The notes under the pieces: model-generated
Told to the model about the DNA's origin: nothing
Database searches by the model: none
The model's input: the letters and a program-made list of their open reading frames with translations, nothing else
Part shown: positions 1-57,482 of the stretch, piece by piece
Layout: each line of letters begins with the position of its first letter
Position numbering within the stretch: position 1 is the stretch's first letter
Made by a program: the position numbers and the translations under genes
Assembly: GCA_022824225.1 (NCBI GenBank)
Contig: JAJEAH010000026.1
Coordinates: 1 to 57,482, forward strand
Length of the DNA stretch: 57,482 nt
Reading direction: 5' to 3'
Origin: Chloroflexota bacterium
GTDB taxonomy: Bacteria > Chloroflexota > UBA11872 > VXOZ01

Positions 1-1
1 T

Positions 2-1135
2 AGACACCTTCTGGGCGATGGGACTTATGTTGAAGTCCACTTTCGAGAAGATTCTAATATTCCTTACGCTACAACCGCAGAACTAGTCCAAGTGCTGCAA
101 CGACATTATCTGCCACTTCTAGAGCAGTCATTCTTAAAGCTGTACGCCAAGACAGACCTTTACCCGGAGGAACTCCGATTTGTCGTGAATGGTGAGGAGA
201 TAAGGCCATTCGATGCCATTGCTGAGTTTGAGCTTGGCAATGTAGAGAAGACAATCCCTCGACACGGAAAGAAGCCGCTTGGCTATTCAGTGTTTGGGGT
301 GTCTGAACGAGAGTATCCTATTGACCCCAGCCTGGCAGGCATTCTCCTCTGCACCCACGGCAAAGTCATCAAAGCCGACAATCTCGGACAGTTCCCAAGT
401 GGTGACTTGGGGACCCGAATTTTTGGTCTGGTAGAGTTGCCTGGCCTAATCAACTTCGTAACGACTTCCAAGACGGACTTTCGTCCGCGGCCTGGCAAGA
501 ATCGTGACTTCCAGCGCATATACGAAACAATAAGAAACGTGTATAGAGAGTGGCTTACATCGGTTGGCGTCGAGACTGTAGAAGAGAAGAACATCACCGA
601 GGCAAGGCTCCTAGAGCGGGAATTACGAAGACTTTCACAAGAAATTCCCGAATTAGGGGAATTCTTCGGAATTCGTGCACCTCGTTCTGTACTGAGTGCG
701 AATGCAGATGGGCCAATAGAAGCAGACGTTCACGAAGGGCAAGAGAGCACCTTTCCCGATGGAGAAGGGACAAGAGGTGAAGGCCCAGGAGTGGTCGACG
801 CTGGCGACCAGCCGGGTGAAGCTCTGGTGCCTGCTCAAGACGAGGGAGTGCAGAGGGCCGAACCCATTAGTCGTTCAAGTAGGGGTGGGCCGAAGATTTC
901 ATTCAAGGCAGTGGAGGAGCGGCTAGAACTTGGATGGGTCGAAGGGAACACTGTTGTGATAAACACCGGACATCCGGCGTATAAAAGGGTCGAAAAGAAC
1001 CAAGCGGCCCGGCTACTGCACAGCTTGCTGGCAATTGGCACAGCGATCCAGAGACACTTTGGCGATCAGGCTTCAGAGCCAGATCTCATGTTTGTTGACC
1101 GATTGCTAGCTGGCTGGGGAGCACCAAAGCGGTAG
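2..1135 (+). CDS. C-terminal part of a probable GHKL-type (HSP90/MORC-like) ATPase, 5' end outside window
   Basis: The reading frame is open from the first bases of the window, so the gene begins upstream; a GTG at 92 is probably internal. The visible 377 residues lack the Bergerat ATP-binding motifs, which would lie upstream. They resemble the post-ATPase portion of bacterial GHKL ATPases: a compact region with 'RIFGLVELPGLINFVTTSKTDF', then a charged linker rich in Glu and Gly (about residues 230-290), then a C-terminal segment with 'NTGHPAYK'. The stop is 5 bases before the next ATG, indicating one operon with the two following genes. Base composition is clearly lower in G+C than beyond 3640. 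In known systems such ATPases pair with nucleases or DNA-binding partners in prokaryotic conflict systems. The family call is from sequence flavour only, since the diagnostic N-terminus is missing. Confidence 0.5.
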   Translation, partial: RHLLGDGTYVEVHFREDSNIPYATTAELVQVLQRHYLPLLEQSFLKLYAKTDLYPEELRFVVNGEEIRPFDAIAEFELGNVEKTIPRHGKKPLGYSVFGVSEREYPIDPSLAGILLCTHGKVIKADNLGQFPSGDLGTRIFGLVELPGLINFVTTSKTDFRPRPGKNRDFQRIYETIRNVYREWLTSVGVETVEEKNITEARLLERELRRLSQEIPELGEFFGIRAPRSVLSANADGPIEADVHEGQESTFPDGEGTRGEGPGVVDAGDQPGEALVPAQDEGVQRAEPISRSSRGGPKISFKAVEERLELGWVEGNTVVINTGHPAYKRVEKNQAARLLHSLLAIGTAIQRHFGDQASEPDLMFVDRLLAGWGAPKR

Positions 1136-1140
1136 GGTTG

Positions 1141-1608
1141 ATGCGCACTTTCGTATCCTTCGAGCCAACTGCCAACGGGTTCCAGGCAAGCCTCTCCCTT
1201 GAAGAGGCATTCAAGAGCGATAGAGATCCCGCTGCTTTGGCCCAAAAGGCCGAGGAAGTCTACGGAATGAGTATTGCCAAGATGCTAAGGCTTTGCCACC
1301 GTTTGAACCTGTTGCGAGCAGAGAAAAGGCGTACCCCGGCACTCCTGATTTGGGAACTCGGGGACGCGATCTTTGAGTTGCGTCGTGAATTAGGTAGCAC
1401 CTCACTAGAATTAGATGACGTTTACTTTCATCTCACGAGAGACCTTAACGTTCGGCGAAAGTGGCTGGAAAAGGTTGTAATATTCCGAAGATATGTTCAG
1501 GTTAAAGAATTGATCCCAGTAGAGGCATCATGGGGTATATTCGAAAAAGGCACGCGCAGAAAAGCGGAGCAGTTACAGGCCGGGGTGACACTTCGTGAAA
1601 TATCCTAG
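1141..1608 (+). CDS. hypothetical protein, middle gene of the GHKL/HARE-HTH operon
   Basis: I do not recognise this 155-residue protein. It is predicted mostly helical and soluble, rich in Arg, Lys and Glu, with no signal peptide or membrane segment. The centre contains long amphipathic helices ('RLCHRLNLLRAEKRR', 'WELGDAIFELRRELG'), and a basic segment lies near residues 110-145. ATG at 1141 is preferred over the TTG at 1138 because it follows the upstream stop by 5 bases. The next gene starts 6 bases after this stop, so translation is probably coupled. The conserved-looking operon position suggests it is an adaptor between the ATPase and the DNA-binding protein, but this is inference only. 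Confidence 0.7.
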   Translation: MRTFVSFEPTANGFQASLSLEEAFKSDRDPAALAQKAEEVYGMSIAKMLRLCHRLNLLRAEKRRTPALLIWELGDAIFELRRELGSTSLELDDVYFHLTRDLNVRRKWLEKVVIFRRYVQVKELIPVEASWGIFEKGTRRKAEQLQAGVTLREIS

Positions 1609-1614
1609 AGGTCT

Positions 1615-3543
1615 TTGGTCGTGTTGCGGAGAATTGCTGGATGGAGAAAGTTTGCACAGGAGGCGCTAGTCGCCCTCAGAGTCGTTCAATCAGCCTCCCC
1701 GAAAAGGGTTAGCAAGAAAGAAGGCCCGTCTCCCGAGCCCCTTACATCTACCAACTGGTATGGGAGCACCTCACGTAGTTATCCGCAATCGATGGTGAAT
1801 GCCGATGCACTATCGCCTTCAGATGGCGACTACGGTTTCAACGCTTGGTGGATTGATGAAGATGCCGGTAAGCAAGACTTACCTCTCAAGTCAATAGTAG
1901 ACCTACCACAGCTACGAGACTATCTCGCCTCATCGCCTGTGGCAGTCACGCTTGCTAGCCTTTCGGACACGCTCGACATTGGCCTTGAAGCTGAGCAACT
2001 CAAGGATGTCCTACGCCAGGACACACGGTTCATATTTGTTTCTGCTCATGGCGAGAGTTCTCCCGCAGTCCTGCCTAAGACAGCCTTGTTCAATTGGTTT
2101 GTTTGGCTAAACCTAAGGCTTGCAACCACCAAGCAGTTCAGTCTTGCACGAGACCACGTTACGTTTTCGCTCAACAGTAGATTGTTGCCCGCAGGCAAGT
2201 GGTGCAAGCCACCACCTGAGCTAATGAATTGGGGAGCTAGGTTGCATCTTGTTCGTCAAGGCTCATTTGATGGCAGTTTCCAATTTCCACTCGCCAGAGT
2301 GCTTTCCAACCTGCCATCGGAGATGGCTATTGTTGCAAGAGAAGTGCTAAGTGAGTTCGCCGAAATTGGGATCTGGGGTTGTTCCTTTTCTGAAGTGCGC
2401 AAACAGAATATGGATGAGGTCTTTGCGTTTTGTCCTGAGAGGTCAGTTGAAGTAGTCAAGCTAAGGGAAGGGCTCGAAGAGGATAGCACTTCCCACCTCT
2501 CTCTGGAGCAAGTGGGTCAGCAACGTGGGTTGACGCGGGAGCGAATCAGGCAAATAGAAAAGGGGTTCTATGAGTCCATTTGCCAACAGAAGGTTACCAA
2601 CATTGTAAGGCTGAAGAGAACTCAGTTCCAATGGCAGCTTAGTCGCAACGGTGAGGTCATTGTGCGTGCTGGACACCGACGCCGCCTAGAGGAAGACTTT
2701 ACGGATTCGCGTTCCCGCAGGCGTCTGGCATCTCGGCTAATTGCCTCTTTGCTGTGCGAAGTACTAGAGTCTGGCGATGTAGTGATGAATTCAAGATCGC
2801 TAAAGGCGCGTCGAAGGTCCTTTTTAGCAAAGTGCTGCGGTATACCAGTTGCGTTGGACAATGGTCTCCAGGTACTTGCCATGGATTCTGGGAGACTTAG
2901 AGACGCACTTCGAGGGCCTGAAGGAACACCTAGAAGAAGCTTGAACGGCATTCGTATGGCGGTTAAATGGGCAATCACAGAGTTGGATGAGAACGGAATT
3001 TCAGGGGAGATTACTAATGAGATTCGCGCCAATTGGTACAAACGTCTTGCCAAGACAGAAAAAGTGCGTTTAACACTCCTGAGTATCGGTAAGCCTGCAC
3101 ACTTTAGTGAGGTCACAGCGATATACAATTCAATGTGGATTAACGATTATTCTTCCGAACGCACAATTCACGGCAATCTTGATAGGGCAACCAATGGCAT
3201 AGTGTGGGTAGGTGCGAAGGGAACATTTGCCCTCCGCGAATGGGGATATGAACAACCAGACAAAAGTCTATTTGAGCTCGCTTCACAGACCATTAGGGGC
3301 AAGTACGCTGAAACTGGCAGGCCAGTTCCCTTCACCGTCTTCGCAACAGAGATGGCCAAGACTCGGAGACACATTAACCCGTCGAGCCTGCAATTTGCTG
3401 TTAGCTTCAATTCCGATGTGCGTCGCGTAGGCAAGGACTCATTTGTTCCAGTGGATGAGACCACGGCAACGAATGACACGGCTGGGGGTAGTAGCAATTG
3501 GGAACAAGCATTGAAGGAGTTTGAAGAAGAAGCACTCAACTAG
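1615..3543 (+). CDS. DNA-binding protein with sigma-70 region-4-like HTH and HARE-HTH-like domain
   Basis: This 642-residue protein carries a clear sigma-70 region-4-type helix-turn-helix at about residues 295-320 ('[20 protein letters not shown]'), yet no sigma region 2 (core polymerase and -10 binding) is visible. Residues about 483-543 look like a HARE-HTH/ASXL winged helix: 'LLSIGKPAHFSEVTAIYN', then a short helix and a terminal 'GTFALREWG' hairpin. HARE-HTH domains are known in the RNA polymerase delta subunit and in proteins tied to DNA modification or restriction. The N-terminal 280 residues are unassigned. The start is TTG 1615 or GTG 1621, six or twelve bases after the previous stop. 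It is the last gene of the AT-rich operon. A role as a sequence-specific sensor or recruiter for the upstream ATPase is inferred. Confidence 0.6.
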   Translation: MVVLRRIAGWRKFAQEALVALRVVQSASPKRVSKKEGPSPEPLTSTNWYGSTSRSYPQSMVNADALSPSDGDYGFNAWWIDEDAGKQDLPLKSIVDLPQLRDYLASSPVAVTLASLSDTLDIGLEAEQLKDVLRQDTRFIFVSAHGESSPAVLPKTALFNWFVWLNLRLATTKQFSLARDHVTFSLNSRLLPAGKWCKPPPELMNWGARLHLVRQGSFDGSFQFPLARVLSNLPSEMAIVAREVLSEFAEIGIWGCSFSEVRKQNMDEVFAFCPERSVEVVKLREGLEEDSTSHLSLEQVGQQRGLTRERIRQIEKGFYESICQQKVTNIVRLKRTQFQWQLSRNGEVIVRAGHRRRLEEDFTDSRSRRRLASRLIASLLCEVLESGDVVMNSRSLKARRRSFLAKCCGIPVALDNGLQVLAMDSGRLRDALRGPEGTPRRSLNGIRMAVKWAITELDENGISGEITNEIRANWYKRLAKTEKVRLTLLSIGKPAHFSEVTAIYNSMWINDYSSERTIHGNLDRATNGIVWVGAKGTFALREWGYEQPDKSLFELASQTIRGKYAETGRPVPFTVFATEMAKTRRHINPSSLQFAVSFNSDVRRVGKDSFVPVDETTATNDTAGGSSNWEQALKEFEEEALN

Positions 3544-3639
3544 GATTCAGATTCGACAAGACTACAGTGTCAGTTGCTCCATAGAGGGATTCCACTCTTG
3601 CGACTGGAGTTTCAGGTACTTAGAAAGTGAGTAGTTCCT

Positions 3640-5148
3640 TTGGCTAAGCAACCGAATATCCTCCTGATCATGTCCGACCAGCAGCAGTACGCCACGGCGG
3701 GGCCGGCGGCGGATGGATATTCGCCAAATCTGGAGCGGCTGGCGCGGGAGGGCATCTGGTTCCGGCGGGGGTATACCGTCACGACGCCGTGCGCGCCGGC
3801 GCGGGCTTCCATCGCCACGGCCGTCTATCCCCACGCGCACCACGTCCTGAATAACTGCCACGTGCCGTATGCCGTGAGCCGTGAGATCCGCGACGGCGTG
3901 CCCTCGTGGGGTCCGCTCATGAGCGCGGCGGGGTATCGCATGCGCTACGCCGGCAAGGCCCACATCGGCTGGGAACGCGGTCCGGTGGAGTACGGCTTCG
4001 ACACCGAGGACCGCGAATTCGACCGGGCGGCCTACCTGCGCGACCACCGGATTCGCACCGAGCAACAGGGCGGCGTGCCGCGCGGCACGGCCATGGATGG
4101 GCCCGCGCCGGGCATGTGGGGTTTTCACGACGCGGCCGGCGTCTACTGGCGGCACTACGGCGTGGAGGACCGCCCGCCGGAAGCCACCACCACCGCCATG
4201 CAAGCCGCGGCGGGCCTGCAACAGTTGCGCGCCCTGGCCGATGAGGCCAGCAGCCAGCCGTGGTGCCTGTGGATGAACTTTACCGGCCCGCACAATCCCT
4301 ACGTGGTGCCGAAAGAGTACGCCGACCGTTTCGACTGGCGCGACGTGCCGCCGCCGCCGAGCTTCTACACGGACAGCGCCGCCAAACCCGCCTACGTGCG
4401 CCGGGCCCGGGAAACGTGGTTCCGGGAAGTCGATGAAGAACACACCCGCAAGTCCAACGCCCACTACCGGGCGTATTGCAACCTGATCGACCACTACGTG
4501 GGCACGGTGCTCGATTTCTTGGATGAGACCGGCCAGGCGGAAAATACGGTGGTGGTCTATACCTCCGACCACGGCGACATGATGGGCGCGCACGGCTTGT
4601 GGTTCAAGGACATTTGGCCGTATGAAGAGACCCACCGCATGCCGTACATCATGCGCTGGCCGGCGGGCTTCGCGGCGGGCCAGGTGTGCGACGACTACGT
4701 GCGCACTCTCGATCTGGGCCCGACGTTTCTGGACCTGGCAGGCGCGGAGCCGCTGGCGGGCGCGCACGGCATCTCCCTGGCCCCGCTTCTGAACGGCGAA
4801 CAGAACGCCGGAGACCGGGTCGAGCACCGTGAGCTCTTCCTGCAAGACCACGGCAACATCTTCTACTTCATGAACCGCACGGTCTGCGACGGCCGCTACA
4901 AGTTCGTCTTCAACGGCTTCGACTACGACGAACTCTACGACCTGGAAGCAGACCCCTACGAGACGTACAATTTGGCGGAGAATCCGCACTGCGCCGACGT
5001 GCGGGAGCGGCTGCAGGACCGCCTGTGGGACTGGATGCTGCGGCTGGAAGACCCCTATGCGGGGCGGTTGTACGCCGCCAACGTCATCCTGGGCCGCAGC
5101 GAGCCGCCGCCCTTGCGGCGCGATCCCGCCCCGCGCCCGCAACTCTAG
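3640..5148 (+). CDS. sulfatase (arylsulfatase/choline-sulfatase type)
   Basis: This is a full-length 502-residue sulfatase of the alkaline phosphatase superfamily, hydrolysing a sulfate ester. Asp13 in 'LIMSDQQ' is a metal ligand. Cys51 in 'CAPARAS' fits the C-x-P-x-R signature, whose Cys must be converted to formylglycine by an activating enzyme not seen here. 'YTSDHGDMMGAHG' supplies the second Asp-His metal site. No signal peptide is evident, so a cytoplasmic location is likely. The start is TTG 3640: an in-frame stop lies only 10 bases upstream and the N-terminus aligns well there. G+C jumps to the genome-typical level at this gene, marking the end of the AT-rich island. The natural substrate cannot be told. 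Confidence 0.93.
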   Translation: MAKQPNILLIMSDQQQYATAGPAADGYSPNLERLAREGIWFRRGYTVTTPCAPARASIATAVYPHAHHVLNNCHVPYAVSREIRDGVPSWGPLMSAAGYRMRYAGKAHIGWERGPVEYGFDTEDREFDRAAYLRDHRIRTEQQGGVPRGTAMDGPAPGMWGFHDAAGVYWRHYGVEDRPPEATTTAMQAAAGLQQLRALADEASSQPWCLWMNFTGPHNPYVVPKEYADRFDWRDVPPPPSFYTDSAAKPAYVRRARETWFREVDEEHTRKSNAHYRAYCNLIDHYVGTVLDFLDETGQAENTVVVYTSDHGDMMGAHGLWFKDIWPYEETHRMPYIMRWPAGFAAGQVCDDYVRTLDLGPTFLDLAGAEPLAGAHGISLAPLLNGEQNAGDRVEHRELFLQDHGNIFYFMNRTVCDGRYKFVFNGFDYDELYDLEADPYETYNLAENPHCADVRERLQDRLWDWMLRLEDPYAGRLYAANVILGRSEPPPLRRDPAPRPQL

Positions 5149-5319
5149 GGCCCCGCTGCGGAACCGCGAGCCGGATTGCGGACGCCTGCGCCCACACCGT
5201 AGATTGGGAGGCGCGGGCGCAGGCGCATCTCGGCCGGCCCGCCAGACCGACCGCCGGCGGCGTTCGCAACCGGACGGCGTCCGGCGCGGCGCCCGCGCGG
5301 CAACGATCTCTCAAGAACC

Positions 5320-6075
5320 ATGAAAACAGCGCTGATCATCCGCCACGCCGCGCCGGAAACTCTGGCCGCCAACTTCAGCGGCGTGCTGGACCATCACGGC
5401 TTCCGGCTGGAGCCGCTCAACGTCTTTGCGTCCGCTCCCGCTTTTGACCGCTTTGCGCCGCCTCCGCCGGATGAAGTAGACCTCATTATCGCGCTGGGCG
5501 GCCCGCAGTCGGCCAATGACGACTATCCCGCCATCCACCAAGAACGCGCCTATCTGCGCCGCGCCCTGGACAGAGGCACGCCCGTTCTGGGCATATGCCT
5601 GGGAGCGCAGCTTATGTCTACTGCGTTGGGCGGCACGGTGGAGCCCACCGGCGGCTACCAGTTCGGCCTGCGCAAGTTGGACGTGACTGCCGCCGGTGAC
5701 GCGGACCCGGTCTTCAGCAACCTGGCGATTCCCCTCGTGCCCACCCTCCACGGGGAGTGCTTTTCCATCCCGCCGGGGGCCGTCCGGCTGGCTGAGGGCA
5801 CCATGCTTCTCCGCGACGGCGGCTACCGCACGATCAACATGGCGTTTCGCTACGGCAACGCCTACGGCTTCCAATTCGAGCCCCAGCTTACGCTGGCGGA
5901 ACTGCGGGTGTGGAACCGCGAACTGGCCGGCGACTACGCGCTGATGGGCGACCGCTTCGATCCGGCCGCAGAGGCCGCCCGCAACCTGCGGGAGTTCGCC
6001 CGCTACGAGCCCCACTACCGCGAGCAAATGTGCAATCTGCTGACGGCCTTCCTGCGCAACGCGGGACTCATTTAG
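5320..6075 (+). CDS. class I glutamine amidotransferase-like protein with altered catalytic dyad
   Basis: A 251-residue stand-alone GATase1-fold protein related to GMP synthase-type amidotransferase domains. The nucleophile elbow is intact: Cys93 in 'VLGICLGAQLM'. The oxyanion-type 'LGGPQS' is at about residues 59-64. The C-terminal signature, normally H-P-E or H-x-E, reads 'GFQFEPQL' here, with Glu187 in place of His and Gln189 in place of Glu. Either the enzyme uses another base or it no longer hydrolyses glutamine. The start is ATG 5320 after a purine-rich leader. It stands alone between the sulfatase and a repeat-containing intergenic region. Known relatives include gamma-glutamyl hydrolases and peptidases, so a non-glutaminase hydrolase is possible. 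Confidence 0.85.
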   Translation: MKTALIIRHAAPETLAANFSGVLDHHGFRLEPLNVFASAPAFDRFAPPPPDEVDLIIALGGPQSANDDYPAIHQERAYLRRALDRGTPVLGICLGAQLMSTALGGTVEPTGGYQFGLRKLDVTAAGDADPVFSNLAIPLVPTLHGECFSIPPGAVRLAEGTMLLRDGGYRTINMAFRYGNAYGFQFEPQLTLAELRVWNRELAGDYALMGDRFDPAAEAARNLREFARYEPHYREQMCNLLTAFLRNAGLI

Positions 6076-6584
6076 GAGCAGCGACTGACGGCGCTCTCGC
6101 CCGCAGCGGAAGTGGCAGCCATGTAGACTGAGCCACGTTGATGCAAGAAAAGTGCCTGCCGCCCAGTCCGTCACTCCGGCGGATGCCGGAGTCCAGGGCA
6201 CGCGGCAAAGATGGATTCCGGCGTGGGCCGGAATGACAGGAGAATCCGCGTGCCGAGCCGCAGTGACGAGGCCCGGCGGCATGATCGGTCGAAAATCCAT
6301 TCATGCGCCACAGCGACGACAACCGCGCTGATTGGCGGAACCGTCTTGGCGTCACCCATGCCGCCCCACCTGCCCCGTACACATCCCAACTCCGCTCACG
6401 TCCCGCGCCGCGTTGGCGCGCTGCCGGACGTACTCTATCCATAGGCCGTGTGGTAGCGTATGCTCAGGTAGTGCGCGCAGAGGCGGGAGGCCGCCGCACG
6501 CGACCACGCCATGGGTTCCCGCGGCGCAACCGCCGGGCGGAGGCGTTCGCCGCTAGAGATCGCAGGCTCCAGAGCAAACCACCT
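6076..6584. other. intergenic region holding a REP/MITE-like inverted repeat
   Basis: There is no convincing gene in this stretch. The open frame that continues upstream of 6585 is Arg-rich and lacks a start with a ribosome-binding site, so it is not taken as coding. The imperfect inverted repeat at 6170-6237 is the only clear structure. Confidence 0.6.
6170..6237. repeat. REP/MITE-like imperfect inverted repeat
   Basis: The left arm (6170-6196) and right arm (6212-6237) are reverse complements except at a few positions, following the pattern GTCA-Y-TCCGGC-NNNN-GCCGGA-R-TCCA. Each arm is itself a small hairpin (TCCGGC/GCCGGA). The central spacer is about 15 bases. Such elements are typical of dispersed non-coding repeats that multiply in intergenic space; only one complete copy is seen in this window. 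Confidence 0.7.
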
Positions 6585-7262
6585 ATGTATGACTACTTGC
6601 GCCATCGCATTCAGCTTGAATACGCCGCGGCTTGGCGTGCGGCCCTCAGCGGCTTGTTGGCGGGCCTGGCGTTCCCGGTTACGCTCTGGCTGAGCGCGTT
6701 CTTGCTGAGCCGGTGGCTGACGGCCATCTCCGGCGGGCTCCTGTGGCTTGCCGGCGGCGGCGTGGTGTATTTGGGCCTCGCCGGTGGGCTGGCCGCGCTC
6801 GCCAACCAGCGGGTCAGCCGGCGCAACGACTTCGGCCTTGTGAGCGGCGCTGCCGTGCTCTTCCTCTCGTGCGTTCCGCTGGGAATGCTGCTCACCCAGA
6901 GCATCGTGGGCGCGGGCGACGCCGGTTTCGCGGCTGCGCTGCGCGCCATGGTCACGTGGGATGTGGTCCAGTATGCTATCGTGCCCACGTTCTTTGCCGG
7001 CGTCGTGCTGGCCACGGCGTGGGCGGCGTTGCTCGTGCCCTGCGTAGCCTGGCTCAGCGACGCCGATTGGCAGGCCGTCATGGACCGCATGGTCAACGAG
7101 ACGTACCACCGGGACTGGATGGTCTACAACCAGAACCTCATCGATCAAAAGAAGATAGCCTACTACCTCAAGACCGGACAGGAAGAAAAAGCCGCGGCAT
7201 TGGAAGCCGGTGCCGCTGAACGCGCGCAGCGCGCGCCCCCAAGGAAGACCGGCGATGCCTGA
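6585..7262 (+). CDS. hypothetical integral membrane protein
   Basis: This 225-residue protein of unrecognised family has about four membrane segments (roughly residues 18-40, 45-70, 77-99 and 120-150), the last long enough to be two. A hydrophilic C-terminal tail of about 70 residues is rich in Ala, Glu and Lys ('KTGQEEKAAALEAGAAERAQ') and is probably cytoplasmic. ATG 6585 was chosen because it begins the compositional shift to coding and the upstream extension is low-complexity basic sequence. Its stop overlaps the start of the next gene by 8 bases, so it is probably co-translated with the PAP2 phosphatase. A role in lipid or envelope metabolism is inferred from that partner only. Confidence 0.75.
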   Translation: MYDYLRHRIQLEYAAAWRAALSGLLAGLAFPVTLWLSAFLLSRWLTAISGGLLWLAGGGVVYLGLAGGLAALANQRVSRRNDFGLVSGAAVLFLSCVPLGMLLTQSIVGAGDAGFAAALRAMVTWDVVQYAIVPTFFAGVVLATAWAALLVPCVAWLSDADWQAVMDRMVNETYHRDWMVYNQNLIDQKKIAYYLKTGQEEKAAALEAGAAERAQRAPPRKTGDA

Positions 7263-7920
7263 ACCGTTGCGAGAATTCTTACGCTCTGCCCTACGCGCGC
7301 GCTCTTGGCTACCCGAACTCGCGCTGCTGGCGTGTGTCCTCGTCCTGGGCGCAGCCGCCCTGCCGGGCGAGCCGTTGCCCCTGGAAGAGTCAATCGGCGC
7401 GGCGGTTCAAGCGTGGCAGTTGCCGCTGCTCGATCCGGTTCTGCATGGCGTGAGCGCCATCGGCTGGTTCCGCTATGCCGCGCCGACTACCGTCGCCGTG
7501 GTCGGCGCCTTGGCGCTGGTTGGCTGGCGGGCGCAGGCCGTCGTCCTCGGAACCGCCTCGCTGACCAGCCACCTGTTCAATCAAATGCTCAAGGGCCTCA
7601 TCGCGCGACCGCGACCGCCCCTAGGCGCCGAGGAGCTAGCCGCCCTAGGCGTGGACTCCTTCGCCTTCCCTAGCGGCCACGCGCAATCGTTTACCATTTT
7701 CTACGGCTTCCTGGCCTACGTCATTTGGCAACAGGCGCCACAGGCGTGGCTGCGCTGGTTAGGCGCGGCTGCTATGCTCACGATGATCGTGCTGGTGGGC
7801 ATCTCCCGCATCTACCTGGGCGTGCACTGGCCGAGCGACGTGCTGGGAGCCTATTGCATTGGCGTGCTTTGGCTCTTGCTGTGGACGCGGCTGCTGCGCG
7901 CATGGCAAAATCGGCAGTAG
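7255..7920 (+). CDS. PAP2-family membrane phosphatase
   Basis: A 221-residue type 2 phosphatidic acid phosphatase-like membrane protein with six probable membrane helices. All three PAP2 motifs are present: the K-x6-RP motif at Lys113-Pro121 ('KGLIARPRP'), PSGH at 139-142, and SR-x5-H-x3-D at Ser184-Asp195 ('SRIYLGVHWPSD'), which holds the nucleophilic His191. The family dephosphorylates lipid phosphates such as phosphatidate or undecaprenyl pyrophosphate on the outer membrane face. The start is ATG 7255, preceded by AAGGA at a good spacing and overlapping the upstream gene by 8 bases. Substrate specificity, including a possible undecaprenyl-PP phosphatase role, cannot be decided. Confidence 0.92.
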   Translation: MPEPLREFLRSALRARSWLPELALLACVLVLGAAALPGEPLPLEESIGAAVQAWQLPLLDPVLHGVSAIGWFRYAAPTTVAVVGALALVGWRAQAVVLGTASLTSHLFNQMLKGLIARPRPPLGAEELAALGVDSFAFPSGHAQSFTIFYGFLAYVIWQQAPQAWLRWLGAAAMLTMIVLVGISRIYLGVHWPSDVLGAYCIGVLWLLLWTRLLRAWQNRQ

Positions 7921-8549
7921 CAAGACAAGGGTCCCGGGACCGTTCAGGCGGCGACAGCGCCAAGTCCGGCCAATCACGGGACGATAGGCATGGGGTTCCA
8001 GACCCACGTGAGTGCCGCAGCCGCCAAAAACGCAGACACGCCGGGGCAGGCGCGCGCAGCGGAGAAGCCCCATCCGGGTGCGGCCGATATGCACGGCGGT
8101 GGCGAGCGCCGGACGGAAAGAGGGTATGGGCTATTGCACGCGAATTGCAGGGCGACGAGCGCCGGTTTGACGCGCCAGGGGTCCGGCATCAAAAGGGAAT
8201 TGCGCGCCGATTTTTCTCTCTCGCGGGGACTTGTAGCGCGCGCACCGAGTGGCTAGAATAGTCGTGGTAGACTTTGTGTTTACTTTCACACAACACGAGC
8301 GATTGAGAGCAGGAGGGCATCTCTGTTGATAGGGCTGCGATCGCGCTCATGCGCACACACAGACGCAGACCTCTCGGCTAGACCTGTGCCTACATGGGAG
8401 TATATTGCACAAATGGCTAGGGCATGCCAGCGCAAGAGAAGCAGTGGGCGCACCGCCCAGGCACGTCGCGAATACGGCACGGCAGTGCACTCACGGCTTG
8501 CCTTGATGGGAAGCCAGGGCTCGGGCAGCCGCAAGGAGGTCCGGGTAGC
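7921..8549. other. intergenic leader upstream of the cytochrome oxidase operon
   Basis: There are 629 bases without a supportable gene. The open frames here are short, overlapping and lack ribosome-binding sites. A weak promoter candidate lies at 8231-8259, and an AAGGAGG just before 8550 fixes the coxB start. The rest shows no evident structure. Confidence 0.5.
8231..8259 (+). promoter_or_regulatory. candidate promoter of the cox operon
   Basis: TTGTAG at 8231 and TAGAAT at 8254 are separated by 17 bases. The -10 matches the sigma-70 consensus at five of six positions and the -35 at three. Use of this site would give a leader of about 290 bases before coxB. Confidence 0.3.
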
Positions 8550-9593
8550 ATGCGCCTAACAGGACACGCGCCGGCATGGCGGCTCGCGCGCATGGCCGGA
8601 CTCGTTGCCATCGGAGCGGTTGTTGCTGCCTTTCTGGCCGGTTGCGGCGCGGTGGACACACCGCAGACCATGCTCTTCCCGCGCTCGGACAACAATCAGG
8701 CAATCAACGACCTCTACGCCCCCCTGACCTGGCTCGCGGTGGTCATCTTCATCATCGTGCAGGGCTTGCTGGTCTACTCGATATTTCGCTTTCGCGTGCG
8801 CGACGACGATGACGACAGCATTCCACCGCAAATCCACGGCAATACGCGGCTGGAGATCGTGTGGACGCTGGCGCCCTCGATTGTCGTCGTCATCATGCTC
8901 ATCTTGACCTATCAGACCATGGCGGTGATCGAGGCCGATCCGCCGCCGGATGCGCTCCGCGTCCGCGTTGTCGGCCACCAATGGTGGTGGGAAGTGCATT
9001 ATCCCGACCACGACGTGGTTACGGCCAACGAAATTCACATTCCCATCGACCGGGCCGTGTACTTCGAGTTGGAATCCAACGACGTCATTCACTCCTTCTG
9101 GGTGCCCCGCCTGATGGGTAAACGCGACCTGATGCCGGGCTCCACGAATACCATCTGGTTCACGCCGTCGGAGGAGGGCCTCTACCTCGGTCAATGCGCA
9201 GAATACTGCGGCACGGCGCACGCGCAGATGCGCTTCCACGTGGTGGTGGAGTCGGAAACCGCGTTCAACAATTGGCTTGAACGGCAACGCGAGCCCGCCG
9301 TGGAAATGACGGGCGACGCCGCGGAGGGCGCGGCCCTTTTCGTCAGCCGGGCCTGCGTGACGTGCCATACGATTCGGGGAACGGATGCCATAGGCACCAT
9401 TGGACCGGACCTCACCCACGTGGCGCGGCGTTCGTACATCGCCGGCGGCATCCTGGAAAACACGCCGGGGAACGTCAGGAATTGGATCGGCGACTCCCAG
9501 AGCCTGAAACCGGGCAACCTGATGGTCTTGCCGGTCGAGTTGAGCGAGGAGGATATCCGCCTGCTCACGGCCTACATCCTGGCCCTGAAGTAG
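8550..9593 (+). CDS. coxB: cytochrome c oxidase subunit II with C-terminal cytochrome c domain (caa3 type)
   Basis: This 347-residue lipoprotein carries electrons from cytochrome c into the oxidase. A signal peptide ends in the lipobox 'LAGC' with Cys32. Two transmembrane helices follow (about 56-80 and 102-125). The CuA domain shows 'VIHSFW', then Cys216, Cys220, His224 and Met227 in 'CAEYCGTAHAQM'. A fused cytochrome c domain has the haem motif C-V-T-C-H (Cys269, Cys272, His273) and a likely Met ligand near residue 325, which defines a caa3-type enzyme. The start is ATG 8550, preceded by AAGGAGG. It is the first gene of a five-gene oxidase operon, although a 204-base spacer separates it from coxA. 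Confidence 0.97.
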   Translation: MRLTGHAPAWRLARMAGLVAIGAVVAAFLAGCGAVDTPQTMLFPRSDNNQAINDLYAPLTWLAVVIFIIVQGLLVYSIFRFRVRDDDDDSIPPQIHGNTRLEIVWTLAPSIVVVIMLILTYQTMAVIEADPPPDALRVRVVGHQWWWEVHYPDHDVVTANEIHIPIDRAVYFELESNDVIHSFWVPRLMGKRDLMPGSTNTIWFTPSEEGLYLGQCAEYCGTAHAQMRFHVVVESETAFNNWLERQREPAVEMTGDAAEGAALFVSRACVTCHTIRGTDAIGTIGPDLTHVARRSYIAGGILENTPGNVRNWIGDSQSLKPGNLMVLPVELSEEDIRLLTAYILALK

Positions 9594-9671
9594 ATGGAGC
9601 GAGTTTGTGAAAATGCTCACAAAGATTGTATCATTGGGGCCTGTGACATTGGCACAATCGGAGGTGGGACC

Positions 9672-9743
9672 ACCGAAGATGGCCCTATCGAAGTTTGAGC
9701 CAACGAAGTTGGAGCCAACGAAGTTGGCACCGACGAAATCGGC
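9672..9743 (-). repeat. 15-base tandem repeat encoding pentapeptide-repeat-like units on the minus strand
   Basis: Five 15-base units lie between coxB and coxA. On the plus strand each contains a mini-hairpin of the form CCAAC-GAA-GTTGG, with a compensatory pair change in the third copy (CCGA/TCGG). Read on the minus strand from an ATG at 9758, they translate as ADFVG-ANFVG-SNFVG-SNFDR-AIFGG, a canonical A(D/N)(L/F)xx pentapeptide pattern. The minus frame then runs antisense into coxB without family-like sequence. It may be a remnant of a pentapeptide-repeat gene or an independently arisen structured spacer. Confidence 0.6.
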
Positions 9744-9797
9744 GAATAGACCGCTCATTCTGCATTTAGCCACGTCTCTGCAGCGAGGAGTCTCGGC

Positions 9798-11663
9798 ATG
9801 GCAACAGTAACGGGAGTGCAAACGCGGGAACGCGTGAGCGCTGGCGCGGCGATCTGGAGTTGGGTCACCACCATCGACCACAAGCGCATTGGCGTGCTCT
9901 ATTTCGTCACGTCCCTCATCTATTTCATGGTGGGCGGTTTCGAAGCGCTGCTCATCCGGCTGCAGCTCGCAACGCCGGACGGGCAGATACTGGACACCGA
10001 CACGTACAACCAGCTCTTCACCATGCACGGCACCGCTATGGTCTTCATGGTGGCCATGCCCATGGCGGCGGCGTTCTTCAACTTTCTCATCCCGCTCATG
10101 ATCGGCGCGCGCGACGTGGCGTTCCCGCGCCTGAACGCCTTTAGCTACTGGACGTTCCTTGGCGGCAGCTTGCTCATGCACAGCAGCTTCCTCTTCGGCC
10201 AGGCGCCCGACGGCGGCTGGTTCGGGTACGCGAACCTGACCTCGAAAGAGTATACGCCCGGCCTGAGTATCGACTTTTGGGGCCTGGGTCTGCTGGTATT
10301 GGGTGTAGCGTCGGTCGCGGCGGCCCTGAACTTTATCATCACCATCATCAATCTGCGCGCACCCGGTATGACGCTCATGCGCATGCCCGTGTTCGTCTGG
10401 ATGACATTCGTCACGTCGTTTCTCATAATCTTCGCGTTTCCGGCCATTACGGTCGCCCTGATCTTCCTGGAGTTCGACCGCCTGTTTGGGACCAATTTCT
10501 ACGAGGTGGCCGAAGGCGGCGACCCAATGCTGTGGCAACACCTCTTCTGGGTGTTCGGCCATCCGGAAGTGTACATCTTGGTCTTGCCGGGCTTCGGCAT
10601 CGCGTCCGAGATATTGCCCACGTTCTCCCGCAAGCCCATCTTCGGCTACAGCGCCATGGTATTCGCGGCGGTGGCCATCGCCTTCCTGGGCTTCAGCGTG
10701 TGGGCGCACCACATGTTCACCACCGGCATGGGCACCATCGCCGATGCGGCGTTTGCCGGGTCCACCATGCTCATCGCCATTCCCACCGGTATCAAGATGT
10801 TCAATTGGGTGGCAACCTGTTTCGGCGGCCGCATTCGCTTGACGGTGCCGATGCTCTTTGCCCTGGGCTTCTTGACCACGTTTCTCATCGGCGGCCTGAC
10901 CGGCCCCATGCTGGCGGCCGTGCCGCTGGACCTGCACTTCCAGGATACGTACTTCGTCGTCGGTCACTTCCACTATGTGCTCTTTGGCGGCCTCATTCTG
11001 GCCCTGATGGGCGGCGTGTACTACTGGTACCCCAAGATCACGGGCCGCATGATGAGCGAGAAGATCGGCAAGTGGCACTTCTGGCTCATGTTCACGTTCA
11101 TGAACTTGACCTTCTTCCCCATGCACTTCGTGGGCGTGGACGGCATGCCCCGCCGCGTGGGCACGTACGCCGCCGGCATGGGTTGGGACTTCTGGAACAT
11201 GCTCATTTCCATCAGCGCTTTCGGCATAGCCCTTTCCGTGCTCGTCTTCTTGCATAACCTCGTCGTCAGCTACAAGAAGGGCAAGCCGGCCGGCAACGAC
11301 CCCTGGGACGCGCGCACGTTGGAGTGGGCAATTCCCAGCCCGCCGCCTGAGCACAATTTCGACGAAATCCCCCACATCACCCACCGCGACCAGGTATGGT
11401 ACGACAAGTACGGTGACGGCCATGGCAGCGCGGCTGAGTTGCGCAAGACCGATGCCGACGCGGACGAGCAAGCAGACGAAGAGCACGATGTCCACATGCC
11501 GAACCCATCCTACTGGCCGCTCGTGGTGAGCGCCGGTCTGACGATTGCGGCTGCCGGCCTGATGATTCACATAGCCGTGGCGGTTTTCGGCGTGTTGTGG
11601 ACAGTCGGCGCGGTATACGCGTGGTCGCTGGAACCCGCTTCCACGCCATCTGAAGAACACTAG
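9798..11663 (+). CDS. coxA: cytochrome c oxidase subunit I
   Basis: This 621-residue catalytic subunit of the haem-copper oxidase reduces O2 to water while pumping protons. The polytopic protein has the low-spin haem ligand His77 in 'FTMHGTAM', the CuB/Tyr motif 'GHPEVYILVLPGFG' (His255 with Tyr259 of the K channel), the CuB pair 'HHMFTTG', and the haem ligands in 'VGHFHYVLFGG'. The C-terminal 110 residues add a hydrophilic loop and two further helices, as in caa3-type subunits. The start is ATG 9798, preceded by GAGGAG. Downstream come coxC, subunit IV and ctaG in the same direction, so it is part of the operon. Confidence 0.98.
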   Translation: MATVTGVQTRERVSAGAAIWSWVTTIDHKRIGVLYFVTSLIYFMVGGFEALLIRLQLATPDGQILDTDTYNQLFTMHGTAMVFMVAMPMAAAFFNFLIPLMIGARDVAFPRLNAFSYWTFLGGSLLMHSSFLFGQAPDGGWFGYANLTSKEYTPGLSIDFWGLGLLVLGVASVAAALNFIITIINLRAPGMTLMRMPVFVWMTFVTSFLIIFAFPAITVALIFLEFDRLFGTNFYEVAEGGDPMLWQHLFWVFGHPEVYILVLPGFGIASEILPTFSRKPIFGYSAMVFAAVAIAFLGFSVWAHHMFTTGMGTIADAAFAGSTMLIAIPTGIKMFNWVATCFGGRIRLTVPMLFALGFLTTFLIGGLTGPMLAAVPLDLHFQDTYFVVGHFHYVLFGGLILALMGGVYYWYPKITGRMMSEKIGKWHFWLMFTFMNLTFFPMHFVGVDGMPRRVGTYAAGMGWDFWNMLISISAFGIALSVLVFLHNLVVSYKKGKPAGNDPWDARTLEWAIPSPPPEHNFDEIPHITHRDQVWYDKYGDGHGSAAELRKTDADADEQADEEHDVHMPNPSYWPLVVSAGLTIAAAGLMIHIAVAVFGVLWTVGAVYAWSLEPASTPSEEH

Positions 11664-11830
11664 CGCGCGTGCCCTATGCGCTTGGCAAACGGCAGGCACG
11701 CGCTCATCCCGCTCCCTCTCGCCGAGCGAGAAGGCGAGGCCCGGCCCGAGATCGATACAGGGGAAATGCGGGGCTGGAATACCAAAATGCGGCCAACCCG
11801 GTTGCGGGCTAGCCGGAGGAGAATCTCTGA

Positions 11831-12463
11831 ATGAGTGACGCAGCGATCGCCCACGAGGCGCCGGAAGAACACCCAACCTCGACAGGTCTGAACCACCGCA
11901 AGATCCTCATGTGGGCCTTTCTTGGCTCGGAGTGCATCTTCTTCGGTTCGCTTATCACCACGTACCTCGTCTACCGGGGCAAGAGCGTCGTTGGGCCGTA
12001 TCCGTCAGAGATTCTCAACATACCGCTCACTTCCGTCAGCACGTTCGTGCTGCTCATGAGCAGCTTGGCGATGGTGCTCGCCCTTGCCGGGTTCGAGCGA
12101 GCGGCTGGCGCCGCCGGAGACGTGGAGCGCCAACAACAAGAGTTGAAGAAGGGGCGCTTTTGGCTGCTGATGACGGCGGTGCTCGGCACCGGCTTCCTGG
12201 GTTTCCAAGCCTACGAATTTATCGAATTCGTGCACCATGGCCTGGGTCTTACCACCAACCTCTTCGGCACCACCTTCTTTGTTCTCACCGGCTTCCACGG
12301 CACCCACGTTGGCGTGGGCGTCCTCTGGCTGGTCTCGCTGCTGGTCCTGAGCTACTTTGGCAAGGTGAAACCGCTGGACGTGGAACTGGGCGGTCTCTAC
12401 TGGCACTTTGTTGACATTGTCTGGATTATCATCTTTACGTTGATTTACCTGATCCCGCATTGA
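11831..12463 (+). CDS. coxC: cytochrome c oxidase subunit III
   Basis: A 210-residue subunit III with five to six membrane helices. Family features are 'WAFLGSECIFFGSLITTYLVYR' at the N-terminus, 'LGFQAYEFIEF', 'TGFHGTHVGVG' and the terminal 'LYWHFVDIVWIIIFTLIYL'. Subunit III stabilises subunit I and sustains proton uptake. The start is ATG 11831, about 8 bases after GGAGGAG. It lies 167 bases after coxA and 36 before subunit IV. The N-terminal ~25 residues are hydrophilic. Confidence 0.97.
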   Translation: MSDAAIAHEAPEEHPTSTGLNHRKILMWAFLGSECIFFGSLITTYLVYRGKSVVGPYPSEILNIPLTSVSTFVLLMSSLAMVLALAGFERAAGAAGDVERQQQELKKGRFWLLMTAVLGTGFLGFQAYEFIEFVHHGLGLTTNLFGTTFFVLTGFHGTHVGVGVLWLVSLLVLSYFGKVKPLDVELGGLYWHFVDIVWIIIFTLIYLIPH

Positions 12464-12499
12464 TGTGGGTCTGCCGCGCCTACGAGTGAGGAGGAGAAC

Positions 12500-12805
12500 G
12501 TGAGCACAGACGCAACACATAGTGATGAGGCGCATTCCACTACCGGGCAATACGTCCGGATCGCTATCATCCTTACGATTCTCACCATCCTGGAAGTCGC
12601 GACGTACTATGTGGACATTCCTTACGCGCTGTTGATACCGCTGCTGCTGGTACTCGCCGGCATGAAGTTTGCCCTGGTAGTGGCGTATTACATGCACTTG
12701 CGCTATGACAGCAAGCTCTTCTCCGGCTTCTTCTTCTTTGGCTTCACCATCGAGATCCTCCTGCTGATTGCGCTCATGGTGCTCTTCGGCATCCGCTCAG
12801 GCTAA
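12500..12805 (+). CDS. cytochrome c oxidase subunit IV (prokaryotic type)
   Basis: This 101-residue protein has three membrane helices and the bacterial caa3 subunit IV signature 'GMKFALVVAYYMHLRYDSKLF'. It is a small accessory subunit that packs against subunits I and III. The start is GTG 12500, preceded by GAGGAG. Its TAA stop shares one base with the ATG of ctaG, so the two genes are translationally coupled. Confidence 0.92.
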   Translation: MSTDATHSDEAHSTTGQYVRIAIILTILTILEVATYYVDIPYALLIPLLLVLAGMKFALVVAYYMHLRYDSKLFSGFFFFGFTIEILLLIALMVLFGIRSG

Positions 12806-13674
12806 TGGTCGGCACACTGGCGACGATTGCCGTAGGCGCTAGCTGCGGGTTCGTCAGCCTCTGCTACGCTGTCGGCATTACGCGGGCGCGGCGTCTGGGA
12901 CGGACCACGCCCCCGCTCTGGCGCCAAGCGGCGTTTGGCGCGGGCGTCGCCCTCATCCTGGTCGCCCTCATTGGCCCACTGGAGACGCTCGCCGAGCAAT
13001 ACTTCACGTGGCACATGGTGCAGCACCTGCTGCTGGTGCTCATCGCGCCGCCGCTCTTGCTGCTCGGCGCGCCCGTGGTCCCGGTGCTGCGGGGCCTGCC
13101 GCCATTCCTGCAACGGCCGGTCTTCGTGACGGTTGCCGGCAATCGCCTCGTGCGCCGCGTTACCCACGCGCTGCTCCACTCCCACGTCGCCCTGGGCATG
13201 TATCTGGCCGCGGTCTGGCTCTGGCACATGCCCCCGCTCTATTCGGCGGCGGTAGTCAGCGAGGCCATTCACGTACTCGAGCACATTACGTTCTTCTGGC
13301 CGGCCGTTTTCTTCTGGTGGAACGTGGTGGATTCCTGGCCGTTCCGGGCGCGACTTTCCGCCCCACGCCGCTTGCTCTACCTCTTCCTGTCCACGGCAGG
13401 GCTCAAGATCGTGGGCGTCTTGATCACGGTCTCCGGCCAGGTGCTCTACACGGCTTACCTGGCCCCGCGCGAAGGGTCGGCGTACACAGCCCTGGACGAC
13501 CAGCGCATCGGCGGCTTGATCATGTGGCTGGGCGGCGGCCTCTACATGCTGCTGCCGCTGGCATTCATCTTCTTCCACTGGGCGCAGCAGGACGCCCAAG
13601 CCGCGCCAACCCCACCGCCGCCAAGAGCCAAGCGCGCCGCCGCTCCCTCCCGCAATTCCCACCAGACTCCCTAG
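12805..13674 (+). CDS. ctaG: CtaG-type cytochrome c oxidase assembly protein
   Basis: This 289-residue membrane protein has about seven helices and the caa3_CtaG family features 'YFTWHMVQHLLLVLIAPPLLLLG', 'LWHMPPLYSAAV' and 'GGGLYMLLPLAFIFFHWA'. Members of the Bacillus-type CtaG family are needed to assemble the CuB centre of caa3 oxidase and are unrelated to the proteobacterial Cox11-type CtaG. It closes the oxidase operon, overlapping the previous stop by one base. Haem A synthesis genes (ctaA, ctaB) and a Sco-type copper chaperone are not present nearby and must lie elsewhere. The hydrophilic C-terminal tail is Ala/Pro/Arg-rich. Confidence 0.93.
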   Translation: MVGTLATIAVGASCGFVSLCYAVGITRARRLGRTTPPLWRQAAFGAGVALILVALIGPLETLAEQYFTWHMVQHLLLVLIAPPLLLLGAPVVPVLRGLPPFLQRPVFVTVAGNRLVRRVTHALLHSHVALGMYLAAVWLWHMPPLYSAAVVSEAIHVLEHITFFWPAVFFWWNVVDSWPFRARLSAPRRLLYLFLSTAGLKIVGVLITVSGQVLYTAYLAPREGSAYTALDDQRIGGLIMWLGGGLYMLLPLAFIFFHWAQQDAQAAPTPPPPRAKRAAAPSRNSHQTP

Positions 13675-13814
13675 ACCGCGGCACGCTCTCCGGCATAAGA
13701 TAGGCAGAACGACCGCAACACCCGCGCGGGCGCATTCCGGCCGGAGCGCGCACACGTGTGCGGCGTGCGTCCAATTGGGCCAACGCCAGACTGTCCCTGT
13801 AGGCTCTTGCCGCC

Positions 13815-15122
13815 ATGCCGGACACAGACAACGCTCGCGCCGCTCCGGGTCACACGCGCGACCTCCAGCGCAACGTGTGGAAATTCTATCTCTTGAAGTG
13901 CGCCTGGGGTGTGCGCTGGGGCACGTTGCTGCCCATCTTCGCCATCTACTTCATCGATCGCGGCATCTCCCTCACCGGCTTCATGTTCCTCATGGCCACC
14001 CTCAACCTGTCCAGCATCGCAGCGGAGCTGCCCACCGGCCTGTTTGCCGACCGCTTCAGCCGCAAGTGGAGCATCTTCGTGGGCGCGCTCATTGGCTGCG
14101 CGGGGGTGCTCACGCTCATCTTTGCCGGGCATTACGTTGTGTTCATGCTTGGCTTCATCATCGTCGGCGTCGGCGCCGCCTTTGCATCCGGCGCGGACAT
14201 GGCGCTCTTCTACGATTCCATCATCGGCGCAGGCATGGAAGAGAAGGCCCAGTCCCTCCTGGGACGCTCCTTGGCCATCGAGAATATCAGCATGGTTGGC
14301 GGCACGCTCATCACCGGAGTCATCGCTTCCCAAACCGGACTGACCGGGCCGTTCTGGGCGAGCGCCGCCTCGCTGCTATCGGCCGCCGGCATCGCCCTGC
14401 TGTTCGTAGAACCTACCGCAGCGAGGGCAGCGCCGGCCACCGGCGCAACGAGGACATTCCGCGTAAAGACGCGCGAGTACTTTGTACATTTGCGCGCCAC
14501 GGTCCAGACCATAACGCGCAATCCCGAACTCGTCGCTCTGGTGGTGGTATACGTGGTAATGATGCGGGCCTATTTCCTGACCGAGCGCCCCTTTGGCGGC
14601 CCCTATCTCGCGTCGTTGGGCTACTCGCCCGCCCAACTCGGGTTCCAGTACGCAATGTTCTACGGCGTGATGTCGCTCTTCATGCTCGGCTCGACCCGCA
14701 TCCGCGCACTGTTGTGGGGCAGTGAACGGGCTGCCATCCTCACTCTGGGCATCGTCGGCATGGCCGCCCTGGTGGTGATGGTCAATGCGCCCTTGGCCCC
14801 GCTGGTCATCGTGGGCATGCTCGGCATCTACGTGATGATCGGCTTGCTGCATCCGCTGCTACAGGAGAGCCTGAACCGCCGCCTCTTCTCGGCGCAGCGG
14901 GCCTCCTGTCTCTCGCTGGTGCAAGCTTCCAACTACACGTTGGGCCTCTTCGTCGGCCCCGCTCTTGGCGCCGTTGCCGACAACTACGGCCTCCTGACCG
15001 GTCTGCGGGTCTTCCAGTGGACGTTCGTGCCGGCTATTCTTGTGGTCGCGCTGGTGGCCTGGCGCATTCTTGCGCCCACACCGCGGCCAAGGGAGGCCCC
15101 AAGCACCGCCGGCGACGGGTAA
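13815..15122 (+). CDS. MFS transporter
   Basis: This 435-residue major facilitator superfamily protein has about twelve membrane helices in two halves. The loop between helices 2 and 3 reads 'PTGLFADRFSRKWSIFVG', the classic G-x-x-x-D-R-x-x-R/K motif A. The substrate is unknown; overall it resembles drug/H+ antiporter-like families. The start is ATG 13815. It lies 140 bases after ctaG on the same strand and may or may not be co-transcribed. The next gene, parB, is convergent. Confidence 0.9.
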   Translation: MPDTDNARAAPGHTRDLQRNVWKFYLLKCAWGVRWGTLLPIFAIYFIDRGISLTGFMFLMATLNLSSIAAELPTGLFADRFSRKWSIFVGALIGCAGVLTLIFAGHYVVFMLGFIIVGVGAAFASGADMALFYDSIIGAGMEEKAQSLLGRSLAIENISMVGGTLITGVIASQTGLTGPFWASAASLLSAAGIALLFVEPTAARAAPATGATRTFRVKTREYFVHLRATVQTITRNPELVALVVVYVVMMRAYFLTERPFGGPYLASLGYSPAQLGFQYAMFYGVMSLFMLGSTRIRALLWGSERAAILTLGIVGMAALVVMVNAPLAPLVIVGMLGIYVMIGLLHPLLQESLNRRLFSAQRASCLSLVQASNYTLGLFVGPALGAVADNYGLLTGLRVFQWTFVPAILVVALVAWRILAPTPRPREAPSTAGDG

Positions 15123-15368
15123 CGGGTAAGGACGCAACCGGGGAAGGACGCGCCAAGTCCGCTATGCGGGCACGGCACGAGAGGGAACAGGCACAAGCGG
15201 CCACGGCCGGCGCGCGATGCTGCTATATCGCTAGCTGACGCGGCAGGACAGACCCACGCGGCAACGGCCAGCGGGCGCACCGTGAATAAGGGGACTTGGC
15301 GGATGCGCCGCCGCGCAGCGCCGCTCAGCTATTCGAGCGCCGCGCGAGATGCTCCGACCCAGGCGGGC

Positions 15369-16199
15369 TTAGTCCTCATCCGCGACCAGGCGGTCCACCA
15401 GGTTTTCCAGGTCTTCTTCCGAATAGAAGTGGATGCGGATGGTGCCCTGGCGGCCGCGGCGCGGGATTTCCACCTTCGTGGCCAAGGAGCGCTGCAGCAG
15501 GTCTTCCCACTCGGCGCGGCGGCCGGCGGCGGGCTGAGCCCGGGGCGGGCGCGGCGCCTGCAACCGCTTCACCAGTTGCTCGGTCTGCCGCACGTTGAGA
15601 CCGCGTCTTGCTACCTCAGCCAAGGCATGGAGTTGCATTTCCGTCGTCAGCCGCAGCAGGGCGCGGGCGTGCCCTTCGCTGATCGTCCCCGCGGCCAGCG
15701 CTTCCTTCACCGCGTCGGCGAGGCGCAGCAAGCGCAGTGTATTCGCCACCGCCGAGCGGCTCTTGCCTACCCGTGCCGCCACGCGCTCTTGCGTGACGCC
15801 GAACTCGCTCATGAGCGCGGCGTACGCCTCAGCCGTCTCCAGGGGTGAGAGGCTGGCCCGCTGCAAGTTCTCCACCAGCGCGATTTCCAGCGCCTCACGG
15901 CTGCCGGTGGGTCGAATGAGCGCGGGAATGGCGGCGAGACCCGCCTGCCGGGCCGCGCGCCACCGCCGCTCGCCGACAATCAACTGATACGCGCCCGCTT
16001 CCGGCAGCCGGCTGACCACCACCGGCTGCAGCATGCCGTGGGCCTGAAGTGACTGCGCAAGCTCGGCCAGCGCCTCCTCGCCAAAGCGCTGGCGCGGCTG
16101 GAGTGGATTGGGGCGAATGCGCGCCACCGGGATGTCCTGTAACCCCGATTCCGGTAACAACGCCTCTAGTCCGCGTCCTAGACCACTCTTACGCGACAC
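15369..16199 (-). CDS. parB: ParB/Spo0J-family chromosome partitioning protein
   Basis: This 276-residue ParB has the N-terminal ParB/sulfiredoxin-like CTPase domain with 'QPVVV' (59-63), 'GERRWRA' (76-82) and 'ENLQR' (110-114). A helix-turn-helix at about 133-159 ('GVTQERVAARVGKSRSAVAN') follows, and then a C-terminal dimerisation region. ParB clamps load at parS sites and organise the replication origin. The start is GTG 16199, preceded by GAGGAGAAC. A partner parA/soj normally lies just upstream, but here the upstream neighbour is a PhyH dioxygenase. No parS-like TGTTTCACGTGAAACA was seen. It is probably the chromosomal ParB with a displaced ParA, or a second copy. Confidence 0.95.
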   Translation of the reverse strand: MSRKSGLGRGLEALLPESGLQDIPVARIRPNPLQPRQRFGEEALAELAQSLQAHGMLQPVVVSRLPEAGAYQLIVGERRWRAARQAGLAAIPALIRPTGSREALEIALVENLQRASLSPLETAEAYAALMSEFGVTQERVAARVGKSRSAVANTLRLLRLADAVKEALAAGTISEGHARALLRLTTEMQLHALAEVARRGLNVRQTEQLVKRLQAPRPPRAQPAAGRRAEWEDLLQRSLATKVEIPRRGRQGTIRIHFYSEEDLENLVDRLVADED

Positions 16200-16501
16200 A
16201 CTCTGTTCTCCTCGCTTGTAAACTGGGATTCACGCAGTCTCCCCGCCCGCGCCGGGGCTGAGGATATTCCCACAAGGGGCGGCTGCAACAACCGAGAGAC
16301 TCCTCGCCTGCGCCCAGGTAGATGGGAACCACACGTCACGGCGTCGAAGGGCGATAGATTGCTCCTTCCCGCGCCGGGCAGATGGCTTGACCGCAGCCCC
16401 GCCGCGGGGCTACCCGCAACCACAGCTACTCGCCACGGCCGCCGCATCGTCCGACCGGTAGTTCGGACGATCCAGCCGGTCGGCTCACGCGATCGGACAA
16501 C
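16200..16501. other. intergenic region between parB and the PhyH gene
   Basis: About 300 bases hold the parB ribosome-binding site near 16205-16215 and no recognisable gene. No parS-like palindrome or strong terminator was found. Confidence 0.5.
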
Positions 16502-17329
16502 CTACTCGCCGACCGCCATTTCCACCACCGGACGGCCGTCTTCTTCCACCCACACGCCGCAGGGGCCGCCCCGCTCGCTGTTGCCGAGGTCCACCACGCT
16601 GCCGTCCATGCGCAGCACGGGATGGTAGTATTTCGATACCTTTTCGGCGCTGCCCATGATGTAATGGCCGATGAGGGAGCGGCGGAAGCGGTCGGCGGAC
16701 GTATTGGGAAAGCTGCCGTGGATGAGTTGACCGTTGAAGAAGAGCACGTCGCCGGCCTGCATCAGCACCGGTTCGGGCGTTACGCCCTCCGGCAGCGGCA
16801 CGGTGACGTCTGTGAAGCTCTGGCTGATGTCGGCCTCTTCGATGCAGAGCTCAGGCAGCGTGTGGCTGCCCGGCACCACCTGCAAGCACCCGTTTTCCTC
16901 GTCGCAATCGTCCAGCGCCAGCCAGGCCGCCATGCATGTGCCGGGCTGCACCTGCAAGTAGAACTGGTCTTGATGCAAGGCCTGTCCGCGCGCGCCCGGG
17001 GGTTTGAAGTAGATCATGGTCTGCACCGCAAACGGATCGGCGCCCAGGAGCGTTGCCAGACCCTGGCGGAAGCGCGGGTCCAGAATCCACTTCAGGCTCA
17101 ACTCGTCCCAGCGGTGCATGTGGATCATGCGGGGAAACTGCTTCAAGGGGTCGGCGGCCGGGTCGCCGTTGGGCGTTGCCACACCGGCAGAATCACCCTT
17201 GTAGCGGCCGTTCTGCCGCAGGAACATGTAGTGATCGATAAGGGCCGCTACCTCCGCCGGCGGGAACAATCCCCGCGCTATCACGTAGCCTTCTTGGTCA
17301 AACGTTTCCTTGAACGCGTGATCGAACAT
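16502..17329 (-). CDS. phytanoyl-CoA dioxygenase (PhyH) family protein
   Basis: This 275-residue non-haem Fe(II)/2-oxoglutarate-dependent oxygenase has the facial triad His119-x-Asp121 ('LHQDQFY') and His204 ('LIHGSFPNTS'). Arg residues at 214-217 would bind 2-oxoglutarate. Family members hydroxylate phytanoyl-CoA, natural products or small compatible solutes, and Chloroflexota often carry many paralogs. The start is ATG 17329, preceded on the minus strand by AAAGAGGT; an upstream in-frame extension is Arg-rich and lacks a site. It is divergent from the DUF3604 gene at 17707, and the shared spacer could coordinate the two. The substrate is unknown. Confidence 0.92.
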   Translation of the reverse strand: MFDHAFKETFDQEGYVIARGLFPPAEVAALIDHYMFLRQNGRYKGDSAGVATPNGDPAADPLKQFPRMIHMHRWDELSLKWILDPRFRQGLATLLGADPFAVQTMIYFKPPGARGQALHQDQFYLQVQPGTCMAAWLALDDCDEENGCLQVVPGSHTLPELCIEEADISQSFTDVTVPLPEGVTPEPVLMQAGDVLFFNGQLIHGSFPNTSADRFRRSLIGHYIMGSAEKVSKYYHPVLRMDGSVVDLGNSERGGPCGVWVEEDGRPVVEMAVGE

Positions 17330-17706
17330 GGCTGCGACCTCTTTCTCTTGCGATTGGACGAAGCGAGTACAGCGTCGGATGCCGTGTAAGGCAGGGACAG
17401 CCTTGCCCCGGCGCCGCTCTCTGGATTCCATTGCCGCAGGCGGCGTATCGCGGCGCAGGCGGCGAGAATCTCCATGGAAAACGGCGGTTCTGCGTGCCTT
17501 GACCCTAGTGTACTGCACGCGCCGCTGGAAAACTACGCCTGGGAAGGCGTTCGCCTAGGCAGGCGTTCGCCTGAGCAAGCGCCCGCCCGCCCGGCGCACC
17601 CCCTTGCCCGCCGCACGTCCCCGCCCGGTTGCCTGCATGCATGCGCGTGCGCAAGCACGTACAATAGGTGAGAATAACGCCAAAGCAGCGCGGGAGTGAG
17701 CGTTCC
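17330..17706. other. divergent intergenic region with tandem 12-base palindromes
   Basis: This spacer separates the divergent PhyH and DUF3604 genes. Two copies of AGGCGTTCGCCT (17545-17556 and 17561-17572) sit 16 bases apart and are near-perfect palindromes. An alternating purine-pyrimidine run lies near 17633-17663. Operators for both genes would be expected here. No gene was recognised. Confidence 0.5.
17545..17572. promoter_or_regulatory. candidate tandem operator (two AGGCGTTCGCCT palindromes)
   Basis: Two 12-base palindromic units with 16-base periodicity lie in the spacer between divergent genes, a usual arrangement for a dimeric regulator. Functional assignment is inference; a simple repeat is the alternative. 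Confidence 0.35.
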
Positions 17707-18906
17707 ATGGTGAGACAACCGGCAGGCTACCGCCTGGTATGGGGCGACCTGCACATACATTCATACTTTTCGTCATGCTATTGGGGCCCGGAGACGCTCC
17801 CCGACGGCTTCGACGGTTCGCCCGCCGATTGCTACCGCTACACCCGCGACGTGGCGGGCATGGACTATGGCGCGGTGACCGATCATACCTGGTCGGGCGA
17901 CAAGCGGATGCTGGCGGCGGACGAATGGGCGGAGATTCTGGCCGCCAACCGCCAGTACCACGACCCGGACCGCTTCGTGACCATCCCGGCGTACGAGTGG
18001 AATGCTCCCGGCGACCGGCAGTGGGGCCACCGCAACACGATCTTCAACCACGACGAGCCGCCCATCCTGCGCAGCGGCTCGGCGGTGACTGAGCTTTCCC
18101 AGCTCTGGGAGCAGCTTGCCGCCTTGCCCTACGCCGCCCTCAGCATTCCCCACCACATCGCCCGCGACGCCACACCGTACGATTGGTCGCAGCACAGCGC
18201 CGAGTGGGAACCGGTGGTGGAGATGACGTCGCTCTGGGGCAACTACGAGTACCAGGGCAATCCCCACGAGTGCGATCCCAACTGGTCGCCGAGCGCCACC
18301 GGCAGTTTTCTCCAAGACGGGCTCGCCCAGGCCCGGCGTATCGGCGTAATCGGCGGCGGCGACAACCACACCGGCCACGCCGGCGGCCACTACTTCGATA
18401 CCCAGCAGCCGAACCTCACGAATTCCGAGCGCCTTGCGCGGCTGAGCCGCTTCCGCATGAATGCCCTGGGCACCGGCATCGGCGGACTCTACGTTACCGA
18501 ACTGACGCGAGACGGGATCTTTGCGGCGCTGCGCGACCGGCGGTGCATTGCCGCCACGGGCCGCAAGATCGCGCTCTGGACGGAAACCAACGGCCTGCCC
18601 ATGGGCAAGGAAGGACCCGCCCTGGAGGACCGCCCCCGCGCGGTCGCGTTTGCCGTCTCCGGCAGCGAGCGCATCCGGAGCGTCACGCTCATTCGCAACG
18701 GCGTGGACGTGCAACGCGTCTACGGCGACGACTACCACCACGAAGGCGTGTTTCGGGATACGGACTCGCTGGAAGATCTGCTGAAAGTCTCGCCCAGCGT
18801 CGGCAACGGCATCGGCGAACACTGGGTCTACTACTACGTGCGCGCCGTGCAGCAAGACGGCCGCACGGCGTGGTCGAGTCCGGTTTGGTTCCCGGTGGCC
18901 GTCTGA
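17707..18906 (+). CDS. DUF3604 family protein (PHP-like metal-dependent hydrolase), copy 1
   Basis: A 399-residue protein of the DUF3604 family, which resembles PHP-type metallohydrolases. Probable metal ligands are Asp14, His16 and His18 in 'WGDLHIHSYFS', then 'TDHTWSG', 'IPAYEWN', 'HHIARD' and 'GGGDNHTGHAGG'. The C-terminal ~120 residues look like a beta-sandwich ('RAVAFAVSGSERIRSVTLIR'). There is no signal peptide. ATG 17707 is preferred over an upstream in-frame GTG-like extension because the conserved domain begins almost immediately. It is divergent from the PhyH dioxygenase. A second, longer paralog is at 52538. The biochemical reaction of this family is not established. Confidence 0.85.
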   Translation: MVRQPAGYRLVWGDLHIHSYFSSCYWGPETLPDGFDGSPADCYRYTRDVAGMDYGAVTDHTWSGDKRMLAADEWAEILAANRQYHDPDRFVTIPAYEWNAPGDRQWGHRNTIFNHDEPPILRSGSAVTELSQLWEQLAALPYAALSIPHHIARDATPYDWSQHSAEWEPVVEMTSLWGNYEYQGNPHECDPNWSPSATGSFLQDGLAQARRIGVIGGGDNHTGHAGGHYFDTQQPNLTNSERLARLSRFRMNALGTGIGGLYVTELTRDGIFAALRDRRCIAATGRKIALWTETNGLPMGKEGPALEDRPRAVAFAVSGSERIRSVTLIRNGVDVQRVYGDDYHHEGVFRDTDSLEDLLKVSPSVGNGIGEHWVYYYVRAVQQDGRTAWSSPVWFPVAV

Positions 18907-19314
18907 GCGCATTTGGCCGCGTGCGGCTGCCGCGCAAGTGCGGTTGCTCGTCGTACGCCCGCGCGGCACGCGAGCGGCCGGCAGGTTCTTGCACTCGGCC
19001 GCCGGCCATGCAACCGTTTAGGAGGCTCGGCTGTCACAAGGCGCTACGCCGCTCCTCCGTGAGTGTGGCTGCGGCGCGGCGGCTCAGGCGGCGGCGAACC
19101 GCCGCATGCGCTCTGCCCGCGGCCGTTGCTGCCTATTGTTGCGGCAAAGCGCGGCGCGTAGCATGATGGTATAGCGCGCGCAGCGCAGTCGCTGGCAAGA
19201 GAAGCCGGATGCGCGGCGTACAGGTCGCGAACGGCAGGCAAGCGCAGGTAACAAGCTAGCGCCGGTCTCAACCCCGCGCTGCCGGTGAACCACACGTTGA
19301 GCAAGGGATCAACC
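18907..19314. other. intergenic region, nothing recognised
   Basis: There are 408 bases of high G+C between the DUF3604 gene and the methyltransferase. Only the AAGGGA ribosome-binding site before 19315 is evident; open frames are overlapping and Arg-rich, typical of non-coding high-G+C DNA. Confidence 0.5.
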
Positions 19315-20049
19315 ATGGCTGCAGAAACGCAGGACGAACCGGATGGCGCCCCACCTTCGGTGTTTTCGCCGGTCCGCGACCTGGTCATGCCCGCGCTGGA
19401 ACTTCCCGCTCACTTTGCGTTCAACGAACGGCTGAAGCTGGATGGCTTGGAGTTCCTCGCGCACTTGCCGGAACAGACGTTTCCTGTAGCCTTCTTCGAT
19501 CCGCAGTATCGTGGCCTGCTGGACAAGATGTCCTACGGCAACGAGGGGCGCAACCGCAACCGGGGCCGTTCCGCGCTGCTCCAAATGACCGACGAGACGA
19601 TCACCGCGTTCATTCGCAGCCTGGACCGCGTGCTGATGCCCAGCGGTCACGTTTTCTTGTGGATGGACAAATTCCACCTCTGCGAGGGTTTTTCCCACTG
19701 GCTGGCGGACACGAAACTTGCGGTGGTAGACCTCGTGACGTGGGATAAAGGCCGCATTGGCATGGGCTACCGCACCCGGCGCAAGAGCGAGCACCTGGTG
19801 GTGCTGCAAAAGACGCCCCGCCGGGCCAAGGGCGTGTGGAAACTGCACGACATCCCGGACGTGTGGGCGGAGACGGTGCCTCGCGGCGCAGAGACTCACC
19901 GCAAGCCCGTAGAGTTACAGGGCGCGCTCATCGCGGCGGTCACCAACCCCCGGGACGTGGTGATCGATCCGGCGGCGGGGAGCTTCTCCGTGCTGGAAGC
20001 GTGTTTGCAGCGCAATCGCGTCTTTCTCGGCTGCGACATCGAGGGCTAA
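19315..20049 (+). CDS. solitary DNA methyltransferase (N6-adenine/N4-cytosine type, beta order)
   Basis: A 244-residue site-specific amino-methyltransferase. The catalytic motif IV is 'FFDPQYRG' (Asp62-Pro-Gln-Tyr65), a variant of DPPY. It precedes the SAM-binding motif '[14 protein letters not shown]' (Asp218-Cys228), so the motif order is that of the beta class. The middle region ('[22 protein letters not shown]') contains the usual motif VIII-like and target-recognition segments. The start is ATG 19315 with AAGGGA upstream. No restriction endonuclease is adjacent, so this is an orphan methyltransferase that could serve regulation or protection, or be of phage origin. The target sequence cannot be predicted. 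Confidence 0.88.
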
Positions 20050-20206
20050 CCGTCCGCACCGCTACCGGCGCCCCGGCGGGCAGTCGGCCTCCGGTTGCCC
20101 ACCACGTAGGGCGGCGCCACAGACGGCGTGTGCGCAAGAGACTTAACGTCTGGATTCTACCGGACCACGTGTATCCCAAAGCCAAAGTAGCTAGAGGCAG
20201 CATGCA

Positions 20207-21238
20207 ATGAGTACAGCACCGGTCCGTGTCGGCATCATCGGCGCAGGCGCGAACACGCGCGGCAAGCACATTCCCGGCTTGCAGGCCATAGACGGCGTCG
20301 AAATTGTCAGCGTCTGCAACCGCAGTCCCGCTTCCAGCGCCCGGGCGGCGCAGGAATTCAGCATCCCCCAGACGTATGACAATTGGAACGAACTCGTGGC
20401 AGCGCCCGATACCAACGCCATCGTCATCGGCACGTGGCCGTATCTCCACTGCACGGCCACGCTGGCGGCGCTGGCCGCCAACAAGCACGTGCTCTGCGAG
20501 GCGCGCATGGCCATGAACGCAGCCGAAGCCCGGGAGATGCACGGCGCGGCGCAAGCGAATCCGCATCTGGTCGTCCAGATCGTGCCGTCGCCGATGACGC
20601 TGCGGGTGGATGCCACGCTCCAACGCCTGCTGGCGGAAGGCTACGTGGGCGATGCCCTGGCTATCGAGGTGCGCGTGGGCGGCGATTTCCTGGACCCCGC
20701 CGCGCCGCTGCACTGGCGGCAGAACTTCGACCTGAGCGGCTTCAACATCATGAGCATGGGCATCTGGTACGAGGCCGTGCTGCGCTGGGTGGGCGAGGCC
20801 ACCCGCGTGCAGGCCATGGGCAAGATCTTTGCCCGCACCCGCCAGGATGAAGGCGGCGCCGCGCACGCGGTGCGAGTGCCGGAGCACGTGGACGTGATCG
20901 CCGACATGGCCTGCGGCGCGCAACTGCACATGCAGGTATCCAGCGTCACCGGCTTGGCGGGCGCGCCGGAAGCCTTCATCTTCGGCAGCGAGGGCACGCT
21001 GCGCTACGCCGACGACCGGCTGTACGGCGGCAAGCGGGGAGACGCCGCCTTGCAGGAAATCCCCATTCCCGCGCACGAGGCCGGGGGCTGGCGCGTGGAA
21101 GAAGAGTTCGTGAATGCCATTCGCGGTGTGGAGGCCGTCACCCACACCACACCCGCGGCCGGAGTGAAGTACATGGAATTCACCGAAGCGGTTACCCGCA
21201 GCCTGCAGAGCGGCCAAGCAATCGCCTTGCCGCTGTAG
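20207..21238 (+). CDS. Gfo/Idh/MocA family oxidoreductase lacking the EKP lysine
   Basis: A 343-residue two-domain NAD(P)-dependent oxidoreductase. The Rossmann domain starts with 'VGIIGAGANTRGKHIPGL' and the C-terminal alpha/beta domain spans about residues 125-330. The family's hallmark E-K-P, whose Lys helps catalysis, is replaced by Glu98-Ala99-Arg100 ('HVLCEARMAM'). Such variants are seen in subfamilies with altered chemistry, and Arg100 could take over part of the role. The start is ATG 20207. It is convergent with the amidohydrolase at 21409, with a strong hairpin terminator between them. A sugar or cyclitol substrate is likely from the family. Confidence 0.88.
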   Translation: MSTAPVRVGIIGAGANTRGKHIPGLQAIDGVEIVSVCNRSPASSARAAQEFSIPQTYDNWNELVAAPDTNAIVIGTWPYLHCTATLAALAANKHVLCEARMAMNAAEAREMHGAAQANPHLVVQIVPSPMTLRVDATLQRLLAEGYVGDALAIEVRVGGDFLDPAAPLHWRQNFDLSGFNIMSMGIWYEAVLRWVGEATRVQAMGKIFARTRQDEGGAAHAVRVPEHVDVIADMACGAQLHMQVSSVTGLAGAPEAFIFGSEGTLRYADDRLYGGKRGDAALQEIPIPAHEAGGWRVEEEFVNAIRGVEAVTHTTPAAGVKYMEFTEAVTRSLQSGQAIALPL

Positions 21239-21357
21239 GGGTGGGTAGCGAACGCTACCGCTCAAAGCGAGAGGCACGCCCTCGGAGAACGGCACGCTCT
21301 AGGAGAACGGCACGCACCGGATGGCGGGCGCCGGCGTCCTAACACCGGACAAAGAGA

Positions 21358-21389
21358 ACAGGCCGGGCAGCGCTCGCTGCCCGGCCTGT
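21358..21389. terminator. bidirectional hairpin terminator
   Basis: A perfect 15-base-pair stem (ACAGGCCGGGCAGCG and its complement) with a 2-base loop lies between two convergent genes. It is flanked by AAAGA on the left and TCTTT on the right, so it can act for both strands. Confidence 0.85.
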
Positions 21390-21408
21390 GTGTCTTTCGG
21401 CAAGCTTG

Positions 21409-22314
21409 CTAGCCCAGCACGTTCGCCAACACGCGCTCGGCGTTGCCCTGCGTGATGGCGTGGTACTTCTCGTCGGATTCGCAATACTCCTTCAGCAGCG
21501 GCAGCGTCTGCATGGCAAAGCACGGGCGGTCGCCCATGCCTTCCCAGTTGCCCTTGCCGTCCAAGCAGTGGCAGTCCGTGGCCCAGAGCAGCTTCTGCCA
21601 GTGGCGGTTCACGAAGTCGCGGCCGAACTCAGGATCGCGGCTGATGGCGTTCAGCCCCGAACCGGCGGAGAGATCGCCATAGAGATTCGGGTACTTCTCC
21701 AGCCACTGGTCGGTCAAGCCGCCGCGCACCACCGGCCCGCGCGGATAGCTGGTGTAGCCCTCGGCGCGCCAGTCGCGGGGCGCCTCGGCGCTCACGTTCG
21801 CCCACCACGCCTGGGCGTGGGCTACGAAGACCGTATCGGGAAACGACTCCAGCACCTGGTCGAAGACCTCGAAGTTATAGTTATAGTTGCGGTACTCGAA
21901 GTGGAGGAGCACCACCCAGCCCAGCTTGCCGCAGAGCTCGTAGATGTCCAGGCTGTCCGGGTGGTCCACCGGCAGCCGCACCTTGTGCTCGCCAAAGCCC
22001 ATACAGCCTAACTCGTGGAAACGGCGAATCTCATCGAGCGCGTCGGCCCGCAGCGGGTCTACGTGGCAAAACGGGATGATGGTGTCGGGGAAGCGATTAT
22101 GGGCCTGCAGCGCGTAGTCGGTGCGCATGGCCGTTTGCTCCACACCCCACTTCTCCTTGGCCATGGCCGTGCTGTTGCCCTTGGCCAACGGCAGCACCAC
22201 CGCCTTGCCGCCGCCGTGGGCGTCGATGTGGGCCACCACGTGCTCGCCCACGCGCGGGTTGCCGGCGTCGTAGTCCGTCGGCACCATGATGTGCTGATGA
22301 AAGTCGATCGGCAT
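21409..22314 (-). CDS. amidohydrolase (Amidohydro_2 family)
   Basis: A 301-residue metal-dependent TIM-barrel hydrolase. The N-terminal 'PIDFHQHIMVP' supplies the His-x-His metal site, and further barrel ligands are expected in 'VLLHFEYRNYN', 'VFVAHAQAWW' and 'LWATDCHCLDG'. The family includes decarboxylases such as ACMSD and lactonases or hydrolases of aromatic and sugar-derived compounds. ATG 22314 was chosen because AAGAGGAAA precedes it and the barrel starts at once; an upstream in-frame extension is basic. It is on the same strand as, and 170 bases downstream of, the Gfo/Idh/MocA gene at 22485, so a joint catabolic role is plausible. Confidence 0.88.
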   Translation of the reverse strand: MPIDFHQHIMVPTDYDAGNPRVGEHVVAHIDAHGGGKAVVLPLAKGNSTAMAKEKWGVEQTAMRTDYALQAHNRFPDTIIPFCHVDPLRADALDEIRRFHELGCMGFGEHKVRLPVDHPDSLDIYELCGKLGWVVLLHFEYRNYNYNFEVFDQVLESFPDTVFVAHAQAWWANVSAEAPRDWRAEGYTSYPRGPVVRGGLTDQWLEKYPNLYGDLSAGSGLNAISRDPEFGRDFVNRHWQKLLWATDCHCLDGKGNWEGMGDRPCFAMQTLPLLKEYCESDEKYHAITQGNAERVLANVLG

Positions 22315-22484
22315 GGGTTTCCTCTTTTCCCTATTAGGTCGTGCGCGCAACTGGGTCCCCGCAATGGATCACGCCAGCGCACGCCGCCTGACATGCTCCC
22401 GCGCCTCGCGCTACTCGCCGCCGCTCAGTTTTCCGTAGAGAACGACAGCATCCGTATTCGCTGTGCTGCGCCCGGTTGCCGCGC

Positions 22485-23474
22485 TCACGCGCTCACGTCT
22501 TGCGGCTTGCCCGTTTCAATCGCAGCAAAGAACGCGTGGGCCAGCAGTGTCGCGCGGCGGCCGGCGTGGTGGTCGGCTCCGATACGCCACGGCGCGCCGG
22601 ACTGCAGGCAGCCGGCGAACTCGGCCAATTCCTGGTGCAAGCCTTCCGGGTCTTGGCCGCCGGGCGCGTGGAGGGCGGTGCGGTCACCGGCCTGCGGACC
22701 GGATACAGCCGCAGTATGCAGACGGTCATGGAGTTGCACGCTGATGCCGTCGGCAAAGACCTCGAAGAAGAACTTGGAGACCAGGCTCGTATCCGCCGCG
22801 TCGCCCTGGATCACACTGGCCGCCGCGCCGTTGGCGAACCGGATCGTGCCGGCCATGTTGTCGGGGTAGGTCTTGTCGGCATGAGTGTAATTGCCGCCAA
22901 CGGCGAAGACCTCCACCGGCGCCGCGCCTGCCAGGTAGCACACCAGATCAAACGTATGGCAGCCCTGGGAGAGAATGTTGCCGCCGCCTCGTACCGGATC
23001 AACCGCCCACAGCGCATCGTCCCAGCGATTGCAGAGCATGTGCCCCAGGAGCAAGAACGGTTCCGGCGCCAGGCGTTTGGCCTCTTGGACGAGCGGCGCG
23101 AAGCGCAGCTTGAAGCCCGTCATCAGGCGCACGTCGGCCGTTTCCACCGCCTCCACCAGCGCGTCGCACTGGGGCACGGTCATGGACATGGGTTTTTCCA
23201 TGAGCATGTGCTTGCCCGCTTCCGCCGCTGCCAGGCCGAAGGTGACGTGGGTGTCGTGGTTGGTGGCAATGAGCACCGCATCGACGGCGTCGTCGCGCAA
23301 CACCCGGTGCGGGTCCGTGGTGGCGTATGCGCCGCCAAACTCGTCGAGAAAGCCCTGCGCGGCCTCCTCCCGCGCGTCGGCGAAGCCATGCAGGCGCACG
23401 TTCTCCAGCGCCACCGCGTTGCGCATGTGGCTCCGCGCCATACTGCCGCACCCGATCACACCCAGCGTAAGCAT
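22485..23474 (-). CDS. Gfo/Idh/MocA family oxidoreductase with intact EKP motif
   Basis: A 329-residue NAD(P)-dependent sugar/inositol-type dehydrogenase. It begins directly with the Rossmann motif 'LGVIGCGSMARSHM' and contains 'HMLMEKPMSMT', so the catalytic Lys of EKP is present, in contrast to the paralog at 20207. The substrate domain includes 'GGGNILSQGCHTFDL', with the usual Gly-rich and His motif. The start is ATG 23474 with AGGAG about 10 bases upstream. It is probably co-transcribed with the amidohydrolase downstream. The substrate is unknown. Confidence 0.92.
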   Translation of the reverse strand: MLTLGVIGCGSMARSHMRNAVALENVRLHGFADAREEAAQGFLDEFGGAYATTDPHRVLRDDAVDAVLIATNHDTHVTFGLAAAEAGKHMLMEKPMSMTVPQCDALVEAVETADVRLMTGFKLRFAPLVQEAKRLAPEPFLLLGHMLCNRWDDALWAVDPVRGGGNILSQGCHTFDLVCYLAGAAPVEVFAVGGNYTHADKTYPDNMAGTIRFANGAAASVIQGDAADTSLVSKFFFEVFADGISVQLHDRLHTAAVSGPQAGDRTALHAPGGQDPEGLHQELAEFAGCLQSGAPWRIGADHHAGRRATLLAHAFFAAIETGKPQDVSA

Positions 23475-23907
23475 GGTCTCTGTGCACTCCTGTCGGGCTC
23501 GCACCGCCAGCCGCGCGCTGCCCGCGCCGCCGGTCACGCGCCAAGAAAGACATACGCCGCTCAATGTTCAGTGTGAGCATAGCACAGCCGGGCGGCTACT
23601 GTGATGCCTTGCGCGGGACGCGGGCAGCGCGAGGGCTTAAAGTCGCGCAGAGACGCGCGGCACGCGGTGAGCAGCGGCCGGCTGCGCAGATAATTACCCT
23701 CTTGACACATCGTATTCTTCCGTACCGTGTGGTATCATGGTAACTGTATAGTCCTACGCAACTGCGAGCCGAGGGCGAAGCGTGTGCGCTCTCCGACCGG
23801 GCGCCGGTCTTTCAAAGCCGCGCGCAACCGTGATGCGAGCGGGAAGCGGGTTGTGCGCCCGGCGGACGCGTGCGACCTACTGTTAGAGTGCAAGAGGGCG
23901 AACACCG
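23475..23907. other. divergent intergenic region
   Basis: There are 433 bases between the divergent oxidoreductase and coiled-coil genes. A consensus TTGACA occurs at 23702-23707 but no -10 lies at the right distance. A TACC-GTGT-GGTA dyad lies near 23723-23734. No gene was recognised. Confidence 0.45.
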
Positions 23908-24249
23908 ATGGCAATTGTGGACACCCACGAGGCGTTTGAGCGCCTTACGGGGGCGGGCTTCAGCAAAGACCAAGCCGAGACGTTGATTCAGACAGTGGGG
24001 GAATCCCGCGACGTCTTGGCCACCAAGGCCGATCTCGAATCCTTAGCGCAGGCTACCAAGGCCGACATAGACAGCTTAGCGCGACAGACCAAGGCCGACA
24101 TCGACGCCTTGGCACAGCAGACCAAAGCGGACATAACCGCCGTACAAGGGAGCCTGCGCGAACTGGAGTTGCGTTTGCGCCTGCAAATGTACGGGGTGGC
24201 GGTTGTCGTGATCGGCGTTCTCACCGCGCTGGAGTTCATACCGCGATAG
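23908..24249 (+). CDS. small coiled-coil protein with hendecad repeats and C-terminal membrane anchor
   Basis: A 113-residue protein resembling DUF1640-type coiled-coil membrane proteins. Residues 38-81 are four exact 11-residue repeats of the type (A/Q)TKADIDSLAR, which predicts a right-handed hendecad coiled coil. Residues about 94-111 ('YGVAVVVIGVLTALEFI') form a single membrane helix at the C-terminus. The N-terminal 35 residues look like a small helical head ('FERLTGAGFSKDQAETLIQTV'). The start is ATG 23908, preceded by AGAGGGCGAAC. The function is unknown; mitochondrial DUF1640 relatives are calcium-uniporter regulators or assembly factors, but that role need not apply. Confidence 0.8.
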   Translation: MAIVDTHEAFERLTGAGFSKDQAETLIQTVGESRDVLATKADLESLAQATKADIDSLARQTKADIDALAQQTKADITAVQGSLRELELRLRLQMYGVAVVVIGVLTALEFIPR

Positions 24250-24291
24250 TTCGCCCGCCTTCAGCGGGCGTTCGCCCGCCTTTGACGGGCG
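24250..24291. repeat. two tandem 21-base hairpin repeats
   Basis: Two copies of TTCGCCCGCCTTCAGCGGGC-type units (24250-24270 and 24271-24291) immediately follow the stop codon. Each folds as CGCCCG(C)/(G)CGGGCG. They may terminate the coiled-coil gene or represent a small repeat family; a degenerate third unit follows. Confidence 0.6.
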
Positions 24292-24542
24292 CTCACCCGC
24301 TGAACGAGGGAGCTTACGCGCGGAGCGTCGGCATTTGCGCGCGGAGCGCGGACGCGCACGAGTGGAGTGCGGCGCCTCCATCCCCGCGCGAGCGGTCAAT
24401 CCGATTTCTCGTTTCTCGGATGGTTCGCTCCGTTCCGAATGTAGAGGGCTGTCGAACCTATGCGCGCATTCAGGGCGCGCGCTGCCCGCATGCTATGCGC
24501 ACACTCGTGAATTACGGCCCACAGAGAGGTGCCGACTGAGAG

Positions 24543-26405
24543 ATGCCGTTACCGGTTGAGGAAGTAAAGGCGCAAGTCCCGTTGGTGGACGTGGTCAGCG
24601 CCGCGGTGCGGTTGCAGCCCAGCGGCCGTTACCTCAAAGGCCTGTGCCCGTTTCACGAGGAAAAAACCCCCTCATTCTTCGTCTTTCCAGAACGCGGCAC
24701 CTGGCGCTGCTTTGGCTGCGGCCGGGGCGGCGACGTCATTTCGTTTGCGATGGAGCGCGATCAGGCTACCTTTGTGGAAGCGGTGGGCGCGCTGGCGCGG
24801 GAGGCCGGTATCGTGGTCTCGCCGCAGGAAGAGCGCAAACGCAGCCGCCTGCAACTGCTCGGCCAGGTAAACCAGGAAGCGGCGGAATTCTACCACCGCC
24901 TGCTCAAGGAATCGCCGGAGGCCAAAGCGGCGCGGGAGTACCTGGCGGAGCGGGACATCAGCCAGGAGACCATCGCCCGCTTCATGTTGGGCTTTGCGCC
25001 GAGTAGCTATGGCATCGTGCGCTCGCACTTGGTCAGCCTGGGCTTCGCGCCGGAGGATCTACTGCAGGTGGGGCTGCTCAGGCAGGGCGACCGCGAACCG
25101 TATGACTACTTTCGAAACCGGATCATGTTCCCCATTCGGGACGCCCGGGGCCGGTTCTGCGGCTTTGGCGCCCGCACGCTCAGCGCCGAGATTCAGCCGA
25201 AGTATCTCAACACGCCGCAGACGCCGCTGTTCGATAAGAGCGGGCTGCTCTACGGCCTGGACCTCGCCCAGCAGCCGATTCGCGAGCGCAAGCAGTGCAT
25301 AGTCGTGGAAGGATACACGGATGTGCTCATGGCCCACCAGCATGGCGAGACCAACGTGGTCGCCAGCATGGGCACTGCGCTCACGGAAAAGCACGTGCGC
25401 GCCGTGAAGGGCCTGACCACGAACCTGGTCTTGGCGTTGGACCCCGACGCCGCCGGCAGCGCCGCCACCTTGCGGGGTCTGGAAGTGGCAAGGCGGGCGT
25501 TCGACCGGGTAGACGCCCGGGTCTCGCTGGGCGACGTCATGCGCCTGGAAAGCACGTTGGCCGCCGATATTCGCATCGCCGTACTGCCGGAGGGCAAAGA
25601 CCCGGACGAACTGCTGCGCGCGGATAGGGACGCCTGGCGGCAGCGCATCGAGAGCGCCGAGCCGTTTGTGGACTACGCCTTTCGCTTCATCGCCCGGGAG
25701 CACAACTTGAACAGCACCCAAGGCAAGCGCGCGGCGGTGCAGGCCCTGGCGCCGCTCATCACCGACGTTGCCGATCCGGTCGCCCGCCAGCACTATCTCA
25801 AACGCCTGGGGCAGGTGCTGGACCTGGGCATTCAGAGCGAAGTCCTGATGAATCTCATGCACGCGCAGCGTCCGGCGCGCCGGACCGCGCGGACGGCCCG
25901 GCGCAAGGATGAGGAAGATCCCGCCAAGAACGGCCCGGCGCAGGCAGGGGACCGGCTGGAAGAGTATCTGCTGGGACTGCTGATCGTGCATCCGCAGACT
26001 CACGCGCTGGCGGCGGACGTCATCGATGCCGAGGACTTTCACCAGCCGTTGCACCGGCAGGCGTTCGCGCACCTGGCAGCGGCAGGCAACGGGCAGGCGG
26101 CGGCGGACGACGCGGCGGAGGACAACGTGCGCGGTTTGCTCGACCGCCTGCGCCAGGCAGGCAGCCACCAACCCCGCATAGACGAGGCGCACCTGAACCC
26201 CACGGTCGTTGCCGCCGCGCTGCGCCTCAAACAACGAAATTTGCAGGAGGAGAACGCCGACCTGCAGTTGCTCCTAGCCAATGAGCGCAATGACCGCGAG
26301 CAGCCGCTGGGTACGCAAATCCGTGAGGAAGTCCGCCGGATCGGCGAACAACTGCGCCGGATAAACCGCGCGCTGAAACAGACGAGCTTCATCCGCACCC
26401 CGTAG
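24543..26405 (+). CDS. dnaG: DNA primase
   Basis: A 620-residue primase that lays RNA primers for replication. The N-terminal zinc-binding domain has Cys35, His38, Cys56 and Cys59 ('LCPFHEEKTPSF' and 'CFGCGRGG'). The catalytic core holds 'YFRNRIMFPIRD', and the TOPRIM segment has Glu256 in 'IVVEGYTDVLM' and Asp300/Asp302 in 'ALDPDAAG'. The C-terminal helicase-binding domain spans about 440-600. The start is ATG 24543. It lies 102 bases upstream of rpoD, the standard macromolecular-synthesis arrangement; rpsU is absent here. Confidence 0.97.
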   Translation: MPLPVEEVKAQVPLVDVVSAAVRLQPSGRYLKGLCPFHEEKTPSFFVFPERGTWRCFGCGRGGDVISFAMERDQATFVEAVGALAREAGIVVSPQEERKRSRLQLLGQVNQEAAEFYHRLLKESPEAKAAREYLAERDISQETIARFMLGFAPSSYGIVRSHLVSLGFAPEDLLQVGLLRQGDREPYDYFRNRIMFPIRDARGRFCGFGARTLSAEIQPKYLNTPQTPLFDKSGLLYGLDLAQQPIRERKQCIVVEGYTDVLMAHQHGETNVVASMGTALTEKHVRAVKGLTTNLVLALDPDAAGSAATLRGLEVARRAFDRVDARVSLGDVMRLESTLAADIRIAVLPEGKDPDELLRADRDAWRQRIESAEPFVDYAFRFIAREHNLNSTQGKRAAVQALAPLITDVADPVARQHYLKRLGQVLDLGIQSEVLMNLMHAQRPARRTARTARRKDEEDPAKNGPAQAGDRLEEYLLGLLIVHPQTHALAADVIDAEDFHQPLHRQAFAHLAAAGNGQAAADDAAEDNVRGLLDRLRQAGSHQPRIDEAHLNPTVVAAALRLKQRNLQEENADLQLLLANERNDREQPLGTQIREEVRRIGEQLRRINRALKQTSFIRTP

Positions 26406-26507
26406 CGGTGTCTTGCCTGGGCGGGCCCAGTTCCCACCGGGGTAGGAAACATGCGACAATGAGGGAGCCACCACAGATTGCGCAGGGAGACCTGTGAAGG
26501 AGGAACG

Positions 26508-27815
26508 ATGGCAGCAAACCCGACCAAAACCGCCGTGAAGACGAAAGCGCGGCCGAGAGCGAAGAAGAAAGCGCCCAAGGCCGCTCCGGCCCCAACGAAC
26601 GGCGCCGCAACCACCGAGCTTGAAATCACTGAGGAAGACATTCGCAAGCTGGTGAATCGCGGCAAGCGCAGGGGCCACCTAACGCAGGAAGAACTGCTGG
26701 AGGCGTTTCCGGACATCGAGGCCGAAACCGAAGAAGCCGAGGAGCTCTTCACCGTCTTCTCCGACCTGGGTCTGGAGGTGCTGCCGGCCAAAGACGTGGA
26801 CAGCTCTCAGGAGGAAGAGGAAACCGCCACGCCGAGCGTGCCCGAGATGGTGGCGCTGGAACGGGCGGCGCTCAAGTCCGCCAAGTCGGATGATGACCCC
26901 GGCACGCTGGATGACCCGGTGCGCACGTATTTGCGGGAAATCGGCCGCGTTGACCTGCTAACCGCCAAGCAAGAGGTAGAGCTGGCCATGCGGATGGAGC
27001 AGGGCTTGCTGGCAAAAGACAAGCTGGAAGACCGGTCCGGCATAGGCCTGGAAGAAATCCAACGCCTGGAGAGCGTGGTCGCCGACGGGCGGGAAGCCCG
27101 CAAGTTACTGACGGAAGCGAACTTGCGTTTGGTCGTCAGTATGGCCAAGAAGTACGTGGGCCGCGGCATGTCGCTGCTCGACCTGATCCAGGAAGGCAAC
27201 ATTGGCCTCATCCGCGCGGTGGAGAAGTTCGACTACCGCAAAGGCTTCAAGTTCAGCACCTACGCCACCTGGTGGATTCGCCAGGCCATCACCCGCTCCA
27301 TCGCCGACCAGGCGCGCACCATCCGCATCCCGGTGCACATGGTGGAGACCATCAATAAGCTCGTGCGCATCTCCCGGCGGCTCGTGCAGGAGAAAGGCCG
27401 GGAACCCACGTCGGAGGAAATCGGCGACGAGATGGAGATTCCGTCCACCAAGGTGCGGGAAATCATCAAGGTGTCCCAGGAACCGGTGAGCCTGGAGACG
27501 CCCATCGGCGAGGAAGAGGATAGCCACCTGGGCGAGTTCATCCCCGATGAATCGACCATGTCGCCTTCCGACGCCGCCTCGTATCAGATGCTGCGGGAAC
27601 AGGTGGAAGCCGTGCTCAACTCGCTCTCCGACCGCGAGCGCAAAGTGCTGCGGCTGCGTTTCGGCCTGGAAGACGGCCGCACCCGCACCCTGGAAGAAGT
27701 GGGCCGCGAATTCAGCGTCACCCGCGAACGCATCCGGCAGATCGAAGCCAAAGCCCTGCGCAAACTCCGCCACCCCGCCCGCAGCCAGAAGCTGAAGGAC
27801 TACCTGGACCTGTAG
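26508..27815 (+). CDS. rpoD: primary RNA polymerase sigma factor (RpoD/SigA)
   Basis: A 435-residue housekeeping sigma-70 factor. A Lys/Ala-rich N-terminus is followed by region 1.1-like sequence, region 1.2 ('[22 protein letters not shown]'), and region 2 with '[21 protein letters not shown]' and '[13 protein letters not shown]'. Region 3 ('[19 protein letters not shown]') and region 4 ('[20 protein letters not shown]') complete it. The start is ATG 26508, preceded by a strong GAAGGAGGAA; the upstream in-frame extension is not family-like. It is co-oriented with and close to dnaG. Confidence 0.97.
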
Positions 27816-28451
27816 CGGCGAACGACACCGCTCGTTCCCGCTGCACATCCCTTAGTGCGAGACTTACGCCGGTGAACGCCTTTATTCCGGCGTGTAGCCT
27901 GCCCCGTACTTGATACGGGGCAGGAATCTAGGGCGGATTGAGGGTCTTGACCTCACCTGAATGTAGCTGACCGACTGGACTCCTCGGAATCGATGGCACT
28001 GGCGATGCTACTGCGCAAATCTCCGTCGGCACCGCAATTCTAGCTGTCCGTGCCAATAGAGAGTATCCGGATACATGCAATCTGGTTCGCGCCCTGTAGC
28101 CGAAATCACATGCGGTGAGCTACGTACAGCGCAGGCACAGGCAAACCTTAGTACCACCAAACGGCCAATACTTCTAGGAAATCCCGCTACAGCATAGGCT
28201 GAGCCTAGTCGTGTCATTCGGCGACAGAGGAATTCGGCGCAAATCTGGGGCCACGCCCAATCCGATTGACTAGTGGCTAGAACTGACAGACCTTAGCTTG
28301 TTACGCGCAGGCTCCGACAAGATTCAACACCAACTGCAATCCGATTATATACAGCAACCGTTCTCATCAGTCTCCAATTTCCTCTCCTTAGAATATTGCT
28401 GGGGCCTCAATTCCTCAAGGACATGTAGACTCAGATTTCGCGCCCCCCTTT
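27816..28451. other. intergenic region at an AT-rich boundary, with a hairpin repeat
   Basis: There are 636 bases between rpoD and the convergent SIR2-like gene. The only clear structure is the hairpin at 27898-27924. From about 27950 the base composition drops towards that of the SIR2-like gene. Short frames here (for example 28298-28531) show no family resemblance. Confidence 0.5.
27898..27924. repeat. hairpin repeat CCTGCCCCGTA...TACGGGGCAGG
   Basis: A perfect 11-base-pair stem with a 5-base loop sits 82 bases after rpoD. It is preceded by TTATTCCGGCGTG, similar to the arm of the repeat at 6170-6237. It lacks a T-tract, so a REP-type repeat is favoured over a terminator. Confidence 0.55.
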
Positions 28452-29471
28452 CTATCCCCATATGCGAGCGCTTTCAGCATCGTAGAAGAGGATTTCTCGG
28501 TCCTTCTTCTGGTGCCCTCTTGGCTTCTTAGACTCGCCTTCTAAATTTCGTGCGCGGTTCATTATTCGCCGATTGTCTAGACTTCCTGGATCACCGAAAA
28601 CACTAACAAATATGCTACTGACATTGCTTTTCTCTATACATCTCAGCACGTGCTCGTCGTTTTCTTGAAGAGAATGGCCAAATATGAACAACGAGTTGCC
28701 AATGTTACTCAAGCTCCGATAGCCTCGACTTAGATATGAACTGTGCATCACTCGATCTAGTTTCGTACTTGAAGCTCCTTCCGACACGAATATTGGGTAC
28801 CGATCTGAGTCTAATGCCTCGCGTATTTGATCAATTAGAGCGATACCCGTATTTGACCAGGTGTACTTTTGTACTTCTGATCCAGCGTCGAATACATGCA
28901 ATGCGCCATGCATATAGAAGACGTTTTGCTTACCAGCGTCGCTAATATCCCATACGACATATTCCATTGGGCCACTTCTAGGTTGGCGAAAGCCGTCATC
29001 GCATTTCAGATTCAGATCGTCGACATCTTCCTTCATTAGGGCCCAGTAGAGCAACAAGTCGTAGTTTAAGGTATAGAAAGTCTTGAAGTTATTCAAGAAT
29101 GCCCTACACATCCTGAACTGGTCATCTGAAATTTCGCCACTACGTTCTAAGTGATTAGAGGCAATTACATTCGCAAGGACATTCCGAAGGGAATTTGCAT
29201 CCTCTCGGAGAATTGATGCTAACTCTCCATAGCTTGAGGAATATGCATTTACTAGCAGTCTGGTCTGCTTGAGTGCACGCATCACTTTCTCAAAGTCGGT
29301 AGTACAAAGAGCCTGGAATGCACTGACTGTCCTTGAGCTGAGTTGTTCCTTCGCTCTTGTAAACAGGGCATCGTAAGCAAAGAGATCATTACGGCACGCC
29401 CTGCTAAATCCATTGCCTAGGAGTATGTGGCGAGTTTCTTCTGATCGCTCAAGAGCACTTTGAAAAGTCAT
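28452..29471 (-). CDS. SIR2-like / DUF4917 family protein, putative defence gene
   Basis: A 339-residue soluble protein with the sequence landmarks of SIR2-like NAD-binding domains of the DUF4917 type: 'LLGNGFSRAC' (17-26), 'TLNYDLLLYW' (134-143) and 'YMHGALHVF' (186-194). A C-terminal 'LFIFGHSLQENDEHVL' also fits. SIR2-like domains are known to act as NAD+-depleting effectors in many antiphage systems, but DUF4917 itself is not characterised to my knowledge. The gene is markedly AT-richer than all neighbours, suggesting horizontal gain. ATG 29471 is favoured; TTG 29513 is possible. No partner gene is adjacent: the upstream neighbour is a metabolic kinase. Confidence 0.7.
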   Translation of the reverse strand: MTFQSALERSEETRHILLGNGFSRACRNDLFAYDALFTRAKEQLSSRTVSAFQALCTTDFEKVMRALKQTRLLVNAYSSSYGELASILREDANSLRNVLANVIASNHLERSGEISDDQFRMCRAFLNNFKTFYTLNYDLLLYWALMKEDVDDLNLKCDDGFRQPRSGPMEYVVWDISDAGKQNVFYMHGALHVFDAGSEVQKYTWSNTGIALIDQIREALDSDRYPIFVSEGASSTKLDRVMHSSYLSRGYRSLSNIGNSLFIFGHSLQENDEHVLRCIEKSNVSSIFVSVFGDPGSLDNRRIMNRARNLEGESKKPRGHQKKDREILFYDAESARIWG

Positions 29472-29572
29472 CAACTTTCCCAACGGAACAGCGCCCTCCC
29501 TTGTACTTCGCAAGAAATCCAGACTTCATTGACTCAATTCGATGTAGCGTGACAGTCGCTGCGTTTAGGGCA

Positions 29573-30640
29573 TCACTGGTTTCGTTCAACGAAGTAGCCT
29601 GCTACATCAGACTGGGCCGTTTGCGTGGGTTCTTCCAGCCGCGCGCCTTCTACGGGTTGCAGGTGCAGGATGCGGGAAGCGCCGGCTTGGCTGAGTCTGG
29701 CGCCGAGGGTTTCCGGTTCGGGGTGCAGGGCAACGATGGTGCCGCCGTCGCCGGCGCCGGCGAGTTTTGCGCCCAGTGCGCCGTTATCCAGGGCGGCCCG
29801 GATGAGTCGCTCGTTTTCCTCCCCGGATCCGCCGAGGTCGCGTTGGATCGCGTGGTTCTCGTTCATCAGGTTGCCCAGGCGGGGCCAGTCCCGTTCCAGC
29901 AGCGCTTTCTTGCCCTCGCGCGCCAGGCGCGCGATATTCAGATACGCCTGCACCACCGTGCGCTCGCCTTCCAGCCAGCGTTCGCGCAGTGGCCGGTGGA
30001 CCGCGTCGGCGCGGTGTTCCACGCCGGTATGGGCCAGCACGAACGGCAGTTCGGTCACCAGGGGGGCCAGCGCTTCCACCGAGGCGTACGGCTCGCTGTG
30101 CACCTCCCGGTAGAACTCCTTGTCGCGGAAGTCCATGTAATTCAGCCCGCCGAATGCCGGCATGTAGAAGTCGTGGTAGCCGCAGACCACGCCCATGTCG
30201 TTGAGTTCAATGCCGCGGGCGGTTTCCGCGAAGAGATACTTGTTCATGTCGCGGCCCTGGTAGCGGATAAGCGCGAACAAGGCCGCGACGACCAACGAAG
30301 AAGAACTGGAAAGGCCGGAGCCGATGGGCACGTCGCTCCAGCACGTGAGGCGGGCCTTCATGCCCAGGCACTGTTGCTGGGAAATGACCGCGCGCAGCAC
30401 GTCGAACAGGTCGCCTTGTTGCTGCAAGTCGTCCCGCGTGCGCACCGTCAGCGTGCCCTGGTCGGACTCCAGAATCAGCCCGTCGGCAGGGGCGATGGAC
30501 ACGTAGCCGCGTTGGGGAATGGTGCACGAAAGCACGCTGCCGCCGTACATGTCCGTCGGATTGCCGATAATGCCGCAGCGGCCGGGCGCGGAAGCGACGA
30601 CGGTGCTTGGTCCGGTCTCGCCTTTCTCAGCCGGTGTCAT
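29573..30640 (-). CDS. GHMP-family sugar kinase (glucuronokinase-like)
   Basis: A 355-residue GHMP kinase that phosphorylates a sugar or polyol. The substrate-binding start 'SAPGRCGIIGNPTDMYGG' is close to the form seen in glucuronokinases. The ATP-binding loop is 'PIGSGLSSSSSLVV', and motif 3 is 'AKLAGAGDGGTIVAL'. The gene overlaps the galU start region by 4 bases (ATGA type), so the two are translationally coupled with galU upstream. A sugar-1-phosphate made by this kinase would be activated to a UDP-sugar by the GalU partner. Heptose kinase or galactokinase-like roles remain possible. Confidence 0.85.
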   Translation of the reverse strand: MTPAEKGETGPSTVVASAPGRCGIIGNPTDMYGGSVLSCTIPQRGYVSIAPADGLILESDQGTLTVRTRDDLQQQGDLFDVLRAVISQQQCLGMKARLTCWSDVPIGSGLSSSSSLVVAALFALIRYQGRDMNKYLFAETARGIELNDMGVVCGYHDFYMPAFGGLNYMDFRDKEFYREVHSEPYASVEALAPLVTELPFVLAHTGVEHRADAVHRPLRERWLEGERTVVQAYLNIARLAREGKKALLERDWPRLGNLMNENHAIQRDLGGSGEENERLIRAALDNGALGAKLAGAGDGGTIVALHPEPETLGARLSQAGASRILHLQPVEGARLEEPTQTAQSDVAGYFVERNQ

Positions 30641-31527
30641 AGCGAAGCCGCTTTGCGGAGCAGGTACTGCCGCACCAGGTAGCCGTACATCTCATCGGAA
30701 AGCGCAAAGTCGATGAAGGCCTTGAAATACGTCTCGAAGTTGCCAATGTCGTAGCGCACCTCTTCCGGCGCCAGCGCCACGCAGCGCACGAGGTGCTGTT
30801 GCTTGATGAGCACCTCGATAGAATCCGCCAGCCAGAGTTCGTTGGCTTTGCCGGGCAGCGTGAGGTGAATGGCATCGAAGATTTCGCGGTTCACCACGTA
30901 GCGGGGCACCACGGCGTAGTTGCTGGGCTCCGTGCCGCGCGGCGGCTTTTCCACGATGCCCTCGATGGCGAATTCGCGGCCCATGCCGTCCTTGGGCATC
31001 ACCACGCCGTAGCGATGGGCGTCTTCCGGCGGGACTTGCTCCACGGCTACCGTGCACGCCGCGCCGCTCTGCGCATGGCTGTCGATCATACGGCGCACCA
31101 GGTTGCCGCCCCGGATGATGGTGTCGCCGAACGCCACCACGAAGGGCTCGTCGCCAACGAATTCCCGCGCCAGACGGACCGCGTCCGCCTGCCCGGTCTG
31201 CACGCTCTGGCGCGTGTAGAAGATGCTCAGCAGCGTGTCGAAGTTGGGCAGTTGCTCGCGCAGGGCTTGGTCGTCCACGTTGCCGAGGCGCTCTTCCAGG
31301 TCCGGGTCGCGGTCAAAGTGGTCCTCAATCGAACTCTTCTTGCGGCCGGTGACGAAGAGCACCTGGTCGATGCCGGCCTGCTCCATTTCTTCCACCACGT
31401 ACTGCACCACCGGCTTGCGGCCGACGGGCAGCATTTCCTTGGGCTGTGACTTGGTGGCGGGCAGGAGACGGGTGCCGAGACCGGCGACGAGGATGACGGC
31501 CTTGGAGACGTGAGAGCGTTGCGACAT
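30637..31527 (-). CDS. galU: UTP--glucose-1-phosphate uridylyltransferase
   Basis: A 296-residue nucleotidyltransferase that makes UDP-glucose (or another UDP-sugar) from UTP and sugar-1-phosphate. The N-terminal signature 'VILVAGLGTRLLPATKSQPK' and 'EMLPVGRKPVVQYVVEE' bind nucleotide, and 'FVTGRKKSSIEDHFD' and 'VVAFGDTIIRGG' complete the fold. The start is ATG 31527. It is first in a two-gene operon with the GHMP kinase, which suggests a salvage or interconversion route. Its partner could shift specificity to UDP-glucuronate. Confidence 0.95.
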   Translation of the reverse strand: MSQRSHVSKAVILVAGLGTRLLPATKSQPKEMLPVGRKPVVQYVVEEMEQAGIDQVLFVTGRKKSSIEDHFDRDPDLEERLGNVDDQALREQLPNFDTLLSIFYTRQSVQTGQADAVRLAREFVGDEPFVVAFGDTIIRGGNLVRRMIDSHAQSGAACTVAVEQVPPEDAHRYGVVMPKDGMGREFAIEGIVEKPPRGTEPSNYAVVPRYVVNREIFDAIHLTLPGKANELWLADSIEVLIKQQHLVRCVALAPEEVRYDIGNFETYFKAFIDFALSDEMYGYLVRQYLLRKAASL

Positions 31528-31875
31528 GGGAAAGCATGCTCCATTGGGAAGGCCAACGGTATCAGATTCACGTTAGCGCGGAAATCACCGGGTTGTCAAC
31601 GTTGCCAGTGAAGATCACGTCTAGACTATCCACTGCGACTGCGTATGCCGTTGTCATGTGGTGAGACAAGCGTAAGAATGGGCGCCAAGGCTTGAAGACT
31701 AGGGAAGCCAGCAAGCTACAGGCTTAGGAACCCCCACAGGGGCACAGACTGAAAGATGGAAGCGTCCCACTATCGATCCGGCACAAAACTCGATTTGACT
31801 GCCATCGGACTTGTCGAGGACCCACGCCCACTGAGCGCTCTCGTCAGACCAGCTTGTCAAGCCAGTCACTGAAGT
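31528..31875. other. intergenic region, nothing recognised
   Basis: There are 348 bases between the methyltransferase and galU, both on the minus strand. No gene, hairpin or clear promoter was identified. Confidence 0.5.
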
Positions 31876-32580
31876 CTATCTCGCTTTGTGGGCCAAGACG
31901 ATCATAGCAAAGTTCACTGCCGAGAAGTTCTCTCGCATGAATTCAGTCTGAAATCCCCCTGGGACCTTATTGCCGGGAACGTCCCAGACGGCGGATAGCG
32001 AGAGCCCGGCCCCCGCCACGGCTTGCAGATAGTCGTCACGCGTATGCGGCTCGTTGGGCAGGTGGTAGGTTTTGCCGCCCTCGACGAACTGCGTCGGCAT
32101 CCCCGCGGCGATGAAATCGGGATGCACGTCGGTGATGAGCAGATGGGCGCCAGGCGCCATTGCGCGAGTGAACTCGCTGACCGCACCTGTGAGATTCGCA
32201 ACATGGCAGAGCGTCAGGGCGCAGACCACCAGATCGAAAGCGGCAGATTCGACGGGGATTGCGTCCTCGAGCGAGGTATTCACAAACCTGATGGGAAGGT
32301 CCTCGCCGGCTGCGGCTCGTTCCGCAATGGCCCGCATACCGGGATTGGGCTCGATGGCCGTGACCTGCCAGCCCCGCCGCGCAAGCTTGAGCGCAATCCG
32401 ACCAGTCCCCGCTCCGGCGTCGAGCGCGGTCGCTCCTGCCCGGCTATCCAGCAGGTCCAGGGAATACACCTCCTCGGTGGCGATGAGTGTGTTGAACGTC
32501 GTATCGTAGCTCTTTGCCCAGCGGGAATAGCCCGCCATAGGGCCGAGCTTCACAGGTGGTGGGTGTCCCGTCTGGCTCAC
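31876..32580 (-). CDS. class I SAM-dependent methyltransferase
   Basis: A 234-residue small-molecule methyltransferase. Motif I is 'ALDAGAGTGRIALKLARRG', the acidic post-I motif is 'VTAIEPNPGM', and 'AAFDLVVCALTLCHV' is motif II/III. The N-terminal 'YSRWAKSYDTTFNTL' is typical of UbiE/BioC-like enzymes. The start is ATG 32580. It is monocistronic. The base composition is slightly below that of the catabolic genes. The substrate is unknown. Confidence 0.9.
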   Translation of the reverse strand: MSQTGHPPPVKLGPMAGYSRWAKSYDTTFNTLIATEEVYSLDLLDSRAGATALDAGAGTGRIALKLARRGWQVTAIEPNPGMRAIAERAAAGEDLPIRFVNTSLEDAIPVESAAFDLVVCALTLCHVANLTGAVSEFTRAMAPGAHLLITDVHPDFIAAGMPTQFVEGGKTYHLPNEPHTRDDYLQAVAGAGLSLSAVWDVPGNKVPGGFQTEFMRENFSAVNFAMIVLAHKAR

Positions 32581-32879
32581 TGTTCAGACTGCTTTCAGTT
32601 CAGTTTTCTCGCTCTAAAGTAGGGATCCTCGTTCGCCATTCTACCCCCACAATTGATCCAAACGCGGCTTTCTTGGGTAGTCAACTTGCACTTGCGTATC
32701 CAGTAAGAGATCCCTTACGCTTCAGCAGCCATGCTCGCCACACCGACAGCATCAGCAGCAAATCTCTTAACCCCTTAGTCGCAAGCGCGATGCCTGTAGC
32801 AGCCTCATTCTCTCCTACGAGGCACCATTGTCAAGGAACATGCTAGTCCGCTACGATGGATGTGAAAGGAGTTGGGGTG

Positions 32880-33116
32880 ATGGAGGTCAATGGAGAGTTC
32901 ATTATCACGCTGGTTGTTACCGTAGGCGCAATCGCCGGTCTACTGTGGCGCCTAGAGACTCGAATCTCTGGCGTGGAGACACGCTTAGAAACCCGAATCT
33001 CCGGAGTAGAGATGCGGCTTGGGGAGCGCATATCCGAGGTCTCCGACCGCGTCTCCCGCATTGAGGGCCTGCTGGAAGGTTACTTCATGCAGGCAAGCAA
33101 GAAGGACACGGAATGA
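32880..33116 (+). CDS. small hendecad-repeat coiled-coil protein with N-terminal membrane anchor
   Basis: A 78-residue protein. Residues 6-23 ('EFIITLVVTVGAIAGLLW') form a single membrane helix at the N-terminus. Residues 24-67 are four 11-residue repeats of the type RLETRISGVE(T/M), which predict a hendecad coiled coil. The topology is the mirror of the protein at 23908. ATG 32880 is chosen because GAAAGGAG precedes it by 8 bases; an in-frame ATG at 32856 is less likely. The function is unknown; a membrane-tethered oligomerisation stalk is inferred. Confidence 0.7.
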   Translation: MEVNGEFIITLVVTVGAIAGLLWRLETRISGVETRLETRISGVEMRLGERISEVSDRVSRIEGLLEGYFMQASKKDTE

Positions 33117-33316
33117 CGGCAGCGCCTGAAGAATGGGGCAGGACGTAGCACTCCTCATCGCGACGGCTGGCTTCACCCGCTGCCAGTTCCTCTCTGCGCT
33201 CATCGACACGCGCTCTGCGGCTCTCGGCGCTTCTATCCGCTACCCGTCGAGTCCGCTCCCCGATAGGCGCAAGACCCTACCCATTCCTTCGACCATAGTT
33301 TCGGGCTCTCCAGCGC

Positions 33317-34087
33317 CTATTCATCCTGACTGCGCATCTCATCCAGCTTTGCGATGGTATCGATGATGTAGTCGGCCTGGCGTTGCACGCCCTGTTGGGT
33401 GCGCTCTTCCCCGGCCTCCCGGTTCGCCTTGGTGGGAAAGCCCCATACGCCGCTGGGCGTGTAGTATTCCGTCGGGATCATGTCCACGAACTCGGAGCCC
33501 AGGTCCGGGGAAGAATCCACCACCTTTTCGGTGCGCAGCAGTTCGGGATAGGCGTACATCAGGCGCGACGTCTCGCTCTCGCCGGAGTGCCGGTCCACTC
33601 CCGGACCCGATCCGCCGGCGCCCACGGGCGCGCCCCACATTACCAGGAAGTCCGGGTCCCACATGTTAAGCTCGCGGATGGTGGGCTTGAGAATCCAGTT
33701 GCCGCCGTGGGAACTGGTGACGATCATGCGCTTGAAGCCCTGGCGCTTCAGGCAGGCGGCGGTGTCCTGCAGTATCGACGCCACGGTATTGGGCTGCAAG
33801 CTCAGCGTGCCCTTGTAGTTGAGGAATTCGCTGGAAGTGCCGATGGGTATCGGCGGCAGGAGATAGACGATCAGGCCGCGCTTGGCCAGCTCTCGCGCCA
33901 GCAAACGGCTGCCGGAAAGCCCCAGCAACCAGTCGGTGCCCAGGGGCATGTGGTACGAATGCTGCTCGATGGCGCCGATGCAGAAGAGCGCCGTGTCGCA
34001 ACCACTCTCTTGCACTTCCTCAAACGTGGACGCCCAACTTAAGAAATCCTCGTCCTGCAAGTCGTCGAACCAGTGATTCTCGCTCAT
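33317..34087 (-). CDS. creatininase family protein
   Basis: A 256-residue metal-dependent amidohydrolase of the creatininase family. The metal site includes 'GAIEQHSYHMPLGTD' (Glu, His, Asp), 'SSHGGNW' and 'DRHSGESETS', where the usual His-Ala-Gly-Glu reads His-Ser-Gly-Glu. Relatives hydrolyse creatinine, the formamide of flavin/deazaflavin precursors (ArfB), or mycofactocin-type peptides. Without an adjacent mycofactocin or F420 gene, a catabolic amide or lactam hydrolase is the more likely role. The start is ATG 34087, with AAAGGGGATCAC upstream. It is a single gene. Confidence 0.9.
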   Translation of the reverse strand: MSENHWFDDLQDEDFLSWASTFEEVQESGCDTALFCIGAIEQHSYHMPLGTDWLLGLSGSRLLARELAKRGLIVYLLPPIPIGTSSEFLNYKGTLSLQPNTVASILQDTAACLKRQGFKRMIVTSSHGGNWILKPTIRELNMWDPDFLVMWGAPVGAGGSGPGVDRHSGESETSRLMYAYPELLRTEKVVDSSPDLGSEFVDMIPTEYYTPSGVWGFPTKANREAGEERTQQGVQRQADYIIDTIAKLDEMRSQDE

Positions 34088-34678
34088 GTGATCCCCTTTC
34101 GCTCTGCGCGGTTTGTTAAGTGGGGGCGATTTGTGGCCGCTCTCACTGCCTCTGCTCGGCGGTACACACTGTATCCGCCGCGTTGGCGCCTGTTGGCACT
34201 ATACCAATTGTAGCGGGAGGCGATGGTTGCCGCTGCCATGGTCCGCGTGCCGGATCGGCCGCCCGTCAGTCGGTCGCTTGGCAAACTGGCGGGGCAGCCT
34301 CATCTTGCGCGGGATTAGCTCTCGCGCCGTCCGCAGGGGGTAGAGTTGCCTGTGGCCGTCCGGGCGGCATGTGCCGGGGCGGTGGGAAAGCCCATCGGAT
34401 CTATGTCAGGGCAGCCGCAATTGCCGCGGGAGCGGGAGGCAAGTTGGCGAAGGCTTGTCCGCAAATGGTGGGAAGATGCGTGGGCTACCCTTGCGCGGCC
34501 CGGGACGCAGGTTGCAAACCTGCGCTACCGAGAAGGTAGCCGGAGCCGGTGGACTGAATTGGTGGCTACACCCGTGCCGCCCGGGACGCAGGTTGCAGAT
34601 CTGCGCTACCGGAGAGACGGCCGGGACCGTGCGCCGGCCGACTCGGGTTTGCCGTTGCCGCGTGGGCGAGCGCGGCGG
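34088..34678. other. intergenic region with two copies of a dispersed palindromic repeat
   Basis: There are 591 bases without a supportable gene. Two near-identical 33-base copies of a repeat (34498-34530 and 34579-34611) occupy the part nearest the lipoprotein gene. The remainder shows no clear structure. Confidence 0.55.
34498..34611. repeat. dispersed repeat, two copies with palindromic core CGCAGGTT-GCA-AACCTGCG
   Basis: Copies at 34498-34530 and 34579-34611 share GCCCGGGACGCAGGTTGCA and CTGCGCTACCG. A third, shorter copy is at 40721-40748. The core is an 8-base inverted repeat with a 3-base spacer. All copies are intergenic. Confidence 0.75.
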
Positions 34679-35653
34679 CTAGGACCCGCCGTGCGTTACC
34701 GGGATCGTCACGCCAATGAACTTGCCGTCGCGCGCGTCCTGCTCGCCCACGGCCAGTGTGCCCGTGCCCGCAAACTGGGCGAACGTCAGTTCGCCTGAAA
34801 AGGACCCCCACGTTTCGATGTAGTCGGCGGCGGTGGCTATGCCGAGCGACACCTGATTCCCCATGCTGTCCTGCAGAATGAACACATTGTTGGCTTCGAA
34901 GTGCCGCGAGTAGCCGCTCACCGTCAGGGGACTCGTGATCGCGGCGCCGGGCGCCGGGGTCAGCAGCACGACGCGTTCGCCGTAGGGAGGCAGGACATAC
35001 GTTTCCGTGCCGCTGGCCCTCACGTCGATCACCAGCCGCAACGGGTCGCCCAACTCCAGCACCCGATACTGGAAGCCGGCCGGAATGAACACGTCCACGA
35101 ACAGGCTGCGGTCTGCCGCGCGGACCACGTAGGCGCGGGTCAGCAGATCGCCGTCGAACACCCCGTCGGTGTAGTCCGTAGCCGTCACCGCAGGCAGGTG
35201 CACCCGCAGCACGCCCGGCGCCGCCGCTTTCTCGATGCGCCAGCGCGGCACGTCGGCGGCTGTGGTCCGCGCCGAGGCAAAGTCTATGACGAGGCGCTCG
35301 AATTCCTCATGCCGGCCAAACCGGATGGCGGTGATGCTAGCCGCCGGATTGTCGCTGCCGCCTGTCCGCACGGCGTCAGCGGCGAATTCACCCGGGTCCG
35401 TCTGGACCGGCGAGGGCTGGACCGCCTCCGAGGCTGCGGGCGTGGTGGATGCGGCGGACGGCGCGGTCGTTACCGTCGGGATCGCGCCCGCCCCATCTGC
35501 CGGCGGCGTATCCTCCCCGACAAAGGGTACGCAGGCGCTCAATGCCAGGACGCAAACGAGCGCCAGCGCGCTGGCGAGCGCGGCGCTGGCTGACCAGCCG
35601 ATTGCTCGCGCTGGTATCTTCACAATGCTAGGACGTTGCGCGCGAGTGCGCAT
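34679..35653 (-). CDS. lipoprotein with AMIN-like and C-terminal Gmad2-like Ig domains
   Basis: A 324-residue exported lipoprotein: the signal peptide ends in the lipobox 'LSAC' with Cys41. A Thr/Pro/Ala-rich linker follows to about residue 95. An AMIN-like beta domain spans about 105-220 ('FGRHEEFERLVIDFAS', 'LRLVIDVRASG'). The last 95 residues look like a Gmad2-type Ig fold ('ITSPLTVSGYSRHFEANN'). AMIN-like domains often bind peptidoglycan or target envelope proteins to the division septum. The start is ATG 35653, preceded by GAGGAGG. It is monocistronic; a cell-surface role is inferred. Confidence 0.85.
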   Translation of the reverse strand: MRTRAQRPSIVKIPARAIGWSASAALASALALVCVLALSACVPFVGEDTPPADGAGAIPTVTTAPSAASTTPAASEAVQPSPVQTDPGEFAADAVRTGGSDNPAASITAIRFGRHEEFERLVIDFASARTTAADVPRWRIEKAAAPGVLRVHLPAVTATDYTDGVFDGDLLTRAYVVRAADRSLFVDVFIPAGFQYRVLELGDPLRLVIDVRASGTETYVLPPYGERVVLLTPAPGAAITSPLTVSGYSRHFEANNVFILQDSMGNQVSLGIATAADYIETWGSFSGELTFAQFAGTGTLAVGEQDARDGKFIGVTIPVTHGGS

Positions 35654-35926
35654 TTCGACGAGCCTCCTCGTGATAGTTCAGGCAAGAATGAGTAAATCCA
35701 GGGGCAGACCGGCATTTCGGCCGCTGCGTGGGCGTGCGCCGGTATGCCCCGCCGCGCGGCATGCAGTCTGAGACCCCGCCAGGGAATGCCGCGCACTGCT
35801 TAGCGGCGAGACTGTTTCCCGCCCCGGCCACATACCGGGCCGCCTTTGTCGGACGGGCGCCACAGGTGATGCCGACACACGCGCCGGCTGCGCGGCGCGG
35901 CCAGCGGTTGGTTGGAGTTCTTCGGA

Positions 35927-37108
35927 TCAGCCCTCTGCCGTACGCGGCCCGTACCAGCGCCGCACCGGTTGGCCAGCCTGATTGTACACCTCACCGGCAC
36001 GGACCGTGTAGGTAGCGGCCAGATGCCGGTCGCCCGTCAGTTCGGCGTCCTCGGCGTCCCGCATGGGATACGGTCCGGTTTCCAGGCGCAAAGCGGCAAT
36101 GTCCGCCACACCGCCCACGCGCAGGTGGCCGAGGGAATCCGCCCGGCCCATGGCAGCGGCGGGATTGCGGGTCGTCCGCGCCACCACGTCGGGCAGATCG
36201 CGTCCCAGGTCAAGAAATTTCGACATCACGTCGGGCAGGCTGCGCGCCGTATAGAACGCTGAATAGGCGTGCAGATCCGTGCTGATGGTATCCGGCAAGA
36301 AACCGTCGGCCAGCGCCGCCCGCGCCACGGCAAAGGAGAAGCTGCCTTGTCCGTGGCCCACGTCGAAGACGATGCCGCTCTGCTGTGCGGCCTGCACCTC
36401 GGGATGCACCGTGCCCCGCTCCTGGTTGAGGATGAGCCGTCCGCGTCCGGTAAAGCAGTGGGTGATGATGTCGCCGGGTTTTAGGTGCTCCAGAATCTCC
36501 TGCACCGGTTGTTCGCAATCGGAAATATGCACCATCATGCGCGTATTCGTGGCGTCGCGCACCGCCGCCGCCCGGCGCAGCGGCTCCAAGCCGTTGGGGC
36601 CGCAGATCTTCTCCGCCACGCGCACTTTCACGCCCAGCGCCACGTCCCGGTTGGCTTCGATGGCCTTCACGGCGTCTTCCACGCCGCAGTAGGCCAGGTT
36701 GAGATTCTCGCCCACCCGCATGTCGGTGATACCGATGCTGGAAATGTTGACGTACGGGAAGATGCGCGTGCGGGCGTGGCCGATGACGAAGTGGCGGAAG
36801 CCGGGAAAGTTCGCCCAGCCCGCGCTGCCGGCGTCTGCCACCGTGGTGACGCCGGTTGTCAAGCACAACGGATCGGGCAGCACGCCGAGGTCGGTGCCGC
36901 CCCAGTAGACGTGGGTGTGCAGGTCTATCAAGCCCGGCGTGACGACGTGGTCGGCGACGTCCAGCGCCAGCCAGGCGTCATCCGCCGGCAGGTCTTCCGC
37001 CAGGGCCGCGATGCGGCCGTGTTTCGTGCCCACGTCCAGCGCGGCGTCTATGCCCTGCGCGGGATCGAGGACGCGCCCGCCCTTTAGCACCACGTCATAC
37101 TTTGCCAT
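35927..37108 (-). CDS. amidohydrolase/deacetylase family metallohydrolase
   Basis: A 393-residue TIM-barrel amidohydrolase of the dihydroorotase-like EF_0837/deacetylase group. 'PGLIDLHTHVYWGG' gives the His-x-His metal site. 'ALGVKVRVAEKIC' may hold the carboxylated Lys, and 'MMVHISDCEQ', 'ITHCFTGRG' and 'TISTDLHAYS' supply the remaining His and Asp. Known relatives deacetylate N-acetyl-D-amino acids or open cyclic amides. The start is ATG 37108. It is separated by 273 bases from the AMIN-like lipoprotein. The substrate is unknown. Confidence 0.9.
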   Translation of the reverse strand: MAKYDVVLKGGRVLDPAQGIDAALDVGTKHGRIAALAEDLPADDAWLALDVADHVVTPGLIDLHTHVYWGGTDLGVLPDPLCLTTGVTTVADAGSAGWANFPGFRHFVIGHARTRIFPYVNISSIGITDMRVGENLNLAYCGVEDAVKAIEANRDVALGVKVRVAEKICGPNGLEPLRRAAAVRDATNTRMMVHISDCEQPVQEILEHLKPGDIITHCFTGRGRLILNQERGTVHPEVQAAQQSGIVFDVGHGQGSFSFAVARAALADGFLPDTISTDLHAYSAFYTARSLPDVMSKFLDLGRDLPDVVARTTRNPAAAMGRADSLGHLRVGGVADIAALRLETGPYPMRDAEDAELTGDRHLAATYTVRAGEVYNQAGQPVRRWYGPRTAEG

Positions 37109-37382
37109 CGCGGTCCCTTCCTTTTGTTGCGGCTGTGCGCTTGGGCCAACGACCCGACGGAAATCATGGTAGGCGGTGGGGGAAATCGCGTCAACGTACG
37201 CTGAGCGCCCTGCGGGGCCGGACTACCGTTAAAGCACGTAGCAGCTAGGACAGTGAGCCCCCCACGCGCTCCGCCCCGGCAACGCGTGCGGACTTCCTTA
37301 GGCCTCATCGTAATAGTCGTGACTTCCGACTATTTGGTGCTATGATCAAGGTATGTGCTGGGTCAGGCTAAGGAGGTGCGCC
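37109..37382. other. divergent intergenic region with putative operator
   Basis: A spacer between the divergent metallohydrolase and the small lipoprotein operon. The promoter and inverted repeat at 37312-37346 and the AAGGAGG at 37370-37376 are the features; no gene was recognised. Confidence 0.5.
37312..37346 (+). promoter_or_regulatory. candidate promoter overlapped by an 8-base inverted repeat
   Basis: GTGACT at 37319 and TATGAT at 37341 are 16 bases apart, matching the sigma-70 consensus at four and five positions. A perfect inverted repeat AATAGTCG-(7)-CGACTATT (37312-37334) covers the -35 box, as a repressor operator would. Confidence 0.5.
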
Positions 37383-37442
37383 ATGGTTTGTCCATATTCC
37401 GGCCGCCCTCGGCAGCGGCAAAACCATTTGGTCGTCTCTTAA
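37383..37442 (+). CDS. possible 19-residue leader peptide
   Basis: ATG 37383 follows AAGGAGG at ideal spacing and opens a frame of 19 residues (MVCPYSGRPRQRQNHLVVS). It lies 37 bases after the -10 of the putative promoter and 19 bases before the next start. A strong ribosome-binding site on such a short frame suggests a leader peptide or the remnant of a longer gene. There is no protein-level evidence. Confidence 0.3.
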   Translation: MVCPYSGRPRQRQNHLVVS

Positions 37443-37461
37443 GCACACGAGGAGTTGCGCG

Positions 37462-37662
37462 ATGTTCCGTGTTCCAGCCGCCAGCGCAACGGGTGATTTA
37501 CCCCTCACCTTGTTCCTGGCAACGGGAGCGGCAGCAACCATCCCAGCCGACAGTCGAACACGCATCAAGCTTTTTTGCCAATTGGACGGTAGTAACGGCG
37601 GCGTTGAATGCCCCGAAGTAGGGGGCGATCCTGGTGACGGTGGTGGAGGCGCTGAACAATGA
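37462..37662 (+). CDS. possible small protein upstream of the Excalibur-type lipoprotein
   Basis: A 66-residue frame starts at ATG 37462 with GAGGAG 7 bases upstream. It ends in a TGA that overlaps the ATG of the next gene by four bases (ATGA), the usual mark of translational coupling. The sequence is weakly hydrophobic at residues 12-27 and ends in a Gly/Asp-rich tail ('GGDPGDGGGGAEQ'). No family is recognised; it may be a coupling frame and not a functional protein. Confidence 0.35.
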   Translation: MFRVPAASATGDLPLTLFLATGAAATIPADSRTRIKLFCQLDGSNGGVECPEVGGDPGDGGGGAEQ

Positions 37663-37970
37663 AGTATCGCTCGTTAGTCGTTGGGATAGCCCTCCTGCTG
37701 GCTGTGACTGCATGCGGCACGGCAGCGCAGACGGCCGCTGAACCAACGCCCTTTGTTCCTGATATGCCGCAGGCGGCGCCGCATCCGACTCCGTGGGTTG
37801 AAGAAGCCTACGAGACGTGTCTACACGCTGTTCGCGCCAGGGTGACATACAAGCTGGGCGCTGTCGGGCCAGGCCTTGGCTTTGCCCAGGCAACTGTCCC
37901 AACAGCAGAGGACACCGACAATGACGGGATAGTCTGCGAAGTGCTGCCAAGACCACTCGCAGAGCAGTGA
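37659..37970 (+). CDS. small lipoprotein with Excalibur-like calcium-binding motif
   Basis: A 103-residue exported protein. The signal peptide ends in 'AVTAC' with lipidated Cys19. A Pro/Thr-rich linker follows, then a compact domain with Cys54 and the C-terminal motif Asp85-x-Asp87-x-Asp89-Gly-x-x-Cys93-Glu94 ('DTDNDGIVCE'). This D-x-D-x-D-G-x-x-C-E pattern is the hallmark of Excalibur domains, which bind calcium and are fused to surface nucleases or wall proteins. The start is ATG 37659 with GGAGG 10 bases upstream. A strong terminator follows at 37994. The function is unknown. Confidence 0.75.
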   Translation: MKYRSLVVGIALLLAVTACGTAAQTAAEPTPFVPDMPQAAPHPTPWVEEAYETCLHAVRARVTYKLGAVGPGLGFAQATVPTAEDTDNDGIVCEVLPRPLAEQ

Positions 37971-37993
37971 TCGCGACGCGCAACCCGCATCGG

Positions 37994-38034
37994 CCAAAGC
38001 CCCCCGTTTGCAGTGTGCTGACGGGGGGCTTTGG
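37994..38034 (+). terminator. hairpin terminator
   Basis: A perfect 14-base-pair stem (CCAAAGCCCCCCGT and complement) with a 13-base loop begins 23 bases after the lipoprotein stop. The tail CGTGTTAG is only weakly T-rich. Confidence 0.75.
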
Positions 38035-38154
38035 CGTGTTAGACTAATGATCGGGGCAAGTGGCGGCACGCATTCTTGGTAATGATCTGGGCATGATGCC
38101 GGAAGCGTCGCCAATCAGACGAGTGAACGCGCAAAGGAGAGTATTGCTGCGTCG

Positions 38155-39315
38155 ATGAAGATCACAGACGTCAAGACCACCGCCGTCCGCGTGCCGCTCA
38201 GCGAACCCGTCAAGTGGTCGGGCGGCACCCGGGGCACGGCCCCCGCTCTCGTCGTGGAAATCGAGACCGATGCCGGTATCGTGGGCCTCGGCGAGTGCGC
38301 CGGACCGCACATTCCGGTCATCCAACGCGCCGTAGACGCCGAACTGCGGCCGCTGCTCATCGGCCAGGATCCGCTGCGCACCGAATTCTTGCTCCACCGC
38401 ATGGATGAGCACGTCATCCACTGGTTCCGCACCGGCAACCACGCCATCGCCGGTCTCGAAATGGCGTTGCTGGACATCAAAGCCCAGCACTTTGGCGCTA
38501 GCGTTTGCGACCTCTTGGGCGGCCGCTACCGCAACGCCGTGGACTACATGGGCTACCTCTTCATCGACACGCCGGAGCGCAACGCTGCCAAAGCCAAGGC
38601 GTACGTGGACCGCGGCTTCCGCACGCTCAAGGTGAAAGTGGGGCGCAGCATCGAGCAGGACGCGGCCAGCATCGCGGCCATCCGGGACGCCGTGGGGCCG
38701 GACGTGCGCATACGCATCGACGCGAACCAAGGCTGGAGCGTGCCCACGGCCATAAAGGCCATCCGCGCCATGGAGCCGTACGGACTGGAATACGTGGAGC
38801 AGCCGGTGACGGAACGCGACTTCGACGGCATGGCCCGGGTGGCCCGGGCCGTTGCAACGCCTATCGCCGCCGACGAAAGCTGCAAGACCGTGCTCGACGC
38901 GCTGCAACTGGCCCAGAAGCAGGCGTGCGGCGTCTTCGTCATCTACGTCTCGGAAGCCGGCGGCCTGCTGAAGTCACGCCAGATTGCCGACATTGCCTAC
39001 CAATTCGGCCTCACCTGCGCGCTGGGCACGTGGGCGGAACTCGGCATCGGCACGCTGGCGGGCGCGCACCTCATCGCCAGCCACCGCAGCTTTGCCCTGG
39101 CCAACGATACGCACTACCCAATCCAGGAAGATGACGTGATATCACCCCTGCTGCGCATCGAGGAAGGCGCGCTGCGCGTGCCCAACGGCCCGGGCCTGGG
39201 CGCGGCCCTCGACCGGCAGAAGCTGGCGCACTTCGCCAACTTTCCGGCGCGGGAAACCGTATTCGGCGACCCGGAGAGCCCGGACACCATCTTGCGCCGC
39301 GGGCAGATTCTATAG
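38155..39315 (+). CDS. enolase-superfamily protein (mandelate racemase/muconate lactonizing type)
   Basis: A 386-residue TIM-barrel enzyme that abstracts the alpha-proton of a carboxylate. Lys159-x-Lys161 ('LKVKVG') is the base on one face. The metal ligands are Asp189 ('RIDANQGW'), Glu215 ('YVEQP') and Asp240 ('AADES'). On the opposite face, where muconate-lactonizing types have Lys in an 'iKi..GG' motif, this protein has Tyr264 in 'FVIYVSEAGG'. It therefore either follows mandelate racemase-like or one-base chemistry. The start is ATG 38155 with AAAGGAG somewhat far upstream. It is a single gene. Substrates of the superfamily include acid sugars and amino acids. Confidence 0.9.
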   Translation: MKITDVKTTAVRVPLSEPVKWSGGTRGTAPALVVEIETDAGIVGLGECAGPHIPVIQRAVDAELRPLLIGQDPLRTEFLLHRMDEHVIHWFRTGNHAIAGLEMALLDIKAQHFGASVCDLLGGRYRNAVDYMGYLFIDTPERNAAKAKAYVDRGFRTLKVKVGRSIEQDAASIAAIRDAVGPDVRIRIDANQGWSVPTAIKAIRAMEPYGLEYVEQPVTERDFDGMARVARAVATPIAADESCKTVLDALQLAQKQACGVFVIYVSEAGGLLKSRQIADIAYQFGLTCALGTWAELGIGTLAGAHLIASHRSFALANDTHYPIQEDDVISPLLRIEEGALRVPNGPGLGAALDRQKLAHFANFPARETVFGDPESPDTILRRGQIL

Positions 39316-39518
39316 GCCCCGATGACGGGGTTCGGCTAGAAGAACCGCGCTCTGTGGCGCCGCCAAACCGGAGTGCCCGTTCACCTGGCGGCGCGCGCCC
39401 TGTGGGGCGGCGCCCCCGTAGTCGACTGCGAACCGATAGACGTCTGCCGTCTCCTGGTCGTCTGCCGTCCTGCAAACGGCTGCCGACCTGCGGCAGGCTG
39501 CCGCTTCGAGGGCGTTGC

Positions 39519-40511
39519 CTAATCTCCCTCCGCAGCTTGCTCGCCGCTTGGCGTTGGCGTTGGCTGTGCGTTTTCTTGCGCTTGCGCGGCAAAGTGGCTT
39601 GGGCCCGCGCCGTACCAATCCAGCTTGTGTTCCACCCGCCACCAGGGGTCCCAAGCCTCCACGCGGATGCGGCGCAGGGCAAAGGGCGTGTCGGCTGACT
39701 GGTGCACGCCGGGGCCGATGATGACGGCGGCGTCGTAGCCGGCGTCCCGCACGAGCTGCTGTATCTCTTCATCCTCGCGGCCCAGGGGATAGTCGAAGTA
39801 CCGCACCGGTTGCTGCAAACGCTCTTCCAGCACCTGTTTGGAGAGGACTACCTCCGCCAAGACCGCGCCCCAGTCGCGCCTGGCCAACCGGGGCAAATCG
39901 GCGTGGTTCAGCGTGTGGGATTCCACCTCCATGCCGAAATCGGCTATGTCGGCGATTTGGTCCCAGTCCATGTAGCCTTCCTGCTTCTCGTGGAACCCCG
40001 GCATCACGAAGAAGGTGGCGGGAATCTTGTACTGTTTGAGCACGGGGAAAACGGCCTCATACTGCACTGCCCAGCCGTCGTCGAACGTGAGGACGATGGG
40101 CATGGCCGGCAACTCCGTCTCGCCGAGAAGCCCCCGCAGCGCGTTGTGCAGCGAGAGCGGCTGGTAGCCCGCCGTAAGCATGCCTACCAGTTGCGCCTCG
40201 AAGACGCTGGAACCGGTGGCGCGGTGGTACATGAGCATGGGCAAGACTACCGGGTTCTCCGGCACGAGCGGCTCATACGGATATGGCGGTTGCCACGGGG
40301 CTGGGGCCGGCGCCGGCGCTGATGGCGCCACAGTCTGTTCGGCCGGGGCCGCAGGTGTGCCGGGTTCCAGGCCCAGGAACGTCGAAAGATCGTCGCCAGA
40401 GAACTCCGGCGGGGCCGGCAGGCCGGCGAAGGGGGCTGCGGCAGCGGCCCCCCAGAGTCGCTGGAGCACGTCGCGGCGCGTTACGCCGTCCGGTTGCCGT
40501 CGGTTCGCCAT
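39519..40511 (-). CDS. exported polysaccharide deacetylase
   Basis: A 330-residue NodB-homology deacetylase. The N-terminus has a twin-Arg-like sequence ('TRRDVLQRLWGAAAAAPFAG', residues 11-30), followed by a Pro/Ala-rich linker to about residue 85. The catalytic motifs are 'LTFDDG' (Asp144/Asp145) and 'ESHTLNHADL' (His199, His203). It would remove N- or O-acetyl groups from wall or capsule polysaccharide outside the membrane. ATG 40511 is favoured; a GTG at 40571 would add 20 residues. The C-terminal ~30 residues are low-complexity Gln/Ala/Pro. Confidence 0.9.
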   Translation of the reverse strand: MANRRQPDGVTRRDVLQRLWGAAAAAPFAGLPAPPEFSGDDLSTFLGLEPGTPAAPAEQTVAPSAPAPAPAPWQPPYPYEPLVPENPVVLPMLMYHRATGSSVFEAQLVGMLTAGYQPLSLHNALRGLLGETELPAMPIVLTFDDGWAVQYEAVFPVLKQYKIPATFFVMPGFHEKQEGYMDWDQIADIADFGMEVESHTLNHADLPRLARRDWGAVLAEVVLSKQVLEERLQQPVRYFDYPLGREDEEIQQLVRDAGYDAAVIIGPGVHQSADTPFALRRIRVEAWDPWWRVEHKLDWYGAGPSHFAAQAQENAQPTPTPSGEQAAEGD

Positions 40512-40720
40512 GTGCACTCGCTCCGCGCCTGTCGCTGCCGCCGCTACCTGCCGCGGCCGGAACTTTGCCACCCCCGGCCGCAGTATGCCCCCAATCCATT
40601 GTACCGCGCGCGTAGCGGCGGCGCTGCCCGTGCCGTCGGTCCACGAATCTTGGCAGTGGAGAAGCGTTGGCTCGCGCCAAGGCCGCGAAGGCGCACCCCG
40701 GCTCTCCGGGCAACCACCAA

Positions 40721-40748
40721 GCTGCAGGTGGCAAACCTGCGCTACCGG
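40721..40748. repeat. third copy of the dispersed palindromic repeat
   Basis: It shares GCAGGT-GGCAAACCTGCGCTACC with the two copies at 34498-34611, with a single G for T change in the left arm. Confidence 0.65.
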
Positions 40749-40944
40749 GGCGCGCCCTGCCGCTGACGGAATCTCACCAAGCGGCTGACCGGGTAGTCAG
40801 GTGCGCCGCCGCACTCGCAGGGCGACATTCGCGCACGAATGCGCCCATATGCGGCACACGCCTAGCCACACGCAGCGGCGGCGGGAGCGGCCGCAGCGAG
40901 AAACACGCCTCCCGGCGGGCAACTCAGTTGTTTCTCATGTATGA

Positions 40945-40974
40945 TTGACACAATATACTGCAAGCTTGCAGTAT
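40945..40974 (+). promoter_or_regulatory. TTGACA box followed by a perfect 20-base palindrome
   Basis: A consensus -35 TTGACA (40945-40950) is followed after 4 bases by a perfect palindrome whose half is ATACTGCAAG (40955-40974). A palindrome lying directly downstream of a -35 box, 55 bases before the penicillin-binding protein start, is a likely operator for a dimeric regulator. Confidence 0.5.
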
Positions 40975-41028
40975 GCGATGACAGCATGTTGGCGGCGCGC
41001 CGTGGCGCCGCAGTGAAGGTAAACGCGC

Positions 41029-43698
41029 GTGGACGAACGGCGTCTCCCCAAGAACCGGCGGTCTGCGTCGTCCCCCCGGCGGCCGGTGCTGCTGGGACTG
41101 GTCTTGCTGATCGGTCTCCTGGCCGGCGCCTGCGGCGCGCAAGGGGGGTTGGGGAGCGATCTCGTCACCGACGAAGACTATGCCGCGTGCCTGGATCAGA
41201 TACGGAACAACGCGCTGCCGGCCACCAGCTACATCTACGACCGCCATGGCACGCTGCTCGCGACCATCAACGACCCGGACGAGGGCTTGCGCATCGTGCT
41301 CAAGTCGGACGCGATTCCGGCCGTGGTCAAGCAAGCCACCGTCGCCGCGGAAGACCGGTTCTTCTACACGCATCCCGGCTACGACATGCGGGCCATGACC
41401 CGCGCCTTCGTGCAGAACCAGGAAGCCGGGGAAGTCGTTTCCGGCGGCAGCACCATCACCCAGCAACTCGTCAAGAACGTGTGCCTTTCTCCCGAGCAGA
41501 CCTATGATCGCAAGCTGCGGGAGATCAATCTGGCCGCCCGGCTCACGGAACAGTTCAGCCGGGAGTCGATTCTCACCTACTACCTGAACAAGGTCTACTA
41601 CGGCGGCCAGGCCTACGGCATCGAGGCCGCGGCCACGGTCTTCTTCGGCAAGAGCGCGCAAGACCTCACGCTGGCCGAAGCGGCGGTGCTGGCAGGCCTG
41701 ACCCAGTCGCCGTCCCTCGACAATCCCTTCACGAACCCCGACCGCGCCAAGGCCCGCCAGCGGTACGTGCTGGAACAAATGGTCGTGGCCGGCTACATCA
41801 CCCAAGCCGAAATGGCAGCGACCTACGCTGAGCCGTTGGTCTACGCGCGCCCCTCGGTTGCTCTTGCCGCCGAAGACGCTGCGGCAGGGAGTGAAGAAGG
41901 CGCTACTGCCGAAGACGCAGCGCCGGAGGATGAAGAAGCCGAGCCCGAGCTCTTGGCCCCGCACTTCGTGCAGTACGTGCGCGACGAACTGGCGGCAACC
42001 TACGGGGCGGAGCGCGTGCGCCAGGGCGGCCTGCACGTCTATACCACCCTCGACCTCAACTTGCAGCACGTGGCGGAAGGGTTCGCCCGGGACCACATCG
42101 CCTCTCTCGCGGGCTACAACGTGTCCAATGCCGCAGTGGTCGCGATCCTGCCGAAGAGCGGCGAAATCCTCACCATGGTCGGCAGCTTGGATTTCTTCGA
42201 TGAGGACATCGACGGGCAGGTGAACGTGGCCCTGGCGCCGCGCCAGCCGGGTTCATCGCTCAAACCGCTCTTCTACGCCGCCGCGTTCGCGAAAGGCTGG
42301 ACGCCTGCCACCACCATTTGGGACGTTCCGACGACAATCGAGATACCGAATGAACCCGACTACACGCCGCGCAACTTTAGCGGCCAGTTCCGAGGGCCGG
42401 TCACGGCGCGCCACGCGCTGGCCAACTCGTTCAACGTTGCCGCCGTGCGCATGGTCACGTTTCTGGGCCTGGACACGGCAATCGATACGATGCAGGACCT
42501 GGGCATGTCCACGTTTGCGGACCGCAGCCGTTTCGGCCCGAGCATCGTGCTTGGCGGCGGCGAGGTGAAACTGCTGGAGTTGACCAACGCCTACTCGGTG
42601 CTGGCCCGGGGCGGCACGTACATTCCGGTCTCTTCCATCCGGCGCGTGGAGGACACCGACGGCAACGTGCTGCAACGCTATGCGCTGCCGGAGGCGGAGC
42701 CGGTGTTCGATCCCCGGATTGCGTACCAGATCACCAGCATTCTCACGGATAGCGAGACGCGGGCGGCGGAGTTTGGGCCGTATACACCGCTTGACCTGGC
42801 GGCCCGGCCCGCGGCGGCGAAGACCGGCACCACCGACGACAACCGCGACGGCTGGACCATCGGGTACACCCCGCAGCTTGTCGCCGGGGTCTGGGTGGGC
42901 AACTCCGACGGGTCCCCCACGAGCAATCTCACCGGCATGCGGGGCGCCACACCCATTTGGAATGCGTTCATGGAAGCGGCGCTGGCCGACGAACAGGTGT
43001 TGGAGTTCGAGCAACCCCGCGGCATGGTGGAGGTGGAAGTCTGCACCCGCACCGGCATGCTGCCGACCCCCTACTGCGGCGAAACCCACCAGGAGGTCTT
43101 TCTGGAAGAGCAGACGCCCAAGATCGTGGACAGCGTATTCTTGCCGATAAAGGTCCACACGCCCTCCGGCATGCGGGCAGGCCCCAACGTGCCCCCAGGC
43201 GAAACGGCAGTCGAGATCTTCATGAACGTGCCGGAAGACGCGGAGGCGTGGGCCGCGGCGGCTGGGGTGGCGCTGCCGCCAACCCAAGTGTACAATCCTC
43301 CGTCGCTCGATCCGGTCCTTATCGTCTATCCGCGTGACGGCGACGTTGTGCGCAGCATTTTGGAGATCCGGGGCAATGCGTTCTTCCCAGGATTTCAGTC
43401 CTATGAAGTCGCCTATGCCGGCCGGGAGAATCCGGACTTGTGGGTGCGCATCACGCAATCGACGGAACCGAAAGCAAACGCCGTGCTGGCCGCCTGGGAT
43501 ACGGTGCAGAACCCAGACGGCGTGTATATGGTCCGCCTAACCGTCCAGGACACGGCGGGCCGGCAGCGGACGCAAACGGTGGTGTTCGCGGTGCGGAACG
43601 CCCCGGCGGAACCCGAGAACCCGGACGCCAGACAGGACGGCGCGGACGTTCGCCAGGACGGCGCGGATGCACGCTCCGACGAGGCCGCGTCGGAATAG
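41029..43698 (+). CDS. class A penicillin-binding protein (transglycosylase/transpeptidase)
   Basis: This 889-residue bifunctional peptidoglycan synthase has a short cytoplasmic basic tail and a membrane anchor at about 18-36. The GT51 glycosyltransferase domain has Glu108 in 'AAEDRFFYTHPGYD' and 'GGSTITQQLVKN'. The transpeptidase domain has Ser409-x-x-Lys412 ('GSSLKPLFY'), Ser467-x-Asn469 and Lys598-Thr-Gly-Thr. An acidic Ala/Glu-rich insert at about 280-310 joins the domains. The last ~130 residues form a probable Ig-like domain ending in short RQDGAD-type repeats. The 'LAGAC' near residue 35 could be a lipobox. The start is GTG 41029 after GAAGG. A putative operator lies upstream. Confidence 0.95.
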   Translation: MDERRLPKNRRSASSPRRPVLLGLVLLIGLLAGACGAQGGLGSDLVTDEDYAACLDQIRNNALPATSYIYDRHGTLLATINDPDEGLRIVLKSDAIPAVVKQATVAAEDRFFYTHPGYDMRAMTRAFVQNQEAGEVVSGGSTITQQLVKNVCLSPEQTYDRKLREINLAARLTEQFSRESILTYYLNKVYYGGQAYGIEAAATVFFGKSAQDLTLAEAAVLAGLTQSPSLDNPFTNPDRAKARQRYVLEQMVVAGYITQAEMAATYAEPLVYARPSVALAAEDAAAGSEEGATAEDAAPEDEEAEPELLAPHFVQYVRDELAATYGAERVRQGGLHVYTTLDLNLQHVAEGFARDHIASLAGYNVSNAAVVAILPKSGEILTMVGSLDFFDEDIDGQVNVALAPRQPGSSLKPLFYAAAFAKGWTPATTIWDVPTTIEIPNEPDYTPRNFSGQFRGPVTARHALANSFNVAAVRMVTFLGLDTAIDTMQDLGMSTFADRSRFGPSIVLGGGEVKLLELTNAYSVLARGGTYIPVSSIRRVEDTDGNVLQRYALPEAEPVFDPRIAYQITSILTDSETRAAEFGPYTPLDLAARPAAAKTGTTDDNRDGWTIGYTPQLVAGVWVGNSDGSPTSNLTGMRGATPIWNAFMEAALADEQVLEFEQPRGMVEVEVCTRTGMLPTPYCGETHQEVFLEEQTPKIVDSVFLPIKVHTPSGMRAGPNVPPGETAVEIFMNVPEDAEAWAAAAGVALPPTQVYNPPSLDPVLIVYPRDGDVVRSILEIRGNAFFPGFQSYEVAYAGRENPDLWVRITQSTEPKANAVLAAWDTVQNPDGVYMVRLTVQDTAGRQRTQTVVFAVRNAPAEPENPDARQDGADVRQDGADARSDEAASE

Positions 43699-43810
43699 CC
43701 CACCCCGGCCCACCTGCGACCCGGGAGCCGCCGCGCGCCCGCCCGCGATTAGTAGGTATTGACTTAGGCTGCACAGGTATGGGTGTCAACGTGGATGGCT
43801 GCTCCCCAAA

Positions 43811-43858
43811 ATGTCATTCTGAGGAGTGCTGCTGACATGTCATTCTGAGGAGTGCTGC
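43811..43858. repeat. tandem 22-base direct repeat (26-base period)
   Basis: Two identical copies of ATGTCATTCTGAGGAGTGCT followed by GC, starting at 43811 and 43837. The unit resembles widely dispersed bacterial intergenic repeats ending in 'ACGAAGAATC'. Confidence 0.7.
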
Positions 43859-44136
43859 GACGAAGAATCAAGTGCCGGGAGCACTTCAGATTCCGCGTCT
43901 TTGACGAAGTCAGCGAACCCTGTTCGACGCTGCGCTCGGAATGCCATTAGGTCTAGCCCAACAAGGTGATCAAGTCAAGAGCTACTCATTCCCCATTCGC
44001 CGGAGGCAGAAGTTTGCTCGCTATCTTGCTATACTTAGGGATGGCCGCCCGCGCTGCCGGGTGGTCGCATCACGGCATTGACACGCTCTAGCGAGAGCAG
44101 CGCGCGGCGCTGCTATCCACGGAGCACGCGCGACCG

Positions 44137-44205
44137 CAATTCCGCAGGCACGAGCGCCACCGGCTGCGGAATTGGCGCGCTTAGGGGGAGGCGGCTGTGC
44201 CGCCT
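44137..44205 (+). promoter_or_regulatory. two leader hairpins upstream of citrate synthase
   Basis: CAATTCCGCAG (44137-44147) pairs perfectly with CTGCGGAATTG (44164-44174), and AGGCGGC-TGT-GCCGCCT (44189-44205) forms a second hairpin. The second ends 8 bases before the GAAGGGAG ribosome-binding site, so it could affect translation. Confidence 0.4.
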
Positions 44206-44233
44206 ATCACAGTGAAGGGAGAGCGGCCTAGTC

Positions 44234-45382
44234 ATGGCGACCAAAGTGATTCCCGGCCTGGAAGGCGTTGCCGCCGCGGAGACGCGGCTGAGTTACGTCG
44301 ACGGCCTTGCCGGACAACTATTCATCGGCGGGCATCCGCTCACGGAGCTTGCGCCCAACGCGACGTTTGAGGAGGCCGCCTTTCTGCTGTGGCACGACCG
44401 CCTGCCCGCTGCCCGGGAACTAGCCGCGCTGAAAGACCGGCTGCGCGACGGGCAGTCGCTGCCCGCCGCCACGCATAACATACTCGCGGAAGCCGCGACT
44501 AAACAGGCGCCCGTCATCGATGCGCTGCGCATGGCCTGCGCCACCCTTTCCCTGGGCGATGCGAATCCCGATGACACACGACCGGAGGCGCAACTGAGCC
44601 GCGCGGAGAAGATCTGCGCGGCCTTTCCCGTTATTGTGGCGAACTACGTGCGCGTGCGGGCGGGCAAGGAGATCGTGCCGCCCCGCGCCGACTACGGCCA
44701 CGCCGCGAACTACCTCTACATGTTGACCGGCGACGAACCCCACGCCGACTTCGTGCGCGCTATGGATACCTATCTCGTGACGGCCATGGACCACGGCATG
44801 AACGCTTCCACCTTCACCGGGCGCGTCATCGTATCCACGGAATCAGACCTCTACTCGGCCATCACGGGCGCCATCGGCGCGCTGAAGGGACCGGCCCACG
44901 GCGGCGCACCCGGTCCGGCGCTGAACATGGTGTTCGAAATCGGCACGGCAGACCAGGCCGAACAGAATATCCGCGCCCGCCTGGAACGCGGCGAGCGCCT
45001 GATGGGCTTCGGCCACCGCGTCTACAAAGTCCGCGACCCCCGCGCCGACGTGCTCTCCCAGGCGGCGGAACGGCTCTACGAACAGGCCGGCGACCGCAGC
45101 CTCTACGACCTGGCCCGCGCGGTGGAGGAGACGGCCCTGCGCCTGCTGGAGGAATACAAGCCGGGCCGCAACCTGCAGACGAACCTGGAGTACTACACCG
45201 CCCTCGTGCTGCATGGCGTGGGCCTTTCCGCCGAACTCTTCACACCCACGTTTGCCGTGGGCCGCGCGGGCGGTTGGTCGGCCCACTGCCTGGAGCAACT
45301 CTCCCACAACCGGCTCATCCGTCCCTCGTCCGCGTACACCGGCCCAAAAGACCGCCGTTGGGTGCCGCTGGCGGACCGCTAA
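44234..45382 (+). CDS. citrate synthase
   Basis: A 382-residue small-type citrate or 2-methylcitrate synthase that condenses acetyl-CoA (or propionyl-CoA) with oxaloacetate. Active-site signatures are 'AMDHGMNASTFTGRV', 'GALKGPAHGGAP' and 'MGFGHRVYKVRDPR'; the C-terminal Arg-rich region 'SAYTGPKDRRWVPL' closes the fold. The start is ATG 44234 with GAAGGGAG upstream. It is a single gene with no adjacent methylcitrate-cycle genes, so ordinary citrate synthase is favoured. Confidence 0.94.
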   Translation: MATKVIPGLEGVAAAETRLSYVDGLAGQLFIGGHPLTELAPNATFEEAAFLLWHDRLPAARELAALKDRLRDGQSLPAATHNILAEAATKQAPVIDALRMACATLSLGDANPDDTRPEAQLSRAEKICAAFPVIVANYVRVRAGKEIVPPRADYGHAANYLYMLTGDEPHADFVRAMDTYLVTAMDHGMNASTFTGRVIVSTESDLYSAITGAIGALKGPAHGGAPGPALNMVFEIGTADQAEQNIRARLERGERLMGFGHRVYKVRDPRADVLSQAAERLYEQAGDRSLYDLARAVEETALRLLEEYKPGRNLQTNLEYYTALVLHGVGLSAELFTPTFAVGRAGGWSAHCLEQLSHNRLIRPSSAYTGPKDRRWVPLADR

Positions 45383-45795
45383 CCCACGTCCGGACTGCCA
45401 TGGCGGCCGTTTCCCGCGCGTAGTGCGGCTAGTGACGCCCAGTGTTGTCGCAATAAGCTCAGACACTGGGGCAAGTGGGGCGAGTATTCCTTGCTTACGC
45501 AATGGCAACGTTGTCGCAATGGCGTAGGGGCACGACATGTCGTGCCCCTACCGTAGTTGACAGTCCGCGTAGCGGCAATCTGATCTTGGCTTTCGACTTC
45601 AATGCGACACTATTGCTAGTAACGCGCCCGTGTGTTTGGGGAGTATGGACACCAACGTGCCCGCGACTTGACGAGCATATACCAAAACTTGCAATCTAGT
45701 AACCAGCTTGAAGGTGGGTTTGCGCTGTTCGGGTTACGGGTTCGTTTTAGTGCGGCGCAAACTGGGGTAGGACAGCATGGAGAGGAGCAATTCTC
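45383..45795. other. intergenic region with a 28-base palindrome
   Basis: There are 413 bases between citrate synthase and the solute-binding gene. A repeated GTTGTCGCAAT occurs twice, and a long palindrome lies at 45524-45551. A TTGACA at 45557 lacks a good -10. No gene was recognised. Confidence 0.5.
45524..45551. repeat. perfect 28-base palindrome
   Basis: Half-site GTAGGGGCACGACA followed directly by its reverse complement. The motif 'GGGGCACGACATGTCGTGCC' is of the type commonly seen as dispersed intergenic repeats; one copy is in this window. Confidence 0.75.
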
Positions 45796-47172
45796 ATGCG
45801 AAACGGACGATTGTCCCGGCGGATGTTCTTGGGCACCGCCACGGCCGTAGGCGGCGCGGCGTTCTTGGCCGCGTGCGGCACCGCGCAGACCGGCGAGATG
45901 GCGGCGGAAGAAGAAGAGATGGCGCCGGCGGAAGAGGCGCAAGAGGCGGAAGCCGCCCCCGAAGCCGAGACGGTAGAACTCATCTATCTGTCGCGCGACT
46001 CCGCGTCTACCACCGAAAAGGTGCGGGTCTTCTTCGACCGCTATGAAGAGGAAACACCGGGCGTTACCGTGGAACTCCAGAATCTTCCCAGCGTCAACGA
46101 GGCGCTGACGAAGCTCAGGGTAGCCGCGGCGGCCGGTGTGCCCATCGACTTCCTGCGGTGCAGTTGGGGTTCCTACCTTGACCTGGTGGAAGCCGAGGTG
46201 CTGCAGCCGTTGGACGACTTCTTCAAGCGCGACGGGCTGGTCACTACCGAAGTCTTCCTGCCCGCCACGCTGACCCAATGGCTGGACCAAGGCGTCCTGT
46301 GGGGCATGCCGGCCTCGGGTAACTGCGACGCGCTGCTCATCAACAAGCAGTTGCTGGATAACGCCGGTCTGGAACCGCCCCCAATCGACCCGGCGGACGC
46401 TTCCTGGACCATGGACTCGTTTCTGGAATACGCCCAGGCCATGACGCTGGGGAACGAGCAATTCGGCCACACCGGCGGCGTCTCGGCCTTCAACGTTTCC
46501 GGCATCGCCACCGGCACCTACTTCGGCGAGTTCTGCTGGAGCGAAGCAGAGAAGCGCGGGAACATGGACCATCCCGTCTTCATCGACGCGTTGCAGTACT
46601 GGTACGACCTGCGCGAGAAGCATCGCGTAGTGCCAAACGCGGACGAGGCCGCTACGATCGGCGGCGAACAGCACATCTGGCTCTCGGGCAAGATCGGTAT
46701 GCATATTTCCAACGGCTACCGGCCGCCGGCTGAGTTCGAGGTGATCGGCGCTGCCCTGCCCTACACGGGCGAGGCGCCGAATAAGTCGGGCCGCGCGTGG
46801 TACCCCGCCATCCTCATGGGCAGCGGACACAAGGTCGACCACGCCTGGGCCGCGATGAAGTGGATGATCAGCGGCGAGAACAGCGTGGAATACACATTGG
46901 CCATGGGCCACACGATTAGTCCCGTGGCAGCGGTTTCCACACTGCCCGCCGAGCAACTGAAGATCGACTTCGGGTACGACTCGGTCGCCCACGCCAACCA
47001 GTCCGCGTACAGCGGCCCGGCCGGTTGGGGCTTGCTGCGCTACACCACCTGGGGTGAGTGGCGCAACGAAATCGGCCCGGTCTACGAACAATTCAACACC
47101 GGCAACATGACCGCCGAGGAATACGGCCGCGCAGCCACCGACCTGCTGAACGCGATCATCATTCCTCAATAG
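45796..47172 (+). CDS. ABC transporter solute-binding lipoprotein (family 1), orphan
   Basis: A 458-residue extracellular solute-binding protein of the carbohydrate-uptake type. The signal 'RLSRRMFLGTATAVGGAAFL' carries a twin-Arg motif, and Cys27 in 'LAACG' is the lipidation site. A Glu/Ala-rich linker (about 30-58) leads into the two-lobe domain ('PGVTVELQNLPSVNEALTKL', 'GYRPPAEFEVIGAALPYTG'). The start is ATG 45796, preceded by GGAGAGGAG. A strong terminator follows and no permease or ATPase gene is adjacent, so the transporter partners must be elsewhere. The ligand is unknown. Confidence 0.92.
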   Translation: MRNGRLSRRMFLGTATAVGGAAFLAACGTAQTGEMAAEEEEMAPAEEAQEAEAAPEAETVELIYLSRDSASTTEKVRVFFDRYEEETPGVTVELQNLPSVNEALTKLRVAAAAGVPIDFLRCSWGSYLDLVEAEVLQPLDDFFKRDGLVTTEVFLPATLTQWLDQGVLWGMPASGNCDALLINKQLLDNAGLEPPPIDPADASWTMDSFLEYAQAMTLGNEQFGHTGGVSAFNVSGIATGTYFGEFCWSEAEKRGNMDHPVFIDALQYWYDLREKHRVVPNADEAATIGGEQHIWLSGKIGMHISNGYRPPAEFEVIGAALPYTGEAPNKSGRAWYPAILMGSGHKVDHAWAAMKWMISGENSVEYTLAMGHTISPVAAVSTLPAEQLKIDFGYDSVAHANQSAYSGPAGWGLLRYTTWGEWRNEIGPVYEQFNTGNMTAEEYGRAATDLLNAIIIPQ

Positions 47173-47237
47173 CCGCGGCAGGGCAGGTCTGTCCGTTCTC
47201 GGTCAAGGGGAACGAGCGGCTACTCTGAAGTTGGCAA

Positions 47238-47276
47238 CAAGAAGAGGCGGGAGGAAAAACCTCCCGCCTCTTCTTG
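47238..47276 (+). terminator. strong hairpin terminator
   Basis: A perfect 17-base-pair stem (CAAGAAGAGGCGGGAGG and complement) with an AAAAA loop begins 66 bases after the solute-binding gene. The convergent nuclease gene ends 53 bases later, so it may serve both directions. Confidence 0.85.
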
Positions 47277-47328
47277 CTGCAGTCGTCGTGCTGCATTCAT
47301 CGCGCAGGCACGCGCCGTTTGATTGACG

Positions 47329-48696
47329 TCAAGCTGGATGTTCCGCTTCTTCTCCATCCTCCGACCGAGCCTTTTCGCTTTGGTATTCCTTCAAGCAATC
47401 AATGACGACGTTGTTGATCTCAGGGAACTGGCTTTGGGAAAATTCTTCTAGTCTGTCCGATATGGTCTGGCGAATCCCCTCCTCGTCATACCAATGCTCG
47501 TAGTCTGAGCTCTCGAGTATGCTCACCCCGAAGTGCAGGTCGATGTAGTCTTCGGAGTATCCCGGCAGCGGGTCTTTGAACAACTCAGGGTCTGCCGTGA
47601 TACGATCAAAAAGCTTCTTCTTTAAGTCGCCAGGGACTCTCTTGGCGAAGCACAGGGACAGGTCAGCCCCTTGGTTGGTGAGCCGAACTTGGAAAAGCAG
47701 TAGGCTGTTTGGCCAAGAGTCTGTCTTGAGCGCCTCGTACTTGTCCCAGTCAGCGGAGACAAACCGGTAATACGGAAGATTGCACGTGCCTTTCACCCAT
47801 TCTTTGTGCGCGCCGACCACTTCACCAACCATGTGGTATCCCTCTTTCACATAGTTGGGCTCGTACTGGTCCCGGTGCTCGATTATCAGATCGATGGCCC
47901 GCTTATGCTTCCGGTAAATCATACGGGCCAGCTCGTGTACGTCGTCACTGACATCAGGCACGATATTTCTCCTCAAAGTGATTTCGTATTGACGCAGCGC
48001 GGCGGCAACGTCCGGGTGAATGGAGCCGCCCTTTTTCTCGATGGTCCGCTGAATGATCCGGGAGATGCGCGCGTAGTCAAACGTAATCCAGTAGTCCCTT
48101 TCGGTTGCGTCTTGGGGGATTTCCTCCTTGGGCGTGAGAAACACCAGGCGTATCGTATAGCCTGGATAATCCTCGTCGAGCGCCTTCCGATAGAAGGCCA
48201 GTTGATTCCCGCTCTCCGATGCCCATACTTTGTTCTCCACCACGCACAGAAACTTGGCCTGCTCGTTGAGAATGCGGATATCCAAGAAGCCGGATCCTCC
48301 GTCGTGTTCGAGGTGTTGCTCCCGTTGCACCGTCGTGCTCTGCCGGACACCGGCGCCAACGGCGCCGGCGGCCCCGATTCCGGTAAGAAACTCTTTGAGA
48401 AAGTAGTCGCCGAGGCCGTGATTGTCTCCAGGGCGCAAAAGCCAGGCGAGGAAATTGGAATGAAATCTCTCGGTACCATCCAATCCCAAAGTCCTGAAGA
48501 CGTCCACCTCCTCTTCCCACCCAACAGCGATTGCCGCCAACCGCTCCAGAGCTTCTCCGTCCTCCTCCAAGTGCCGCAAGGACCGGCGAGCGGCCTCATC
48601 CTGGCGGATGAAGAGTCGCTCGAGTTCTCCCAAGTCGTCCTCCAGTTCTTCTAAGGCCCCGGTAAGCCCAGGGCTGCGACTGTCGTGTGTCGTCAT
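47329..48696 (-). CDS. PD-(D/E)XK nuclease family protein (PDDEXK_20-like)
   Basis: A 455-residue protein. The N-terminal motif 'RFHSNFLAWLLRPGDNHGLG' (78-97) and the catalytic segment Asp139 ('FLDIRI'), Glu154-x-Lys156 ('VVENKVWAS') and Gln165 ('GNQLAFYRK') match the PD-(D/E)XK fold. The remainder (about 210-440) is unassigned and mostly helical with beta strands. It is a probable DNA-cleaving enzyme. No methylase or partner is adjacent, so it may be a standalone defence gene. The start is ATG 48696; an in-frame ATG at 48762 is possible but lacks a site. Base composition is somewhat AT-richer than the neighbours. Confidence 0.8.
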   Translation of the reverse strand: MTTHDSRSPGLTGALEELEDDLGELERLFIRQDEAARRSLRHLEEDGEALERLAAIAVGWEEEVDVFRTLGLDGTERFHSNFLAWLLRPGDNHGLGDYFLKEFLTGIGAAGAVGAGVRQSTTVQREQHLEHDGGSGFLDIRILNEQAKFLCVVENKVWASESGNQLAFYRKALDEDYPGYTIRLVFLTPKEEIPQDATERDYWITFDYARISRIIQRTIEKKGGSIHPDVAAALRQYEITLRRNIVPDVSDDVHELARMIYRKHKRAIDLIIEHRDQYEPNYVKEGYHMVGEVVGAHKEWVKGTCNLPYYRFVSADWDKYEALKTDSWPNSLLLFQVRLTNQGADLSLCFAKRVPGDLKKKLFDRITADPELFKDPLPGYSEDYIDLHFGVSILESSDYEHWYDEEGIRQTISDRLEEFSQSQFPEINNVVIDCLKEYQSEKARSEDGEEAEHPA

Positions 48697-48885
48697 AGCG
48701 TCTGAAGAGCCTCTTTGAGAAATACCTGCCTGGTTAAGACAGGCTGCGTCCATCAAGGCCATCTACCAGTCAAGATGATACCACCGTCGCGCGGCGAACA
48801 GAGAAGTGCCAGTAACCTAACGGATCAGCAGTGGTCAAGCGTGCGCATGCTGTTGTTTCCACAGTGGGACGGACCCGGAGGCCCG

Positions 48886-49734
48886 CTAACTTTGGCAATG
48901 CGGATTGGTCTGCTTGAGCCACGCGACAAATGACGCGGAACACCAACGCGTCGGATCGGCCTCGGCGAGCGCCAGCCAGGTGTCCACCATGGGGCGCGTC
49001 CGCGCGCAGCGGATCGTGGCCGCGCCGATCGAGCCGGTGCGCAGCAGGCCCTCACGCGCGAGATGCGTTTCAAACACTTCGCGCGCGGCAAAGCCCATGC
49101 TCGGCCACACGCCCGGGTGCTGCCAGCCCATGACCTCCGCCGCCAGCGCCGCCCGCTGTGCTGGCGCGGCCCGCAGCAGCGCCCGCGCCACCAACAGGCT
49201 CTCCACGAAGTGCACCATCGTATTGACGTGAAAGTTCACTCCCAGAAAGCAATACGCCGCATTCCAGTCGTAGAGCTTCTGCCAGGGACTCTGCCGGGCG
49301 AAGGCCCGCGGGCCCCACGGGCTGCGGCGCAGCCCCGCCGCGCCGTGCCTGGCCGTGAGTTCTTCCGCCCGCGGGCCGATGGCCGCCACGGAGTGCGTGG
49401 CGTGGTCGCTGCGCACGGCTGCCGGTCGGCGGCGCAATACCTCGGTAATGCGGCCCACGTAGGAGGGAGAGGTATCCCTGTGCCACCGGGCAAACGTCAG
49501 ATGCCGTTGGCCTGCAGGCATGCGGCACAGCGTCGGCACGGCCACCGTGCCGGTGGGGCCGACGGCAGCCCGGAAGCCATCGATCACCGTGTCCGCGCCG
49601 CCAACGACCCAGCCCATGCTGCTCAGAGAGCTGTGGAACATCACCGTATCGCCGCTGCGCACGCCTACCTCGCGCAGGGAGTCGCTGATCTCATCGCGGA
49701 AGACATGAATGGCGTTCTTCCCGGCTCGCGGCAC
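48886..49734 (-). CDS. AAC(3)-family aminoglycoside N-acetyltransferase-like protein
   Basis: A 282-residue protein of the AAC(3)/YokD acetyltransferase family, which acetylates the 3-amino group of aminoglycosides or unknown amines. Family landmarks are 'VMFHSSLSSMGWVVGGADTV', 'GTVAVPTL', and 'RSDHATHSVAAIGPRAEEL', the last holding the catalytic His region. The start is ATG 49734. It is a single gene, divergent from the TIM-barrel gene. Environmental members often do not confer resistance, so a metabolic role is equally possible. Confidence 0.87.
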   Translation of the reverse strand: MPRAGKNAIHVFRDEISDSLREVGVRSGDTVMFHSSLSSMGWVVGGADTVIDGFRAAVGPTGTVAVPTLCRMPAGQRHLTFARWHRDTSPSYVGRITEVLRRRPAAVRSDHATHSVAAIGPRAEELTARHGAAGLRRSPWGPRAFARQSPWQKLYDWNAAYCFLGVNFHVNTMVHFVESLLVARALLRAAPAQRAALAAEVMGWQHPGVWPSMGFAAREVFETHLAREGLLRTGSIGAATIRCARTRPMVDTWLALAEADPTRWCSASFVAWLKQTNPHCQS

Positions 49735-49936
49735 CGGTACCGGCTCCCTTCTGGATACACGCCCTTCTCCCCGCCTATTCTACCTGGCGCATGCCAATGC
49801 TAGTATAGTGATAGTCACGCGCGGGCAGCCGTCACCGAGAATCACGCGTCTCCCGCACGGTTTCCAAGCGCGGACGTGCGGCAGTTGAATGCTACGATCT
49901 ATCGGCTGAGACTCGCGGGAAGGGACCGGTGAAGGC

Positions 49937-51139
49937 ATGTACGGTGTAATCTGGACGTATCCCTGGGACGTGCTGGATGAGGGGATCGACACGGCGTTGG
50001 CGCGTATTGCCAACGAAGGCGGGATGCAGGCGGTTTCCCTCGCCCACAGCTACCACAACGTCAAGCACCTGCGGCCGCACAGCCCAGGGCGCAGGCTGTT
50101 CGTCGCCAACTCGTCGGCTATCTACTTCCAACCCGACCTCCCGCGCTATGGCGCGGTCAAGCCCATCGTAGCGCCGCTGGCGCAAGAGAACGACCCGCTG
50201 CGCCGCATTCGCGACGCCGTGGACAAACACGGCCTGGCCTACCACGCCTGGACGGTCACGCTGCACAACAGCGCGCTCGGATCGGTCTATCCCGGCATTA
50301 ATACCGTCAACGCGCTGGACGACCGCGTGCCGCACTATCTCTGCCCCGCCAATCCCGACGTGCGCGCGTACTTCACGGCGCTCGTGAGCGACATCGCCGA
50401 CAACCTCGCCCCCGCGCAGATCGAGTTGGAATTCCTGCACTACGGCACGTTTGAGCACGACGTGCACCACGGCATTCCCAGCGTGGCCTTGGACCCCTTT
50501 ACGGAATTTCTCTTGGGTCTCTGCTTCTGCGAGCACTGCCTCCGCAACGCCGAGAACGCGGGCGTGGACGGCGCGGCGGTGCGGCAGTGGGCGCGCGACC
50601 ATATTCTCGACTACCTGGAGGGCGACCAATTGCCGGCGCTGGGCGGCCTGGGCGACAACGTCGCCGGCCACGCCTTGACGTTCGGCGCGCTGGACGGCTA
50701 CTTGCGCATGCGCATCGATACCGTCACGTCGCTGTGGGCGGAGTGCAAAGCGGCCCTGGGCGGCAAAACGGACTTCGTGCCCATCGTCAACATGGGCATC
50801 GGCCTGCCCGACCAAGCCTCCGTCATCCAGGCGCTGGTGGGCGTGGACATCGGCCGCGCGCTGGATGAGAAGATTCCCGACGAACTCTTGGACTGCGCCG
50901 GCTATTCGCTGGACGGACTCCCGCTTGCCCGGGCCGTGCACGACCTGCGGCGCCTGGTGAACGGCCGTGTGCCCATCCGCGCGGGACTGCGCCTCATTCC
51001 ACCGCAAGTCATCACGTCGGCGGACGTGGCCGGCCAGATCGAAAAAGTGCAAGCGCTGGGTATCGACCGGGTGAACGTGTACAACTACGGCCTGATGCGT
51101 TTGGCAAACCTGCGGGCGGCAAAAGCGGCGCTGGCATAG
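49937..51139 (+). CDS. TIM-barrel-like protein of unknown function
   Basis: A 400-residue soluble protein I cannot assign to a named family. The pattern of beta strands and helices ('YGVIWTYPWDVLDEGIDTAL', 'GLAYHAWTVTLHNSALG', 'QIELEFLHYGTF', 'RAGLRLIPPQVITS') suggests a glycosidase-like (beta/alpha)8 barrel. A Cys pair 'CFCEHC' at about 195-200 could bind a metal. There is no signal peptide. The start is ATG 49937. It is the first of a co-oriented run with the PLP enzyme, a DUF3604 protein, a solute-binding protein and an aminotransferase. Confidence 0.6.
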   Translation: MYGVIWTYPWDVLDEGIDTALARIANEGGMQAVSLAHSYHNVKHLRPHSPGRRLFVANSSAIYFQPDLPRYGAVKPIVAPLAQENDPLRRIRDAVDKHGLAYHAWTVTLHNSALGSVYPGINTVNALDDRVPHYLCPANPDVRAYFTALVSDIADNLAPAQIELEFLHYGTFEHDVHHGIPSVALDPFTEFLLGLCFCEHCLRNAENAGVDGAAVRQWARDHILDYLEGDQLPALGGLGDNVAGHALTFGALDGYLRMRIDTVTSLWAECKAALGGKTDFVPIVNMGIGLPDQASVIQALVGVDIGRALDEKIPDELLDCAGYSLDGLPLARAVHDLRRLVNGRVPIRAGLRLIPPQVITSADVAGQIEKVQALGIDRVNVYNYGLMRLANLRAAKAALA

Positions 51140-51370
51140 CGTGCGGCGCGCGGGTTTCAGGCCCTGCCGGCGCATGGGTCTTGCCGGGAAAGGCAGTAAT
51201 CTGCTTTGCACAACCTGCAACACCCGTCACCGTGGGTTGGGCGCGCCCGGCCTTTACGGCAATGGGCTCAGGCCGGTGTTTGGCTCTGGTGAACACAGAA
51301 TTACTGGACGCCCGTTAGGACGTACTGCATCGTCTGCATTCCGCTGCAAAAGCTGAGGAAAGAGGTAGCT

Positions 51371-52504
51371 ATGGCACGGTTTCACGAACGCTATGGGTTG
51401 ACGCCCATCATCAATGCCTGCGGCAAGATGACGCATCTCGGCGCGGCGGCGGTGCCGCCGGAGATAACGGAGCGTGTGCTGGAGGTCATGTCGGAGTTCG
51501 TCGAGATGCCGGACCTGCTGCGCGTGGCGGACGCGGCCATCGCCGACGCCACCGGCGCCGAGGGCGGCACGGTCACGCACTGCGCCGCGGCGGGCATCAC
51601 CGTGACCTGCGCCGGCGCCATGACCGGCGACGACCTGGGCAACGTGCTCTCCCTGCCCGACACCGCCGGCTTGAAGAACGAGGTTGTCATTCAGAAGGGC
51701 CACGCCGTCAACTTCGGCGCGCCCATCACCCAGATGATCCGCATGACCGGCGCGACCGTGGTGGAGTTCGGCGAGGTAAACCGGGCCCTGCCCGCGCATA
51801 TGGGCCGCGCCATTACTGCCAATACGGCGGCGGCCGTGTTCGTGCTCTCCCACCACACCGTGCAGCACAACCAGCTTTCGTTCGCGGAGTTCGTGGCGGT
51901 CGCCGACGCTCACGGCGTGCCGGTGATCGTGGACGGCGCGGCGGAGGCGTTTCTGGCCCGCGAACTGCTGGAGCAGGGCGCGGCGGCGGTGGTCTTCAGC
52001 GACCAGAAGCACCTGAACGGCTTTACGGCCGGGGTGATTGCCGGCAACCGCGCGCTCATCGACGCCACCGCCCTGCAAGGCATGGGCCTGGGACGCGCCA
52101 TGAAGCCGACGAAAGAGGGCATCGTGAGCGTGATCGCCACCATGGAGTGGCTGCGCGCGTTCGACCGCGACGCCTACGCCGCCGACATGGACGCGAAGAC
52201 CGATCCCGTGGTGGCGGCCATGGCGGAAATACCGGGGGTCACGGCCATCTCCGAGCCGGACATCACCGGCAACCCGCAAGCCCGCGCCAAGATCAGCGTC
52301 GATCCCGCCGTCACCGGCACAACCGCCGAGGCGGTCTGCGAAGCCCTGAAGGCCGGTACGCCGTCCATCCACCCCCGCGCCCACCACGTGGACGAAGGGT
52401 TCTTCTACATCGATCCCATCGAATTGCGCCTCAGCGAGGTGCCGACAGTGATTGAGCGTTTGCAGGAGATTTTTCAGGAAGCCAGCGTGCCGGTACAAGT
52501 ATGA
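51371..52504 (+). CDS. SelA-like / D-glucosaminate-6-phosphate ammonia-lyase-like PLP enzyme
   Basis: A 377-residue fold-type I PLP-dependent enzyme of the SelA superfamily. 'TPIINACGKMTHLGAAAVPP' at the N-terminus is characteristic. 'PVIVDGAAEAF' carries the Asp that pairs with the PLP ring, and Lys213 in 'SDQKHLNGFTAGVIAG' is the Schiff-base lysine. Relatives make selenocysteinyl-tRNA or eliminate ammonia from sugar amino acids; with no selB or tRNA-Sec nearby, a lyase is favoured. The start is ATG 51371 with GAGGAAAGAGG upstream. Only 33 bases separate it from the DUF3604 gene. Confidence 0.85.
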   Translation: MARFHERYGLTPIINACGKMTHLGAAAVPPEITERVLEVMSEFVEMPDLLRVADAAIADATGAEGGTVTHCAAAGITVTCAGAMTGDDLGNVLSLPDTAGLKNEVVIQKGHAVNFGAPITQMIRMTGATVVEFGEVNRALPAHMGRAITANTAAAVFVLSHHTVQHNQLSFAEFVAVADAHGVPVIVDGAAEAFLARELLEQGAAAVVFSDQKHLNGFTAGVIAGNRALIDATALQGMGLGRAMKPTKEGIVSVIATMEWLRAFDRDAYAADMDAKTDPVVAAMAEIPGVTAISEPDITGNPQARAKISVDPAVTGTTAEAVCEALKAGTPSIHPRAHHVDEGFFYIDPIELRLSEVPTVIERLQEIFQEASVPVQV

Positions 52505-52537
52505 GCAGTGTCCCACAGCAACGAATAGGAAACTAAC

Positions 52538-54040
52538 TTGCAATACCAACTCTTCTGGGGAGACATTCACAACCACTGCGGCATCAGCTACGGGCACGGC
52601 AGCCTGGAGCGGGCGTTGACGCTGGCGCGGCAGCAGCTTGACTTTGCCTCTGTGACCGGCCATGCCTTCTGGCCGGACATTCCTACCGACCGCGCCATCT
52701 TCGGCGCCATCATCGATTACCACCAAGAGGGGTTTGCCAAGCTGCACCGGAACTGGGACACCGTGCAGGATACGTTCGCGTCATTCGACGACGGCACGGG
52801 GTTTGTTCCGTTTCTCAGCTACGAGTGGCACTCGCGGGGCTATGGCGACCACCACGTGCTGTACAAGGGTACCCACGGCCCGCTGCTCGGCGGCGAGACG
52901 CTGGCAGAATTGCGCGCGAGCCTCATCGACACCGGCCAGCCGTTCATCCTCGAACCCCACCACATCGGCTACCCGCTGGGCGGGCGCGGCATCAACTGGG
53001 ACGCCTACGATCCCACGCATTCGCCCATCGTCGAGACCTACTCCATGCACGGTTGCTCGGAGAGCGATGAAGCGCCGTATCCCATGCTGAACACCATGGG
53101 GCCGCGCGACCACAACAGCACCATCCAGGCCGGGCTGGAGCGGGGGCACCGCTTCGGTATCGTGGCGTCCACCGACCAGCACTCCGGCTATCCGGGGTCG
53201 TACGGCGACGGGCGCGTGGCGGTGTATGCGACCGAGCTAACCCGCGACGCCATTTGGGACGCGCTCTGGAACCGCCGCACGTATGCCGTTACCGGCGACA
53301 AGATGGCGGTGGACTTTCACGTCAATGAAGCCATGCTCGGCGGTGAGACCCACGGCTGCCAGCGGCAGGTCAGTATCAGCGCGGAGGGTTCCGATTTCTG
53401 GGACACCATCGAGGTCATCAAGAATAGTAGGGTCTGGCGGCGCTGGGCGCCGCTGCCGAGCTACATCATGCCGGAGGCCCACCGCCGCATCCGGGCCAAA
53501 GTGCACTTCGAGTGGGGCTGGTCGGCAGTGGACCAAGACGCCGACTGGCAAATGGCGGTGCGGGTGAGCGACGGCGAAATTCTGGATTGCGAGACCTGCT
53601 TCCGCGGCGATCCCGTGCTGCGCCACGAACAGGTGGAGGGCATTGCCGAGACGATACCCCACGCCGTGGAAGAACAGTCGGCGCAACACATAGCCTGGCG
53701 TTCGGTAACGCGCGGCAACGTGACCACCCGCCATCCCACCACCCAGGGGCTTATTCTCCACCTCGAAATGCCGGTCGGGGCAACGCTCACGCTCACCGCT
53801 AACGGCTACACGGCGGAACACACCCTGGGCGACCTGCTCACCGCCACCCGCGCGCACCACACCGCCGGCTTCCGCAGTCCCGCCGTGCGCATCCACCGCG
53901 CCGTGCCCGCGCAGGACTACACCTTTGCCGCCACCGTCGTGGACACCGAGCCGGAACGAGATACCGACTACTATTACGCACGTTTCGCCGCCCGCAACGG
54001 CCAACTCGCCTGGACGACGCCGGTCTGGGTGACGAGCTGA
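52538..54040 (+). CDS. DUF3604 family protein, copy 2
   Basis: A 500-residue paralog of the protein at 17707. Conserved metal motifs are 'WGDIHNHCGISYGHG', 'FASVTGHAFWPD', 'YEWHSRGYGDHH', 'EPHHIGY' and 'ASTDQHSGYPG'. The C-terminal half adds beta-rich sequence of about 160 residues. The start is TTG 52538 with AGGAA upstream and the conserved motif begins at residue 8. It follows the SelA-like gene by 33 bases, so both are likely in one operon. The reaction is unknown. Confidence 0.85.
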   Translation: MQYQLFWGDIHNHCGISYGHGSLERALTLARQQLDFASVTGHAFWPDIPTDRAIFGAIIDYHQEGFAKLHRNWDTVQDTFASFDDGTGFVPFLSYEWHSRGYGDHHVLYKGTHGPLLGGETLAELRASLIDTGQPFILEPHHIGYPLGGRGINWDAYDPTHSPIVETYSMHGCSESDEAPYPMLNTMGPRDHNSTIQAGLERGHRFGIVASTDQHSGYPGSYGDGRVAVYATELTRDAIWDALWNRRTYAVTGDKMAVDFHVNEAMLGGETHGCQRQVSISAEGSDFWDTIEVIKNSRVWRRWAPLPSYIMPEAHRRIRAKVHFEWGWSAVDQDADWQMAVRVSDGEILDCETCFRGDPVLRHEQVEGIAETIPHAVEEQSAQHIAWRSVTRGNVTTRHPTTQGLILHLEMPVGATLTLTANGYTAEHTLGDLLTATRAHHTAGFRSPAVRIHRAVPAQDYTFAATVVDTEPERDTDYYYARFAARNGQLAWTTPVWVTS

Positions 54041-54358
54041 AGCAACGTGAAGGAGCCGTGGCGGTTTGCGCGAGGGATGTGTACACGCGCGAGGGCGTCT
54101 GGCGGGCGCGCAAATAGGGGCGGCAGACGGGCGGCGCACTTCCTTGGCTGTTGACAAAGCATACGCTGTGCTCTCACAATAGCCATAGCATGGTAGCCTG
54201 ACCGTGTTGCGGCGACTGCATTTCAGATCGAGTTGGAAATCTGCCGCAAAAGAGGAGGTGCGAAACACGGGGCATCGGGCCTACCCAAGCCACGCAGCGC
54301 TTCGGGCGCTTGTGTACCTTGTACGTAGTGTGTGTGTTTCGGTAAGGAGACAGAATAG
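54041..54358. other. intergenic region with a promoter candidate
   Basis: There are 318 bases between the DUF3604 and solute-binding genes; the promoter candidate at 54151-54180 is the main feature. No gene was recognised. Confidence 0.5.
54151..54180 (+). promoter_or_regulatory. candidate promoter of the second solute-binding gene
   Basis: A consensus TTGACA at 54151 and CACAAT at 54175 (four of six) are separated by 18 bases. Transcription from here would give a leader of about 170 bases. Confidence 0.45.
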
Positions 54359-55750
54359 ATGAAATCCCGTTTTTCGCGACGGACCATCCTCGGCGGCATG
54401 GGCGTCGGTATAGCGGCCACGTTCGCGGCGGCTTGCGGCGCGGGCGCCGGCATGACGCCCGCCGGTGATGCGCCGGCGGAGTCCGATGGTGAGATGCAGG
54501 CCGAAGAGCCCGCCATGATGGAAAAGCAGAGGGTGCTCTACTGGTCGCACTCCACGCAACCGTTCCACGAGGACATTGGCGCCGAAATGGTCGCCGAGTT
54601 CAACGAATCGCAGGAAGGCGTAGAGGTCTTTGCCGTCGGCACCGCCTACGGCGACACCCGCGATAAGCTCCCCACCGTGGTCGCGGCGGGTAGCGCGCCC
54701 GACATCTCGTTCCTGGACCGCTACATCACCAAGAGCCACGCGGCCGTGGGCGCCACTATGGACATCACCCCGTTCGTGCGAGCTTCCGGAGTGATGCAGC
54801 CGGACGACGTCTGGGACCGCATCCTGAACGACGTGACCTACAAGGGCCGCCACTTTGGCTGGCCGTGGGGCCCGGACACCCGCACGCTCTTCCTGAACCA
54901 CGACGTGCTGATCGAGGTCGGCCTGGATCCGGAAGAACCGATCGGGAACTGGGAAGACTTCCACAACGCGGCGAGCAGGATTCACACGCTGGAAGGCGAG
55001 AACATCAGCCGGCTCGGCTTCGTGCCCAACTGGGGCAGCGCCGGCATCATTGCCGGTTGGATGATCCCCTACTGGCAGCAAGGCATGACGCTCACCAGCG
55101 CGGACGAGACCCAGGCCACCATGGACAATGCCGAGATGATCGCGGCGCTGGAGCACAGCACCCGCTTCTACGACGCGCAGGGCGGCTGGGACGCCGTGCA
55201 GGCCTTCCGCGGCGATCTGCAACCGGCGCTCGTGTTTACGGGCGGCGGCGTTGGCATGTTCTTCGATACCTACAGCACGCCGCGCAATACGGCGTATGCT
55301 GAGGAATATGCCAAGATCGACTACAGCGTTGTCTTCGAGCCCTATCCGGACGACGGTCAGCCCGCGACCTACGGCGGCGGCTGGTCCAACGTCATTCCCA
55401 CCGGCGCCAAGTCGGCGGAGGGCGCGTTCCAGTTCCTCGAGTTCCTCTTCATGGAGCCGCAGGACCGCCGCTGGGCCGACCGCTGGAACCGCATTCCGGT
55501 GCGGAAGTCCGTCGGCCGCAGCGAAGAGTTCATCCAGGGCGACCCCGACCGCGCCCACGCCATCGACGAGATGCCCGGCGCGCACTGGGTGGTCACCGCA
55601 GCCGGCGGCCCCGACATTCTCGGCGCGCACATCCAGCTCAGCCGGGATGCCTGGCAGCACCTGAAGACCATTCCCGAGGCCATCAAAGAGGCCGAGGCAA
55701 AGACCCAGCAACTGCTGGACGAGTGGGAAGCCAACTCCGTGGTGCAGTAG
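54359..55750 (+). CDS. ABC transporter solute-binding lipoprotein (family 1), second orphan
   Basis: A 463-residue extracellular solute-binding protein. The signal 'RFSRRTILGGMGVGIAATFA' has a twin-Arg motif, with Cys26 in 'AAACG' for lipidation. A Gly/Ala/Glu-rich linker follows, then two lobes ('EMVAEFNESQEGVEVFAVG', 'GGGWSNVIPTGAKSAEGAFQF'), typical of sugar-binding proteins. The start is ATG 54359 with AAGGAGA. A terminator follows at 55788 and permeases are absent. It may bind the substrate processed by the neighbouring PLP and DUF3604 enzymes. Confidence 0.92.
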   Translation: MKSRFSRRTILGGMGVGIAATFAAACGAGAGMTPAGDAPAESDGEMQAEEPAMMEKQRVLYWSHSTQPFHEDIGAEMVAEFNESQEGVEVFAVGTAYGDTRDKLPTVVAAGSAPDISFLDRYITKSHAAVGATMDITPFVRASGVMQPDDVWDRILNDVTYKGRHFGWPWGPDTRTLFLNHDVLIEVGLDPEEPIGNWEDFHNAASRIHTLEGENISRLGFVPNWGSAGIIAGWMIPYWQQGMTLTSADETQATMDNAEMIAALEHSTRFYDAQGGWDAVQAFRGDLQPALVFTGGGVGMFFDTYSTPRNTAYAEEYAKIDYSVVFEPYPDDGQPATYGGGWSNVIPTGAKSAEGAFQFLEFLFMEPQDRRWADRWNRIPVRKSVGRSEEFIQGDPDRAHAIDEMPGAHWVVTAAGGPDILGAHIQLSRDAWQHLKTIPEAIKEAEAKTQQLLDEWEANSVVQ

Positions 55751-56102
55751 ACCAAATACCGCACGTGGACCCCACGGGTCTGAAGGCAGAAGAGGGCGGC
55801 GCAAATGACCGCGCCGCCCTCTTCTCTATTGCGTAGCCGCACAGATTTACGTCAAGCTGGCCTACTTTGGCAAGCCGGGCATGGCTTGGCTGCTGGCCCT
55901 CCGCTCCGGCACGGTAAGAGACGCCGTCACCACCATCCGGGACCGGAAGCAGTACGCCCGCGCCGTCGGCCCCCGCGAGCGCGGACAGTGCTACCATACC
56001 AACTGACCGGTTGCGCCCCGAGCCGCGCGTTCAGTCCTGGGCGGCGGGCGCTCAACCCGGTCGGAGCGAGGCGCAGCAGCCAAACATGAGGGAAGAACGG
56101 TG
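55751..56102. other. intergenic region with terminator
   Basis: There are 352 bases that contain the hairpin at 55788-55825. Beyond it there is only non-coding high-G+C sequence up to the GAGGGAAG before 56103. Confidence 0.5.
55788..55825 (+). terminator. hairpin terminator
   Basis: A perfect 15-base-pair stem (AGAAGAGGGCGGCGC and complement) with an 8-base loop, followed by CTATT, lies 37 bases after the solute-binding stop. Confidence 0.8.
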
Positions 56103-57422
56103 ATGAAGTCCGCAACTGAGGCGAGCGACGTGCAGCAGGAACTCCTGGCGAGCAGCCGGCAGATCTTTCCGGGTGGGTCGTCGGGCTTGTGGCGGCTGCC
56201 GGACGAGTATCAGATCGTGGTCAGCCATGGGCGCGGCAGCCGCGTGTGGGACATGGCCGGACGCGAGTATATCGACTGCATCCTGGGGTCCGGGCCGGTC
56301 ATCATCGGCCACGCCCATCCGGCGGTGGTGGCGGCGGCGCAGGAGCAGGCAGCCAAGGGCGCCACCTACTTCCTGCTGAACGAACCGGCCATCCGGCAAG
56401 CGGAGATGGTGGTGGACGCCGTGCCCTGCGCCGAGCAGGTCCGCTTCGTGAGCACCGGCACGGAGGCGACGTTCTACGCCATCCGCATCGCCCGAGCATA
56501 CACGGGCCGCAACAAGGTCCTGAAGTTCGAGGGCGCGCTGCACGGCGGCAACGACTACGCGACCATGAGTACGACGCCGCCGCGCACCAGCGACTATCCG
56601 CACGGTATTCCGGATACCGGCGGCATACCGCCGCAGGTGCAAGACCAGGTGCTCGTTTCCGAGTTCAACAATCTCGACCTGACCCGGGACCTGGTGCGGC
56701 AACACGGCGACGACCTGGCGGCCATCATCATGGAACCGCTCCAGCGGGCGCTGAATCCGGAGCCGGGCTTCCTGGCCGCGGTGCGCGATCTGGCACACGA
56801 GGTGGGAGCGCTGCTCATCTTCGACGAGATCGTTACGGGTTTTCGCCTGGCCTGGGGCGGCGCGCAGGAATACTACGGCGTGGAGCCGGACCTGGCCGTG
56901 CTCGGCAAGGCGCTGGGCGGCGGCTACCCGGTGGGCGCGGTGGCAGGGCCCGCAGCCATCATGGAAGTGGTCTCGGCGGCGATTCGCGGCACGCCCCGCT
57001 ACGTCTGGATGGGCGGCACGTTTAGCGGCAATCCCCTGAGCGCGGCGGCGGGCTTGGCCACGCTGGGCGTGTTGCGGGCGGAGGGCAGCTTTGCGCGCCT
57101 GCACGCCATCGGCGACCAGGTGCGCGCGGGTCTGGAAGACCTCGGCCGGGAGTTTGGCGAGCCGCTGCAAGCCATCGGCGCGGGACCGCTGCTCCAGGTC
57201 TTCTTCGGCGAGGGGGAACTGCGCAGCTACCGCGACTGCCTGCACACCGACAACGACAAACGCATCGCCTTCGCCCGCGAACTCCTCCGCGCCGGCATCC
57301 TCACCAACCCGGGAGAGAAGCTCTACTTCTCCCTGGCCCATAGCGACGAGGACGTGGGCAGAATTCTGGACATCGCTCGCACGGCGCTGAAGACGGTGCA
57401 GAAAAAGAATGAGGCAGGTTAG
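56103..57422 (+). CDS. class III aminotransferase (glutamate-1-semialdehyde aminomutase-like)
   Basis: A 439-residue PLP-dependent fold-type I enzyme. Landmarks are 'SGLWRLPDEYQIVVSHGRGS', 'RFVSTGTEATFYAIRIARAYTG', 'LIFDEIVTGFRLAWGG' with the PLP-ring Asp, and the Schiff-base Lys269 in 'AVLGKALGGGYPVGAV'. Overall it is closest to glutamate-1-semialdehyde 2,1-aminomutase-type enzymes. With no haem genes nearby, a catabolic transaminase is as likely as HemL. The start is ATG 56103 after GAGGGAAGAACGGTG. It is the last gene of the window and may belong to the catabolic run from 49937. Confidence 0.9.
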   Translation: MKSATEASDVQQELLASSRQIFPGGSSGLWRLPDEYQIVVSHGRGSRVWDMAGREYIDCILGSGPVIIGHAHPAVVAAAQEQAAKGATYFLLNEPAIRQAEMVVDAVPCAEQVRFVSTGTEATFYAIRIARAYTGRNKVLKFEGALHGGNDYATMSTTPPRTSDYPHGIPDTGGIPPQVQDQVLVSEFNNLDLTRDLVRQHGDDLAAIIMEPLQRALNPEPGFLAAVRDLAHEVGALLIFDEIVTGFRLAWGGAQEYYGVEPDLAVLGKALGGGYPVGAVAGPAAIMEVVSAAIRGTPRYVWMGGTFSGNPLSAAAGLATLGVLRAEGSFARLHAIGDQVRAGLEDLGREFGEPLQAIGAGPLLQVFFGEGELRSYRDCLHTDNDKRIAFARELLRAGILTNPGEKLYFSLAHSDEDVGRILDIARTALKTVQKKNEAG

Positions 57423-57482
57423 AACCGTGTGCAGTAATGCTCCAGAGAGAACACTGATTTCTATGCCTAACTGCTTACCTAG

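What the first reader, a model, noticed from the sequence alone, without database searches (positions are those of the whole stretch)
2..3543. Three-gene GHKL ATPase / small protein / sigma4-HARE-HTH operon, possible new conflict system
Seen: three genes 5-6 bases apart in an AT-richer block that ends sharply at 3640. Known: GHKL/MORC-type ATPases occur in restriction-modification-like loci, and HARE-HTH domains link to DNA modification and RNA polymerase delta. Inference: a DNA-surveillance system with an ATPase, an adaptor and a DNA reader. I do not know of this exact trio as a described system. The ATPase N-terminus is outside the window.
Basis: partly seen in the sequence, partly recalled or inferred. 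Interest (0 to 1): 0.75.

Follow-up and report, generated by a model that had tools for sequence, protein, structure and literature searches.

The report
Mobile three-gene ATPase and promoter-reader cassette
Three neighbouring genes (an ATP-driven DNA-clamp-type protein, a small probable DNA-binding protein, and a protein that joins the promoter-reading domain of a sigma factor to four winged helices) travel together as a unit between distantly related bacteria, and no described system has this make-up, but what they do is not yet known.

Summary
Three abutting genes (window 2-1135, 1138-1608, 1615-3543) form a low-GC insertion (about 0.50 against 0.65) with a sharp right edge at 3640. The missing start of the ATPase is on another contig of the same genome and carries all Bergerat motifs. 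Two sister genomes have the empty site, with the flanking genes directly joined.

The trio recurs, always in the same order, in five complete copies elsewhere: three in another class of Chloroflexota and two in Armatimonadota. Contig-cut and decayed copies also exist. It sits among unrelated housekeeping genes. In one genome it is wedged between gatC and gatA, which abut in relatives. Identities of the three proteins co-vary (r 0.88-0.96), and the identity pattern suggests transfer between phyla.

P1 is a GHKL-S5 (MutL/MORC-like) ATPase with no nuclease match. P2 is a well-modelled small protein with a weakly ParB-like fold. P3 is WH-WH-sigma4-WH-WH with an intact -35-reading helix but no sigma region 2, so it is not a true sigma factor. 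HARE-HTH was not confirmed.

The closest known system is MZA (sigma4 protein plus GHKL ATPase), but its other three components are absent. My best guess is an ATP-gated DNA clamp guided to promoter-like DNA that silences foreign DNA. A defence role is plausible but unproven: no neighbour tested is a known defence gene.

The parts
2..1135 (+). P1: GHKL-S5 (MutL/MORC-like) ATPase, C-terminal 377 residues; the N-terminal 125 residues are on contig C79 of the same genome
   Evidence: ORF; N-terminus at G000:C79:2-373(-); HATPase_c_3 in full-length relatives (8e-13); alignment of motifs
338..370 (+). S5-domain motif GILLCTHGKVI, resembling the MORC motif GhXhhpXXRhl but with K for R
   Evidence: searches compared with PMC2292703; K in all six sequences that cover it
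1138..1608 (+). P2: 156-residue protein, beta hairpin plus helices with a basic, strongly conserved RRKWLEKVVIFRRY helix; predicted DNA-binding
   Evidence: model mceccf7562075 pLDDT 93, pTM 0.88; weak ParB DNA-binding-domain resemblance Z 5.8
1615..3543 (+). P3: WH-WH-sigma4-WH-WH protein (642 residues from TTG 1615)
   Evidence: model of homologue L039, pLDDT 80; fold matches
1903..2325 (+). P3 N-terminal pair of winged helices (SelB-like)
   Evidence: 2v9v Z 9.9, 1wsu Z 9.2 on residues 1-140 of homologue L039; mapped through
2389..2565 (+). P3 sigma-70 region 4
   Evidence: 5.7e-5; profile to SigA 6.6e-15; MzaA sigma4 2.4e-14 in L039
2533..2559 (+). -35 recognition helix TRERIRQIE, identical to housekeeping SigA
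3031..3255 (+).
   Evidence: fold (I73R Z 9.2); no Pfam HARE-HTH match
3256..3465 (+). P3 winged helix 4
   Evidence: MCM C-terminal WH (2ma3) Z 9.7 over 64 residues
3544..3639 (.). right edge of the insertion; homology to sister genomes resumes at 3640-3645 (sulfatase gene)

Best explanation
A self-contained, horizontally acquired three-gene cassette. Shown: obligate trio, complete operon, insertion into different intergenic sites, GHKL ATPase motifs, an intact -35-reading sigma4 helix. From prediction: P3 carries four winged helices around sigma4 and P2 is a small folded, probably DNA-binding protein. Inferred mechanism: P1 dimerises on ATP binding like MutL/MORC and closes as a clamp on DNA. 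P3, which reads -35-like promoter DNA but lacks the sigma region 2 needed to open it, brings P1 (with P2) to promoter-dense or otherwise marked DNA. The ATP-locked complex then blocks transcription there. Its selective value would most likely be silencing of incoming plasmid or phage DNA.
For: Trio order is kept in L039, L040, L042, L041, L051 and L043. Identities of P1, P2 and P3 correlate at r 0.88-0.96, and Armatimonadota copies are closer to the other Chloroflexota copies than the window's is. Empty sites exist in G077/G117 and in relatives of G595. Trio GC stays at 0.49-0.54 in three hosts of GC 0.47-0.69. GHKL. MutL is the closest solved relative of P1 (0.004). Sigma4. Sigma4 plus a helix at the place of the RNA-polymerase flap tip superposes on 7kug_D over 96 of 96 residues, Z 11.9. 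No Pfam, PADLOC, PHROG or NCBIfam match to a nuclease catalytic domain in the three proteins; the 'REase_II' and BbrUII matches of P1 cover only the GHKL domain. No fourth conserved gene beside the trio.
Against: No defence gene among the neighbours tested and no defence island. Housekeeping contexts could suit a regulatory role. No binding, ATPase or phage data. One homologue (L041) has a degenerate recognition helix, TRMRVWHLE. P1's C-terminal region was not modelled and could hide an unrecognised activity. The clamp model rests on analogy to MutL and MORC.
Confidence: 0.38

Rival explanations
1. A reduced relative of the MZA / paraMORC class of restriction-like defence: the P1 ATPase and the P3 reader license a nuclease that is encoded elsewhere in the genome or hidden in an unrecognised domain of P1 or P2.
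For: MZA pairs a sigma4 protein (MzaA) with a GHKL ATPase (MzaB). P3's sigma4 scores better against MzaA (53 bits) than RpoD (42 bits) in L039. paraMORCs typically sit in R-M operons.
Against: No nuclease, helicase or methylase beside any copy (ruvC beside L051 is a housekeeping gene). P1-MzaB similarity is only the generic ATPase core (E 0.058). Z1, PD-(D/E)XK and AIPR partners absent.
Confidence: 0.25
2. A transcriptional regulatory cassette: P1 acts as a switch or kinase on P3, which binds promoters and controls host genes, in the manner of SpoIIAB/AA or CapK/CapS.
For: P3 is made only of DNA-binding modules including sigma4. CapK/CapS show a GHKL kinase paired with a winged-helix repressor (PMC13373217). 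Copies lie amid housekeeping operons.
Against: P1 belongs with S5-domain MutL/MORC-like ATPases, not the anti-sigma kinases. No STAS domain. Patchy, laterally moving distribution (1 of 400, 2 of 291) is unusual for a core regulator. P3 has no sigma region 2.
Confidence: 0.22
3. A DNA-repair accessory: P1 works like MutL as a clamp that recruits host nucleases to lesions found by P2/P3.
For: MutL is the best solved relative and gives several NCBIfam hits.
Against: Similarity is limited to the GHKL core. No MutL endonuclease motif region matched. A promoter-type reader is hard to square with lesion detection.
Confidence: 0.1
4. A decaying selfish or neutral insertion without present function.
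For: Remnant of P3 alone in G122; the window copy is the most divergent.
Against: All three reading frames are intact in six genomes across two phyla, with 43-69% (P1, P2) and 30-48% (P3) identity; random drift would have broken them.
Confidence: 0.05

Closest known systems
MZA (mzaABCDE) anti-phage system
   Same: Pairs a protein with sigma-70 region 4 (MzaA) with a GHKL ATPase of similar size (MzaB, 480 residues).
   Different: Z1 ATPase, PD-(D/E)XK and AIPR proteins absent. P3 has sigma4 in the middle with winged helices on both sides, while MzaA has it at the C-terminus. P1-MzaB similarity is only the ATPase core (PMC9523054).
Prokaryotic MORC / paraMORC1-5 GHKL-S5 ATPases (Iyer et al. 2008, PMC2292703)
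   Same: N-terminal GHKL with all motifs followed by an S5-like region; patchy distribution; S5 motif GILLCTHGKVI close to the MORC signature.
   Different: R of the MORC motif is K. No helicase, methylase or nuclease in the operon. No paraMORC3-type nuclease or paraMORC4 TIR domain matched.
CapK/CapS (and SpoIIAB/SpoIIAA) GHKL kinase-repressor pairs (PMC13373217)
   Same: GHKL protein encoded next to a winged-helix DNA-binding protein.
   Different: CapK is HTH-STAS-GHKL kinase and CapS is STAS-wHTH; no STAS domain or anti-sigma-type kinase match here.
Shedu type I-D (VcSduA, paraMORC3; PMC12137116)
   Same: GHKL ATPase of the paraMORC class in a self-contained mobile unit.
   Different: VcSduA carries its own DUF4263 nuclease; none found in P1.

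Membership tests
GHKL ATPase superfamily | Bergerat motifs I-IV (catalytic Glu/Asn, DxGxG, glycine-rich lid, GT) | tested here: met
   TELVANSLDA, EDNGNGM, GTTIGFAGVGAK on C79 and GTYVEV at the window start; Pfam HATPase_c_3 in relatives
MORC family proper | GhXhhpXXRhl motif in the S5 domain | tested here: not met
   K in place of R in all copies covering the motif
paraMORC restriction-modification operons | neighbouring restriction helicase, methylase or nuclease gene | tested here: not met
   flanking genes are housekeeping or metabolic in all copies
MZA (mzaABCDE) | MzaB-type GHKL ATPase | tested here: not met
   P1 against NF041932 only E 0.058, 11.7 bits against a cut-off of 850; no PADLOC MzaB match
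MZA (mzaABCDE) | MzaA-type sigma4 protein | tested here: not met
   sigma4 domain only, 53 bits against a cut-off of 800
MZA (mzaABCDE) | Z1, PD-(D/E)XK and AIPR genes in the operon | tested here: not met
   only three genes in every copy
Sigma-70 factors | region 4 with -35 recognition helix | tested here: met
Sigma-70 factors | region 2 (-10 recognition and melting) | tested here: not met
   no Pfam Sigma70_r2 match at E 1-10 in any P3
HARE-HTH | match to the HARE-HTH family in the C-terminal winged helix | tested here: inconclusive
   winged-helix fold and a suggestive GTFALREWG pattern, but no Pfam HARE-HTH hit up to E 10 for four homologues and no RNAP-delta hit in PDB sequences
Anti-phage defence system | protection against phage or plasmid | not testable with these tools
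   needs an experiment
Anti-phage defence system | linkage to known defence genes | tested here: not met
   no PADLOC match among 10 flanking proteins from six loci
ParB-type DNA-binding domain (for P2) | shared fold | tested here: inconclusive
   best Z 5.8 over 94-98 residues for ParB/Spo0J, VirB and KorB lower in the list; phage ParB-like proteins at top of BFVD with E above 0.2

The most novel reading that the evidence does not exclude
A nuclease-free bacterial silencing system: a MORC-like ATP-gated DNA clamp steered by a non-transcribing sigma4 reader, whose polymerase-binding face is covered by its own helix, that shuts promoters on foreign DNA, mechanistically parallel to eukaryotic MORC silencing of transposons.
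Probability: 0.22. Interest if true: 0.88.

Novelty: new variant of a known kind. Interest (0 to 1): 0.56.

Why it matters
If the promoter-silencing reading holds, bacteria would have a MORC-type system that silences rather than cuts foreign DNA, giving a simple three-protein model for how GHKL-S5 clamps act in silencing. Even without that, the trio is a compact, recurring module in Chloroflexota and Armatimonadota that no searched library describes. Its insertions leave clean empty sites, and it carries an unusual repurposing of sigma region 4.

Tried and rejected
Single-sequence scans of genome contigs, viral contigs, plasmids and phages found no full-length relatives; the profile route was needed. 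Viral scans with P1 and P2 profiles found nothing. The P3 profile returned only sigma-factor region 4 matches in viral contigs, so I do not claim viral copies. Most P3 hits in the phylum search cover only the sigma4 segment, as ordinary RpoD would. The Deinococcus plasmid sigma-like protein has no annotated GHKL neighbour. The Burkholderia GHKL protein next to a cytosine methylase matches P1 only in the ATPase core. P2 shows no Pfam, PADLOC, NCBIfam or PHROG match of note; its Foldseek matches to solved structures are all insignificant, and the absence of a match does not prove a new fold. A palindrome upstream of P1 in the window genome is not shared by relatives, so it is not claimed as a system part.
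Full report
WHAT IS THERE. The window is a whole contig (C45) of a 3.37 Mb, 87-contig genome. Its first 3.5 kb holds three same-strand ORFs: 2-1135 (open at the 5' end), 1138-1608 and 1615-3543, spaced 2-5 and 6 bases. GC is 0.48-0.56 there and 0.60-0.72 after 3.6 kb.

THE MISSING START. A search of the window's own genome with the N-terminal part of a relative's ATPase found residues 2-124 at the very start of contig C79, on the reverse strand, and the next stretch at the start of C45. Read in its direction, C79 ends with MTVHEST...TELVANSLDA...EDNGNGM...GTTIGFAGVGAK...SDWYFAAK. About ten residues are lost at the break. So the operon is complete in the genome and the ATPase has the Bergerat motifs.

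IT IS AN INSERTION. Upstream of the trio C79 carries a chaperonin gene (Pfam Cpn60) and a small membrane-protein gene. In the sister genomes G077 (L030) and G117 (L034) the same upstream sequence is followed directly, after 138-195 bp, by the sulfatase gene that in the window starts at 3640. The trio is therefore an acquired block of roughly 4 kb at a site that is empty in relatives. None of the five other members of the genus searched has the genes.

IT RECURS AS A TRIO. A profile of the third protein found three intact relatives and one C-terminal remnant among 393 genomes of another class of the phylum. Their neighbourhoods hold the same three genes in the same order. A scan with the ATPase profile then gave further loci, among them L041 from a record titled Armatimonadetes, L043 (Dehalococcoidia, ATPase cut by the contig end, genes two and three intact) and L044 (contig ends inside the ATPase). 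A scan of 291 genomes of the phylum of L041 with the second protein gave one more complete trio, L051. The trio is rare: second protein in 1 of 400 sampled genomes of the window's phylum (the window's own), 2 of 291 of the other.

IT MOVES. The flanking genes differ at each locus and are housekeeping or metabolic: seryl-tRNA synthetase and an aminoacetone-oxidase-family flavoprotein nearby (L025), prolyl- and phenylalanyl-tRNA synthetases (L026), gatC and gatA (L027), an amidase (L043), PEP carboxykinase with an aminotransferase (L041), ruvC (L051). In L027 the trio lies in the few bases between gatC and gatA, which abut in relatives L060, L062 and L069. Its GC is 0.49-0.54 in three hosts of 0.47-0.69. 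Pairwise identities of the three proteins correlate (r 0.92, 0.88, 0.96), and the Armatimonadota copies are closer to the L039/L040/L042 group (P1 54-60%) than the window copy is (51-53%), which points to transfer between phyla. In L026 a 42-base, 81% identical copy of the proS 3' end follows the trio, a hint that recombination at gene ends brings it in. No integrase or transposase accompanies it in the loci read.

THE PROTEINS. P1 (about 505 residues): HATPase_c_3 in relatives at 8e-13 to 3e-10. Best solved relatives are MutL (0.004) and, weakly, MORC2. The S5-region motif GILLCTHGKVI is near the MORC signature given in PMC2292703 with K for R; the S5 assignment itself is my reading of this motif and of the family's architecture, not a database match. 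The 'REase_II' and TmtA matches in PADLOC and BbrUII in NCBIfam cover only the ATPase core. P2 (about 158 residues): no family match of note; a confident model (pLDDT 93, pTM 0.88) with a long helix, a helix-turn-helix-like end and the conserved stretch RDLGVKRKWLEKVIIFRRY. VIA-align gives ParB-type domains at Z 5.8, below the level that can be trusted. P3: sigma region 4 (profile to SigA 6.6e-15) with the -35-reading helix TRERIRQIE identical to SigA. There is no region 2 match. The model of L039 P3 (pLDDT 80) matches SelB winged helices at the N-terminus (Z 9-10), sigma4, and two further winged helices at the C-terminus (I73R Z 9.2; MCM Z 9.7). The sigma4 part, with the following strand and helix, superposes on the sigma4-flap-tip chimera 7kug_D over all 96 residues (Z 11.9), more than on sigma alone (about 9). 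I read this, as inference from a predicted model only, as a sign that P3's own helix covers the polymerase-binding face. HARE-HTH was not confirmed.

HOW IT MAY WORK. Shown: a conserved, complete, laterally moving operon of an ATPase with intact motifs, a small protein and a protein with an intact promoter-reading helix, and no recognisable nuclease, helicase or methylase. Predicted: the winged helices of P3 and the fold of P2. Inferred from MutL and MORC: P1 closes on DNA on binding ATP. Inferred: P3 directs it to promoter-like DNA without starting transcription, and the result is silencing, most usefully of foreign DNA. Confidence in the cassette itself is above 0.95; in the mechanism about 0.38.

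COMPARISON. MZA also pairs sigma4 with a GHKL ATPase, and P3's sigma4 is nearer to MzaA than to RpoD (53 against 42 bits in L039), but the other MZA genes and full-length similarity are lacking, so it is not filed as MZA. paraMORC operons have helicases and nucleases; these do not. CapK/CapS pair a GHKL kinase with a STAS repressor; no STAS is found here. Shedu I-D has its own nuclease. Hence 'new variant of a known kind'.

LIMITS. All relatives are metagenome-assembled as far as their records are named. The scan of genome contigs relied on short peptide patterns and will miss copies. P1 was not modelled. The genome sampling covered at most 1,644 genomes in two phyla. No defence gene adjoins any copy tested, so the defence label rests on mobility and on the kinds of protein alone.

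Noticed in passing
G000 contig C79 (L056), about 35-65 bases upstream of the P1 start: Perfect inverted repeat TACTAGGC-ACGTATCG-GCCTAGTA overlapping a TATACT -10-like box just upstream of P1; not present in relatives. Could be an autoregulatory operator.
   Followed up: partly
L026 11314-11355: A 42-base stretch 81% identical to the 3' end of proS follows the trio, whose 5' side is proS itself: possible footprint of homologous recombination at a gene end.
   Followed up: partly
L027 9103-12871: The trio splits gatC and gatA, genes that abut in relatives, and its last stop overlaps the gatA start; it would be co-transcribed with a housekeeping operon.
   Followed up: partly
window about 6160-6240: A roughly 70-base element with dozens of dispersed copies in this genome and its sisters; encodes fragments like 'VIPAHAGI / CHSGPRRNP' in ORF lists; looks like a short dispersed repeat family.
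   Followed up: no
L003 1486-1881 (G122 C11): A free-standing C-terminal remnant of P3 (two winged helices) without P1, P2 or sigma4 nearby in the stretch read: a decayed copy or a small derived protein.
   Followed up: no
L022, L023, L024 (G635): Three weak matches to the P3 winged helix 3 on small contigs of one genome; may be a diverged relative family.
   Followed up: no
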